From Sphaerolaimus hirsutus (lineage: Eukaryota; Nematoda; Chromadorea; Monhysterida; Sphaerolaimidae), in NCBI GenBank assembly GCA_964036195.1, contig OZ038452.1:22517785-22581784 (forward strand): a DNA stretch of 64,000 bases, given 5' to 3'. The translations under genes were made by a program, and so were the position numbers. Every line of letters begins with the position of its first letter. Positions within the stretch are counted from its first letter, which is position 1. This document shows, piece after piece, positions 1 to 64,000 of this stretch. The notes under the pieces are model-generated. The model searched no databases and was not told where the DNA came from. It saw nothing but the letters and a program-made list of their open reading frames with translations.

Positions 1-107
1 ATTTAGCTACACAAACTAGTCTAGGTATGTCCAAATATATCCTGTTTGGACACATATATTTCCTTTTTTGGGTATGCAAATGACTACTTTTTACTATGAT
101 CCTTACG

Positions 108-232
108 AAAATTTCTGACGAAATAATAAACTCCCCTCGGTTAAGCCCCCCCCCCTCGGGTTAACCCCCCTCAAATTTTGCTGACGAAATAATAAACCCC
201 CATGGGGGTATTTCAAGGTAATGCGGTAGATA
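108..232 (-). mobile_element. TACCGTAT-family MITE fragment, one end only
   Basis: C-run phrases and the end GGTAATGCGGTA match one terminus of the full element at 4935-5350. The opposite terminus is not present. Confidence 0.55.
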
Positions 233-319
233 AATGCAGTGGAAGTGATGTTTCCTTTACATTGGCAACAATTTATATCTGTATTACACTGTATACAGTC
301 CTCAATTCATTTTTCTTTT

Positions 320-620
320 GTGCACACTGGCGCCATTCCTGGCGCCATCGAGAAAACGGCGCCGGGCGCCAAATTGGCGCCAGCGATAATGGCGCCAAGC
401 GCCAATGGCGCCATTTGTAATAGTGGCGCCGGGCGCCAGAGAAAATGGAGCCAAGCGCCAAGGGAGCCATGGCTCTGGCGCCATTAAAGCCATGCTCCAC
501 TATGCAGCCCACTGTTGGTGAAATTGCCTTCAGCGACATTTTGATGTCATAAATACAGCCTTTCGACAAAATGGCGCCTGGCTCTAACGGCGCCACAGAA
601 GAATGGCGCCATGGCGCTGT
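320..620. repeat. GGCGCC palindromic word array
   Basis: The hexamer GGCGCC and close variants recur roughly every 10-20 bp (GGCGCCA, AAGCGCCA, ATGGCGCCAT). A 150-bp unique spacer interrupts the array. Open frames here translate into WRHWRLAP-type low-complexity sequence and are by-products of the repeat. Confidence 0.8.
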
Positions 621-1061
621 GCTCATTCGCGTATTCAAATTGCACTACTCCATCACCAGGTTAGGCATATGATCAGGCTTTAGATAGGTGTGCCTGGTAT
701 GAAGCAGTTTCCCTCACTGTTGTAAATGTAGTATCGACTTTTTTGTTCTCTAACATTACCATACTTATTGTGTTTTGACAATGCCTTTCAGCAGTTGTGT
801 TTCACACGTTCAAAAAATAAACCAACGTTATTTAAAAAATTATTCACTTATTTATAATTAGCACAATTTAATGACACACAATGAATATGGGACTCGAAAT
901 CCTGGGAAGAAATCTAGAGGAAAAATTGTCAGCGGCGGCACTCTGACTACTGTTCTAAGGTTAGCCTCGACTTGCACGCAAATCTGATGGAACCAAGAAA
1001 AAAAGCAAGAACAGAGCAACAAATTTTTCTGTTTGGGTCGGTGAGTCGAAACTATTTACCC

Positions 1062-1257
1062 CAGGTGCCAGTTCCGCAAATTGAGAAGTAAAATGACAAA
1101 AGTGAAGTGAAATGGCAAGTCAGTTGGCAAACGTAAAGTAAAAAAATAAAGAGTAATTTCTCTTCGATTTTGCTATTTTACTTATCAATTCACTTCGCTT
1201 TTGCTATTTCACTTCGCATTTCCCATGTTACTTCTCAATTTGCGGAACTGGCCCCTG
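1062..1257. mobile_element. Short inverted-repeat element, ends CAGGTGCCAGTTCCGC
   Basis: It begins CAGGTGCCAGTTCCGCAA and ends TTGCGGAACTGGCCCCTG, with arms that fold back on each other through AAGTGAAG/CTTCACTT-type words. Related copies lie at 3269-3487, 19822-20023 and, diverged, 11827-12457. I found no matching target duplication. The CAGGGGCC-type terminus resembles hAT ends. Confidence 0.6.
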
Positions 1258-2194
1258 ATGCTCTAGTAAATACACTAGAAAAAGATATTGGGCGGTGGCT
1301 GCCCGTGCCCAATATCTTTATCTATGATTTGCTTCCAATTGCTTGTCATATTAATGAAAATTTTTGATACCTATTACGGGCGGTGCGTCTGCGCTGCCAT
1401 ACCGTGTGCAGTGCATCTCGAAAATCTCAATAATTTCCGGGATTCAGTTGTCCCGATACTGAAGCCCCACTATACTGATCCTGATCGAAAAATATGAAAA
1501 TCGCAGTCCCAATACCGAAAATTTTCAGATCCCGACCCGAATCCCGTGACCCCAATCCCGATCACTGAAGAATTAGTGTAAATGATAAAAAAAAGTGTAA
1601 AAAAAGACTTCTCACTGAGAAGTATCGATATTGTTTTGCGGAATCTTTTTGGAATAAGCTTTCGTGAGCAATATTTTTGGCAATCAAATAAAAATAAATT
1701 TGGATATGGATGTGTTACAATTTTCGCGAATTGTTGTTTGAAACGTATTGTTGTCCTTCACAAAATTTAAGCTTAACGATCAACAAAATCCCTAACTATT
1801 AGTTTTTGCATATACTCCGCGGACTGTACTCTAGGCATTTTACTGCAGAAAACTCCATCACGGCGTCAAATCATGAAATCAAAATTGTTCCATAAAAACG
1901 ACGTTTCGGAAAAAAACATGTATCGCTTGTACAAACTGTGTGGCCTCTGAAAAATCGTTCAGGAAAAACTTACATATAAATAGGATATTTCAGGTAAAAA
2001 AGGATATTTCAGGTAAAAAAGCTGGAGTTCGGGTATGATTGTTTGGTTTCAGGTGCCGATCGGTTAGTGAGGCGGTTCCTGGTATCGGGTTTCGGGTTAA
2101 AAAGTTTAGGACAATTCGGGTTGCAAAGGGAACCCTAGCGAACAGGGGAAAGCTCAAAATCCAAGTGCTCATAATCCAATCAGGCATAATCCAA

Positions 2195-2394
2195 NNNNNN
2201 NNNNNNNNNNNNNNNNNNNNNNNNNNNNNNNNNNNNNNNNNNNNNNNNNNNNNNNNNNNNNNNNNNNNNNNNNNNNNNNNNNNNNNNNNNNNNNNNNNNN
2301 NNNNNNNNNNNNNNNNNNNNNNNNNNNNNNNNNNNNNNNNNNNNNNNNNNNNNNNNNNNNNNNNNNNNNNNNNNNNNNNNNNNNNNNNNNNNNN
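2195..2394. other. Assembly gap of 200 N
   Basis: Exactly 200 N, which suggests a gap of arbitrary size. The sequence to its right is the reverse complement of 13403-13735, so the missing DNA should include the G/C-run end of a TACCGTAT-family element. Confidence 0.95.
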
Positions 2395-2712
2395 TTTTGA
2401 AATCCCAGTACTAAAATGTAGTCTGAAACGTACGCAGACGTCGAAAAATGCAACAAAAATCGCCATTTATAAGACTCTAAAGACATTTATAAGTGTGTAG
2501 ACGTACAAACACTGTTCTCACATAACAGAGTCATCGTTTTTAACGTGTATTCTGCATTGTCGGGATGACAAACCACAGCCTTTGGTCATTTACGTTCCCT
2601 ATACACTAAATTTGGGGGGGGGGTATTTCGAGGGGGGGGTTTATAAGTTCATAGTGTCCATTTTGAGGGGGGGTATTTCGAGGGGGGGGGGGTATTTCGA
2701 GGAAATACGGTA
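2395..2712 (-). mobile_element. TACCGTAT-family MITE, truncated by the gap
   Basis: The reverse complement of 13403-13735 is readable here, with the same internal unique core and G-run end. It terminates GTATTTCGAGGAAATACGGTA. Its other end is lost in the N gap. Confidence 0.8.
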
Positions 2713-3268
2713 AATTTAGCTGCATGTTTCCAAATGCTAATTATGAAATTTGGGGTCCGGGTGGGCGACATCTACCCTTATCTACCACCCACCCACCCAT
2801 ATGTTCCACCCAACTTAAAAAACAGTTTTTTTTGGAATTATCGACTTTCAGAGGTAGAGACGACAATTGTCAATTTGAAGCTGTGTTCAAATCATTGTCA
2901 TTTCAAATGAAAGCTTTAGTCATTGTTCAAACTTTTCACTGTTCAAAACCTAAAAGGAACTGAAGGACCTGCAAATTACCGTTTTTATGTGAAGTTCTTT
3001 TCCTGTGCTATGAAATGAAAAACATGATTTTTTTGAACAGATTCTATTCGTTATTACTATTTATGTGTGGTCTTGTGTAGGGATGAGAAAAAGCGCTTTT
3101 TTCAATGCCCCCCACTTAAAAAAGTTATTTTCGCTTTTTTCCAAATATGTCCAGACTTCAGGCATCTCTAAATTTGGTGTGGGCCAATGTGTGTGGTGCT
3201 GGGAATTTGTCCAGTGGTGCCAATAGCGTTCAGCGCTATTTCCATGCGTCATTAGCATTCAAAAAGTT

Positions 3269-3487
3269 CAGGTGCCGGTTCCGCAAGTGGAAAAGTTAAG
3301 AGTAAAGAGTTGAGTAAAATGATAAACGATAAGTTAAGAGTAAAGTTAAAAGATAAGAGTTGAGTAAAATGATTTGTCGTTTTACTCAACTCTTAACTCT
3401 TAACTTTACTCATAACTTGTCATTTGTCATTTTACTCAACTCTTAAGTTTTAACTCTTAACTTTTCCACTCGCGGAACTGGCCCCTG
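3269..3487. mobile_element. Short inverted-repeat element, ends CAGGTGCCGGTTCCGC
   Basis: The left end CAGGTGCCGGTTCCGCAAG mirrors the right end CGCGGAACTGGCCCCTG. Between them are two arms of AGTTAAGAGTAAAG and its complement CTTTACTCTTAACT, giving a near-complete palindrome. No target duplication was seen. Confidence 0.65.
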
Positions 3488-3536
3488 GTTGATTATATTT
3501 GTAAAATAACAAAATTTTATTTGTTTTTATTTTGAC

Positions 3537-3734
3537 ATGGCCCGGGGAGATTCACCATTTTCGATGCGTTTGATTGCGTATGTGGAAATGAGTTATGAGG
3601 GGCAGTTCAGCCTAGTAAAAATGATATACGACAATTCGCTGCACTCAACAAGGGGGGGGGGAGAACATATGGTATTTTATTTAAAATGTGACATGCACGC
3701 TAATTACCGTGGCTGTGCATTTCAGGGCAGGCTG
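3537..3734 (+). CDS. Possible first exon with a FLYWCH-like zinc-binding motif
   Basis: Sixty-six codons open with ATG and stop at a good donor (CTG|gtaagt). Near the end, residues YLKC-x8-C followed by FQGRL resemble the core of FLYWCH-type zinc fingers (YWRC...C.aRL), which are common in MULE transposases and some transcription factors. No convincing partner exon was found downstream in the next few kb, and the upstream part is unremarkable. It could be a remnant of a transposon gene or a chance frame. Confidence 0.22.
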
Positions 3735-3735
3735 G

Positions 3736-4930
3736 TAAGTATGTATGTGAAGGTGTGAAAATTTATGTACATGTAACAGTAGGTATATGTGCATCAAAAT
3801 ATTTACATGCATTTACGTATTATTGCTCATGGCACAATGTGACGTCATTTGGACGCATGTTCGACTGTAAGTAAACTTTGTCTCACTCTCATTCACTTTT
3901 GTGCCCGCCACAGCTGATACTTTTTCTCACTTCATGTATACAGTCAGAGTATTTACATTACCTACAGGCTGACTTTAATGACGGTCTTGTATACAGTTGT
4001 GCTTACCACTTCTGTATGTATTGTACTTATTTGCAAGAGTCACAGCTTAGTTGAGCAGCCATAAAACATGGTGATACGTGATGCTCTGTGATACGGTAGA
4101 TATTTTACACGAATAGGATGAATACACTATGACATCTTCAATCACATGTGAGAGTAATCCGCCGCCATGCATAGCACCTTGACATAATTTGAAAATGACA
4201 CCCTGGAAGTGGAAGGTGAAAGTGACAAAAGCACCTAGCATGAAAATAAAATGTGTAACATCTTTCATGCATGCATGCGACAGTTAGCATTCCATGCGCA
4301 TGCATCAAACAACTTACAGTCTACACATTGGCACTGGCAGGCTAGCCGATATAAATTTCAATGGCTTGTTTTTGACAAAATTATTCATTAAGTGTATGTG
4401 CTACGTGGATATGTTCAAACGAGAGTGCGCTACCAATCGTCCATGCATTCTTTCGGCATTAGGGTTTGAAAAAAAACGTTTATGGAAAACGCAAAGGTTA
4501 AACTTAAGCTGCCAGGAAATTGATAACAGAAAGGTAAAAAATTCTCACTTAGTGGAAAATAGAGAACAGAAAGGTCAAAGATATTCACTCAATGGAAAAC
4601 GGAAAGGTAAAAAATCTGGTGAAAACGAAATTCATCATAACTATATTTGGGAGCTTTAAAAACCAATTCATTTCAAAAACTTTTTTGAAAACGTATCTGA
4701 AGTGGTCTTTGAGAAAGTTCTCCCCCAATTTTCATTCCTCTTTGCCCATGTTCACCTTCAAATCGACCAGTTCATGTGCTTTTTCTTTTTTGAGCCATTT
4801 TTAGTGACACATTCAAAACCACAAGTTTATGTGCCTTTTAACTATTTTTGGCTCCATATGCACTTCTATTTTCCCCTGTTTTTGGCAATGTTCCCCCTTT
4901 TCTGCAACTGCTTTCTGCAACTTGAAAATA
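3736..4930. other. No supported gene
   Basis: AT-rich DNA. A short stretch near 4480-4610 repeats GGAAAACGGAAAGGT-like words related to the element at 15834-16740, but no element ends are visible. Nothing else was recognised. Confidence 0.5.
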
Positions 4931-4934
4931 CCTA

Positions 4935-5350
4935 TACCGTATTACCTCGAAATACCCCCAGGGGGTTTATTATTTCGCCAGCAAAATTTGAGGGGGGGAT
5001 AATTCGAGGGGGGTGTCTATTATTTCGCCAGAAATTTTCGGAAATTCCCCATACGCAGACGTAGAAAAATAGAACAATTACGTAGATGTATATGTGTGTA
5101 TAGGCATATATAACTGTATACACACATAAACCCTTCCCTAACGTCACTTAGCCATCACTTTTAACGTGTGTTCTGCATTGTACAGATCACAAACTACGGT
5201 ATTTGTCATGTACGTTCTCTTTACACTCAATTTTAGGGGGGGGTATTTCGAGGGGGGGTTTATTATTTCCTCAGCCGAATTTTAGGGGGGGGGGGTATTT
5301 CGAGGGGGGGGGGGTTAATTCAAGGGGGGGTAATTCGAGGTAATACGGTA
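4935..5350. mobile_element. TACCGTAT-family MITE (TCGAAATA sub-family), full length
   Basis: The 416-bp element begins TACCGTATTACCTCGAAATA and ends TAATTCGAGGTAATACGGTA. Sub-terminal arms are made of C-runs or G-runs separated by TCGAAATA and TTATTATTTCGCCAG. An AT-rich unique core contains GTGTTCTGCATTGTACAGATC. It has no coding frame, and flanking TA is compatible with a TA target. Confidence 0.85.
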
Positions 5351-5860
5351 TATTGATCTGAACCAATCTGAACCATACTTAACGAACCCCTGAATACGCT
5401 AACCTAATTAGGTAGTGTGATATAATGGGCCCACACACACTAGTTTACCAACATGAAATGCTCGACCATTTTGGTAAACTGTTTTGACAAAACAGTACGA
5501 AGCACCGTACAACTCTGTACTGTAATGGCAATAATGCTGCAATGAGGTTTTTCATTATGACAGTGTATATTTTACAAATTGTTATACCATCTGTCGTGTA
5601 TCGTAATGACACGTTTTTGAATGCATAATGCAACCATTGGCGATTTAACGTGCTCGAAATATTTATGTACCGCATATCTTCATATTTTTACATATAATTT
5701 TAAAAACAAAATTGCGCATTTACTTTTTTTGTAAATTTTTAACTACCCAAACCTGAAGTCGCATAGCTGGGTTCCATTTGGTGGTACCGGTATGGGCGGT
5801 GTGCCTCAGTGCATGTGAACTCCCTCCCAGCGCATCTAAGCTCTCAGCGCATGTAAATAT

Positions 5861-6189
5861 GAAGGGTGTGCTTCTAAAAGTACCGATCTACAAAAAATCG
5901 ATTTTGAGATTAAAAAAACATATGATTTGAAAAAATGTGTAGATCGGTACTTTAAAGATACAAAAGCTGAAAAAGCTTGTAGATCGGTACTTTTTAAATT
6001 ACATTAACTGTATTTTGCTATTTTTTTTGCATTTTTCGACCCCCCATATCTCAAAATTGAATTTCAATCCCCAGGCCCCACATTTTATGTATTTCTTTGA
6101 AGCGCGTTTTTATGGGGACCCCAAAAATGGTCCTAACTCAATATTGAAAAATTTGTAGATCGGTCGGTACTTTTCGAAGCACACCTCTC
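5861..6189. mobile_element. GAAGGGTGTGC MITE, internally deleted copy
   Basis: It begins GAAGGGTGTGCTTCTAAAAG then TACCGATCTACA and ends with the complement (GATCGG..GTACTTTTCGAAGCACAC). The word TGTAGATCGGTACTTTT repeats inside. Longer copies lie at 29846-30528 and 50991-51642. Flanks are ATAT on the left and ATGT on the right. Confidence 0.8.
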
Positions 6190-6229
6190 ATGTGCTCCCA
6201 GCGCATTCAACGAACAACATAACACCACG

Positions 6230-6440
6230 GTACGGTAGCATGAAAGACGGGTGGGTTTCAACCGAGTGCTTCGCTCAGGATCGGTAGCTGCTGCAGCAGA
6301 GCGGTCGGACCGGATCAGCGGGAGCGGGTCGCACGCACAGCTGGGCAGCCGCGACGGGCCGCCGGCCGCACGCCGCACCACCGCCGGCCCATGGCACCGC
6401 CCAAAAGACCCACTGCCGTGTCTGTCGACTTCACGTGTTT
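6230..6440 (+). promoter_or_regulatory. CpG-dense island at the 5' side of the coiled-coil gene
   Basis: About 200 bp rich in CG and GC stand out from the AT-rich surroundings and contain an ATG in good context at 6391 (GGCCCATGGC). This is the best candidate for the promoter or first exon of the downstream + strand gene. The assignment rests on composition only. Confidence 0.35.
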
Positions 6441-9400
6441 CGTGTTTTGGGGGTTTCGCAGTTACAGATAAATGGTGGACGAACCCTGAAAAATACACAT
6501 TATTACAGTCACGTTAAAAATATTCACTAGCGATATATTAGGTAGTAATTTTAAAAACTAGTTTCTAGAGCACGACGCCAATTTCATTTTAAATCCACCC
6601 GTGGATGAAATAGGGACTGCCGTGTTTTTTCCAATTTTTTGACAAAATATCGTTTTTTACTGCCACTTGATCGACATACCTTTTATGACTCATGCCATAA
6701 TTTGGGAAATTAAAAAATTATTTTTAAAAACAACAACAAAGTTTCAAGTAAAAAATAATTGGAAAAATGTGTGTTTTTTAATCGGGTTCGTAAAAAGGTA
6801 CATTTACCTATTCTGCCAACGCGCGTCCTCGGCGCAAGTGTCGCAGCAGCATCCGAGCGTAACGAGACTCTTTATGCGGCGCGCAGAGCGACCTCGTCCT
6901 CGGCGCCGCCCAAGATCGTCGCGCCGGACGCGTGCTCGGCGGCGACGCCGGTCAAGACGGACAAGAAGAAGCACAAGACCGGCGGCTCATCGTCCAAGGC
7001 GAAGACGCCCGCCGGCGGCGACACGGACATGGGCGCCGACGGCTCCAAGAACAAAACCAAGAACAGCTTCTTCAACCTGTCCATGATGCGCATGCGGCGC
7101 GCCCGCTCCGCCCCGCTCGCGTCGCCCATCACGCCCAACAAGAAGGCGAACCGGCCCAACGGAAACACGCCCGGCCCGCCCGCCGGCGGCAACACCCCGG
7201 ACAAAGCGTACGTTCGCTTGTGGGAAACGTTTGTGAACGTTTGCGGGGGTACAAGTGAATGTCGTCGTCAATATTGTTATTATTTTTCTATATTTTTTCA
7301 TTCACGTGAACATGAATATAATATCCAGCTGGGTGCAGTCCAAGACCCTGTAAAGTGTCAAATGTCATGTATAATGTCTAAGCAAAGATTTTATTACAGA
7401 ACTTTGCATGACGTTTGACACTTTACTCCACACTTTACAGGGTCTGGGATTGACACCAGGTTCAATATTGACGTCATTGACGCTCAGTGTAATTTCTCTT
7501 GTACTTGTCAATTTTTTTTGATTATCTCGCTTTCCCACTACGCCAATCTGCCTGCTCAAAACTAGAACAAGAACAAATCGCAGTGGGACAACGCCTGTGA
7601 GATTAGCCGTGTGCAATTCGTCAGCCGCGTGCAATTCTGCAGCGCCGCACGCGTCAACGCCCAGCTCGGACCGGTCCGACTCGCAGGGCGACATCACCGA
7701 GTTCGTGCACGTTTGAATTTGCTTTTTAACGTATTTCGATAAATAAAGTGACGTGTTAGATGCACATTTGTTAAAAGTACTGACCTTTTTAAAAAGTAAA
7801 CGTAAACGTAAAATATTTCTTCTTTTACACCCCTGAGTACAGAAAACGTAAAGCATTTTTAAAATACTTTTACACAGTGTAAAACATAAATAAAATACTG
7901 TTTTCAGAGAAAACGTAAAAACGACATTTTTTCTGGGTAAAACGTAAAACGGGTATTTTTTATCATAGAAAACGTAAAAGTTAGATTTTTTCTCAAGAAA
8001 AAGTCGGTATTTTTTTATTTTTACCGTGGTATACATCTAAGATGTGTTTTTCTCCCTTGTGATGAAGTATATTTACTAGTAATTCCCACGGGGTTTAATT
8101 CTTCGTCAGATTTTTTACGGGGACTTTTCGAGGGGGGAGGGGATTATTCAAGGGGTGTACATTCGATTTCGACTCGAGCGAGCGCGCGCAGGTTCGCCTT
8201 CCCCACGCTGGACGAGCTGCACGCGCGCGAGAACCGCATGAAGGAGGAGAAGACCAAGGTGAAGGACAAGCTGCGCCTGCTCACCGACGAGATCGACACG
8301 CTGCGCGTCGAGCGCAAGGCCATCAAGCGCGAGGCGATCATCACCAAGCGCAAGCTGGACGCCGTCGTGCCCGAGTACGACAAGTCCAACGAGCGCGTGC
8401 AGGAGCTCACCGCCCAGTTCGTCCAGCTGCAGGACGACCTGGCCAAGATGACCGCCGCCACCAAGAAGCTCGAGGAGCAGAAGAACAAGCTGTCCAAGGA
8501 CTACATCGACGTGGACACCCGCTGCACCAACGTCAGCAAGGCCGTCGACGACGCCAAGGTGCGTGTGCTGGCGCCAGTGTGAGTGCTGCGCGCGAGACAG
8601 CCACGGGAACGGTGGTCTGCGATCGAATGTAAAAATCGAATGAATGATTTTTCTTTCCAAAATAAATAGTGGATCAGCATAAAAATACATTTTCTGTACT
8701 CAAATACTTTCAAAAGCTAGATATACGATTGCTGGTACCTGTTGGGAGAAAACGTAAACTAATTTAGTCGGTACTCGAGTGTCGACTGTATGTATTTTTA
8801 TGTGTAAAAGTTTATTTTTATGAGTAAAAGTGTATACTTTTTCGCAACGGTGTCATTTCACAAAGTGTCAACTCCTTCGCAACAATTTTTACAATTTTCA
8901 AACTCAAAATGGCGCGCCAAAAGTCCACACTCAAATCACGATCTTTCACCGCAGTCGCGGCACGCGGAACTGCGCAAGACGCTTGAGCGACTGATCGCCG
9001 AGTTGGTGCGCATGAAACCGACGCTGGACGAGCTGCGGCGACGCGAGCAAAGATTAGAGAAGGCCGAGAAGCAGACCACCGCGCTCGCCTGCTCCACTAG
9101 CCGCACGGTCGACTACCAGCTGGTTATGCTCAAAGTGATGCAGCTGCAGACTGAGAGAATAGCCACGTTTAAGGTGAGACGCGCGGCGAACTGCAGTTGT
9201 GATTAGTGATGTAAAGGCACCGGGGCACCGGTGTTCCGGTGCTAGGCACCGGATTTCACCAGCACCGGTGCCGGCGCTGTGCCTTTGCAATTTTCAGAGG
9301 TGCCCTTGCGCTTCCGGTGCCGGTGCCCTCTTTTTCAAAATAGCACCGGTGACGATGCGATGCGGTGCCACTTTTCCCGGTGCCTTTAACATCAATTGTG

Positions 9401-12400
9401 GTGATCTTGGCGAAGTCTGTTTGCGCGTCGCAGGCGATCATGGCGGCGCAGAAATCGCAGCGGAGCACGCGCATGGAGGACGTGCCCAGCCTGAGCGCCA
9501 CCGAGGACGAAGACGAGGACGGTGCGCCGCTCGCTTTCCACTGCTTCCCTTAGTGTACTTGAGTGACTTGACAGTTTGCACGTGCGGCGATTTATGTCTC
9601 ACGTTGGAAACGTTCCAATGAAAAGTAAAGCATCCAATTTTTTTTGTGAAAAGATGGAGAAAGTTATTGCTGTGGATACGTCAATGTAAAAAAGTTATAA
9701 CAGCAATATATTGTTAATACATGTACTTTACGAACATCGCATGCGCATGAAAACATTGTTGGCACGCTTCCAACCCAACCGGAAGCACGCGTGCAAGGTG
9801 TCAAATTACTGGACTATAAATCTGCCACCTTAACACCCCTCCCTACTCTTAGTGCCGCTGGGCGAGGGTCTCGGCGGCAGTGACAACCAGGCGCCCGGCA
9901 GCACCATCTCCGGCTACGAGCTGGTGGCGCGGCCCGAGTCGTCCAGCACCCGCAAGCAGGAGGAGTTCTCGTCGCGCGGCCGGGGTCGGGGCCGCGGCAG
10001 AGGCAGGGGCGCCGCTGCCAAGCCGCCCAGAAGCGCGCCCAGAGGCAAAGACGGCGACCCCAAGGTGGTGCTCGTAGTGCTCGTAAATACCGTATATCGT
10101 TGAATAAGACCCCCCCCCCCACGTTGAGTGACCCCCTGTTGACCATGTCAGGTAAACATAAGCCCCCTTGAATAACTCGCCCGCTGGGTATTTGATGTGT
10201 TTCCAGTTTCCACAATGTGTGATTCGGATGCCGATGAAAACGAAAAGGAACCTGAATAACTCCCCCCCGCCAAAATTCTAACAAAATGATAACTCCCCTG
10301 GGATCTTATTCAAGGATATATGGTATTTTGTTTGTACTCTGCAGTCTGCTCTGGTCCGCCCCATTCACGCGAGTAACTGCCATTCAATTCAGACCGGCGG
10401 CAAGCGGGACGAGTTCGATGACGCCGACCTCGCCGACGTGCTGCAGCAGCTGGACGAGTCTCGGGCGCAAGTGATGGCTCTCACTGAGCACTACAATGAT
10501 CTGCTTTATGGGCGAAATCCCGCGGAAAAAGTTGGTTGGGTAGTGGGCGCTTTACTGCCGCGATATTTCGAGTAAATACTACTGTTGTGATTTATCTAGG
10601 TATATGTATGTTTTTGTGTAGTCGCGGACATCACACTTAGTATGGAGACGTACCATAACCCAGGTGAATAATGAACCAAATTATACAGTTTTTTCTTATA
10701 ATATTTATTTCGTTTTTCTACGGAATAATTAACTACAAAATATGTCACAATATGTTATTCATTAAATTATGGTAGGATTCTGCGCATACTTTGCGAACCG
10801 CCGAGTATATGCGATTTCATGCAACCCAACACGTTCTCCATGTGCGTCGCGCAGGGCGAGTTGCCGCGGCAGGCGGAAACTGCGCGAGTCCAACTGCGGC
10901 GGATCAACGAGCTCAAGGCGTTAGCCGACAATCCGCGCGTCAAAAAGCTCGAGGCCGACGTGCGCGCCTACAAAGAGGAGGTGGCCCACCTGCAGCACCT
11001 GCTCGCTTACCCCGAGGCCATCCAGCACGACGACGCGGTGCGCGAGGGACTCATCAAAGAGGCGGCCCTGCTCGGCAACAGTCTACTTCGCGTGCAACTC
11101 GAAACTGCTCAGGTGTGTCCCCGTTTCTGTTATTCGTTTGTGAGCCCTGAAAAACACTAACGCTTGGTGGTTTGAGAGGCTGAGGCCCAGTAAACATGTA
11201 AACCCGCTGCACATGTAGACTCACTGCGCATGTAAAGTTACCTACTATATATGTGTACCCATTATTCACCTATGGGGGTATACACATATGGGGGTGGGAG
11301 GTTAGATAATGTGTTGCAGCTGTCTGTGCTCTATATAAGCGGTATCAGTGATTGTGGAACAATGTGGGCAATTGCATGCAGATTACCTAACATTGTCATA
11401 TTGTCACATTGTCAATGGTTGCTCATTTATGAAGTGGCATTACAACTGTGACGGTGTCACCAACATTGCTTCAAAAAGTACCGCTACTCCTGCACAGCTG
11501 CAATACATGAGCTACCTGCTCACCTGCATAGATGTGTAATGGGTATACATGTGAAGTGTATATATTTACATGTGTAGCCCGTCTACATGTACATTTGATT
11601 TACATGTACATTGGGTTTACATGTGCACTGGATAGGATCATTTTAAATATGTTTCGGTTCCATGGGATTCGGTCCCGATTCTCAAAAAGATGTCAGTACT
11701 TCCCAAAATGGTGCAAGCTCCATTTAAAATTCTGCATCTCGCTAAAAGACAAAGGTTTATAATGTACACATTTATGTGACTGTTCACTGTGGGACCGAAT
11801 TGTATACAACCGAATAGATGAAACCAAAGGTGCCGATTCTGCAAGTGGAGAATGTAAAATAATTTGTTAAGTGAGAAGCAATTGGAGAAATGCTAAGGAA
11901 AGGGGCAAATTAAAGGTAAAATGCAAGTAATTCAAGCAGTGGCAAGTGAAAAGACAAAGGGAAGTTTTGAGCAAAAATAAATGAAAAATGTTTACTGTTC
12001 CATCGATTTCATTTACCATATTTAAAAAAGTTTCATTTTTATTTTTAACGCTTTCTTGTCACTTGCCATTTGTCTTCAGACTTTTTATTTGCCTCGTCAC
12101 TTTCCACTTAACAAATCACGTGCCACAATTGGACGGAAAAACTTCGTGCAATGACTCAGTTTTTTATTTAAGAAACGTTGTTTTTAATGTTTATTTTTAC
12201 AAAGCTACTAAATTTGCTTATGTGTGACATATACCGATATATTTATCAGATAAGTGGCAATACTTTGTGATATGATCGGCCATAGAATGGCTGTGGAGCG
12301 ATGTAATGATGGTTATGATGCCCCCCCCCTGTCTACGTTCATGGTTTCGCCGCTTGCGTTTGTTTTAAAGACAACGTTTTTTAAAAGTTGAAAAACTCTG

Positions 12401-12750
12401 GCCATCCCCACTTGCGACTCACAGTTATCACTTTTCCACTTACGGAATTAACCCCCGTAAACCACTAGTGACACAATCGACCGACATCTCACCATTCATC
12501 GCAGTCCACGCTGGAGCAGTTGACTAGACGAGTGCAAACGCTCGACCAGGAGCGCGAGAAGCAGACGAGCGCGCAGGCGGCCCTCGAGGCCAAGATCACC
12601 AAGATGCAGCAGCAGCTCGAGACGCAGATGGACAGCCTCAAGGAGATGCAGAAGAGCCGCGACAGAGAGCGGCAGCGCGCCGACGCCGACGACAGCGGCG
12701 GCAACCCCGCGCCCGCCTCCAGCTCCGCCCTCCAGCCAAACCACGTGTGA
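6391..12750 (+). CDS. Coiled-coil protein with an RG-rich segment, family not recognised
   Basis: Well-supported exons are 8192-8558, 8955-9173, 9434-9521, 9853-10064, 10393-10530, 10855-11112 and 12505-12750 (stop TGA). All junctions are GT-AG and in frame, giving about 508 codons. Likely earlier exons are 6847-7207 (Lys/Ser/Pro-rich) and ~7643-7710 (STPSSDRSDSQGDITEF), with a candidate start MAPPKRPTA at 6391. I could not reconcile the phases of those upstream junctions. Domains in order: basic low-complexity N-terminus; long heptad-rich helix (KLRLLTDEIDTL, LEEQKNKLSKD); second helix; acidic ATEDEDED; an (RG)n block; helix with KLEADVRAYKEEV; and a final coiled coil ending LQPNHV. Exons are GC-rich against AT-rich introns. 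A structural or scaffolding role is inference only. Confidence 0.75.
7345..7457. repeat. AAAGTGTCAAATGTCATG inverted repeat in an intron
   Basis: It starts CAAGACCCTGTAAAGTGTC and ends CACTTTACAGGGTCTGGG, the two arms being complementary. Related sequences lie at 14868-17126, 43054-43225, 44575-44655 and 45495-45880. Confidence 0.65.
9206..9395. mobile_element. hAT-like palindromic element with GGCACCGG words
   Basis: It starts TAGTGATGTAAAGGCACCGG and ends GGTGCCTTTAACATCA. The interior is a run of GGCACCGGTGCC-type words. Flanks TTGTGAT and TTGTGGT suggest a decayed 8-bp duplication. It lies in the intron between the coiled-coil exons 8955-9173 and 9434-9521, ending about 40 bp before the acceptor. 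Confidence 0.6.
10088..10325. mobile_element. TACCGTAT-family MITE (CGAATAA sub-family) in an intron
   Basis: It begins TACCGTATATCGTTGAATAA and ends TTATTCAAGGATATATGGTA with C-run arms. It occupies most of the intron between exons 9853-10064 and 10393-10530, starting 24 bp after the donor and ending 67 bp before the acceptor. Confidence 0.75.
11827..12457. mobile_element. Diverged copy of the CAGGTGCC inverted-repeat element
   Basis: AGGTGCCGATTCTGCAAGTGG on the left mirrors CCACTTACGGAATTAACCCC on the right. It fills the 3' half of the last intron of the coiled-coil gene and ends about 48 bp before the final exon. Confidence 0.5.
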
Positions 12751-13402
12751 CACGTTTCGCACTTGCCGGGGCTAGCCGCCCTCGGAAATCGCGCCCGCTC
12801 GGATACTTTTTTGTGTGAAATTTTTTGTCTGTAAATTGAGCAAAACCTTTTCGCTGCATCATTGCAACACTTCACTTGGTGGCTTGGCGCTTGGCAATGT
12901 GGAATTTCGAGGCACATTCGCTACACGTGTCTTTTTGTATAACTCATGTATTGGCAAAACACTGCTTTTTATAAATGCGTAAAAGTCGAATCCCGAACGG
13001 CGTGCTGGCACACTGCCAAGTGCTAGCCGTCATTTTAATCCTCCGTAGTATTTTGCCATGCATCTAACGATACTAGCCAACGAAATTCCAGCTTGCGAAG
13101 ATGCTGGCCACCGTCCAAATGGTGTCCAATGTGGCGATGCAAATGAACCCGCACGATGACATCGCATGACTATCTGCGCTGCGAGCCGGTCGATCGCATG
13201 ACCTAGATCCGGCCCCCCTTGCGTTTTTCGGCTATTTCTTGATTGCACGAGAATTTTACCCCTCCCCCACACTTCCGTTTTTCATGTTTTGTTATTTCAT
13301 AAACATTTGCACTCGCAATCTTCCTGCCGCGTCATTTCGGAATAAAAGACTTGTATACTTTTCGACGTGCAGAATTGTTTTTATCGAATGCCGTACTGAG
13401 AA
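12751..13402. other. Downstream flank of the coiled-coil gene
   Basis: Presumed 3' UTR and intergenic DNA. An AATAAA lies near 13339, about 590 bp after the stop, and is the first clear candidate polyadenylation signal. Nothing else was recognised. Confidence 0.4.
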
Positions 13403-13853
13403 TACCGTATTTCCTCGAAATACCCCCCCCCTCGAAATACCCCCCCCCCTCGAAATACCCCCCCTCAAAATGGACACTATGAACTTATAAACCCCCCCCT
13501 CGAAATAACCCCCAAATTTAGTGTATAGAGAACGTAAATGACAAAAGCTGCGGTTTGTCATCCGGGCAATGCAGAACACACGTTAAAAACGATGACTCTG
13601 TTATGTGAGAACAGTGTTTGTACGTCTACACACTTATAAATGTCTTTAGAGTCTTACAAATGGCGATTTTTGTTGCATTTTTCGACGTCTCCGTACGTTT
13701 CAGACGACATTTTAGTACTGGGATTTCAAAAAATTTCTGGCGAAATAATAAACCCCCCCCCCCTCGAAATACCCCCCCCCTCGTTTAACCCCCCCTCAAA
13801 ATTCTCACTCTGAAACAATAAACCCCCCGGGGGTATTTCGAGGAAATACGGTA
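13403..13853. mobile_element. TACCGTAT-family MITE (TCGAAATA sub-family), full length
   Basis: The 451-bp element begins TACCGTATTTCCTCGAAATA and ends TATTTCGAGGAAATACGGTA, with C-run arms on the left and mixed arms on the right. It is the intact reference for the gap-truncated copy at 2395-2712. Confidence 0.88.
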
Positions 13854-14866
13854 CGCTACATTTTCATAATGGATATTTATTTTGTTTTTGATTTTTAAAG
13901 TTTTCAACAGAATTTTTTAATGCAATTCGCGCATGGTGCTGGTATTATCGAGCTGAGGGCATCGACTAAGACGTATTTAAATAAATTTTGGACACACGAT
14001 TCACTCACGCGCTTAGATATCGCCGCCATGCGCCACTGAGTGAGCAAACATTCCGTAGCGAAACAGTACTTGGAAAGTTTAGTGGGGGAAACTGTTTTGT
14101 TCCAATGCGCCCAGCGTTTATCCAATCCACCACAACTATGGTAACAATTTTGTAGCTGACAGTTTTAACTCCCGCGTCAAGTTGATGTGCTATTTCGGGG
14201 CGGTGTGCCTTGGGGCATCTAAGCTCTCTGCGCATCTAAACCCCCAACGCATCTATGCCCCCTATGCATGCATTGGCGGCACAGTGAAAGGACACAAGTG
14301 CTCAAGACAATGACAGTGGCGAAAATGAAACTGCATTCTGGCAGTGCTGATGAGGGGCACAGGGTGAGTGCCATTTCTGCCGCATTCTTACTAACTCCGT
14401 ACCCGGAAGTTGGTCCACTGTTTTACCCTAAAACCTATTTTCAGTGCTTTTCAATTTGTTCATGTATTTTCCGCATATTCATAACACGTTTTTTTAAATT
14501 ACCCGGATGACCCGGAAATTAGTTTCAGGCTCAGCGGTGGACCAACTTCCAACCTCCCCACACAGCCCCTCTACAGCCCTGCCGGAATGAATTGTTTCAT
14601 TTGTGCCGGGGAAATATGCAGCACTGTTCAATGTGCATTTTGTGGCACTACTTTATCGCCGTTAGATATGCAGGGGCAAACTTCGCAGCGAAAAATCTTG
14701 CGACCCGTGCACCGCGGTGATGCATACACAGGGTGGATAGATGCTCTCTGGGCCCTGGGGGCTTACATGCGCTGAGAGGTTACATTACATGCGCTGAGAG
14801 TTACCTCCATAGAGTTTCAGTTGGTGCGATAGCATTGCGCTCATTTATACGTTACTCCCAAACCCT
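13854..14866. other. No supported gene
   Basis: Mixed AT-rich DNA. Short frames between 13904 and 14775 lack splice context or family resemblance. Words such as GCGCATCTAAACCCCCAGCGCATCT near 14210-14260 repeat loosely. Confidence 0.45.
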
Positions 14867-15136
14867 GTAAAGTGTCGAAAGTCATGTACAATGCCCGGTA
14901 AAATTTAAAATGACTGGTGTTTGAATGACAATTTGATATTTTACAGGGCATGTTACATAATTATTTACACTTAGCATGACATTTTACATGACATTTTGCA
15001 CTTTGCATAACATTTTACATTTGTCAGGGCATTTTACATAATTTTTAACAGTTTGCATGACATTTGACATGGCATCTTACATGACTTTTTACACTTTGCA
15101 TAACATTTGACATTTGACAGGGCATTTTACATGGGG

Positions 15137-17077
15137 CAGGCCTGATACGCACACGTGCCCGATACGCACATATGCCCGTTTTTTTTCACTTGACACTTTT
15201 TCAAGTGATTTTCAGATATGAGTAAAGTGAAAAAAGTTGCGCAATGACATTAGTGAACTTTTTTCACTTCACTCATATCTGAAAATCACTTGAAAAAGTG
15301 TCAAGTGAAAAAAACGGGAATATGTGCGTATCGGGCGGCTGAATCCAATATTACATACAGCCAATATCACAGTCTGTATCCCTATACATACACAGGTGGC
15401 AATATCACAGTCTGTTACCCTACACATACACACATGCGCTCTACACAGTCAAACAGGTGCGATATACATACATGCGGGGCGGTGTTGCGACATTCCATTG
15501 CGTTGCGAGCATGCGTCCATACAGATACTCAGTATGAAATAACTATCTGTAATTATCACCCTGATCGACAAGGTGTAAAAGTGCAACTAGCACCCACCAT
15601 GATTTTGATTGTTAAGAAATTGATTTACTGCATGTGTGCATAACAGATTGGTGCAATTATTAGTTGTTTACGGTGTATTTTTTAGAGTGATTGTTTTAGT
15701 TGGTGATGGCCAAATTTGGCCCGTGTGTCACTGAGGCATTTCCAGCTGGTTTGACCACAATGGGAAAGAACCTGACCCTTCATACTTTAAAGAGACTTCA
15801 CGCAATTAACCTATTTACACATTGAGTTCTCATTAGGGTGTCAAAAAAAATTTTTTTATGGAAAACGGAAAGGTAAATTTTTTTCACTTTACGGAAAAAA
15901 GGAAAACGGAAAGGTAAAAAAAGATTTCTGCTGGAAAATGGAAAACAGAAAGGTGAAAAAATTTCACTCAGCGGAATATGGAAAACAGAAAGGTAAAAAA
16001 AATTGTCAGCCAGAAAACAGAAAACGGAAAAATGAAATGCTGGAAAACGGAACACGGAAAGTGAAATTTTCATGGAAACGGAAAATATAAAGTGAAATTT
16101 GCACGGTAATAGACAGTTTGCAGAAGGAAAACCTGCATGCAGGTTTGCTTGTTTGGCTTTGATTGTGGTAGCTGTACATTCTGCAACTATGGATCATGCC
16201 AGTAACTTCACTTGTAGTTCAAGCTTAACTGAACCAACAAAAAATCATCAAAAGGTAGCAAAAATACACTACAACAACAATAAGAGTTAAGCAAAAGTGA
16301 ACTTTGATGTAACTGGACAGTAAAAAGTATACTCAGCGGACTGCAAAGTATGTGTCCAATTTACTTTGTGTTTTTTACAGATTTGGATACAGATAGAAAT
16401 TATGAATGACAGAAGAACCTGTAGTTAAAAACAGCCATAAAGATAGATAAATACAGATTGGAAAAACAATGGAAAAATGCCAGAAAACTGAAAATAGAGC
16501 CAGAAAATGGAAAAATGGCCTGGAAAAATGGAAACGGAAAGGTATAAAAGTTTTCAGCTGGAAAACGGTAAAATGGGCCGGAAAAACGGAAATGTAAGGT
16601 AAAAAATTTTCAGCTGCGGAAAATGGAAAACGGAAAGGTAAAAAAATTGTCGGCTGCCAGAAAATGGAAAACAGAAAGGTAAAAAATTTTCCTGTGGAAA
16701 GGCAGAAATGGAAAACGGAAACTGAAATTTGACACCCTAGTTCTCATGCAATTAATAAATTAATGAACTAACTAATAAACTCTATTTAGGAGTGGCATTT
16801 GTGCATGGAAAGCGAGCAGCGGGCGCAGCATACATAATCAATTGATACATATAAAGGTAAATATGTGTGTGTCGCGTGCGCATGGAATGTGGCAACACCG
16901 CCCCGCATGTATGTATATCGCACCTGTTTGACTGTTAAGAGTGCATGTGTGTATGTGTAGGGTAACAGACTGTGATATTGCCACCTGTGTATGTATAGGG
17001 ATACAGACTGTGATATTGGCTTGTATGTAGTATGTAGCACCGTCGTATCGGGCACATGTGCGTATCAGTGCACGCCC
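15137..17077. mobile_element. Middle element of the nest, GATACGCACA ends and long inverted arms
   Basis: The left end GATACGCACACGTGCCCGAT mirrors the right end ATCGGGCACATGTGCGTATC. Inside, about 160 bp at 15343-15505 is repeated in inverse orientation at 16884-17040 (landmarks AATATCACAGTCTGT and GCGGGGCGGTGTTGC). A separate hairpin of CACTTGACACTTTTTCAAGTG lies at 15185-15320. Confidence 0.65.
15834..16740. mobile_element. hAT-like MITE, TAGGGTGTCAAA ends, 8-bp duplication GTTCTCAT
   Basis: The 907-bp element runs from TAGGGTGTCAAA to TTTGACACCCTA. GTTCTCAT occurs perfectly on both sides (15826-15833 and 16741-16748). Both halves are arrays of GGAAAACGGAAAGGTAAAAA-like words. An 8-bp duplication and a TAGGG terminus indicate the hAT superfamily. 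There is no transposase. Confidence 0.9.
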
Positions 17078-17386
17078 ATTTTACATGACTTTTTCACTTT
17101 GCATGACATTTCACACTTTACAGGGTTTTGGAGTGGCACCAGTAGTCTCTCACCAATGCTTTCATCTGCATCAAATGATGTGCTCAATCCTTGGCATTCG
17201 TTTGAGTTTTCATGATGTAATGTCGAGAAAGACTTAAACCCACACTCGGATGACTGAAAATCAGGGTTAAATAAACACGGCAAGTCTCAACTCTAATATA
17301 AATTTAATACTCTGATTTAAATTTGGCTTCGTGTTATGAGTTGAGTTATTTAACATTCGATCACACTATTCTTGGTATTTTGAATA

Positions 17387-17778
17387 TACCGTATTTATTC
17401 TAATAGAAGGGCGGGTCTTCAAAATGAAGGTACAGTTTTTGACTTTTTTGGGCTACGAAATAAATAGTAGGGGGGTCTCCATTAGAAGGGTCATGAACTG
17501 CTGAAATTGTGCCAAGTGCCTAAATAATATCAACGGACGGTGTTATTTATTGGGTTAAGTACATTGATGTGGTGCTATTTTAAAATCAAACGTTGAATGA
17601 ACTAAATGGATCATCATTCTATCAATTATCTGTGATGTAGCACTTTGAAAAATCTTGGCAGAACTGCTGATAAAAAGGCTGAAAAATGACGAAAAAATAG
17701 AAGGGCGTCTCCAAAAGAGGGCTGGTAAAACGTTGATCATAAACAAGTAGGGCGCCCTTCTATTAGAAGAAATATGGT
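17387..17778. mobile_element. TACCGTAT-family MITE (AATAGAAGG sub-family)
   Basis: It begins TACCGTATTTATTCTAATAG and ends CTATTAGAAGAAATATGGT, a slightly decayed mirror. The interior has GAAGGGCG and GGGTCTCC words. Confidence 0.7.
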
Positions 17779-17900
17779 TTTATACGGAATTTGGTGTGAC
17801 CAGCTGGGTGTAAAGATCTAATGGCTCTATGGACTGACGCTAACTGAGAGCGCCCACGAGTATCGATGGAAAGGGGCCAGGAAAAATGGGCTACATAAGC

Positions 17901-18340
17901 TACCGTATTACCTCGAAATACCCCCAGGGGGTTTATTATTTCGCCAGCAATATTTGAGGGGGGGATAATTCGAGGGGGGGGGGGGGGGGTTTATTCGAGG
18001 GGGGGGGGTCTATTATTTCGCCAGAAATTTTCGGAAATTCCCCATACTCGGACGTAGAAAAATCGAACAATTACATAGATGTATATGTCTTTATAGGCAT
18101 ATATAACTGTATATATACATAAACCCTTCCCTAACGTCACTCAATCATCAGTTTTAATGTGTGTTCTGCATGGTACAGATCACAAACTGCGGTATTTGTC
18201 ATGTACGTTCTCTTTACACTCAATGTTAGGGGGGGTATTTCGAGGGGGGGTTTATTATTTCCTCAGCCGAATTTTAGGGGGGGTATTTCGAGGAGGGGGG
18301 TTAATTCAAGGGGGGGGGGATAATTCGAGGTAATACGGTA
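17901..18340. mobile_element. TACCGTAT-family MITE (TCGAAATA sub-family)
   Basis: The 440-bp element runs from TACCGTATTACCTCGAAATA to TAATTCGAGGTAATACGGTA, with the same core as 4935-5350. It contains a G-run of about 17 bases near 17980. Confidence 0.87.
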
Positions 18341-18474
18341 CATCAATAATACCCCCTCGAAATACCCCCCTCCGGAATGATGTACATCATGTATTCAATG
18401 TACATGATGTATTTATTATTGCTAATTTGCATTGCAGCTACACATAAAAACGTAGATAGCTACACAAAGTAGTC

Positions 18475-18873
18475 TACCCTATTACCTCGAAATACCACCA
18501 GGGGGTTTATTATTTTGCCAGCAAAATTTGAGGGGGGGTAATTCGAGGGTGGGTTTATTCGAGGGGGGGGGGTCTATTATTTCGCCAGAAATTTTCGGAA
18601 ATTCCCCATACGCAGACGTCGGAAAATCGAACAATTACGTCGATGTATAAATATGTGTTTATAGGGATATATAACTGTATATACACACAAGCCCTTTCCT
18701 AACGTCACTTGATCATCACTCTTAACGTGTGTGATGCATTGTACAGATCACAAACTGCGGTATTTGTCATGTACGTTCTCTTTACACTCAATTTAGGGGG
18801 GGGGTATTATTTCCTCAGCCGAATTTTAGGGTGGGGGGTATTTCGAGGGGAGTTAATTCGAGGTAATACGGTA
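18475..18873. mobile_element. TACCGTAT-family MITE inside the flank of the 2 kb repeat
   Basis: The 399-bp element has its left end mutated to TACCCTATTACCTCG and an intact right end GAGGTAATACGGTA. The sequence on both sides (AGTCTA left, TGTCCAAATATATCC right) is continuous at positions 15-30 of the window, so this is an occupied site with an unoccupied counterpart. Confidence 0.88.
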
Positions 18874-20878
18874 TGTCCAAATATATCCTGTTTGGACACA
18901 TATATTTACTTTTTTTGGGTATGCAAATGACTACTTTTTACTATGATCCTTACGAAAATTTCTGACGAAATAATAAACTCCCCTCCAATAAGCCCCCCCT
19001 CGGGTTAACCCCCCTCAAATTTTGCTGACGAAATAATAAACCCCCATGGGGGTATTTCAAGGTAATACGGTAGATAAATACAGTGGAAGTGATGTTTCCT
19101 TTGCATTGGCAACAATTTATATCTGTATTATACAGTCCTCAAATCATTCTTCTTTTGTGCACACTGACGCCATTACTGGCGCCATCACAAAATGGCACCG
19201 GGCGCCAAATTGGCGCCAGCGAAAATGGCGCCAAGCGCCATTAAAGCCATGCTCCACTATGCAGCCCACTGTTGGTGAAATGGCCTTCAGCGACATTTTG
19301 ATGTCATAAATACAGCCTTTCGACAAATAGGCGCCGGGCTCTAACGGCGCCACAGAAGAATGGCGCCATGGCGCTGTGCTCATTCGCGTATTCAGATTGC
19401 ACTACTCCATCACCAGGTTAGGCATATCATCAGGCTTTAGATAGGTGCGGCTGGTATGAAGCAGTTTCCCTCACTGTTGTAAATGTAGTATCGACTTTTT
19501 TGTTCTCTAACATTACCATACTTATTGTGTTTTGACAATGCCTTTCAGCAGTTGTGTTTCACACGTTCAAAAAATAAACCAACGTTATTTAAAAAATTAT
19601 TCACTTATTAATTAATAGCACAATTTAATGACACACAATGAATATGGCACTCGAAATCCTGGGAAGAAATCTAGAGGAAAAATTGTCAGCGGCGGCACTC
19701 TGACTGCTGTTCTAAGGTTAGCCTCGACTTGCACGCAAATCTGATGGAACCAAGAAAAAAAAAACAAGAACCAGAGCAACAAATTTTTCTGTTTGGGTCG
19801 GTGAGTCGAAACTATTTACCCCAGGTGCCAGTTCCGCTAATTGAGAAGTGAGAAGTAAAATGACAAAGGTGAAGTGAAATGGCAAGTAAATTGGCAAAAG
19901 CAAAGTAAAAAATAATGAGTAATTTCTTTTCGATTTTGCCATTTTACTTATCAATTCACTTCGCTTTTGCTATTTCACTTCGCATTTCCCATGTTACTTC
20001 TTAATTTGCGGAACTGGCCCCTGATGCTCGAGTAAATACACTAGAAAAAGATATTGGGCGGTGGCTGCCCGTGCCCAATATCTTTATCTATGATTTGCTT
20101 CCAATTCCTTGTCATTTTTAATGAAAATTTTTGATACCTATTACGGGCGGCCCGCCTTCGCTGCCATACCGTGTGCATCCCGAAAATCTCAAAAATTTCC
20201 GGTATTCAGTTGTCCCCATACTGAACCCCCACTACTGGTCCTGATCCAAAAATCTGAAAATCGCTGTCCCAATACCGAAAATTTTCACATCCCGACCCGA
20301 ATACCGTGACCCCAATCCCGATCACGGAAGAATTAGTGTAAATGATAAAAAAGTGAAAAAATACTTCTCACTGAGAAGTATCGATATTGTTTTGCGAAAT
20401 TTTATTGGAATAAGTTTTAGTGAGCAATATTTTTGGCAATAAAAAAAATAATTGGATATGGATGTGTTACAACTTTCGCGAATTGTTGTTTGAAACGCAT
20501 TGTAGTCCTTTACAAAATTTAAGCTTAACAATAAACAAAATCCCTTACTTTTAGTTTTTGCATATACTCCGCGGACTGTACTCTACGCATTTTACTGCAG
20601 AAAACTCCATCACGACGTCATCGTATATGAAATCAAAATTGTTCCATAAAAAAGACGTTTTGGGAAAAAAACATGTATCGCTTGTACAAACTCTGTGGCC
20701 TCTGAAAAATCCTTTAGGAAAAAGTTTAATATAAATAGGATATTTCAGGTAAAAAAGGCTGGAATTCGGGTATGATTGTTTTGTTCCAGGTGCCGATCGG
20801 TTAGTGAGGCGGTTCCTGGTATCGGGTTTCGGGTTTAAAAGTTCAGGACTATTCGGGTTGCATGGCGACCCTAGCGAA
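18874..20878 (+). repeat. Dispersed ~2 kb repeat, copy 2
   Basis: Direct near-identical copy of 27-2138. It includes a TACCGTAT-family end (18960-19072), a shortened GGCGCC array (19165-19376) and the CAGGTGCC element (19822-20023). No gene was recognised. Confidence 0.85.
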
Positions 20879-21029
20879 CATTAGGTACACTGAAAGTTTC
20901 ATTCCTCGTTAAAACTGTGTTTTTTTCCACGTAAATTATAAATGCGTAATCCCTAAATCCGTAATCTAATGAACGCAGTGTATTTGAAGTGTAAACAATT
21001 TACCCTCAGAAGAAAATTGCGTGAAGGAT

Positions 21030-21389
21030 TACCGTATTTCTCCGTGTAAAGCACCTGGGTGCTATACAAGATCGAGACCCTTTCCAGCAACCTTTTTTTA
21101 AAACTTGTATAACACCCGGGTGTTAGGTCGGGGGTGTTATACACGGAAACTGGACTAAACTAAAAAAGTGTGCTTTATTTAGGCTTTTTCGGTTCCCAGC
21201 GTGCAGCAATCCAATGGAAAAATGCGCGCCGCGGAATTACAATGAGTGGCGCGCGCCATTTAAGCGATATGTAAGCAATTCAAATCAGTGATTTTTTGAA
21301 ACCTAGCATAGCACCCCGGGGTGCTATGCAGCTGTATAACACCCCGGGTGTTGTGCACGGGGGGGTCCTTTACACGGAGAAATACGGTA
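21030..21389. mobile_element. TACCGTAT-family MITE (CTCCGTGTAAA sub-family)
   Basis: The 360-bp element runs from TACCGTATTTCTCCGTGTAA to TTACACGGAGAAATACGGTA, perfect 20-bp ends. Arms contain the palindromic phrase CACCCGGGTG. Other copies are at 39086-39499 and 53359-53750. Confidence 0.9.
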
Positions 21390-21490
21390 CAAATTCCTTG
21401 TGTGGGTGTTAGGGATGGAAAAACCGTTGTTGTTTTTTAATAAGTCCGGTTTTAAGAATAAAACGCTTTTTCAACCTCCCATACATAGTT

Positions 21491-22782
21491 CAGAGTTGTG
21501 AAAAGTACCAAAAATTTTCCAAGGTACATGTAAACGAAAAGGATTTCTTTTTTTACACACCGTTTTTTAGAGTACAAAAAACGACAGGTGATTTTTTTAG
21601 CAGTAAACATGACTAAAATACTTTTTCACTTGGAAACGTATAAGTGATTGTTTAAAGAAATTTGGCCCCAATTTTAACTCAAAATCACTAATTTTCATTT
21701 TTTTTGCCCATTTTCACTTCAAAGTCCCTGGTTTATGTGCTTTTATGCCTACCTATTTTCAGTTATTGTTGTTATACATGTGCTTGTATTTTACACTGGT
21801 TTTAGCTTTTCCCCTTTTTCCTTTTGAAAAAGCCTAGGTATATTGTAAATATGTTTTCTATACTCGAGTACTTTACATAAAACCGACTACAGGTACTTTT
21901 TCACAGAAAACGTGAATGTATTTGTGCCTTAATACTAATGTGTACATATTTTTGAGTAAACATAAATATGTTTTAACAACTATGATATGATAAGGAACTC
22001 TTCATAAGAATTTAAAGTCAAATTTAAGGTCAAGAGAGAGAATCACCATGACTTCATCTTGATAAGAATTAAAAGTCTCCAAATTAACATAACTTCATGC
22101 AAAATTGCAAAGTGTCTAATTGATTTGATTGCATTGCGTGTGCTTCATAAATTATTCATAGTGTTTATTTCAATTTGCAGTAAATTTGTCATCTCCTTCG
22201 TGTAAATGCATGCGAGAGAGTACATCAAATGTGCTTCAAACATTTAGTTGTTAATGTGCATTTACTTTTACTCAAAAGGTACGCATACTTGAGTACTGAG
22301 TAAGTACACATACGCATACTTTGAAAAAAGTATCTGTACTCGCATTTTCACTTACTTTTTGAGAGTACTCGAGTACAGTAGAGTAATTTTTCCGAGTACA
22401 GAAAGGGTATTTTTCCATAATATTTTACCAATTTTTTGGAATTCTAACCATGAGTTACTGCCTTTTCACAAAGAATACTTCTTAATAAGAAGAAAACACC
22501 TTTTTGTTGTCCAGGGTCAATATTCATAATGCTCCGTTCTAAATTTTACAGAAATCATTTATGTTATTTTACTTTACTTTCCTGAGAAAAATACTCCCAT
22601 TCACGCTTTCCGGAAAAAAGTACTTTTACTCTTGTTTACTTGTGAGTCAAAGTAAAAAAATTTACTTTACGCTTTCTGTTTCGCTTACTTTTACTCTTGT
22701 TTCTGTACTGGGGGGTGAGTAAAAATAAAATACTTTATGGTTATGCATACTTTGAAAAAGTTTGGTACTTTTAACAACTCTG
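21491..22782. mobile_element. Inverted-repeat element with CAGAGTTGT ends
   Basis: The left end CAGAGTTGTGAAAAGTACC mirrors the right end GGTACTTTTAACAACTCTG. The interior repeats AAAAGTACTTTTACT-like and AACGTAAA words. I found no target duplication. The same terminus appears at 25109, 26592 (inverse) and 42985. Confidence 0.55.
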
Positions 22783-23047
22783 CTTAGAACAGAGTGGGCG
22801 ATGCAATCACCATACATCAAATTGGATGCAAATTGTTTCGTTCTAAATGAATTTAGAAAATGGCGTACACAATGTGTGTCGTCGTCAGAAACATGTGAAT
22901 ATCGTTAAATATTAAATATTTTCTATTAAGATAACCATTAGATAGAATGTTGTCTATTTAACCCACAAGCCAACAACATTCAGTAGTACATTTTGCCAAT
23001 TTATTTTCCTTTGTCGCTGCAATTTTTGGCACAAATCCAATTGCAAT

Positions 23048-23930
23048 ATGCCACACACCGTTCTAATGGTCATGCTTTTTTGCTTAAGCTTGAGCCAAAA
23101 TCACGCATTCCCATTTATCAACAGATGGCCCAATCTGAGAAGAGGCATGGCTGATGTTCCGATGAGGGCACGGAATACCCTACACGAGTTTGAAATGCCA
23201 CAGTATTTGGAAATGCAACATGTAAGTTTCAGACATGTTGAGGTAAATAATTTGAAACTTAAAGGGATTGTTTTTGGAGGAACCTACACCTTAAATACTG
23301 TAAATCCTTGAATAATACCTTGGGGGAGTTATTTTTTCATTTTTGAGGGTGGAGTAATTCAAAGAGGAGGAGTTATTCATGATGGGAAGTCATTTTTCCT
23401 CAGAATTACATTGTGTTGCTAATATTATTTTGTATTTTGCGTTTTACTGCACTGCATTTGCAGTCCAGGCATAGCTTTATTTGGTCTGTCTCACTTCATT
23501 GACTTTTTTATTATTGACCCAACATCTTTTCCACCTATCACAGGGAGGAGTTATTTTTTCCTCATACAGTCAACAGGGGGTATTCAAGGGAGGGTTATAC
23601 AAAGGGGGTCTTATTCGAGGATATACAGTATGTATCCTAACATCTACTTCCAACTACATATGTGATTCATTTCTATCTTTACCTAGTTGTTTGTGAGCAA
23701 TGCAGACAACCATATTTACATTAAGTTGGCTCTCAATCTCTCACCACCCTCAACCCAAGCCACCAAACAAACAGCCGTCGCATACACAGGATTTCTTACC
23801 CAAATATGGCAAACGCGCAGCCCTGCTGAATAGTTTTGGTGCTATGCAATTGAGGAATGTCAGGAAGTCATTTCAATTCAAAAACTGCTTTTTCAGCCCC
23901 ATTCAGTGCAGGTTGCACCGCAGGGAGTGA
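23048..23930 (+). CDS. Allatostatin-C (somatostatin)-type neuropeptide precursor
   Basis: Two exons: 23048-23221 (58 codons, donor GTAAGT) and 23775-23930, or 23790-23930 with an alternative in-phase acceptor (stop TGA). Both junctions are phase 0, giving about 111 residues, close to the usual length of such precursors. Residues 1-20 form a hydrophobic signal peptide (HTVLMVMLFCLSLS). A GKR site precedes AALLNSFGAMQLRN, then a basic RK precedes SFQFKNCFFSPIQCRL, followed by HRRE and the stop. The pattern F-x-x-C-F-F-x-P-I-x-C, with six residues between the cysteines, is the AST-C signature (insect form QCYFNPISC). The product should be a secreted disulfide-ringed peptide acting on somatostatin-like GPCRs. 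There is no C-terminal amidation glycine. The intron carries a MITE. An additional small exon cannot be excluded. Confidence 0.85.
23296..23630. mobile_element. TACCGTAT-family MITE in the neuropeptide intron
   Basis: TACTGTAAATCCTTGAATAA on the left and TTATTCGAGGATATACAGTA on the right are mutated ends of the CGAATAA sub-family. It makes up about 60% of the intron between the two peptide exons. Confidence 0.7.
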
Positions 23931-25100
23931 TCAGATTTTTACTTGTTTTTATTTTTGATCAGAAAGTGCTTCACTCTCTGATAGATTTATTCATTTCTTT
24001 TGGAGTAGTTAGTGATGGAAAAGCAGTGTAGCACTGACACTGTTTTAAAGTATTTATTTAAGTTACTACGTTTGGTGCTGCTACCTGTTTTGCTAATAGA
24101 GTGTCTTAATCAACTTAGACATTTTTCTTATGCTTTTCCATCACTATCCAATTTGGGTGTAATATTTCTCAATTGCTGCTGAGTTGTGATGATGTGATTC
24201 TGTTAGTAAAGGCATAAATACCTATTATTACATTGGTACTTAATGCTTTAGTTGAGCTTTCAGGACCAATCTCCACTATCTAATATCTGCTTATTTGATA
24301 TAGTGCAAATATTGTGTAATTTTGAGCCTTCAAGTTTGAGTGACAAGGCAATTGTTTCAACACAATCACCAAGAGTGGCAAAATACCAGGTCCCAGATTC
24401 AATTGGGAAGGAATCAATTGTATGTTAAATATAGGGTAACTGAATTTGATCAGTCTGTACTCATTTGTGCTCTCCATCACGCCCTGTATTTTTGCAGTTT
24501 GCATTTCAAGGGTCATCAGTTGATGGGTTTGTTGATAAGTCGCTCATAATTTGGCTAATGTTCATGTCTGGTGCCAGTCTAAAGTGCAACTCGTTCACTA
24601 ACCCAAATGAATTCACTTGAGAGCAGTGTTGCCAATTGTTCCATCCCATGACCTGAAGTCGCCATGGCATTATTTCTTTATAGTATAATTCTATTGAAAC
24701 TGCTCAATCAAATGCATTTGCACTGAGGAATACTATCTGATTTCTACTGGTCACTTGAACTTGAACTTAGCCTGTTCTGTTGGTAATACATTACTCACCC
24801 ACCATAAATAATGTTTTATGTTAGCCAACTTAACTTTGGCACCTTTTTACAGCTCATTTATGTCAAAAGCATCACACTGTGTGAAATAATTGATTTTTAC
24901 AATGATCTATGGACATAACGTCATAGGAGCTTGCTAGACCGTTTATTGAATATCTGAAGACACAACCATCAAAACGATACAGCCACATTTTCCTACATGT
25001 CATGAGATGAGAATATTCCATTCCTGAAAATAAACTCATACACACCCTTGGCTTTGAATGCAGAAGTTTGCCCAATCTGGCTATTGTTAATTTACTACCG
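23931..25100. other. No supported gene
   Basis: AT-rich DNA after the neuropeptide stop. Short frames have no splice context and no recognisable motif. No clear AATAAA was found close to the stop. Confidence 0.45.
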
Positions 25101-25108
25101 TGTATCAT

Positions 25109-25275
25109 ACAGAGTTGTACAAATACTGGTATTTTTGGAAAACGTAAACGTAAACGTAAATACCTTTTCCAAATCAAAAGTACAAAATACTAAAACGTAA
25201 GGTATTTTTAAAATACCAAGGAATACGGATAAAAAAAACGTAAACGTAAAAATTTTTATGTGTGTAGTATTTGTC
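25109..25275. repeat. AACGTAAACGTAAA word array
   Basis: It begins CAGAGTTGTACAAATACTGG and contains arrays of AACGTA and its complement. A related array lies at about 26452-26604 in the opposite sense, ending CCAACTCTGG. Confidence 0.55.
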
Positions 25276-25961
25276 ATTTTGCTTTGGAAAATACCATTAT
25301 TTTCAGCTTTATATGAGTCAATCGCTGATTTCTATACACTATTTTTATGTTTTAGCACTACATGCTCACCAAAATGAACTGCATCGAGTCAGACAACTAT
25401 AACAAATGATAATCTAACACAAACAATGATGATATAAACATCAAAATTGAGCAAAAGTTACACATTTTTGTAATTCAATCTGATAAATAACTTGCTCAAA
25501 TGTTTCCATATCCCAAATGAACCCTTTTACCAAATTTCCAAAGTCCAAAGTCCAGCATGGCTAAATGGATGCTCTACAGCACCATTTCAATGCATTGCAA
25601 CTTTTGAAATGTTGGTTTAGTCTATTTTGGAAAAATGTCCCATAAAATATACTATGACATCTGCCATAGCTATCTGAAGATGGAACCAAAAATTGTGTTG
25701 AATTTTTAATTGTAAGTGTGACATTTCTTTCACTATTTTGTTCATAATTTGTTGTCAGTTTATGACAAAATACAGTTACATTTTTATTGACTCCAGTCAG
25801 TAAACAATAGTGGCTATGTATTGGACTGTATAAAATATTTGAGGTATTTATTGATTGCAATCATACTAATCGCTGCACTGAAGTCGCCACATCATTCTGA
25901 TTATTCTCAATGTTCAAGCATCATAATCGGTTGAGAATTCATGGAAATATGCAGTTCCGTC

Positions 25962-26398
25962 TAGGCTGTCAACAAAAACTTTTTGGCGGAAAACGGAAAC
26001 GGAAACAGAAAAATTTGCCGAAATTATGCCGGAAACGGAAAAAATTTGCTGAAATTTTGCCAGAAACAGAAGAAAAAAATGCAAAAAAATTATCCAGAAA
26101 TCAAAACAATTTGCAGAAATCTTTCTAAAAATAGAAACAATTCACATAATTGAGAACCTGCATGCATGTTTACCAGTTTGGCTGAAACAGAAAACAGAGA
26201 ATTGAGCCAGAAAATGAAAAAAGGTTGGAAAAACAGACAATTGAGCCGGAAAACGGAAAAAAGGCGGAAAAACTGAAATTTTAGCCGGAAAAATGGAAAC
26301 GGAAATGGAGAAAAAATTTAGCAGCCGGAAAACGGAAACGGAAAAAAATTTGCCTGCAGAAAGCAGAAACAGAAAACGGAAAACGAAAAGACACCCTA
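25962..26398. mobile_element. hAT-like MITE, TAGGCTGTCAA ends, 8-bp duplication GTTCCGTC
   Basis: The 437-bp element has GTTCCGTC perfectly repeated at 25954-25961 and 26399-26406. It ends GACACCCTA and is filled with GGAAACGGAAA words. It is a shorter relative of 15834-16740. Confidence 0.9.
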
Positions 26399-26612
26399 GT
26401 TCCGTCCAAGGGCGTGGCCACTAAGAAACTACAAAATATCGGAATTTTTATGTTTTCCCAAGTACCGGGGTATTTTGGTCAGGAAAACGTAACAAAACGT
26501 AATGGTATTTTTGGAAAACGTAAACGTAAACGTAAATATAAGTGCCCAAATAACCGGGTATTTTGGGTAAACGTAAATACGTTTTTCCAACTCTGGTATC
26601 ATACAAAGTGCA

Positions 26613-28449
26613 AAATAAAATGTTCTCAGTCGTTTTTATCGGAGAGATTACAAATTTTTGATTTTGATTCCACCGTTCAATCAATATTTTAGGTCACAAT
26701 TGACACTGACACTTGATAGTGCTTCATGGCTTTTCCAGTAATCTCTGATGGCACATATTGTTGTGTAAATGCTTTTTACATAATAAGTAAGTGGCGAGAG
26801 ACAGAATGTTTAAGGCTATCGCATTCAATTATCATGGAAACCCAATTGCAATAAATATTCACTATGTGAGCTGGCTAATTACTAGAGGTGGCAAACCCGC
26901 AAACAGGCAAACCTAAAAAAGTGTTTGAATTTTAAAGTGTTCTTCTTCATTACTTCTAAAATTTTGTATTGTTCTAGACTAGTTGTTTTTTTTTGTAATT
27001 TTGACTTTTTCTGCTGAATTTTGAATATACTCGGCGGACCGCACGCGCACGCTATGCAGATTTCCGAAGGTAACACTCCATCATGACGTCATCATTTATA
27101 AAATGAAAATTGTTCTGGCAAAAAAGAAAAAGTTTCAGGAAGCCGCCTGAAAAAGCCGCCTGTACGCGATTCCACCTTTTTCTTTACATAATATTTTTCT
27201 TTTTTTTGTGATTCTGACATAAGTATCCTGCTCGCGTGTTATCGATCAAGACAAAACTAAGTTTGGGTGCATACTTTGCGGTCTGCCGTGTATACCTACC
27301 TACCGCAGACACATTTGCACATTTATGTTCTGCCGTTACAGATAGATCCATGTGAAATAGATTTTTTATAGTGTTTATGCATTTTACACACATTTTCAGC
27401 CAAAAATACGATTAAAAAATGATTTTGAAAACGTTTTCAAATGTTCAAATTTGTTTGCCATCGTGACTAATAGCAAAATGTTCTGGATTGTTCTAGAAAG
27501 CTACCTATTACTATTGAAATACAACTGGGAACAAGAACATTGTAGAAAAACACACACACTTTTTTTTATGCTTTAATTAATTTTTGCATGCTTATGTAGT
27601 GTGCAATTTTACATAAAACAAGTGAGATTCAGATGTAGTGATGAAAAAGTGGCACTAAAATAGGCAATGGGTGAACGTATTATACACACTGTTCATTACT
27701 TCTTGACGATTTTGAAAATTAATGTGTGTGAGGCGTGTGGGCACAGAGTGTGAAAGGACTTATCCCATATTATCACTCTTTTATAATAATGGCGTAACTA
27801 TTCCGGCTGTAAATATGTAGTTCGACATCGGTTAGATATTACATTATACCATTGGATACACAGTGGGAACGAAGTAACTCCTTTACCTGAAAAGCGATAT
27901 AACGAAAAGTTTAGAATAATGAAGCGCCATTTGAAAAATAGGCGATGGGCGCCAACGCAAATGGCGCCATGGAGTCATTCCATCAGTAGCATAGAGCTAC
28001 ATGGAAAAGGTTATAAATATTTATATTAATGGTTTGATGGTGCACTTCAGAAATAGTGTGCCTGATGTAGATGTGCTGTTAAGTACACAGCAACGGTGTT
28101 AATGATTTTTGCACCATTTTGGTACTGCACCTGCACCAGGGTTGTAAAATAACTTTTTTTCAAATTATATGTAAATATAAAGTATTTAATTTTTTGAACC
28201 CCCTACCGAGTACAGAAAATTTAAAGTAAAATTTTTTACTTTTACTCATTAGTAAATCTGAGTGAATGTACTTTTTCCTGGAAACATGAAAGTGGGTATG
28301 TTTGATAAATTTTGCCCCAATTTTCACCTAAATCACTGATATTCATACCTTTTTGCACATTTTCACCTCAAATTCTGTGATCCATTTCCATATGCTTTTT
28401 TCCAACCTTCAGCAATTTTAAGCTACCTATTTCTGTGTACATGTATAGG
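26613..28449. other. No supported gene
   Basis: AT-rich DNA with a small GGCGCC cluster at 27925-27972. No exons with credible splice sites and family resemblance were found. Confidence 0.45.
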
Positions 28450-28457
28450 TATGTGAC

Positions 28458-29274
28458 TAGTGATGGAAAAGCGCCGGAAAAAATGGCGCCAGGCGCCAAG
28501 GGCGCCATGGCGCCATTCAGAAAGTGGGCGCCAGGCGCCAGGGGCGCCACGGAAAGAGGGCGCCAAGCGCCAAGGGCGCCATGGCGCCATTTGGAAAATA
28601 GGGCGCCAGGATAAAAAAGTGCCTACAACACCATGCGTGTGCTAAAAATGTTTCTACAGCACCACTGTACGCGCATTCACTTCTTAATTCGCGTTCTCCA
28701 GGATGTAATGGACAAAAACAAGGCTAGCAACAAAATTTTTTAAAATAGTATCCACATGACGAATTCAAACGCAATGGAAATTGTCATTTGACATCAATCC
28801 ATTCATTACAAATAGACCTTTCCAAACAATGTTTCCAAACAATTGCAACGATTTAAATCCGTTTATTTATGATTTTGCAAGTTAACGATCCATCATTCTT
28901 GTCTTCTGATCCGTCAGACAGATCTGATGAACCGTTGGACAAAAGATTTCCACCCACTCACACCACTCCATCCATTTTTCTGGCAAATTCAGATCATCCA
29001 CGGATGCGTTTTTCATTTTTTTTTCGTTTATACAGCACTCACCATGAAACCCTGCTGGCGCTTTTTGGCGCCCTTCTAAACCAGGGCGCCAGGCGCCAAG
29101 GGCGCCACGGAAAAAGGGCGCCACGGAAAAAGGGCGCCATGGCGCCTTTCAGAATGTGGGCGCCAGGCGCCAAGGGCGCCACAGAAAAAGGGCGCCAAGC
29201 GCCAATGGCGCCATGGCGCGGCGCCCTTTGGCGCCCTCAAATGGCGCCAGCGCCATGGCGCCATTCCATCACTA
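28458..29274. mobile_element. hAT-like element with GGCGCC arms, 8-bp duplication TATGTGAC
   Basis: The 817-bp element runs from TAGTGATGG to CCATCACTA with TATGTGAC perfectly duplicated on both flanks (28450-28457 and 29275-29282). Both arms are GGCGCC word arrays. The core encodes, on the - strand, a short frame (28908-29039) with PEKWMEWCEW and CLTDQKTRMMD, shared with the inverted copy at 54048-54944. Confidence 0.92.
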
Positions 29275-29845
29275 TATGTGACCCATACCCATTGGTTGGT
29301 ATATACCCATTTTTGGAACAAAATTCTCCATATTTTCGGTTTTGTATCCCTTCTATGCTTTGAAATAGCCTTTTTTAAATCTGAAATACGTTTTCTGTAC
29401 TCAAGTACCTATAAAAAGAATATGATAAAGTGAGTAGAGGTACTTTTCTGAAGAGATCTAAATATATTCACTCAGTACCTGAGTATAAGTATTTTTGTAG
29501 TAAACGTAAATATGTTTTAAAAACTATCTACTGCACCACACTGGGGAAAAAAGTGAAGCACCAAAGGTTGTATGGTGCTTTGCAAAATGACAGTTATAGA
29601 CCAGACACTACAGAAAAATGGCACCCCATGGCCAATGGCACATGGTATGGCACACTGTCTTGTTCTATCAAATAATGCTTTTTGCACCATGGCACCATTC
29701 TGTCACTAGACAAACTTCATTTATTACATGCACAAGTTTGAGGGTTTTTTTGAATGTTTATTATTATTTATGCATAATTATAATGGAATTTTACAGCACT
29801 AAAGTTTGCCTGATTTTCTGCCACTCGCCATCGGTAAACACATTT

Positions 29846-30528
29846 GAAGGGTGTGCTTCTAAAAGTACCGATCTACAAAAAATTGATTTTGAGATAATCG
29901 CGATTGAAAGTTTGGAGTATGCAATACCCATACATGGGTATTGGGTATGGGAATTTTGGGTATGAGTATTTCGGCCATATTGTTGGGTATCCACATGCAT
30001 GGGTATAATCATTCATTATGCACATAATACTAGCTATATAAAATTTAGTGAATTGTATTTTTGTAGTACAGTACATTTCAAAGGAACAAATTGGTAATAG
30101 CATGTAGATCGGTATTTTTTAGAGCACAAAATCAGAAAGCTGTAGATCGGTACTTTTACCCATAATAAAAAAGCACAAAATGAGTTATTGCGCAACCGGA
30201 CACCGATCTGACATTGGTACTTTTAGAAGCACAAAAAAAATGTGCAGATCGGTACATTTAAAAGAACAATTTTCAAAAAAAGTGTGTAGATCGGTACTTT
30301 GAAAGACACAAAAACTGAAAAAGCTTGTAGATCGGTACTTTTAAAATTTCAAAAACTGTATTTTGCGATTTTTTTGCTGTTTTCGACCCCCCATATCTCA
30401 AAATTGAATTTCGCACCCCCACATATTATATATATATTTTTGAAGCGCATTTTTATGGGGACCCCAAAAATGGTCCTAACTCAAATTTGAAAATTTTTTA
30501 GATCGGTACTTTTAGAAGCACACCCTTC
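29846..30528. mobile_element. GAAGGGTGTGC MITE, 4-bp duplication ATTT
   Basis: The 683-bp element begins GAAGGGTGTGCTTCTAAAAG and ends CTTTTAGAAGCACACCCTTC, perfect 20-bp ends, flanked by ATTT on both sides. Inside, TGTAGATCGGTACTTTT repeats several times. It ends 156 bp upstream of the GPATCH2-like start codon. Confidence 0.9.
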
Positions 30529-30684
30529 ATTTGCTTCCTCTCACAATCCTTTTGCTTTTTGTTTTTGTATTTTGTTTGCGTGGAGATGGTACATTTCATA
30601 AAAAAATGATGGAGAGCTGAGTTTATACACATCGTATCCAGATCTATTCACAGTTTCAAAAAATAAAATTATTGAGCCGCGGTC

Positions 30685-33600
30685 ATGTCCGACGATTATT
30701 CGCGTTCAAACGAGGGCGAGAGGAAAAAATCACAGAGCGATCCACTTTGCAAACATCTCAGTGACTTAGTCCAGGTAATTCTGCAATTTCTAGATTCACT
30801 TTGTCCTGGTTTCTGTTCTTACATCCCTTTTTCTCAACTTTTCGATTTTTGGCTGCTTGCCAAATTGGTTATATCCCAATTTCGCAGGCGTTGGAAGCTT
30901 CAAGTCCGGAATCAGTCCAGCCCGGATCGCCTCTGCCTATAAATTCCAATGTAAACCTCTCGATTGGAATTGCAACGCTTCGAGACACAAATAAGTGGAC
31001 AGGTTGCAAACATTTTGTCTCGAGGCATAGTTCTTTTGATGATGACATTTTTGGAGTCAAAAAATTCGACGCGCAGAGAATGGAGTGCGGGTTTAAGACT
31101 GGTGCGTTTTGTTTTGGTGCGTTGCGACTGGTGCGTTGTGAAGATAAGCCGATAAGGTCGGTAATTGATGGTCGCTGTGTCGACCGACAACCCAGTTTTT
31201 GTGGATTAGTGGATTAGTGTCCGCTGTGGTAAATGTGTGGAAACTGCAAAAGATGCGTAACCGAAACTTTTTCAGATGGAAATGGCGCAATCTCCAGTCG
31301 AAGTAACAGCAAACTGCGTCCTTTCATCGTGGAGTACGAGGTCTGTGTTTGGCACTCACCTAGGGTTCAAACGGGATTGACTTTTCGGGATCGGGATCGG
31401 GATTCACTTTTTGAGATTTCGGGATCGGGATTGGGGTTTCGGGATCGGGATCGGGATTGGTTTTTTGAGATTTCGGGATCGGGATCGGGATTGGCCGGGA
31501 TTGGGGTCACGGGATCGGGATCGGGATTGGGATAGGCATTTTTCCGGGATCGGGATTGGGTTCTAGGGATAGAGATTTCGGCCATTTTTCTGGCATTCAC
31601 AGTTGTTCATAAAGGTCTCAAAACACTGTTGGATGCCAGAAAAGTGGCATAAAATTGACGCTGGGGGTTTGCATCCACTTTTTTTGCATGCAAAAACGTC
31701 ATTATTTCACTTTTTATAATTTCCACTAATTTTTCCGGGATCGGGATCCCGGACTTGGGAGTTTCTCGGGATCGGGATCGGGATTTGAAAATTTTCGGGA
31801 TCGGGATCGGGATTGGTATTTTTGAGATTTCGGGATCGGGATCGGGATTGGGGTTTCGGGATCGGGATCGGGACTGGTAAATCCCGGAATTTCACGGGAT
31901 CCGGGATCGGGATCCCGTTTGAACCCTACACTCACCCAAAAAACTTATTGTCTCTGGACAGCCGTTGTAACATGAGATTAAAAACAACATTCAGAATGCC
32001 TGTTTCGTGAAGTTTTAACTGAGATAGCGACTAGGGTGTCTTCAAAAAATCTATTTAACTATCCGCAGACAGCGTCTATAAACGAAGATTCTTCACAAAT
32101 ATTTCTCCTCTCAGTTGAAACAATTTATTTCATTCATATGCATATACTCTTCATATACTCTTCATTCAAAATTATGCACAAAAATCGCAGACGTCAACAG
32201 TGGCGGCGGGTTCGGATACTGATTCCCGGCTTCCGAACAAATCTCCGCATGGAAATAGCGCTAGCTCGAACCAAAGTCGGAGGAAAGTGCACACTAGGTC
32301 TGGCGGGGGTCTCTAATTAGGTGGAGGGGGGGAGGTCCGGAAAAGTTCCAATACAATACAATACAAAAAATAAATTGTGGACCCAAACATACGTTTTAGT
32401 GTGTCCGGTGCGTAAATTGTTGCATCCATTGACGATAAAATATTGTGGAAATATCTTAGATTCACGCTGTTCTAATGTGCCTACACACACTAGTTTTCAC
32501 CGTGACTTCGTGTGAAAACTGAAATTTTTTCAAATGCAAATTAAAAATCACGGTTGAATAATTTGATTTTATTTAAATTTGAGTTTAAATAAATGATAGT
32601 TAAACTTTGAAAATTTGAAAACTAAAACACATAAAGCATACAAAATGAGTAGGCTGGATGTCGCCATGTCGCCATTTCAGTTTTCACATCAGTCACGGTG
32701 AAAACTAGTGTGTGTAGGGCCAATGTGGTGGGAAAATGTATTTTACTTCATACTTCATCAAATTTTTCTCATCGATGACGTCGTGAATGATGGAGCGTGT
32801 CCTTCAGAAAATTACATAGCGTACGGACCGCGGATCATATGAATAATGTGAATTGTCCATTGTAAAGTGAATGACCACAGTAGACATTATGTAATAAAGT
32901 CGGCCGACGTATCGCCCTACAAACGTTTGCGTCAGTCTCTCCAGTGGAGATTGCATGTCGTCATTATTGTGACGCAATATTTTAATGATCAGAATGGATC
33001 GGGTCACGTATGAAAACTTGGCTCTTATCCCAGTTTCCAGTTGCGAATTATACAAATGCGAGTGAAAAGTCAAAGTTAGTGCCAATTTCCACCTTTATAA
33101 TCGCTATTTTTGTTTATATATACATGGTTATATAGTTAGTGTTAGCCTTTTTATTCACATTTATAGCGGATTTCGCAATTTTGGCTGGCTGCCAAGTTCT
33201 CATATGGGGACTCTACCATTGGAACGGAGCCAACGAATGAAAAATTAACAAAAACGGTAAAAGGATCATTAAAACAGTCAAATTTTTTCGCTTCCTACGG
33301 ACAACGTTGAAACGAAACGTTGAAACGGGCGGCGTGCACGCACCGACACGGCGAAGCATCCATTTCTCTTTTAATATTTTTTTCTTTTCCAATTCCGAGC
33401 GTCCGGGTGGGACCCAAGTTTTGTGTTCGCTCTATTCGCGAGCGAATTCTAACTCTCCGATTTTGACGAGTGAAATGTCCGCCTACTTTACTTGACATCC
33501 TCTATGTGGTCCTCTAAACCATATTTTGAACGATTTCGACAATTTTATTTAAAAAAGGAATTTTTGATAAGCAAGTCGTTCAGGGCCGTATCCAGGGGGG

Positions 33601-36600
33601 GGGGCTAGCCCCCCCTTCCCGGGGTGAGACCAGAAAGTGGCCGGAAAATGCAACTTTTTCAACGTCAGCGTAAAAATTGCCGCCCCCTTGCAGACGTGCG
33701 CGCACGAGCGCCGCACGGCGCGCATCATTCAGCTTGGAACACCCATTATATTCCAGTGGGAAATCTGTTGCCGGTGTAGGCGAATTGTTTGGCGCTGGCG
33801 CCAAGGGAAACCATGGCGCCGTGGAGGAACTGGGACTGGCTGCGCTGGCGCTCTCGCCAAAAGGTTGGCGTTTTATTTTCTACGCGCCTGATTTAGGGAG
33901 TATTATCAAGGATGTATGCGGAGTTTAAGTCTTTGGATTTAGAGCCTGGCGCTATTTCGCGCATTGTATTTATTTCGTATTGAACGTCAACACACATTCA
34001 TTGTCGTGTCATCGACTTTCGTTTGTTTTCGTTTCACGTTGAAAATATAGGTGTTAGCGCCAGTAAGAAATGTTCCATGGCGATTGACGCTATTTTACAT
34101 CGCGTCCACTACAAAAGTGGCACGCAAAAAATGTTATTCCATATTTCCGATGCTGATTCCTTGCCCTTTTGAACGAAATCAATCGTTTCACTTCTGTTAC
34201 TGTTTAATTGCATAAAATACGGGTTAATTCTCAAAACCTCAAAACCAAACCTCAAAAAATCCCCCCTCAGGCCTTCAATCACACCTGCTCCCAAGCACTT
34301 CTTCGACTCAGCGGCACCCCCCAGTGGGACCCCCGAACCCAATCCGCAACCTATCGCTATCCCCGCACCACATTCACAAATTGCACGGACACATTCACTC
34401 GTTGATACCCGCCGAATCGGATAGTTTCACGGACAATTTGGTCAATGGGGGTGCGAGCAATGCTAATTCCGATAATCGAGGGGGTCCTAGGAGAAAGAGA
34501 TTGGTCAAGAAAATGGCCGTAGATTCGCAGCAGAGGGACGCGGGGGATGGGATGGATGTGAGTTGTTGTGGGGTTTTTTTTTTGGGGGGGTCTTTGATTG
34601 TTTATTGTATAATTAAATTAAGCGAAGACTTATATGCAGAAATTTACACAAATTTGTTGACAATTTTGCTATTTTCAAGCGATTTCGAGATAAACTTGGT
34701 GCGAAATCACTCAACATTTGCTCCACAGAGACGATTGCAGGGTGGGTCATGTGTAGGGTTGGAAAAAAAACGTTTTTTTTAACTCGATGTTTTTTAAAAA
34801 TAAAAAACGTTCTTTTTTAAAAGCTCCCAGATATGACCTAGTGTCAACATATATAGGTATATCAGACAGTGGCAATACTCTGTGATGTTATATATGACCA
34901 TATAATGGCTGTGGAGCCATGCGATAGCATTATAAGTGGTGATTTGTGTCAAAAATATCCATTTTTTTGTCGACACGTTCGTATATCGCCTTATAGTCGA
35001 ATGTTCGTGACTTCAGGTAAAATTTGGCACGGAATGGTGATGAAACAAGGTTATAAAAGGACGTTGTTACTTTGAGAGTGAAGTTACACACTGTGGAGGT
35101 ACATGGAAGCACATTACCTCAATATTATATACTAGATCAACATATGACGGCTTATAAACCCATGGTAGCACATAGAAATGGATACTTTGATACTAAAAAT
35201 GCCACAAAACTAATGAAAACAACCACCAATGTTCATTTGTGTGTGAAATTGCGCGCTTGCGCGCAAAAATTTTGCAAAATACCTAGTGCTTAGTACTAAA
35301 AGTTTCGGCCGATGTTTTTAAAAAAACAAACATTTCGGACGTCATGTTTTGAAAAAAACATCGGCCAACCCTAGTCACAGGGGTCTCCTAGGGGGGGGCT
35401 GGGGGGGGGGGCTGCCCCCCCCCAAATCCGTCAGCTATCTATTTATCCCGGAGGCCGCTCAGCTATCTATCTATCCCGAGGCAAAATTTTTGGCTACTAC
35501 CCCCTTAGCCCCCCCCAAATCGCTCAGCTACCTACCTATCTGGAGCGATTTTTGTAAAATTTTGTCACAATTTTCGCTCAAAATCCCTAATTTTCATACC
35601 AATTTATAGTTTTTCACCTTCAAAATTGCGGCTTTTGCCTATGTACATGTTTATATACCTATTTTTAGCCATTTTTAGCCCGTTTTTACCGATTTTTTCC
35701 CATTTTTGCCTTCTATGCACTGAAAAAACCTCTATATTTTGCCCCCGCGAGCCCCCCCCCCCCAAGCCCCCCCCAGACTCCCCCCCAGCCCCCCCCCCAG
35801 AAAATTTTTTCAGCTATCTATCCCTCCGGTGGAGCGATTTGCTATCTATCCAGCCCCCGCGAGGGCCAAAATCCTGGAGACCCCTGCATAGTCATGTGTA
35901 TTGTTACATAGTAGCCAATAAACTGTTGCTTCGGAGTGAGCAACAATTGGGGTGAAATTACCATAAATTGTTCCAAATATCTAGATATTTATCCAACCCC
36001 CCGGAAGATACCCCTGCTCATAACGGCACTGCAACATCTGGGGTGAAATTACCAAAAATTGTTCCAAATATCTAGATATCTATCCAACCCCCCGGAAGAT
36101 ACCCCTGCCCTGATTTGGGAGCTTTAAAAAAAACATTTTTGTTCCATGTCTAATACTTAACATAAATGCATTTGTTGCCTCTTTTCAGGTGGACGCATTC
36201 ACCCGTCGCTCTTCCCTACAGAAGCCCAACCAAAGCCAGATGCAGCGAAATTCGATCGCATTAACGTCAACTAATTTACGTCAACTCTCGCGGCAGCAAA
36301 GAAGCAGTTCGAAAAGTACGATAAAATCCGGCGGTGGTGACATTTCGAGCGCGGACGGCAGTTGCCATAGCGGCGTTATGGAACAGGATAAGTGGTTGGT
36401 TGGGGATAGGGTTGGGAAAAAGTCTTTTTAGACAGTACCTGGTTTAAAAACCTATAAAATTGCCTTGATTTACAGTGGTATTTTCCGGTATGGTGCAAAA
36501 GGACTGTTGAGTTTCTGAAGAATGTTTTGATTTCACAAAAACTGATATCTTTCTTGCTTGACTTTTACACAACTGAAAAAATCAATTTTCCCCATGCAGC

Positions 36601-37714
36601 GTGACTGATGATTCCGATGTGGACAGTGCACACAGCGATGCTCCCAGCGATGCGGGTGCCGACGGTTATTTAAAATTATAATTTTTGAAAAACTTTTTAA
36701 ATATTTTTTTAGAACTTTTTAAAGCTATCCGATTTTCAGGCGACGATGAACAAAGTGATTGGTTCCTCGAACAGTCCGTGTGCTCTGCTAGACCAATTAG
36801 TGATCAGGTGTGTTTTCTGTAAATTATCCCCCCTACACGCAAAACACACCAAAATATCTGACTCTCGCAAACACCCAATACCCAAAATACACTTAATCCT
36901 CCCTAAAAATTGAAAATACTCGCAGTTGGCATCAACATCGAGTACACCATCGACACCATTACCGGATCGGAACAACGAATGCATGGGGGTGCCTTGTTTG
37001 GGCGGGCGCACGTCGCTTCTTTTGGCAGCTTGCCGAGGACACCGAACCGATATTGGCGCCTTACCAAGTGTGGTTGAAAGTAGCGACACTGATATGAGTC
37101 AGACTAGCGCGAATACGGTTGGGTTGGACTGTGTTTGATTTGATTGAATTGTGGCCAAAACACTCGTACACATTGTAAATTTGGTAACTCATTTATCTGT
37201 CTTTGAGTTGACGAGGGTGAATGATTTTTGATTATCGTAAACAGTAGTTAATGGATTCCTCATTCTCGTAAACTCAAATGTGTTGAAAGCAGATTTATGA
37301 GTTCCCAAATTTATGTGGTTTACTAGCGCGCAGGTATTTATCTGTTTACATCGATGGAGAATATTTTAAAATGAATAAGACCCTGTTATGCATTTTCCAT
37401 TATAAAAAAAATCATCAACATCAAAATATCCTGATATCGCATCGAAATTTAGCATTTTACGCCGAATCAAAATCCGCGGCACTTTTCAATTTCACACAAG
37501 CTGCTAAAAACTAGCCGTGCAGGTAATTTCACCCATTTATTCTCAACTTAACGTCCACTATTCATTTCGCACCCAGGCGTTAGCTAGCGAAGTGTCTCGA
37601 GCGACAAATTCCTCCCAAGTGGGCGGAGCCGGGAATTCACTTTCTGCAGGCGGGTCAGGAAGTGGGGGGAGGATAAAATGCGTAATGTTGGGACATAAAA
37701 GGTGGCTGGCTAAG
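30685..37714 (+). CDS. GPATCH2: GPATCH2/GPATCH2L-like nuclear protein
   Basis: Exons, all in frame: 30685-30774, 30888-31002, 31276-31340, 32191-32308, 34271-34557, 36189-36391, 36600-36655, 36740-36807, then 36926 onward. The last either ends at TGA 37136-37138 (LDCV) or splices in phase 0 to 37577-37714. Landmarks of vertebrate GPATCH2, known from memory, appear in order: CKHLSDLVQALEASS (cf. HDLVSALEESS), a Ser/Asp-rich part with AAGSDTDS, IPAESDSFTDN then PRRKRLVKKMAVD (cf. RRRRKVKRMAVD), an acidic TDDSDVDSAHSDAPSDAG, and DDEQSDWF. LLAACRGHRTDIGALP may match the RRGFQARLSRLHG region. No G-patch (GWxxGxGLG) is visible downstream. GPATCH2L proteins lack it, so absence may be genuine, or the exon may be diverged or missed. 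The alternative donor at 30950 breaks the frame of later exons. Confidence 0.8.
31361..31928. mobile_element. hAT-like MITE with GGGATC words, 8-bp duplication CACTCACC
   Basis: The 568-bp element runs from TAGGGTTCAAACGGGAT to ATCCCGTTTGAACCCTA, perfect ends, with CACTCACC on both sides. The interior is arrays of GGGATC. It lies in the third intron of the GPATCH2-like gene, starting 20 bp after the donor. Confidence 0.93.
32481..32719. mobile_element. Inverted-repeat element, CTACACACACTAGTTTTCAC ends
   Basis: The left end CTACACACACTAGTTTTCAC and right end GTGAAAACTAGTGTGTGTAG are perfect mirrors over 20 bp, and AATGTG flanks both sides. Related single ends occur at 5431, 37829 and 55496. 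It lies in the fourth intron of the GPATCH2-like gene. Confidence 0.8.
33786..33857. repeat. Small GGCGCC cluster
   Basis: Several GGCGCC or TGGCGCTGGCGCC words within 70 bp, inside the fourth intron of the GPATCH2-like gene. No element ends were identified. Confidence 0.6.
34754..35373. mobile_element. hAT-like MITE, TAGGGTTGG ends, duplication GTCATGTG (split)
   Basis: The element runs from TAGGGTTGGAAAAAAAACG to GGCCAACCCTA. GTCATGTG precedes it at 34746-34753. On the right, GTCA is followed by the element 35378-35886 and its duplication, then TGTG, so the right copy is perfect once the later insertion is removed. Confidence 0.88.
35378..35886. mobile_element. hAT-like MITE, CAGGGGTCTCC ends, nested in a target duplication
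   Basis: The 509-bp element runs from CAGGGGTCTCCTAGGG to CCTGGAGACCCCTG. Flanks CCTAGTCA and CATAGTCA match at 7 of 8. The interior has long G and C runs and GCTATCTATCTATCC words. A second copy is at 43437-43953. Confidence 0.88.
35949..36107 (+). repeat. Tandem duplication of a ~70-bp transposon end
   Basis: Two direct copies of GGGTGAAATTACC...CCCCGGAAGATACCCCTG separated by ~22 bp. CCGGAAGATACCCCTG looks like an hAT-type terminus (complement CAGGGGTATCTTCCGG), and a related single end starts at 41670. Confidence 0.6.
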
Positions 37715-37992
37715 GTTCGTTTGGCATTTTGCGGGTGATTTATGTGGTATGAAATCAGGGTGCGTGACACGAGAATTACGTTCCGTGTAAACCATGTTTT
37801 ACGCTATGGGATTTGGGCCAGTGAGGCCATACACACACTAGTTGACCATGGCACCGGGTGTCATGTCAACTGGACTGACCGGTTTCCATTCAGATTTTAG
37901 TTGATGGATCGCGAAACGGTGTTGAAATGCACATCAATATCAATATAGATGTGCACTTTGACAATCGTTGTAAATCGCTTCGAACACTCGAC

Positions 37993-38589
37993 TAGGGTTC
38001 AAACGGGATCCCGATCCCGGATCCCGTGAAATTCCGGGATTTACCAGTCCCGATCCCGATCCCGATCCCGAAACCCCAATCCCGATCCCGATCCCGATCC
38101 CGAAATCTCAAAAATACCAATCCCGATCCCGATCCCGAAAATTTTCAAATCCCGATCCCGATCCCGAGAAACTCCCAAGTCCGGGATCCCGATCCCGGAA
38201 AAATTAGTGGAAATTATAAGAAGTGAAATAATGACGTTTTTGCATGCAAAAAAGTGGATGCAAACCCCCAGCGTCAATTTGATGCCACTTTTCTGGCATC
38301 CAACAGTGTTTTGAGACCTTTATGAACAACTGTGAATGCCAGAAAATTGGCTAAAATCTCTATCCCTAGAACCCAATCCCGATCCTGGAAAAATGCCTAT
38401 CCCAATCCCGATCCCGTGACCCCAATCCCGGCCAATCCCGATCCCGATCCCGATCCCGAAATCTCAAAAAACCAATCCCGATCCCAATCCCGATCCCGAA
38501 ACCCAAATCCCGATTCCGATCCCGAAATCTCAAAAAGTGAATCCCGATCCCGATCCCGATCCCGAAAAGTCAATCCCGTTTGAACCCTA
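37993..38589. mobile_element. hAT-like MITE with ATCCCG words, 8-bp duplication CACTCGAC
   Basis: The 597-bp element runs from TAGGGTTCAAACGGGAT to TTGAACCCTA with CACTCGAC duplicated perfectly (37985-37992 and 38590-38597). It is an inverted relative of 31361-31928. Confidence 0.93.
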
Positions 38590-39085
38590 CACTCGACTCG
38601 AGCTTTCAGCACAAAAAAAATTCAAAAATTAACCCGACCTGTGTTGATAAACGCCTTGACTGTCAAAAAGGTATTTTTGAGACGAAAATCAGAAAAAATC
38701 AAGTATCATCCCTAATCCCTACAGTCATCTCCCTCGGCGACCCTACACGCCCTAAATCGAAAATTGAGTCGATTCATTCGCGACAAAGGTGCAACTGAAT
38801 TGCGCTTTTCGCACGTGAGAAATTCGGATAAAAGACAGCTTTTGGTTCTGGCGAGATCTCATGGATTGCATGTGCGCGTCGAGTTTAGAAGGAGAAGGGA
38901 TGTCATGGTTTTGGGGAAGAGGGAGTGATTTGCTTTTTTGGTGTGCCATTTTTGAGATACATGACTGGCGGGACTGCATGTCTATTGAGTTTAAATGTCC
39001 TACAGAGTGTATTGTAAATTTTAATGGAGTCCCATGTGTTAAAAGTATTTAGGTATCCTATTTCCATTTACAGGAATATTCGGTC

Positions 39086-39499
39086 TACCGTATTTCTCCG
39101 TGTAAACTGCCCGGGCGTTATACAAAACCGAGGCACTTCTCGGTAACCTCTTTTGAAAACTTGTATAACGCCCGGGCGTTAAATCATTGCGAGGGGGGCG
39201 TTATGCAAGGAAAAATTTTGCTTAAATATTTACATAATTTGTGTTCCCTCCCCGTGTGCACCGAATTCAATGGAAAAACGTACATTCCGCGGAATAACAA
39301 TGCGTGCCGCAAGGCACAACGTTCAAATAGTTCAAACCACGTGGACCTTTCATTACCATTCAGCTTGATTTGTCCTGAAAATATTCCCACTTCGCTAATG
39401 TTTTTGGAACCAAGCATAGCGCCCCGGGGGCGCTATACAGCTGTATAACGCCCCTGGCGTTGTGCACGGGGGGGCGGTTTACACGGAGAAATACGGTAC
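39086..39499. mobile_element. TACCGTAT-family MITE (CTCCGTGTAAA sub-family)
   Basis: The 414-bp element runs from TACCGTATTTCTCCGTGTAA to TTACACGGAGAAATACGGTA. Arms carry GCCCGGGCGTTATAC and its mirror. Confidence 0.9.
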
Positions 39500-40287
39500 A
39501 CTAGAAGTTATTTTTAGGTCTGCATTGATGTCTAGGTCTGCGGTGTACCAGAAGAAAAAAAATCTGGCTGTGCTCAGTGTTCGCTTTTGTTGCACATCTT
39601 TATTTTTGGATTTCCCGAATTTTTGAATTTGAATTTTTTTTAAAAGATTTTTGCTTAAGTATCATGTTTCCTTCTACTTTTTTCATTAAAAGTCATTAAC
39701 TCAAGTCATTACATTTTTTATGCGTCTGCTAAATTATGTTTTTCTGTTGCTTCTAGGGATGAAAAAAAACTTTTTTAACGATTCTGTATGAGAAAAAACC
39801 TGTCTTCTTCAAAGGTTTCATAAGGTTTTTTTAAAGCGTTCAAATATGGCATAGATATCGACATACAGGTATTTTTATCAGATAAGTAACGGTACTTTTT
39901 TACATTGCCATACAATGGTCGTGTAGCCATTGCTATACGGTCGTGTAACCATCATAACAAGGGCGATAGGGAGGTGTAAATTGTCGGAATTTTGGTGTAA
40001 CATTGTTACGGAAGATTGTAGCTGACTTTTCTTTCCTTGCGTTTTTAAGAATCGTTTTGAAAAACGGCTAAAAAACTTCAGCCATCGTTAATTGCTTCAT
40101 TTGATAGTTTTGATAAATTTTCTAATTATTACCCAAGGGCTTTATTTTACATGTGAATTTTTGTAATTTATACCTATGTTGTGAATAAAATGTCAAGTAA
40201 ATATGTAAAATATCTCGTGAACCCGGCTCGAATGTCACGGCCAATTTTCAGTCTTAGTATCAGTCATTGCGAGATCATTTTTTTGAG

Positions 40288-41443
40288 TACCGTATTTCTC
40301 CCAATAGAACGGCATACCTCGAATAGAAGAAGGGCACCTCCAATAGATCGTGTTTTCGCTAATTTCTGCACTCACGAAAACAATGGCTGATTACAATAGA
40401 ACTGCAGCTAAAAAAATACTTTGTAAGAGTGCCACCACACAAAAAAATGAAACAAATGGATGGTGAGTAGGGTTGGAAAAAAATCGATTTTTTTTAATGA
40501 CCCCGATTTTTTTTAAAAAAAATCGATTTTTTTAAATAAAAATCGATTTTTTTTAATAAAAATCGCTGGGGTCAAAATTAGCCCCATTTCTGCCTAAAAT
40601 CGCCTCTGGGGTTGATAAAAGCCATATAAATTGGTAGGGAGTGCACACTTATACTTTATGTGCTAATATAAGTACAGTAGAGCTTCGGAAAAGCTTGAAA
40701 GTCAGTTATTTTTAAGTGTAAATGTAATTAAATTGTTATTTTTGTGACGTGAATCACACTTCATTGACAATTTGCAATTTTGTTTGCAGAAATAGCATGT
40801 TCTTGCTCAGAACAAAATATAAATGATATTGGAAGTGAACATGGATGCATTTTGCATAAATGTTTGATGTGACAACACAAAGCATAACTATGAATACTTC
40901 CTAAAATAATTCACAGCCTACCTTACACGCTTAAAAGCACACATAAATGGGTACTACACTCCCCAAAGTGGTTGTCAAAGCCATGAAAAAAGCAACTTGT
41001 GGATTGCTTGCATGAAAGTGCGCGCTCGCGCGCAAAATTTTTGCATTTTACCTAGTGCTTGAGTACCAAAAATTTTTGCCAGCGATTTTTTTTAAAAAAA
41101 ATCGGTACGGGTGCTGCGATTTTTTTTTAAAAAAATCGAAATTTTTTTAAAAAAAATCGCTTGCCAACCCTAATGGTGAGAACACTCAATAAGAAGAAGT
41201 ACGGTATTTGCAGTCATTTTTGTGTTACTTTTCCCTTCATTTTTGCCGCTATTTCTACTTCAATAATGCAGGCTCCTCTTCTATTCAAATGCCGTTTCCG
41301 TTTTGATGCCATTGATGTTTCCTTTTCGTTTCCGAAACGCTACCGTTTCTCGTAACTGCTTAAAAATGGTGGAACATGTTCTTCTATTGGATGGGCCTTG
41401 CCCTTCTCGTTCAGCTTGCAATTTTATTATGTAAAATACGGTA
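40288..41443. mobile_element. TACCGTAT-family MITE (AATAGAACG sub-family), interrupted
   Basis: It starts TACCGTATTTCTCCCAATAG and ends with GTAAAATACGGTA, and both sides have CTTCTATTGGA-like words. Removing the nested element at 40468-41172 leaves about 450 bp, the usual size of this superfamily. Confidence 0.75.
40468..41172. mobile_element. hAT-like MITE, TAGGGTTGG ends, 8-bp duplication ATGGTGAG
   Basis: The 705-bp element runs from TAGGGTTGGAAAAAAATCG to TTGCCAACCCTA. ATGGTGAG is perfect on both sides. The ends contain AAAAATCGATTTTTTTT arrays. It is nested in 40288-41443. Confidence 0.93.
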
Positions 41444-43436
41444 GCCTATACTCCTCGAACTGCATGCTGCACCAGAATGTTTCTATATTTTGACATAAGG
41501 GCACCTATATAATCCTGCTTAACCGGCAGCGATAGTGGGAGTAATTTAATGGGATTAGAGAAAAAAATTGTTGTTTTTTCTTCTGTTCAGATATGATATG
41601 GTGAATTTTATTGTAAAGTAGTGTCCGGGCCGAACGCTCAAATGCCAATTAAGTACCTGATGCAAGGACAGGGGTATCTTGAATTTCGACCCTCTGAGTG
41701 GTTGGATAGATAGCAAATCGCTCCTCCTGAGGGATAGATAGCTGAAAAATTTTCTGGAGGGGGGGGGGGTGTGGTGGTTCGATATATAGGCTTTCTCGTG
41801 GCGTAGAAGGAAGAAAAGGGAGAAAAATCGCTAAAAGTAGGTGTAAAATAGCTAAAAATGGGTATACAAGAGCATATAGTACTAAAAATAGCTGAAAATA
41901 GGCAAATAGGAACCAGAACTATGATTTTGGAAGTGAAAATCTATAAAACGGTATGAAAAATAGCGATTTTTTAGCGATCATTTTGGGCGCATACTTTGCG
42001 GTCCGCCGAGTATACCTATTTTTTTTATTGGAGAACATGGAAACACAGAAATAAGAACGGTTATCGGAGCATAGAATATTAGTGATGTAAAAGCGACATG
42101 GCACTAGTGCCAAAGCAAGAAGCGCCATTTTGCTGCAGCGCTATTGGCCCAAGAAATGTGTCATGGTGCTTTTGGCGCTTGGGGCTTTTTTGGTGGCGCC
42201 AGAAACAATAGTGACTGGCGTTGGCGCTAGCGCTAACGCAATAAGCGCCATGGCGCTTTGACACTTGGCGCCATGGGGATATGGCGCTAAGGTTTAGAAA
42301 AGCTTCATGGCGCTTGGCGCCAAAGTGTTGGCACTTTTTACATCAACATTGAGAAGACAGCTGCAACCGCCAGCTCTCCACAGAGCTGAGGGCTAACCCT
42401 AAACCCAAAAAGAAAACTAAAAACAGGTGTATTACTTCCTGAAGAAGAAAAAAACAGATTTTTTTAAAAAATTTATCCATCATTGACCTCTTGATAAGTG
42501 GGTGTTGCACATCAGAAATTGCATGTTAGTGGTTGTATTTTTGCAAAGCCCTTACACTCATTTTAAACATAGAAGCCTTTATTAATCCAGTAATCAATTA
42601 GTGTTTATATATTTTCTTTGACACCAACAAAGTTCTTTTTTTTCTTCCCCTGTATATCTGCACAAGTCACATACCAAAATGAATGGGGAAGGGCTGGCCC
42701 GGATTCAGGATGGCATATTATATTCTGAATGTTATGGCTGGTTGTAACAGTGTCATACAATGAGGAAAAAAGGGAATTTGAATGTTTTGTAAATATACCT
42801 ACCTATTCTCTAATTTCTATTTCTGTCATCATGAACATGATTCCAGTGCCCTGGAAATCGTTTTTTCAATCTACATTTAAAGCTCCATTTATCCTAGCTT
42901 GTGTGGACAAGGTGCAGAACAGGCCCACTCTCAATTGAAAAACAATATGCAATCTGTATTTTGCATGCCTGAAGCGGTGTCCAGAGTTGTTAAAAGTACC
43001 GAAATTTATTCAAAGTATTTATTTTTTTACGTATTTAACGTAAAGTATGTAAAGTGCCAACCCTGTAAAATGTCAAATGTTATATGTTATGCAAAGTATT
43101 AAAAATCATGTAAAATGACCTGTAACATAGCAAACATACACTTGTCATTTTACATGTCTTATGAAACTCTGCATGACATTCCCCATTATACAAAGACTTT
43201 TTAACGTTCTGGGACTGCCCCCAGCTTGCAGACCGACTATTTTTTATCTCGTTGGGTGAATCATTCCACTACAATCAAAGCGTCAAAACCCTAGCTGGTG
43301 TAAGCAACAACTAAACTGTCATTTTAAAAATTATGTTTTCCACGTCACTTCCATGGGTGAGTTTTGTGAAAATATACAGCTGCGCTTAATGTCTGTCATA
43401 TGTATTTGTATGCTAAATTTTTGCATACCACTATTC
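41444..43436. other. No supported gene; repeat fragments
   Basis: It contains a one-sided CAGGGGTATCTTG terminus at 41670 with GATAGATAGC words, a palindromic TGGCGCTTGGCGCC array at 42080-42345 starting TAGTGATGTAAAAGCG, and GTAAAATGTCAAATG words at 43054-43225. No exons were recognised. Confidence 0.5.
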
Positions 43437-43953
43437 CAGTGGTCTTCTAGGGGGGGGGGGGCTGCCCCCCCCCCAAATCGGCCAGCTATCTATCTATCCC
43501 GGAGGCCGCTCAGCTATCTATCTATCCCGAGGTAAAATTTTTGGCTACTACCCCCAAAGACTCCCCCCGCCCCCAAATCGCTCAGCTATCTATCTATCTA
43601 TCTGGAGTCGTGTTTGAGAAATTTTGCCCCAATTATCGCTCAAAATCACTAACTTTCGCACCTTTTTATAGTTTTTCACCTTCAAAATCGTGCTTTCTGG
43701 CTATATACATAGTTATATACCTATTTTTAGCCATTTTATACCTACTTTTGGCTACTCTTAACTGATTATTAGCGATTTTTTTGCCCTTTCTGCCTTTTTA
43801 ACCTTGAAAAAGCCTATATATTGTGCCCCCGCCAGCCCCCCCCCAAGCCCCCCAGCCCCCCCCCCCAGAAAAATTTTCAGCTATCTGTCCCTCGTGAGGA
43901 GCGATTTGCTATCTACCCAGCCCCCGCGAGGGCCAAAATCCTGGAGGCCCCTG
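43437..43953. mobile_element. hAT-like MITE, CAGTGGTCTTC ends
   Basis: Related to 35378-35886. It begins CAGTGGTCTTCTAGGGG and ends CCTGGAGGCCCCTG. Flanks CACTATTC and CACCATTC match at 7 of 8. Confidence 0.85.
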
Positions 43954-44183
43954 CACCATTCTTCAATAAATTAGATCAGCAATGGCAAACTCTTCGAAGA
44001 AAAGTGCTGAAATTTGCCGAGGTGTTATTTTTCTATTTTAAAGTTATTCTCCCTTTTAGGACTGTTGAAATGAGTTTTCAAAGTTGTGGACCGCAAATGT
44101 CTTTTTCCGAATAAAACAGCATCATGACGTCATCGTTGATTTTTTTCAAAAAATAGTAAATGGTTCCTGGCACGAAACATATT

Positions 44184-44546
44184 TACAGTCTTTCCTCGAT
44201 TAAGCCCCCCTCGATAACCCCCCTCGAATAACTTCCCCCCCTGTTAGCTGACTGAAGAAAAAATACCCCCCCCTCGAAAAACCGCCCCCCCCCTCTTTAA
44301 TGGGTGACGGAGACGTCCATAAAAGACGTCTTTATGTATGTTTTTTTCAAAAGCCATGTATTTTTTTGCAGCTAATCTTCACTAGCATTGATTTCATTGC
44401 ATGAATTATGGGATTTCAACCCTTTTCATACAACATTGATCATGCATGTTATTTTACTTAATAACTTCCCCCTGGAATAAATCCCCCTCAAAAAGTTCTG
44501 AAGAAAAAAAATAACTCCCCGGGGGACTTATTCAAGAATATACGGT
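44184..44546. mobile_element. TACCGTAT-family MITE (CGAATAA sub-family)
   Basis: The left end has decayed to TACAGTCTTTCCTCGATTAA. The right end is TTATTCAAGAATATACGGTA. Arms are C-runs separated by TCGAATAAC. Confidence 0.75.
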
Positions 44547-45494
44547 ACGTTGTACTTTGTTTCTCGGTTGCTATTTTGCAGGGCATTTTCCATGACTTTT
44601 GAGACTTTGCATAACATTTTACATTTTACAGGGTCTGGGCTTGGCGCCTGCTCGCGCGTTATTGTCTAAGACATACTTGAAGACTCAGACATGAACACAT
44701 TTCCGAAGTATTACTTCGGTGTCCGCCGAGTGTATTTATGTAATGACAATGGCCCAACACGCGATAGAACAAAACAAAACTTGCAAAACATAATAAAAGT
44801 ATCAAAATGGCTGGAAAAATTAACAATTTGTAATCTAGTGCAGAACAATACAGATTAATACATTTTTGAAAAATACCTTAGAAGTTTCGATTTTTTGGAC
44901 TGGATACATCTCATCTGGTGGTGGAATGGCGCCATGATGCTGGCGCCCTTGAATGGCGCCAAAGGGCGGCAGCGCCGTTCGCGCTTAGCGTCCTTTTCTC
45001 TGGCGCCAGTGTTTTGAATGGCGCCAAGATGCCGCGATGAGAGTTGATTTTTGGTCTATTTTTAAGTGCCATGATTTAAGATGATATGATTTTTTTTGTA
45101 TTTAGCATTTTACCTATGTAATTTCTTGCTCACACTGAAAGTTTAGGTTATGTCCGTCAGGGTTGGTTTTATAAAAATCATTTGTATACAAATTGTATAA
45201 AAATGTATTTTATTTTAATTTTATTCTTGTTTCATTTTATTTTATTCCAAAATGTAAATAAAATAATAAAAGGAACCATTTTACAAAAAATTTACAAAAA
45301 TTTTCCAAAAAATCGAATCTTGCATGCAAGGCCAGTAAAATGTTATCATTAGATGTAAACATGGAAAACTCCCAAGTGAAATTTTTTCATTACTTTGCAA
45401 AAGTTGCATGCAGTAGGTATTGTTAGCTAGTTAAAAGTGTAAAGTTACAATCATTGATAACAATGGTTTACATTTTTGGTACAACGACAACTGA

Positions 45495-45880
45495 AGGGTG
45501 CAGGGTGTAAAATGTCATGCAAAGTGTCAATTGTCATGACATATGTAAAGTAAAGTGTCAAATGTCATGTCAAATGTCAAGCAAAGTGTCAATTGTCATG
45601 ACAAATGTCATGGAAAGTGTAAATTGTTTATTCAAATCAAATATTTTTGTATCCAAATCATTTTGTATCGAAATCTGTTCGCATAAGATCTGGATACAAA
45701 AACAACAACAAGATTTGGATACAAAACATAAAATTAGGAGACAATGTGCTTCACACTTCACACTTTAACTTATATTTGTCATGACAATTCACACTTTACT
45801 TTACATTTGTCATGACAATTGACACTTTGCATGACATTTTACATGACATTTTACACTTCACAGAGCTTGGTACAGCCCCC
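45495..45880. repeat. AAAGTGTCAAATGTCATG palindromic array
   Basis: Left half: repeated GTCATGCAAAGTGTCAATT. Right half: the complement TTGACACTTTGCATGAC. The centre is a 100-bp AT-rich loop with ATTTGGATACAAA and its mirror. Confidence 0.7.
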
Positions 45881-46689
45881 AGTTCCCAAAATAGAAAAAG
45901 GTACAAACTCAAGCAACACAACAAATTTTTACAAAAAATATTTATTTTTTATACAATTTTACAAAAATTCGATTTTTTAATACAATTTTACAAATGTTTT
46001 ACGAAAATTCGAATTTTTATACAATTTATTATTTCTATTTTGAAATTTTCCATTTTATTTTATTCTTAAATTTTCCATTTCATTTTTATGTTATTTTTAT
46101 TATTTTCTGAGATTTTGCCAACCGTGAGCATCCTTCCACACTGATATTCACATGAGGGTTTTTTTCATTAGTTTTGTGAAATGAAGTGTTGAAACTTCAT
46201 TTCTATATGCTAGCATGTGAAAAATTAAATAGTAATTAAATGAGTGATCATAAAAATAGATTTGTAATATCGGGTGGGCGCGCCAGCGCCATCCCTCGCT
46301 GCCGGGGGAGGGTGCAAGCGACCCACCCATAATATGGTCAGAGACAGCAAAATGCGGAAATTAAAACTCAAATAACTCTAGAACGCGAAAAGCTATTAGG
46401 AAACCGTATACACTGTTGGAAAGCCCGTGTCGGAAAGTACCCGACTCCAATTTTCAGATTGATTGGTTCAGTTTAAAAAAAGTTATTCAAGATTTTACTA
46501 CTGAGGTGGCATTCTTGTTGTTGTTGTTGTTGTTGTTCTTGTTCACCCGAAATTCTTCAAAGTGGAATAACCTCGCTGAAACACAACCGATTTTCCTGGA
46601 TGATGGCTCATATGAAAGAGCATATGATGCCATTTATTATTTTATCAAAATATTTTCACAGGCTCCGCCCACACAGCAAAAACAGCGCT

Positions 46690-47140
46690 GGTGATCTGCC
46701 GTGATCTGCGGTGAAGTGTCTTCACGAGGCACTTCAACGCACTTCACAGGGTGCCAAAGCACTTCCAAACGCTTCACAAAATTTCTCGTGAAGGCACTTC
46801 ACAGATGGCCAGGCACTTCAAAAATTTGTTATGCATTTGTGAAGTGTCTTCATGAATGGTGCAAGCGGTGAGACGTGCAAAAACATATAATGCATTTCTG
46901 TGGTGAAGGCACTTCACGAAATACGAAACGCTTCCCTGAAATGGGCGGCGTTTGTGAAGTGCCTTCACGAACGGCATTCGTGAAGCGCGCGTGAAGTGCA
47001 TTCCAACGGTCATCAGGCTTGATCAGGGTTGGAAGTGTGATCACGAGTGCTGAAGTGCCTGGTGATCAGGCTTGATCAGGCTCTGAAGTGTGATCACGAG
47101 AGGCACTTCCAACCGCTTCAGTGCACTTCAAGAGCGTTTT
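46690..47140. repeat. GAAGTGC/GCACTTC palindromic word array
   Basis: About 450 bp made of GTGAAGTGCCTTCACGA-type words, then GATCAGGCTTGATCAGG. Outer ends CAGCAAAAACAGCGCT and AGCGTTTTATTTGCTG are loosely complementary. No clean target duplication. Confidence 0.65.
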
Positions 47141-47394
47141 ATTTGCTGTGCCACTTTAGGACTGTAGTCATTTGAAATCTTCAAAAATGAATAAATTAAA
47201 AAAATAAAATACAAACAAGGGAATAAAAAAAAATTGTTGATGTGCGCAGGGACCAGGGCTTTCAAATGAGCCTGTTTTTGTCAATTTTGGTTGACATTTC
47301 AAAAAGTTATTCAAGTTTGCGTGTTTTGTGTAATACACACAATACAGACCGCTGGTAGAATAAAAACGTGAATTTGAGGACTCATTATCAGATT

Positions 47395-48560
47395 TTTATG
47401 TTTGAATTATTTTCATTTTTATATTTTCAATATTTTTTTTTATTTTTTATTTTTTATATTTTATAATTAACTTTATTTTTTAAATAATTATTTAAAATAA
47501 TTGTTTGATAATATTTAATTCATATTGAATTTTTTTTATTGATTATACTTTTATTTTATGTTAATACTTTTATTTTTATATACCGTATATCCTCGAATAA
47601 GACCCCCCCTCGAATAACTCCTCCCCCTTGAATAACTCCCCCTCAAGAACACTGACGAAAAAATAACTCCCTCCCTTGAATAACTCCCCCCTCTTGAATA
47701 AGTCCCCCCTCTGGGTGAATAATATGCCATAAAATTTACAAAAATGATCGATGAAAATACAAAAGAATGTTAACGTATGGCAGCCACAGCAGATACATGA
47801 CATGTACGCAGTGTATAAACACCTTTTTGTTGTATTTGAACTGTTAAATACATAGATTACACGAGTTCACAGAATGCATTCATATGATGAATTCAGTCCA
47901 AGTTTCTGAGGAAAAAATAACTCCCTCCCTTGAATAACTCCTCCCCCTTGAATAAGTCCCCCCTCAAAAACTCTGACGAAAAAATAACTCCCCTGGGGTC
48001 TTATTCGAGGATATACGGTATACATTTTATATTATCACTTTTTATATTGTCATTAAATTATTTTTCAACTTTTTCATTGTATTTTGTCAATGTTTATTCA
48101 ATTATCTATTTTATTCATTTTTTAAATTTTTATTTTTTATTACAATTTTTTAAATGTTCTTTTGTCATTTTTTTTATTTAATTTAGTTTTTATCTGAAAT
48201 TCATTTTTTTATTTCATGATTTTTACTGTTTATTTATATTTGTATTCAATTTTCAATTTTTTCATTTTTTAAAATTAGTATATTAATTTCATTTTTATGT
48301 AAAATTTAATTATTTTTAAAAAAAAATTTTTATTCATTGTATTCATGTTTTTTATTGTAATTGTATTTAACTTTTAAACTTTTCCTAAGTTTTAACATTT
48401 TAATTGTTTTCTTTTTTGTTAAAATTTTATACTATTTAAAATTTATTTATAATTTTATTCTGGATGATTTCCATAATTTTTTGTATAAAAAATTCTTAAT
48501 AAATTTTATTTTTTATTATTTTATTATTATTTTTGTTGTTATTGTTTTTATAACCTCCGG
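47395..48560. other. Very AT-rich low-complexity DNA with a MITE inside
   Basis: T-rich DNA (TTTTATTTTTTATT-like) with almost no G or C except the element at 47581-48020. Open frames here give Phe/Ile/Leu runs and are not credible genes. Confidence 0.7.
47581..48020. mobile_element. TACCGTAT-family MITE (CGAATAA sub-family), full length
   Basis: The 440-bp element runs from TACCGTATATCCTCGAATAA to TTATTCGAGGATATACGGTA, perfect 20-bp ends. Arms repeat CCCTTGAATAACTCC. Confidence 0.92.
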
Positions 48561-48844
48561 GGTTACTGTTTCCTCAGCTCGCTCAGACGTGGGGGTATTT
48601 CGAGGGGGGTGGTTTATTTAAAGAAGTATTATTTTGTGTATAGACAGACTTTGACCGCATAGTCTAATTATACACCGGTAAGATGCAATTACGGTGTTTT
48701 TGTGTGGAATTAGGATCCAATTAGTGTTCATTTCTATATGGTAATTTACATCTAATAATCAATGTTCAATTTAGAAAAAATATGCGGCATATATTTATCT
48801 TTGAGAGAACCCACATACGTTGTGTAGCAATGTAAATAGCTACG

Positions 48845-49000
48845 TACCGTAAATATTTCCTCCAAATACCCCCTCGTAATACCCCCTCAAAATGAACGCT
48901 ATGAATTTACAACCCCCCACGGAATACCCCCCTGCCCAAATTTAGTGTATACAGAACCTAACTGACAAAAGCTGCCGTTTGTGATCCGGCTAATTTTCGA
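48845..49000. mobile_element. TACCGTAT-family fragment
   Basis: TACCGTAAATATTTCCTCC followed by C-run arms and AATTTAGTGTATACAGAACC, matching the left part of 13403-13853. The right end is missing. Confidence 0.6.
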
Positions 49001-49306
49001 GATTTTTGGAGTAAACGTGAATACGATTCCACAACAATGGTTTTTTCATCATATGTTTTGACTGGAAAAGAATCCCATGTAAATGGGACGAGTTATTCAA
49101 GTGGTGTTGTTATGGTAAATGTTGATAAATACAATATGAACTTTCATGAAAGTCCTGACAAGATAGTAGCCACCCTTTGAATTACCTTAATCTTAATGTG
49201 TTCTAAAAATCCGTGTAATTTTTTTTAGTTGATTGAGCTTACTACAAAATTAGTCAAATAAACCACTACAAAAATATGGTAAACACAAAACGATTTGACA
49301 GTCAAC

Positions 49307-49442
49307 TAGTTATGTAAAAAGCGCCAGAACTTTGGCGCCAAGCGCCAACAGTGCCATGGCGCTTTTCCTACCACTAGCTCCAAGCGCCAATGGCGAAACA
49401 GCAAGTTAGCGCCAAAAGCGCCATGGCGCTTTTACATCACTA
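49307..49442. mobile_element. Short hAT-like GGCGCC element
   Basis: TAGTTATGTAAAAAGCGCC on the left and GCGCTTTTACATCACTA on the right. Flanks AGTCAACT and AGTCAATT match at 7 of 8 if the ends are set one base inward. The interior is GGCGCCAAGCGCC words. Confidence 0.75.
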
Positions 49443-49626
49443 GTCAATTCTTTTTGAATGATTACATTCTTTGCATCCCACTAGTTGAAAAATCCCTTCG
49501 CTAGCCGTTATAAATAATTAGAGGTATTACATTGCTATTTTAACTAACATGCATTTAGACCATCACAATATATGTATTTCATCAAAAATAGAATTTTTCA
49601 GATCAATTTTTTTTGACACCGCTAAA

Positions 49627-52600
49627 ATGCTGCAGCAGCACATCTTTGCTGGTTGCCTGTATGGCCTGCTCAGTGCTACATCGCTGATATTGTACATTTT
49701 ATTTTTTACTGTCGTCTTTATGGTGAGTTTTGCATCATTTTTGCAAGTTTGTTAAAAGTGATGGAAAAATACGTGAAAGATAGGCATCATTACAAAATAG
49801 GATGCAATCGAAAAGGGGACAATATTGTTAATTTTGCCATGGTTGAGCGCACTTTGGAACCTTCAAATGGTGTTAGTGCCATTGTGTGAAAAGTAGTCAT
49901 TAGAATTTACTTGTGAAATTATAAAATAGAATCCATCTGTAAAAAATACAGAGAATGTGCTGCAAAATAAAACCCATTGCACACAGATACTTAAAAAAGT
50001 ATACAAAATGAGTGGAAGTACTGCGAGTTGTCAGAGGAAATCAAAATTATTTTCCTTATTGTATCTGAGTTTTAGTAACGGTAAATGCCTAGGTAAATTT
50101 GAACAAATTTCAGACATTCACTATCTGCTTTCATTCAAATAACCATTCCACTAAAAGAGCACCAAATCACACAAACAAAAAAAACATCCAGGACTCCAAA
50201 CTCTATGTCAATCCCTACTACAAACTGGCGATCAGTTTGGGCATCAGCGACGTGATCAACATGCTGTGCATGCTGCTCTACGCCGCGCCATGTTCCATTC
50301 TACAGGTTGAAATTGGAGGCGGGAGGCTCAGTTCAATCATGGGAACCTTTTCACAGGTGGCATGGTATGTCAGTGCGGCCCACCTGCCTATAACTGCCTA
50401 TAATAGGTTTGTTGATTTGGTATAAGTAAATTTAAGTAGAAGTATATGTGATGGTGTGACCATGTGACACTGTGTAAAAGTCATTATTGATGTTCACATG
50501 ACTTAGTTCTGTAGAAGCATCAGTGTCCCAGTGTTGAGCAAAGAAGGGCACCATCACACTTGGAGTGTCTGCAATATTCAGAGGTGTCACCCTACCCTGG
50601 TACCACAAAACACTTGGTTGAAGCACTAAGTGTTTTTGTACTGGGGGTGGCATGACATGGCAATATAGGTAGTGCTGAATGTCTCCCATTCACATGTGTA
50701 GTAGTTGATTGACACATGCTACCAACAGCAACAGCCAAGTGCTAGTGGAATAAGAAACTATCACTCCACAAAAACAGCTTAGCAGTAGCACTTGTATTTT
50801 GCCTGTGACACTGAGCAGGCCTAGACCAGACATCATGCTGATTTTACATCATTTTTCTTGTCACTGAGGATTAAGAACCCCAATTTCACATCAAACAGCT
50901 AAAACTTAATGACACCTTTGATTTGGCACCATCAACAAAAACCTTCACGTTAAAAAATTTTTCACCTTATATTTCACAACTTCCAAATATGAAGGGTGTG
51001 CTTCTAAAAGTACCGATCTACAAAAAATCGATTTTGAGATAATCGCAATTGAAAGTTTGGAGTATGCAATACCCATACATGGGTATTGGGTATGGGAATT
51101 TTGGGTATGGGTATTGCGGCCATATTGTTGGGTATCCACATGCATGGGTATAATCATGGATTATACACAGTACACTAGCTATATAAAATTTAGTGAATTG
51201 TATTTTTGTAGTACAGTACATTTTAAAGGAACAAATTGGTAATATCATGTAGATCAGTATTTTTTAAAGCACAAAATCAGAAAGCTAGCACAAAATGAGT
51301 TTTTGCTCAATTGGACGCCGATCTGACATCGGTACTTTTAGAAGCACAAAAAATAATGTGCAGATCGGTACATTTAAAAGAACAATTTTGAAAAAAGTGT
51401 GTAGATCGGTACTTTTAAAGACACAAAAGCTGAAAAAGCTTGTAGATCGGTACTTTTAAAATTTCAAAAACTGTATTTTGCGATTTTTTTGCTTTTTTCG
51501 ACCCCTCATATCTCAAAATTGAATTTCGCACCCCCCACATATTATATATTTTTTTGAAGCGCATTTTTATGGGGACCCCAAAAATGGTCCTAACTCAAAT
51601 TTGAAAAATTTGTAGATCGGTACTTTTAGAAGCACACCCTTCATATGCTCAGGTTCACAGTTTTGGTAAAGCCATCTCTGTCAAAGCATTTTGATGGTTG
51701 GAATGTGTGGTACTGGATAGTTGCAGCATGGGTAATCGCTGCACCATTTGGCATAGTCAATATTTTGCCTGGTTGCCACGTGCATTTTTATCCAGCTGAC
51801 CTCTGCTGGGGATATGAATTGACTGACGAATGTGCCAAATTGTTTTCAAGTGTGAGTTGGGGGGGGGGTAGGAGTTGAATTTTTACTGAATTATTGTCAT
51901 AACTTTCACTATTGGGAAATTTGGTTCATAATTTATCACATCTTTATCCATCAAAATATGGTAACATTCTCTGTGAATCATTCAGTCTGCTCAGTATAAT
52001 AAGATTCATCAATAATTGCTATCTTTTAAGTCACATTGTACCCACAAGTTTTTGCAATAAAATTATTATTTTTCTCAAATTATTACCTAAATCAAACCAC
52101 CCATTATTATGTTTCAGGCAGAACCAATTTGGACCCCAATTGTGGGCGGAGTCACAATTCTGATGAATTTGGCAACATTTAATGCGATCCGGTCTCAGCA
52201 CAATGTAATTACACCTTCATTAAATAACAGCAATCATGTGAGTTTTTGGTTAGCTATTGTAAACAATTCGAATTCCACACGTTGCCAAGTGAATAGTCGA
52301 GTTACAAGAGGAGTAGCAAGTGACAAGTACATTTATAAATCGTTTATAGAGTCAAAAGTATACTCTTTAGGCGCGTTTTACACTCTGAGACTGTGACGTC
52401 ACAAAATGCAATTTTTCAGCCATTTTTGTGCGATACATATGACATATTTTTCATGTGTGAAGCCTCAATTGATCATGACTTGATCTCAATTGATCAGCCC
52501 CACTGCCTAAGACAAACATAAAATTATGCATGCATGCATGCATATACTCCTAGGTGGTATGTATACTTTACCACATTCACTCATGAATATGGAACTTTTT

Positions 52601-53156
52601 ACTCGACTTATGGAACTTTTTCAAGTGTTGTCGGAGTCGTCACAAAAATGCAGTGTAAACGCTGTCTTAATACTGTGAGTTACTGCCTCTTCTTTTTGGA
52701 AGTATGCTCTTAGAAAAAGCACCACTTAACTGCCACCTGAAGTAAATAGGACATCAAAGTAAAAGACATCAATATGTATTTTTTTACTTGCAGAATCACG
52801 AGCGAGCCAAGCGGGAGCGCACTCTATTCTTCAATTTCACCATTCTTGTGGCTGTTTTCATCACAACTGGTTTCACATTCAATTTAGTCCCAACTTTTGT
52901 GGACCCATTTACACCGACAGCCGGCATGATCGTGAATACAATCTATTTGGCATATGGCGGCGGCAATCCATTCGTGTATTTATTTGGAAATTCATCGTTT
53001 AGGAAGGGTATTAGGAAACTGTTTTATCAAGTTCGTGCAAAAATTAGGGGTGAGACTTGGGCTGAGCAGACATTTTCAATGTCTCATCATCTGCATAAAC
53101 CTACAAATGATGGCAAGTATATGAGTAGTGGACATGGAACTGTTCCACACAAATAA
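49627..53156 (+). CDS. Seven-transmembrane receptor, serpentine Srt/Srx-like
   Basis: Five exons: 49627-49722, 50192-50406, 51653-51851, 52118-52204 and 52794-53156 (stop TAA). All junctions are GT-AG and in frame, giving 319 residues. An in-frame ATG at 49549 could extend the N-terminus. Predicted membrane segments: exon 1 (LLSATSLILYILFFTVVFM); exon 2 (KLAISLGISDVINMLCMLL and the VAWYVSAAHLPITA segment); exon 3 (WYWIVAAWVIAAPFGIVNIL); exon 4 (IVGGVTILMNLATF); and two in exon 5 (FTILVAVFITTGF; IVNTIYLAYGG). TAYNRF sits where DRY is usual, and NPFVYL is an NPxxY-like motif followed by FRKGIRKLF. The YYKLAISLGISD phrase, NRF and an extracellular W-x-Y...C loop resemble nematode Srt/Srx receptors. 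The class call is tentative and the ligand unknown. Confidence 0.82.
50991..51642. mobile_element. GAAGGGTGTGC MITE abutting a receptor exon
   Basis: The 652-bp element runs from GAAGGGTGTGCTTCTAAAAG to CTTTTAGAAGCACACCCTTC with ATAT on both sides. It is in the second intron of the receptor and ends 10 bp before exon 3 (51653). Confidence 0.92.
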
Positions 53157-53309
53157 ATGAAAGGCTTCTTCACCTCCACTAAGTTGGCATCTGCAAAAAT
53201 GCTAGAAAATAACCAGACAATGAGTGTTAAGAAAGGATGTTATCTATTCATTGTAAATTTTAACAATTGTATAAAAGTGATAAAGGTGTGACAAATTTCT
53301 GTATGTGAC

Positions 53310-53315
53310 AATAAA
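53310..53315 (+). terminator. Polyadenylation signal of the receptor gene
   Basis: AATAAA about 155 bp after the receptor stop codon, within GTGACAATAAAAACT. Confidence 0.6.
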
Positions 53316-53358
53316 AACTATGTTGTATAGAATGTAATCATCTACTTTCTAGTGCATC

Positions 53359-53750
53359 TACCGTATTTCTCCGTGTAAACCGCCGCCCCCCGTGCACAAC
53401 GCCCGGGGCGTTATACAGCTTTAGAGCGCCCCGGCCCGGGGCTCTATGCTTAGTTTAAAAACCATTATCAAAAATCGAAAATTTTGAAGCCGCACACTAT
53501 TTAAATGTACACTCAGTTTGAACTGTTTGTATGTTGTGCCGGGCGGCAACCATTGTAATTCCGCAGCATGCTCGTTTTTCGACTGAATTAGCTCCTCCAC
53601 GCTGCGAACAATAAATATGCAGCGCATTTGCGGTGCATAACGCCCCCCACCCCCAATAACTTAACGGTTGCTAACGGTTTTAAAAAAGGTTGCTGAAAAG
53701 TATCTCGGTTTTGTATAACACCCGGGCAGTTTACATAGTAAAATACTGTA
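53359..53750. mobile_element. TACCGTAT-family MITE (CTCCGTGTAAA sub-family)
   Basis: It begins TACCGTATTTCTCCGTGTAA. The right end has decayed to TTTACATAGTAAAATACTGTA. Arms contain CGCCCGGGGCGTTATAC and its mirror. It starts about 45 bp after the receptor's AATAAA. Confidence 0.85.
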
Positions 53751-54047
53751 GTGCATTTTTTACAAATCCTATTTTAAGGCTCTATTTTCTGTAACTCATC
53801 TCATATTTTTAGTTACCCAACATTTCCTTATAAAGTGAAGTTCGAAGTGAAGTCAAATTGTTCTCTGTGCTCGCAATTTATCTGATTTGTAGTACATGCA
53901 GTTGTATGTGTTTTAAAAACACATTTAAATGCATACACTATTTGTTTCACGAACAAGCACTATTCTTGCCCAAAATTTTGCCCAACACTATTTTTTGTTC
54001 CCAGTCAAGTGGGATATTTGGAACACATTCTTGGCCATTCTTGGGGC

Positions 54048-54944
54048 TAGTGATGGAATGGCGCCATGGCGCTGGCGCCATTTGAGGGCGCCAAAGTGCG
54101 CCGCGCCATGGCGCCCTTGTTCTGTGGCGCCCTTGGCGCCTGGCGCCCACATTCTGAAAGGCGCCCTTGGCGCTTGGCGCCCTTTTTCCTTGGCGCCCTT
54201 GGCGCCTGGCGCCCTGCTTTAAAAGGGCACCAAAAATGCGCCAGCAGGGTTTCAAGGTGAGCGTTGTATAAATGAAAAAAATGAACAACGCATCCGTGGA
54301 TGATCTAAATTCGCCAGAAAAATGGACAAAGTGGTTTGAGTGGGCGGGAATCTTTCGTCGAATGGTTCACAGGATGTGCCTGACCGATCAGAAGACGAGA
54401 ATGATGGACCATCGACTTGCAAAATCATAAATCAATGGATTCAAATCGTTTCAATTCCGTTTTTGTCCATTTCAAGGGAACATTGATTGAAAAAGTCTAT
54501 TTGAAGTGAATGGGTTGTTGTCTAATGACAATTTCCATTGTGTTTGAATTTGTCATGTGGATTTTATATAAAAATATTCTGTTGCTAGTCTTGTTTTTGT
54601 TGATTAAATTCTGGAGAACGTGAATTAAGACGTAAATGCATGTACTAAAGTGCTGTAAAAGCATTTTTAGCACACACAGGGTGTTGTACGCACCTGTTTA
54701 TACTGGCGCCCTTGGCGCCTGGCGCCCTATTTTTCAAATGGCGCCATGGCGCCCTTGGCGCTTGGCGCCCTCTTTCCGTGGCCCCCCTGGCGCCTGGCGC
54801 TCACTTTCCGAATGGCGCCATGGCGCCCGTGGCGCCTGGCGCCCTTTTTCTGTGGCGCCCTTGGCGCTTGGCGCCCACTTTCCGAATGGCGCCATGGCGC
54901 CCTTGGCGCCTGGCGCCCTTTTTTCTGGCGCTTTTCCATCACTA
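54048..54944. mobile_element. hAT-like element with GGCGCC arms, 8-bp duplication CTTGGGGC
   Basis: The 897-bp element runs from TAGTGATGG to CCATCACTA with CTTGGGGC perfectly duplicated (54040-54047 and 54945-54952). It is the inverted relative of 28458-29274. The core has a + strand frame of about 52 codons starting at 54270 (NASVDDLNSPEKW, CLTDQKTRMMD) and ending TAA. Confidence 0.93.
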
Positions 54945-55139
54945 CTTGGGGCTAGAAATAGATTTACAAAGTATTTAGACATATCATATTGCTTACTATT
55001 TTGTCCCAACAAATCGCACAACGTGATGGTTTTGTTGACTTTTAGTTTTAACCCAATTCAGAGTGGACTTGTTGATGTTGACTTATTGCCTGAAGTTTTT
55101 GTAAATTCCTGCAAATTAGGTCACAATAAGCCACTTCAA

Positions 55140-55335
55140 AAAGAAGCACATATACCCAACGATGGAAAAAACACAGAAATTGAACACAGAAACTCATTGA
55201 GTTTCTGTGTTTTTGTTTTACACAGAAACACGGAAACTCATAAATTTTGAAAAACTCAAAACTCAAATGAGTTTTGTTTTGGAGAACACAGAAACACAGA
55301 AACACGGAAACACAGAAAAGTTTTTCGAGTTTTTG
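55140..55335. repeat. ACAGAAAC word array
   Basis: AACACAGAAACTC and its complement GAGTTTCTGTGTT alternate over about 190 bp, starting near CGATGGAAAAAACACAG. A full palindromic arrangement, with no identified target duplication. Confidence 0.6.
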
Positions 55336-55495
55336 TGTGTTTTTTCAGCAAAGCGGTTGAATGCACATTAATTCAAGATGAGATAAGCATGTATAGTATG
55401 GTAATATGTACATAATGTATTCATATTTTATAATGGTACAAAAAAGAAATTCAAGATGGCATGCACATCTCATGGTGGATTTGACAATTTGTGGC

Positions 55496-55790
55496 TGTAC
55501 ACGCTAGTTTACCAACACGGCACGTCGATCAAAAATGTAAACTGAAACGCGACGCGTCGCGCGTCGGTTTACATTTTTGATCGACGTGTGTACTTTAGTT
55601 TACGTTGGTGTTTCACTTTCTGGGGTTAGTGGTTTCGGCAAGTCACAAAAGTGCGACGCGTCGCACGATTACACACGAATGTGACACAGCTGGGTAAACT
55701 GGAAGTGACGATTATGCGACGCGTCGCATTCGTCGCGCGACGCGTCGTATGCGACTCGCGACGCGTCGTACAGCCAAAAATAAGGAAGGA
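55496..55790. repeat. GCGACGCGTCGC palindromic cluster
   Basis: GCGACGCGTCGC-type words recur six or more times. TCGATCAAAAATGTAAACTG and its mirror form a hairpin at 55527-55590. The left end CACGCTAGTTTACCAAC is related to the CACACTAGTTT family. A frame here ends at a donor-like CAG|gtgagc (55810), but nothing else supports a gene. Confidence 0.6.
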
Positions 55791-55810
55791 TTTATTCCCC
55801 GAGACTTATC

Positions 55811-56860
55811 AGGTGAGCAGTAAACTAATTTTGTTGACTTTTCAAATTCCCTAACGTATCTTTGTTGCGAAACGTAGACAATTTAGACGTGACAATTACG
55901 TTTGTGTGTGTCTGCTAACATTTGTTCTTTATCGTGACTGTTGATATTTCGTTATTTATCGTGACTGTTAATAATTCGTTTTTGTTACTTTTTACTTCAA
56001 TTTACAAATTGAAATGTACCTAACAGAGATTTATTGCGTGATTTCATCATGTTGTTACGGATAGAAAAATTAAAAATTACATGGACACGTGATTTGTATG
56101 GAAGTTCGACAAAAAGAAATGCAAGTGCGACAAAATAAAATCCAAACTTTGTACTCGCGAATTTTCAATGTATATCTAAAAGTGTAAAAAAAGAAATCAT
56201 TCTCGTTCTTGCTTCGACAAAAAGAAAGGAAGTGCGACAAAAAAAAATCCAAACTTTGTACTCGCCAATTTTCAATTTAAATCTAAAACTGTAAAAAGAA
56301 ATCATTCTCCTTCTCGCTGTAACAAAAACTAAGAAAAAACAAAAACAAGACTATATTGCTGTTGACAAGAGTTACACTTTTGAGCAAAATTTAAAACTTG
56401 TTTACCTATCTCACAATGCGAAATTTGACAATTGTATACGGAAGAAACTTAAAAAGTACATAACGTTTTCACTTTGAAATGTGATAATTTGCGAATGATG
56501 GAAATGTTACAAAAAAGGAACTGTATGAAAACGTAAAATGATAAGAAACTGCATTAAAACGTATTCACTACTTTCAGCACTTTCACATGACTGAAGCCTT
56601 CTGTGCATGTAAACCCAGTGTGCATGTGGACCATAATTTTAACTCAAATTCAACAATTTCCATAACTTTTTATATATTTTCACCTTTGAAACGACTAGTC
56701 CATGTGTTTTATTTGTAAGAACTATCAATTGCTCCAGAGGAGTCTACCGAATCCCCTGGAGCGTCGTGGAAAGTCAACATGTAGAATACCGCTGACATGC
56801 ACATGGGGTAAACATGCACAGAGGCACACGCCCCTTTCACATTACCAAAAAAAACACATT
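55811..56860. other. Intergenic DNA with the - strand polyadenylation signal
   Basis: AT-rich and without exons. Near-direct repeats of CGACAAAAAGAAA..GAAGTGCGACAAAA occur at 56107-56260. On the - strand, AATAAA lies at 56713-56708, about 150 bp beyond the stop of the 21-exon gene. Confidence 0.5.
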
Positions 56861-59800
56861 TCAATCATCAAAATCCTCCAGTTCCTCATAGTAGTCTTCA
56901 TTGATCGCCTGAGAATGTGTGCAATTTCAGTATACCGTTCTATTTGTTAAAAAGAAGTAAACAGTTTACACCTATGAACATCTGTAATGGTAAACTTATA
57001 GAAAAGTTTCCAACTGTTTCCCAGATATATATATATGCACACTGGGGACTGTACATATCAATTACTGTAGAAATACTAAAAAGTCTAGTAGACACTGCAC
57101 ATAGAAACATGTACAACACCGAAAACCACAATTGAACCCAAGACGTACCGCCAGTCGTTTTGCGTAGCCCTCCTCATCCAAAGGGCAATTGCGCGGCGTC
57201 GTACCGGCGCGCGATTGGCGGATCGGCTGTGGCACGGTACGGCGCTGTTCACTGGTCGGCGGCGGTTCGCTTGTCTGCACATTTTCATACTGTAAACATA
57301 GATTACAGTACGAAGCAAAATATCGAAGCAATTTTCTATCCTAACCGTTTTGGTCCCGGCAGCCGCTTGCTCGCTCTTCTTTGCACTTTTGCGCGCGCTG
57401 GCCGGGGAACTGGCAGCAGTCTGATTCTGAGTTTATATTATCATTTTATAATGGCAACAAAGTTGTACAACAGAAGCACTGCAGACAGAAACTTACTGTC
57501 AGGCGGTACCGCTTCGCAGCACATTCTGTGTCCGGTACAGGCTGGCCAGTGCGTTTCTGGGCACTTTGCAACAGCACGACGCCATCGTCGTTCTCGCAGT
57601 CCATTTCAGCGGGCTGTAAAAAAGCGGATAGAATTTACTTGCTTCTTAACACTGAATTATAAGTAGGAAAAAAACACAGAAACTGTCAGTCACCTCGGCA
57701 TACTGCAGCTGTTGATGCTGCCGCTGCGGCGCCTGCGATGCCACAAACGAGTACGTGATGCCGTCTTCAGTGGCATCGACCTGGTGGCACGACTGCGAAT
57801 ATACATGAGAAATTTCAATTTGCATATGGTATTGCACATGAAGAAGTAATGAAATGTCTTACTAACGTTAACGTTTTGCAGGGCTTGCTGCAAGTGCTGC
57901 ACTTCAAAGCGGGTCGCCTGAAGCCTGGCAGCCAGGGCAACCTCGGAAGCCTGCCTTTTCATCAAGTGTGCGGCGATGGTCGTCGCTGTGTTCACATTCA
58001 CCGGTGACGTGTACGGCAAACTCGGTGCTTGCACGTTCTGTTGCGGAGTGGGCAATTTCTGCACGGTGGGCAATTTGCCCACCTCCGTCGGCACGGATTT
58101 CTTGGCTTTTTTCATAGACCCGGCAAGTTGGTCCAGTTGTTGCGTCGGCTGTAAGTACGATATGTCACTTTATCATAATCATAAAGAAATGCACTACTAC
58201 AAATAAGTACCACTGTGCACACTGATTTACCGAAATATGTATAAGAATGTGTAAATTGGATTTCATCAAAAGTAACAAGAAGTAAATCTTTTAAATTACA
58301 CATTTTCAATTTACCAAAAGATGCATCTTAAGTAGTTTGTTGACACAAAAGAAACAGTGCAATCCTCACAATTTCAGCCAGGTATTGTACCAGACTGTCA
58401 TCTGGGTCCGGTTCGGCAACTTTCGCCTCCTGCTGCGGAAACGCAAAGTTGCCCGGCTTTGTTTTCTGATGTAAGTAACATTAGTAGTTAGTACAGGGTT
58501 GTTAGTTACATGCTGTTTACGTACATCATGAAACACCACCGTTATACTCACCTGCACCGGCGTGACGTTGTAGTCCATTTCCGCGTTCTTTTGCGGCGCG
58601 GCGAGGGGCGACACAACGAGCCCGCTGGTCCTGCGGCGGCGGCGTTCGAGCAGCGCACTGCCAGACGGATTGGCAGGCGGAGCCGCAACGATCGGCAAAC
58701 TGGTCGTTCCAGTATTGGCGGATTCCTACGAAAAGTTAACATCATTTACGAAACGTTTCAAGTAAATTACTTTTTCCTACTTTTAAGTGGTGACGTTGAG
58801 ATACGTTCAAGGCAACAGTCCCGAAAACACACACACTCCATTCTCAAAATGTTTATCAATCAAATAACCTGGTTCATGATGAAGTCCTCGATCATGTCAC
58901 AGAACTTGTTCATATCGGCCTTCAGCAGCGTGTTGATCACGCCGATTTCCTGCTGCACCACGCCGATGAACCGGATGTTCTTGATGAAGGAGCAAATGCA
59001 GGGCAGTTTGCTGCGCTGCACGCTGTCCGCATTCACGCTTGTGCTCTGCAAATTAGCACATTTGAAAGATATGGTATAATTGACTGAATACATGACAATA
59101 AAGAATAGTTTACCGATTGGGTGCACTGCGACAGCATCCTTTCCATATTTTGGCGCATTGCACGGATCGCTGCAACGTCCATCTTGTCGATAATGGGCGC
59201 GAACTGTTTCAGCACGCTGTGAAACTGGGGGTTCCTCAACGGCTCGTGCTCGCGGCATGTCTGGCGGTGGTTACGGCAATTTAAAAAAGTGTATATTAAA
59301 AACGGGAAATAAAACTAAAATGGTCAAAACGTAACAGTTAACAAAAACAATTTACTATTACACTTTAACGTTAACACAAAGTACATTTTTATTCACTCCT
59401 TACAATTTTCCTGTTACATTCATGCAACTCGCACCTGGTTGTTGTCCTGCGCCATGATGGGCGCGTTGTCCTGCGCCATGATGGGCGCGTTGTCCTGCGC
59501 CATGTCGGGCGCCTCGTGAAAGTCCTCCGGCGGTGGGCTATCGACCGTTTGCACCGTCCCTGGCGCGGGGGGAACGGCACTCGCAGCCTGTTTCACTCGG
59601 TAATCCACGAGTTGCACCGCCATACTTTGCGGCTCAATTTTCTCCGGCGTGAACGTGCTTTTTACCAATTTGCCCATCATGATGTAGAAGTTTCCCTGGC
59701 ACACGTTGTGCCAGTAAACTTGCATTGCCCGGCGCCAATCGGTCGCTGTAAAGTGCACAACCACTGCTACAAACGTACAAACATAAAAACAACATTAAAT

Positions 59801-62455
59801 GATACATTTCAGTAAACCAACATCTACTGGCCTTTCCGTCTTTGAACACAATCATGGGCATGGTGGAGAACTGGATCATTTCTTCCGCCAGTTGCATAGC
59901 CTGGGCCTCCGATTGCCGCATTTGGTGCACCAGGGTAAACACGATGTCCGCCTTCAAGTCGGCTCGCACCTTGTCCAACTCGATTTTCCACGCATAGTGC
60001 CCCAGCTCGCGCCGGCTGATCTGAATAAACGTGTTGAAAAGGTTAGTACTGTCCCCAAACTGTGATAATTCACTGACGCAAGGCTTATCTGAATCAACCT
60101 GGGGCAGTGTTCCTGGCGCCACTTTCGGAATGGCGGCTTTTTGTTCAGCGGTGCGGCCCTGACTGCGCATGCGTTCCACGATGTCGGGAAACACTGAGTA
60201 GTTGTACCATTTTTGCGTAATGCAAATGCGAAGTTTACATCTACATGGCCCGGAAAGGGTAAACTCACCGGACTCGTCTGCATAGTAGTCCATGTGCTTC
60301 AGAGTCGCGAAATTGAGCTCCATGATCCTCTTGTAGTAGTGCGCCCCGAGGTCCTCGTTTGACACGCCGCTCAGACGGCCGCCGTAAAGTATGCGCGCTT
60401 GGGTCAACGCTCTCTGAAACGACAGTGAAACAGTGTTACGTGTACGGTGTAAAACAAAGTTGCTTACTTGAAACTGAAAGTAAAAGATTGTTTTCACTTG
60501 CTGTAAAACGGAAACTGAAAGCTGTTTGCACTTGCACAAAAACAAATACTGCGAAATGTTTTGCACTTGCCAGAAAAGGGAAACAGATACATTTCCCGCA
60601 CTTGCCGTAAAACGGCATACAGAAATTTGACACAGCAGTACTCGTCAACTGTAAACTGAGAAGTCTAAAACATGGTTAACCTTGAACTGCCGCTTTTTCG
60701 TGTCCCACATCGACTGCAACATGCCGCGGCGGGCCACCAGAGCGTTCTGGTTTGTTTTGGCGGACTCGTTCGCCACCTCGCGGGTCAACCACATCTTGTT
60801 GTCGGGGTAGTTGTCGTACGGGGGCTCGAAGTAGCTCTCCCTCGTGAAGTTGTTCCACGACCTGTTCACCGCCGGGTGATCGGACCGCTGAAAAAAGAAA
60901 TGAAAGAATGGTTACAGAAAGGAATCTTTAACTCTCAAATGAAAGTAAGCGGTAAACTGCAACTAACGTTCGTTTGCCTTTCCGGGTGATGCAGGTCGTA
61001 CTTGGTGCACTCCTTCATGCTCCAGCACCTGTGAGTAATGTACGTGTTCACAACGTCCATTTACTTGTGTGATAAAAAAATACAAACAGAAACAAACAGC
61101 GGGTATTTCTGGAACAGCTCGTGGAACTTCTCCCAGAATTCTTCCGATTTCTCGGCCGGAATCAGCACGCTCGGCCGGCCTCCGACGCCGACGCGGCTCA
61201 CATCGCCGGTAATCTGAGGTCACTCACACACCGTCTTAACTGTCCAGTATACTGTTTCCAGCCATGCACGTTTGTAAATATCCTGTTAAATACAGGTAGC
61301 CTTCCGGCTAACCGTTTTATCATGATATTGTACGAATTGCAAGGCAAGCAACAGTTTACATTTACTTGCAGACGGTGTGTGACTGTCACCGGTTTTTTCG
61401 GTTTTTTCCCGGCCACTTTCAGCTTGCTCGGGCGCTTTTCAGTCTTTGACTGGGCCACCGCCAGCGACCGCTCATCGTCATCGGATGGCGTTTGCGACCC
61501 GTCGTTGGGCCCGCGGCCGCCCGGCCCCAACGGATTCATTTCCTGAGTTACGGGAGGTATGTGAGATTGTCACGTAACTGAAAATGTATGGGAAAGTCAC
61601 AATTATGCACGATCCGGAACTATCCAAACCGAAGGGGTCCGAATCGTAAGCTACCTCTTGGTCATCATCCTGCTGGGTGAAGTCCTCCACCCAGTCCTTG
61701 TCCTTCTGTGGATCGTCCTCGTCCACTTGGCCATCCTGAAGCTGTTTCAGTTGCTTTGTGGCATTCACGCGAGAGCGGCGCACGCTGCTGTTGTTGCGGC
61801 CGATGACTGGCACTTGCTGTATACAAGAAAGTGCTACTGTAAATGCAAACTCTTCTTTTGAAAATGTCAAAAACGGTCATTTAAACGTACCACTTTAGCG
61901 ACCTGTGCAGCCAGCGCCCTCGTTTGCTCCTCCAGTCTCTTGGCATTTTCCTTCCTCCGCCTTTCCATTTCCACGTCCACTGCGCTCGGTGGCGACTTGG
62001 CGGTCTGACTGTACCGCGGCGTGATGAAGTCGTCATCATCGTCCTGCAGTTTACAACGCTAAGTTTACTGTTTCATGTAAAGAGAACTTAAAAAGAAGTT
62101 TACTACATCTGCGCATGCACATGGTAAACTGCAAACTTTGTGCTTGTAGGCATTCATAAATGTGTTTGGAACGGATTGCAGTTTACTTGAATGAGTTATG
62201 CCCCAGTAATTGCGTTTGACATATACATTATTTTGGTGAACTGACATGCATTCAAAGCTGATTTATGACGTTTCCAGCACACAGTTTGCAGTTCAGCGTG
62301 TGTACCCAAGTTAAATTAACCTCCCAGTCGTCCCACTTCACCTTGGCGCGCCCATTTTCTTTTTTCACGCGTTCTTCGTGCAGGCTCCTTTTGCTTTTGG
62401 ACGCCTTGCTCTTCAGCGCCACGTGTCGCTCGTACTCGAGCTTTGCCTGAGACAT
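56861..62455 (-). CDS. Large 21-exon gene, family not recognised
   Basis: Exons from 5' to 3': 62455-62321, 62043-61891, 61816-61655, 61542-61366, 61213-61098, 61028-60968, 60887-60681, 60413-60269, 60193-60099, 60020-59828, 59766-59435, 59260-59114, 59045-58869, 58725-58552, 58465-58370, 58148-57867, 57792-57694, 57613-57497, 57426-57346, 57289-57149, 56908-56861 (TGA). Every junction is GT-AG and phases agree, giving about 1045 codons. The first ATG (62455) is followed directly by TCTCAG|GC, so this exon may be internal and the true start may lie beyond. Features: charged N-terminus (KSKASKSKRS, DDDDDF); EEFWEKFHELFQKYP then CWSMKEC; Pro/Tyr-rich FEPPYDNYPDNKMW; helical middle; three MAQDNAPI-like repeats; basic ERRRRR; Gln/Pro-rich part; acidic end YYEELEDFDD. 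Composition suggests a nuclear protein; this is inference. Confidence 0.85.
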
Positions 62456-62469
62456 ATTTCAAAGTAGTG

Positions 62470-64000
62470 TTTTGCAGTGACAATTACACAGTGTTTTAAA
62501 ACACAGTGTGTTTCAAATTCATGTATACAGCAAGACTCGCTGGTGGATTTTAGAACGGTACAAATCGTGGAATGTGTCTATATAGTTACTGCTTGAAAGA
62601 TGAAATGTGTGGGTTCAAGCAAATCATGTTTACTGTGAGAACCCATATCCCGTGAAAGTCTGGGGTTTGGCATTCCCGATCCCCATCCCAATCCCCATCC
62701 CCATCCCCATCCCTTCTAAGTAAATTCCGTTTTAACCGTACTGAAAATAACACACTGTTTTTAAACACAGTGTGTTCCAAATAGAGGATGCATTTATGTT
62801 CTGGCAACCCATAGCAACGCTTGGTTCGCTAGAGAGTTTTGAATATAGAAATAGTGCAACGTGTGTATATAGTTACTGCTTGAAACATGATAGATGTGGG
62901 TTCAAGTCCCTATCCCGATCCCCATTCGTATGCCGATCCCGATCCCCATTCGTATGCCAATCCCGATCCCCATCCCGATCCCCATTCGTATGCCGATCCC
63001 GATCCCCATCCCGATCCCCATCCCGATAAGTAAATTCCCTTTGAACCGTTTTGAAAATAACACACTGTTTTTAACACAGTGTGTTCCAAATAACGGGAAG
63101 CTTGCCGTGTGGGCCTACACACAACTCGCTTAAATCTGTTGGAGAAATCAATTTGTATTGTAGAAATAGTGGAATGTGTGTATATAATTTGTGCTTGAAA
63201 CATGAAAGAAGCGGGTTCAAGCAAATCACGTTTACTGTGAGGAACGTGATTCCCATCCCGATTCCCATGCCCATCCCGATCCCAATCCCGATCCCGATCC
63301 CGATCCCGAAAACTCAATTCCCCTTGAATTCTACTGACAATGACACACTGTTTAAGTACAGTGCGTTTCAAATAAATTTTCGCTGTAATATTTTCATGTA
63401 AATACACGAATATTTGCACAATTTGTTTTGCTGTATGGAAGAAATCATGCAAGGTGTCTACAGTGTGTGCTTGAAACATGAAAGATTTGGGTTCAAGTCC
63501 CTATCCCAATCCCCATCCCGATCCCCATCCCGATCCCCATCCCGATCACAATCCCCATCCCGATCCCCATCCCGATAAGTAAATTCCCTTTGAACCGTAT
63601 TGAAAATAACACACTGTTTTTAACACAGTGTGTTCAAAATATTATGGGAAGCTTGTACGTGTGGGCCTACACACGACTCGCTAGAATCTCCATTTGTATT
63701 GTAGAAATAGTGGAATGTGCGTATATAAATGTGTGCTTGAAACATGAAAGAAGCGGGTTCAAGCAAATCACGTTTACTGTGAGGAACGTGATTCCCATCC
63801 CGATCCCCATCCCGATCCCCATCCCGATCCCAATCCCGATCCCGATCCCGATCCCGAAAACTCAATCCCCTTTGAATCCTACTGACAATGACACACTGTT
63901 TAACTACAGTGCGTTTCAAATAAATTTTCGCTGTAATATTTTCATGTAAATACACGAATATTTCCAGATTTATAGTGTTTTGCTGTATGGAAGAAATCGT
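62470..64000. repeat. Dimeric higher-order tandem satellite with ATCCCG tails
   Basis: The anchor ACACACTGTTTTTAACACAGTG recurs at about 62750, 63060, 63342, 63610 and 63891 (spacing ~310, 282, 268 and 281 bp). Alternate units share variants (GTTTAAGTACAGTGCG at 63342 and 63891; GGGTTCAAGC versus GGGTTCAAGTCCC), so the repeat unit is a ~550-bp dimer. Each unit has the phrase GCTTGAAACATGAAAGA, then GGGTTCAAG, then (ATCCCC/ATCCCG)n. It runs to the window edge. Confidence 0.85.

Follow-up and report, generated by a model that had tools for sequence, protein, structure and literature searches.

Does a short stretch of the Sphaerolaimus hirsutus genome, at positions 23048 to 23930 of the window, encode a neuropeptide precursor of the allatostatin-C (AST-C)/somatostatin type, and how would such a gene compare with those of other nematodes? 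The window, i.e. the whole stretch of DNA analysed, comprises 64,000 nucleotides of contig OZ038452.1. The gene is probably real and probably ordinary for a nematode. What would be new is one further AST-C-like gene, the kind itself having already been catalogued many times in nematodes.

Gene model and precursor

The locus as a whole very probably represents a nematode AST-C/somatostatin-type prepropeptide gene with two phase-0 exons (Table 1). The first translates as MPHTVLMVMLFCLSLSQNHAFPFINRWPNLRRGMADVPMRARNTLHEFEMPQYLEMQH and ends in CAT directly before the donor GTAAGTTT; the second translates as DFLPKYGKRAALLNSFGAMQLRNVRKSFQFKNCFFSPIQCRLHRRE, followed by the stop codon. Joined, they would give a precursor of 104 residues with the C-terminal order GKR...VRK-SFQFKNCFFSPIQCRLH-RR-E. 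The reading frames and splice-site dinucleotides were read directly from the sequence, and from them we infer the splicing.

Table 1 Predicted features of the S. hirsutus AST-C-like gene (positions within the window)
Feature	Positions	Strand	Details and basis
Exon 1	23048-23221	+	58 codons (174 bases), phase 0; carries the start codon, the probable signal peptide and an N-terminal spacer; frame open up to a GT donor, splicing predicted
Probable signal peptide	23048-23107	+	residues 1-20; cleavage after S16 or A20 is a guess; hydropathy
Phase-0 intron	23222-23789	+	567-568 bases if 23221 is joined to 23790; bounded by GT and AG
Exon 2 and stop	23790-23930	+	TGA at 23928-23930; open frame
GKR, dibasic site at which the upstream spacer would be cleaved and amidated	23808-23816	+	sequence
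RK dibasic site preceding the Cys peptide	23862-23867	+	sequence
Predicted mature AST-C-like peptide SFQFKNCFFSPIQCRLH, free acid	23868-23918	+	putative Cys7-Cys14 bridge; core chance counts, alignment with C. elegans NLP-99
RR dibasic site after the peptide, then a lone Glu and the stop	23919-23924	+	sequence

The exact exon boundaries have several candidates. A second phase-0 donor (GAG/GTAAAT) would end exon 1 at 23242, and the frame of exon 2 is open from 23697, with earlier in-frame starts at 23706, 23760 and 23775 besides 23790. The acceptors for 23775 and 23790 had been named in the original prediction, those for 23706 and 23760 were found in addition, and all of them join one open frame. 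No clear pyrimidine run was found before the AG at any of these four candidates, which are weak and in competition with one another.

The same peptide might come from another gene model, with exon 1 extended to 23242 and/or exon 2 beginning at 23706, 23760 or 23775, or from a single exon starting at the ATG at 23700, and every such frame is open and in phase. We nevertheless consider these models unlikely. The best 10-residue Kyte-Doolittle window at the N-terminus of exon 1 reaches 2.82, rank 3 among the 290 ATG-started frames open for 50 codons, whereas in the single-exon version a separate, weak signal sequence (MQTTIFTLSWLSIS...) would open the protein, and this start is far less signal-like (1.55, a value reached by 69 of the 290). 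Furthermore, a split after the signal exon agrees with the phase-0 intron of the family. According to the available text of PMC7536072, an early phase-0 intron is typical of SS/ASTC genes, and the two-exon model has one in which the GT-AG ends are read and the splicing is predicted. In the ASTC genes of C. elegans and Drosophila described there, the C-terminal part is interrupted by a further intron, of phase 2, which is absent from the S. hirsutus gene.

A self-BLAST of the window shows that a large part of the intron (23295-23405 and 23542-23634) is repeat sequence, and neither AATAAA nor ATTAAA is present in the 770 bases downstream of the stop (23931-24700). The inserted repeat, the weak acceptors and the failure to find a canonical poly(A) signal nearby would all suit a paralogue of a nematode AST-C-like nlp gene that has decayed or is not expressed. 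Such a state is highly unlikely, however, given that the two coding exons are open and in phase and the processing sites are all intact, and we retain the model of an intact two-exon gene.

Searches for relatives of the 104-residue precursor gave 45 pattern matches in a prokaryote collection (genome_contigs) and 2 in viral_contigs, none of them confirmed, which is the expected outcome in both. Pfam assigned the precursor to no neuropeptide family, the single match being at chance level (E 0.24), and a PDB search with it returned no match. Uninformative Pfam and PDB searches are usual for precursors so short.

Processing sites and AST-C core in relation to chance

We compared the precursor with the criteria for protostome AST-C/somatostatin-type precursors given in the available part of PMC7536072. 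It contains one Cys peptide, located C-terminally, with RK before it and RR after it, one residue ahead of the stop. The two Cys residues (codons at 23886-23888 and 23907-23909) lie six residues apart and enclose an FxP core (C-FFSPIQ-C). The dibasic sites are read directly from the sequence, and HRR-E looks like a C-terminal dibasic site or processed end. Both the AST-C core and the GKR site that had been ascribed to this gene are present in the exon 2 frame, and the core is the sole occurrence of C-x-F-x-P-[ILVM]-x-C in the six frames of the window.

Chance expectation was estimated from 300 first-order Markov sequences of window composition, using motifs that were picked post hoc, after the match had been seen. 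The pattern C.F.P[ILVM].C occurred in 26 of the 300 simulated windows, C[FYEWL][FY].[PA][ILVM].C in 17 and C.FSP[ILV].C in 2, and the arrangement of a dibasic site, 2-12 residues, the AST-C core and a stop within 8 residues in none. The bare layout of a dibasic site, C-x6-C and a near stop was observed 6 times against a simulated mean of 4.42, i.e. at chance level, and it is therefore the core residues, not the layout, that carry the weight.

It is very improbable that a chance open frame carries a chance AST-C-like core here. Bare layouts of this type are indeed common and the motif was selected after the fact, but the full core with its flanks did not arise in any simulation, and a strong signal-like exon lies upstream, in phase. 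This signal-like start is independent support for the gene. With the frames confirmed and the core and flanks beyond chance (2 and 0 of 300), the analysis supports the original prediction of two phase-0 exons that encode an AST-C/somatostatin-type precursor.

Comparison with nematode and insect AST-C peptides

An ORF at 50093-50422 (+) represents a chemoreceptor gene fragment (Pfam 7TM_GPCR_Srx, 25.5 bits vs. a cut-off of 23.8, E 1.2e-5), and for this reason nematodes, not insects, are the proper yardstick for the peptide. Srx and Srv are nematode chemoreceptor families (serpentine receptors). An insect origin was set aside on the strength of this one Srx match over the cut-off, and the peptide motif also points to a nematode.

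The C. elegans peptide NLP-99 (T05A8.3), GDGYGWNDCEFSPLSCLL, is described as the somatostatin/AstC orthologue that activates the Gi/o-coupled receptor NPR-16 (PMC13082328); the name was given in PMC9881375. It is also reported to have a signal peptide and dibasic flanks. When only the mature peptides are compared, SFQFKNCFFSPIQCRLH aligns with NLP-99 without gaps, with 6 of 13 core residues identical, and 57 of 100,000 shuffles with fixed Cys reached the alignment score. When the 149 C-x6-C stretches with the needed flanks in six frames were scored against NLP-99, this peptide had the best value, 38, and the next best was 28; by this score, no other C-x6-C stretch in the window comes close as a paralogue. 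BLASTP of exon 2 against NLP-99 gave E 3e-05 for that single pair (6/17 identical).

The two peptides have in common the C-x6-C loop and C-x-F-S-P-[LI]-x-C-x-L, and both run two residues beyond the second Cys, ending in Leu. Because NLP-99 also has two residues, the second of them Leu, after the second Cys, the CRL tail is in keeping with nematodes, and the earlier description of the tail as unusual does not hold for this group. The two differ around the first Cys, where NLP-99 has Asp-Cys-Glu and the S. hirsutus peptide Asn-Cys-Phe, and the latter has an extra His ahead of RR, unlike NLP-99. Insect AST-C of the PISCF type shares C-x6-C and the FxP core with the S. hirsutus peptide. Insect AST-C peptides finish at the second Cys or one residue later.

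The available text of McKay et al. 2022 (PMC8764417) adds nine AST-C-like genes (nlp-88 to nlp-96) to the seven reported earlier from nematodes, sixteen in all. Their motifs are RNCFF(S/T)P(V/A)QC for nlp-88 to nlp-91 and (K/R)NC(F/Y)F for nlp-92 to nlp-96, and the match to them was read directly from the sequence. The NCFFSP-x-QC core of nlp-88 to nlp-91 is common to the S. hirsutus peptide, but KNCFFSPIQC departs from the published motif at two positions: Lys replaces Arg ahead of Asn, and Ile stands in place of Val/Ala ahead of Gln. The KNCFF of FKNCFFSPIQC agrees with the motif of nlp-92 to nlp-96; the comparison is by motif only, and from this shared motif no single gene among the five is nameable. 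A text search of biological papers, supplements excluded, returned PMC13082328, with the NLP-99 core, and one unrelated paper, but no match to the core strings of the S. hirsutus peptide.

Putative products, wider context and surrounding sequence

The signal peptide of exon 1 would route the precursor into the secretory pathway, where a proprotein convertase could cleave after RK and RR and a carboxypeptidase could remove RR. Closure of the C-x6-C loop by the two Cys (Cys7-Cys14) would then yield the free-acid peptide SFQFKNCFFSPIQCRLH of about 17 residues. Judging from the family, this product, presumably expressed in neurons, may be a neuromodulator with inhibitory signalling at a somatostatin/AST-C-type receptor that, like NPR-16, couples to Gi/o. 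Cleavage at the GKR site would in addition free an amidated peptide from the spacer; it would end in DFLPKY-amide and may be either active or inactive. That the precursor yields two ligands, namely the free-acid AST-C-like loop with a C-x-LH tail and this spacer peptide, seems to us rather doubtful. If true, this would be a new arrangement, in which an AST-C loop is co-released with an unrelated amidated peptide encoded by the same nematode gene.

The S. hirsutus gene would extend the nematode AST-C-like ligand set by one. According to the available texts, AST-C-like ligands, and receptors of which NPR-16 is an example, are relevant to the sleep, metabolism and survival of C. elegans (PMC13082328). 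They are also discussed as parasite targets (PMC8764417, PMC8515059), and npr-16 is listed as one of the receptors that show conservation in eight of ten parasites (PMC8515059). Short two-exon genes of this type are easily overlooked, and several AST-C-like genes are unannotated, e.g. nlp-92, -93 and -95 in Ascaris (available text of McKay et al., PMC8764417).

Elsewhere in the window, an ORF at 52746-53153 (+) appears as a further chemoreceptor gene fragment (Pfam Srv, 20.1 bits, just under the cut-off of 21); its relatives search in the prokaryote collection (genome_contigs) gave 66 pattern matches, none confirmed. The ORF at 7941-8579 (+) matches many coiled-coil families in Pfam, but weakly, with none over cut-off among the matches listed. 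Apart from the Srx and Srv fragments and weak coiled-coil hits, Pfam gave nothing informative for the neighbours among the 20 window proteins searched, and Rfam and ARAGORN had no matches in the window.

The repeat in the intron (23295-23634) matches 47577-48021, 44460-44547 and 10084-10328; it is interspersed and rich in GAATAACTCCCCC-like units, and short tandem units akin to it recur across the window. The ORFs at 29600-29965 and 50922-51242 (+) have the string EGCASKSTDLQKIDFEIIAIESLEYAIPIHGYWVWEFWV in common, probably a dispersed repeat. Tandem arrays rich in GGCGCC, with periods of 16, 32 and 74 bases, are located at 28485-29219 and 54103-54931.
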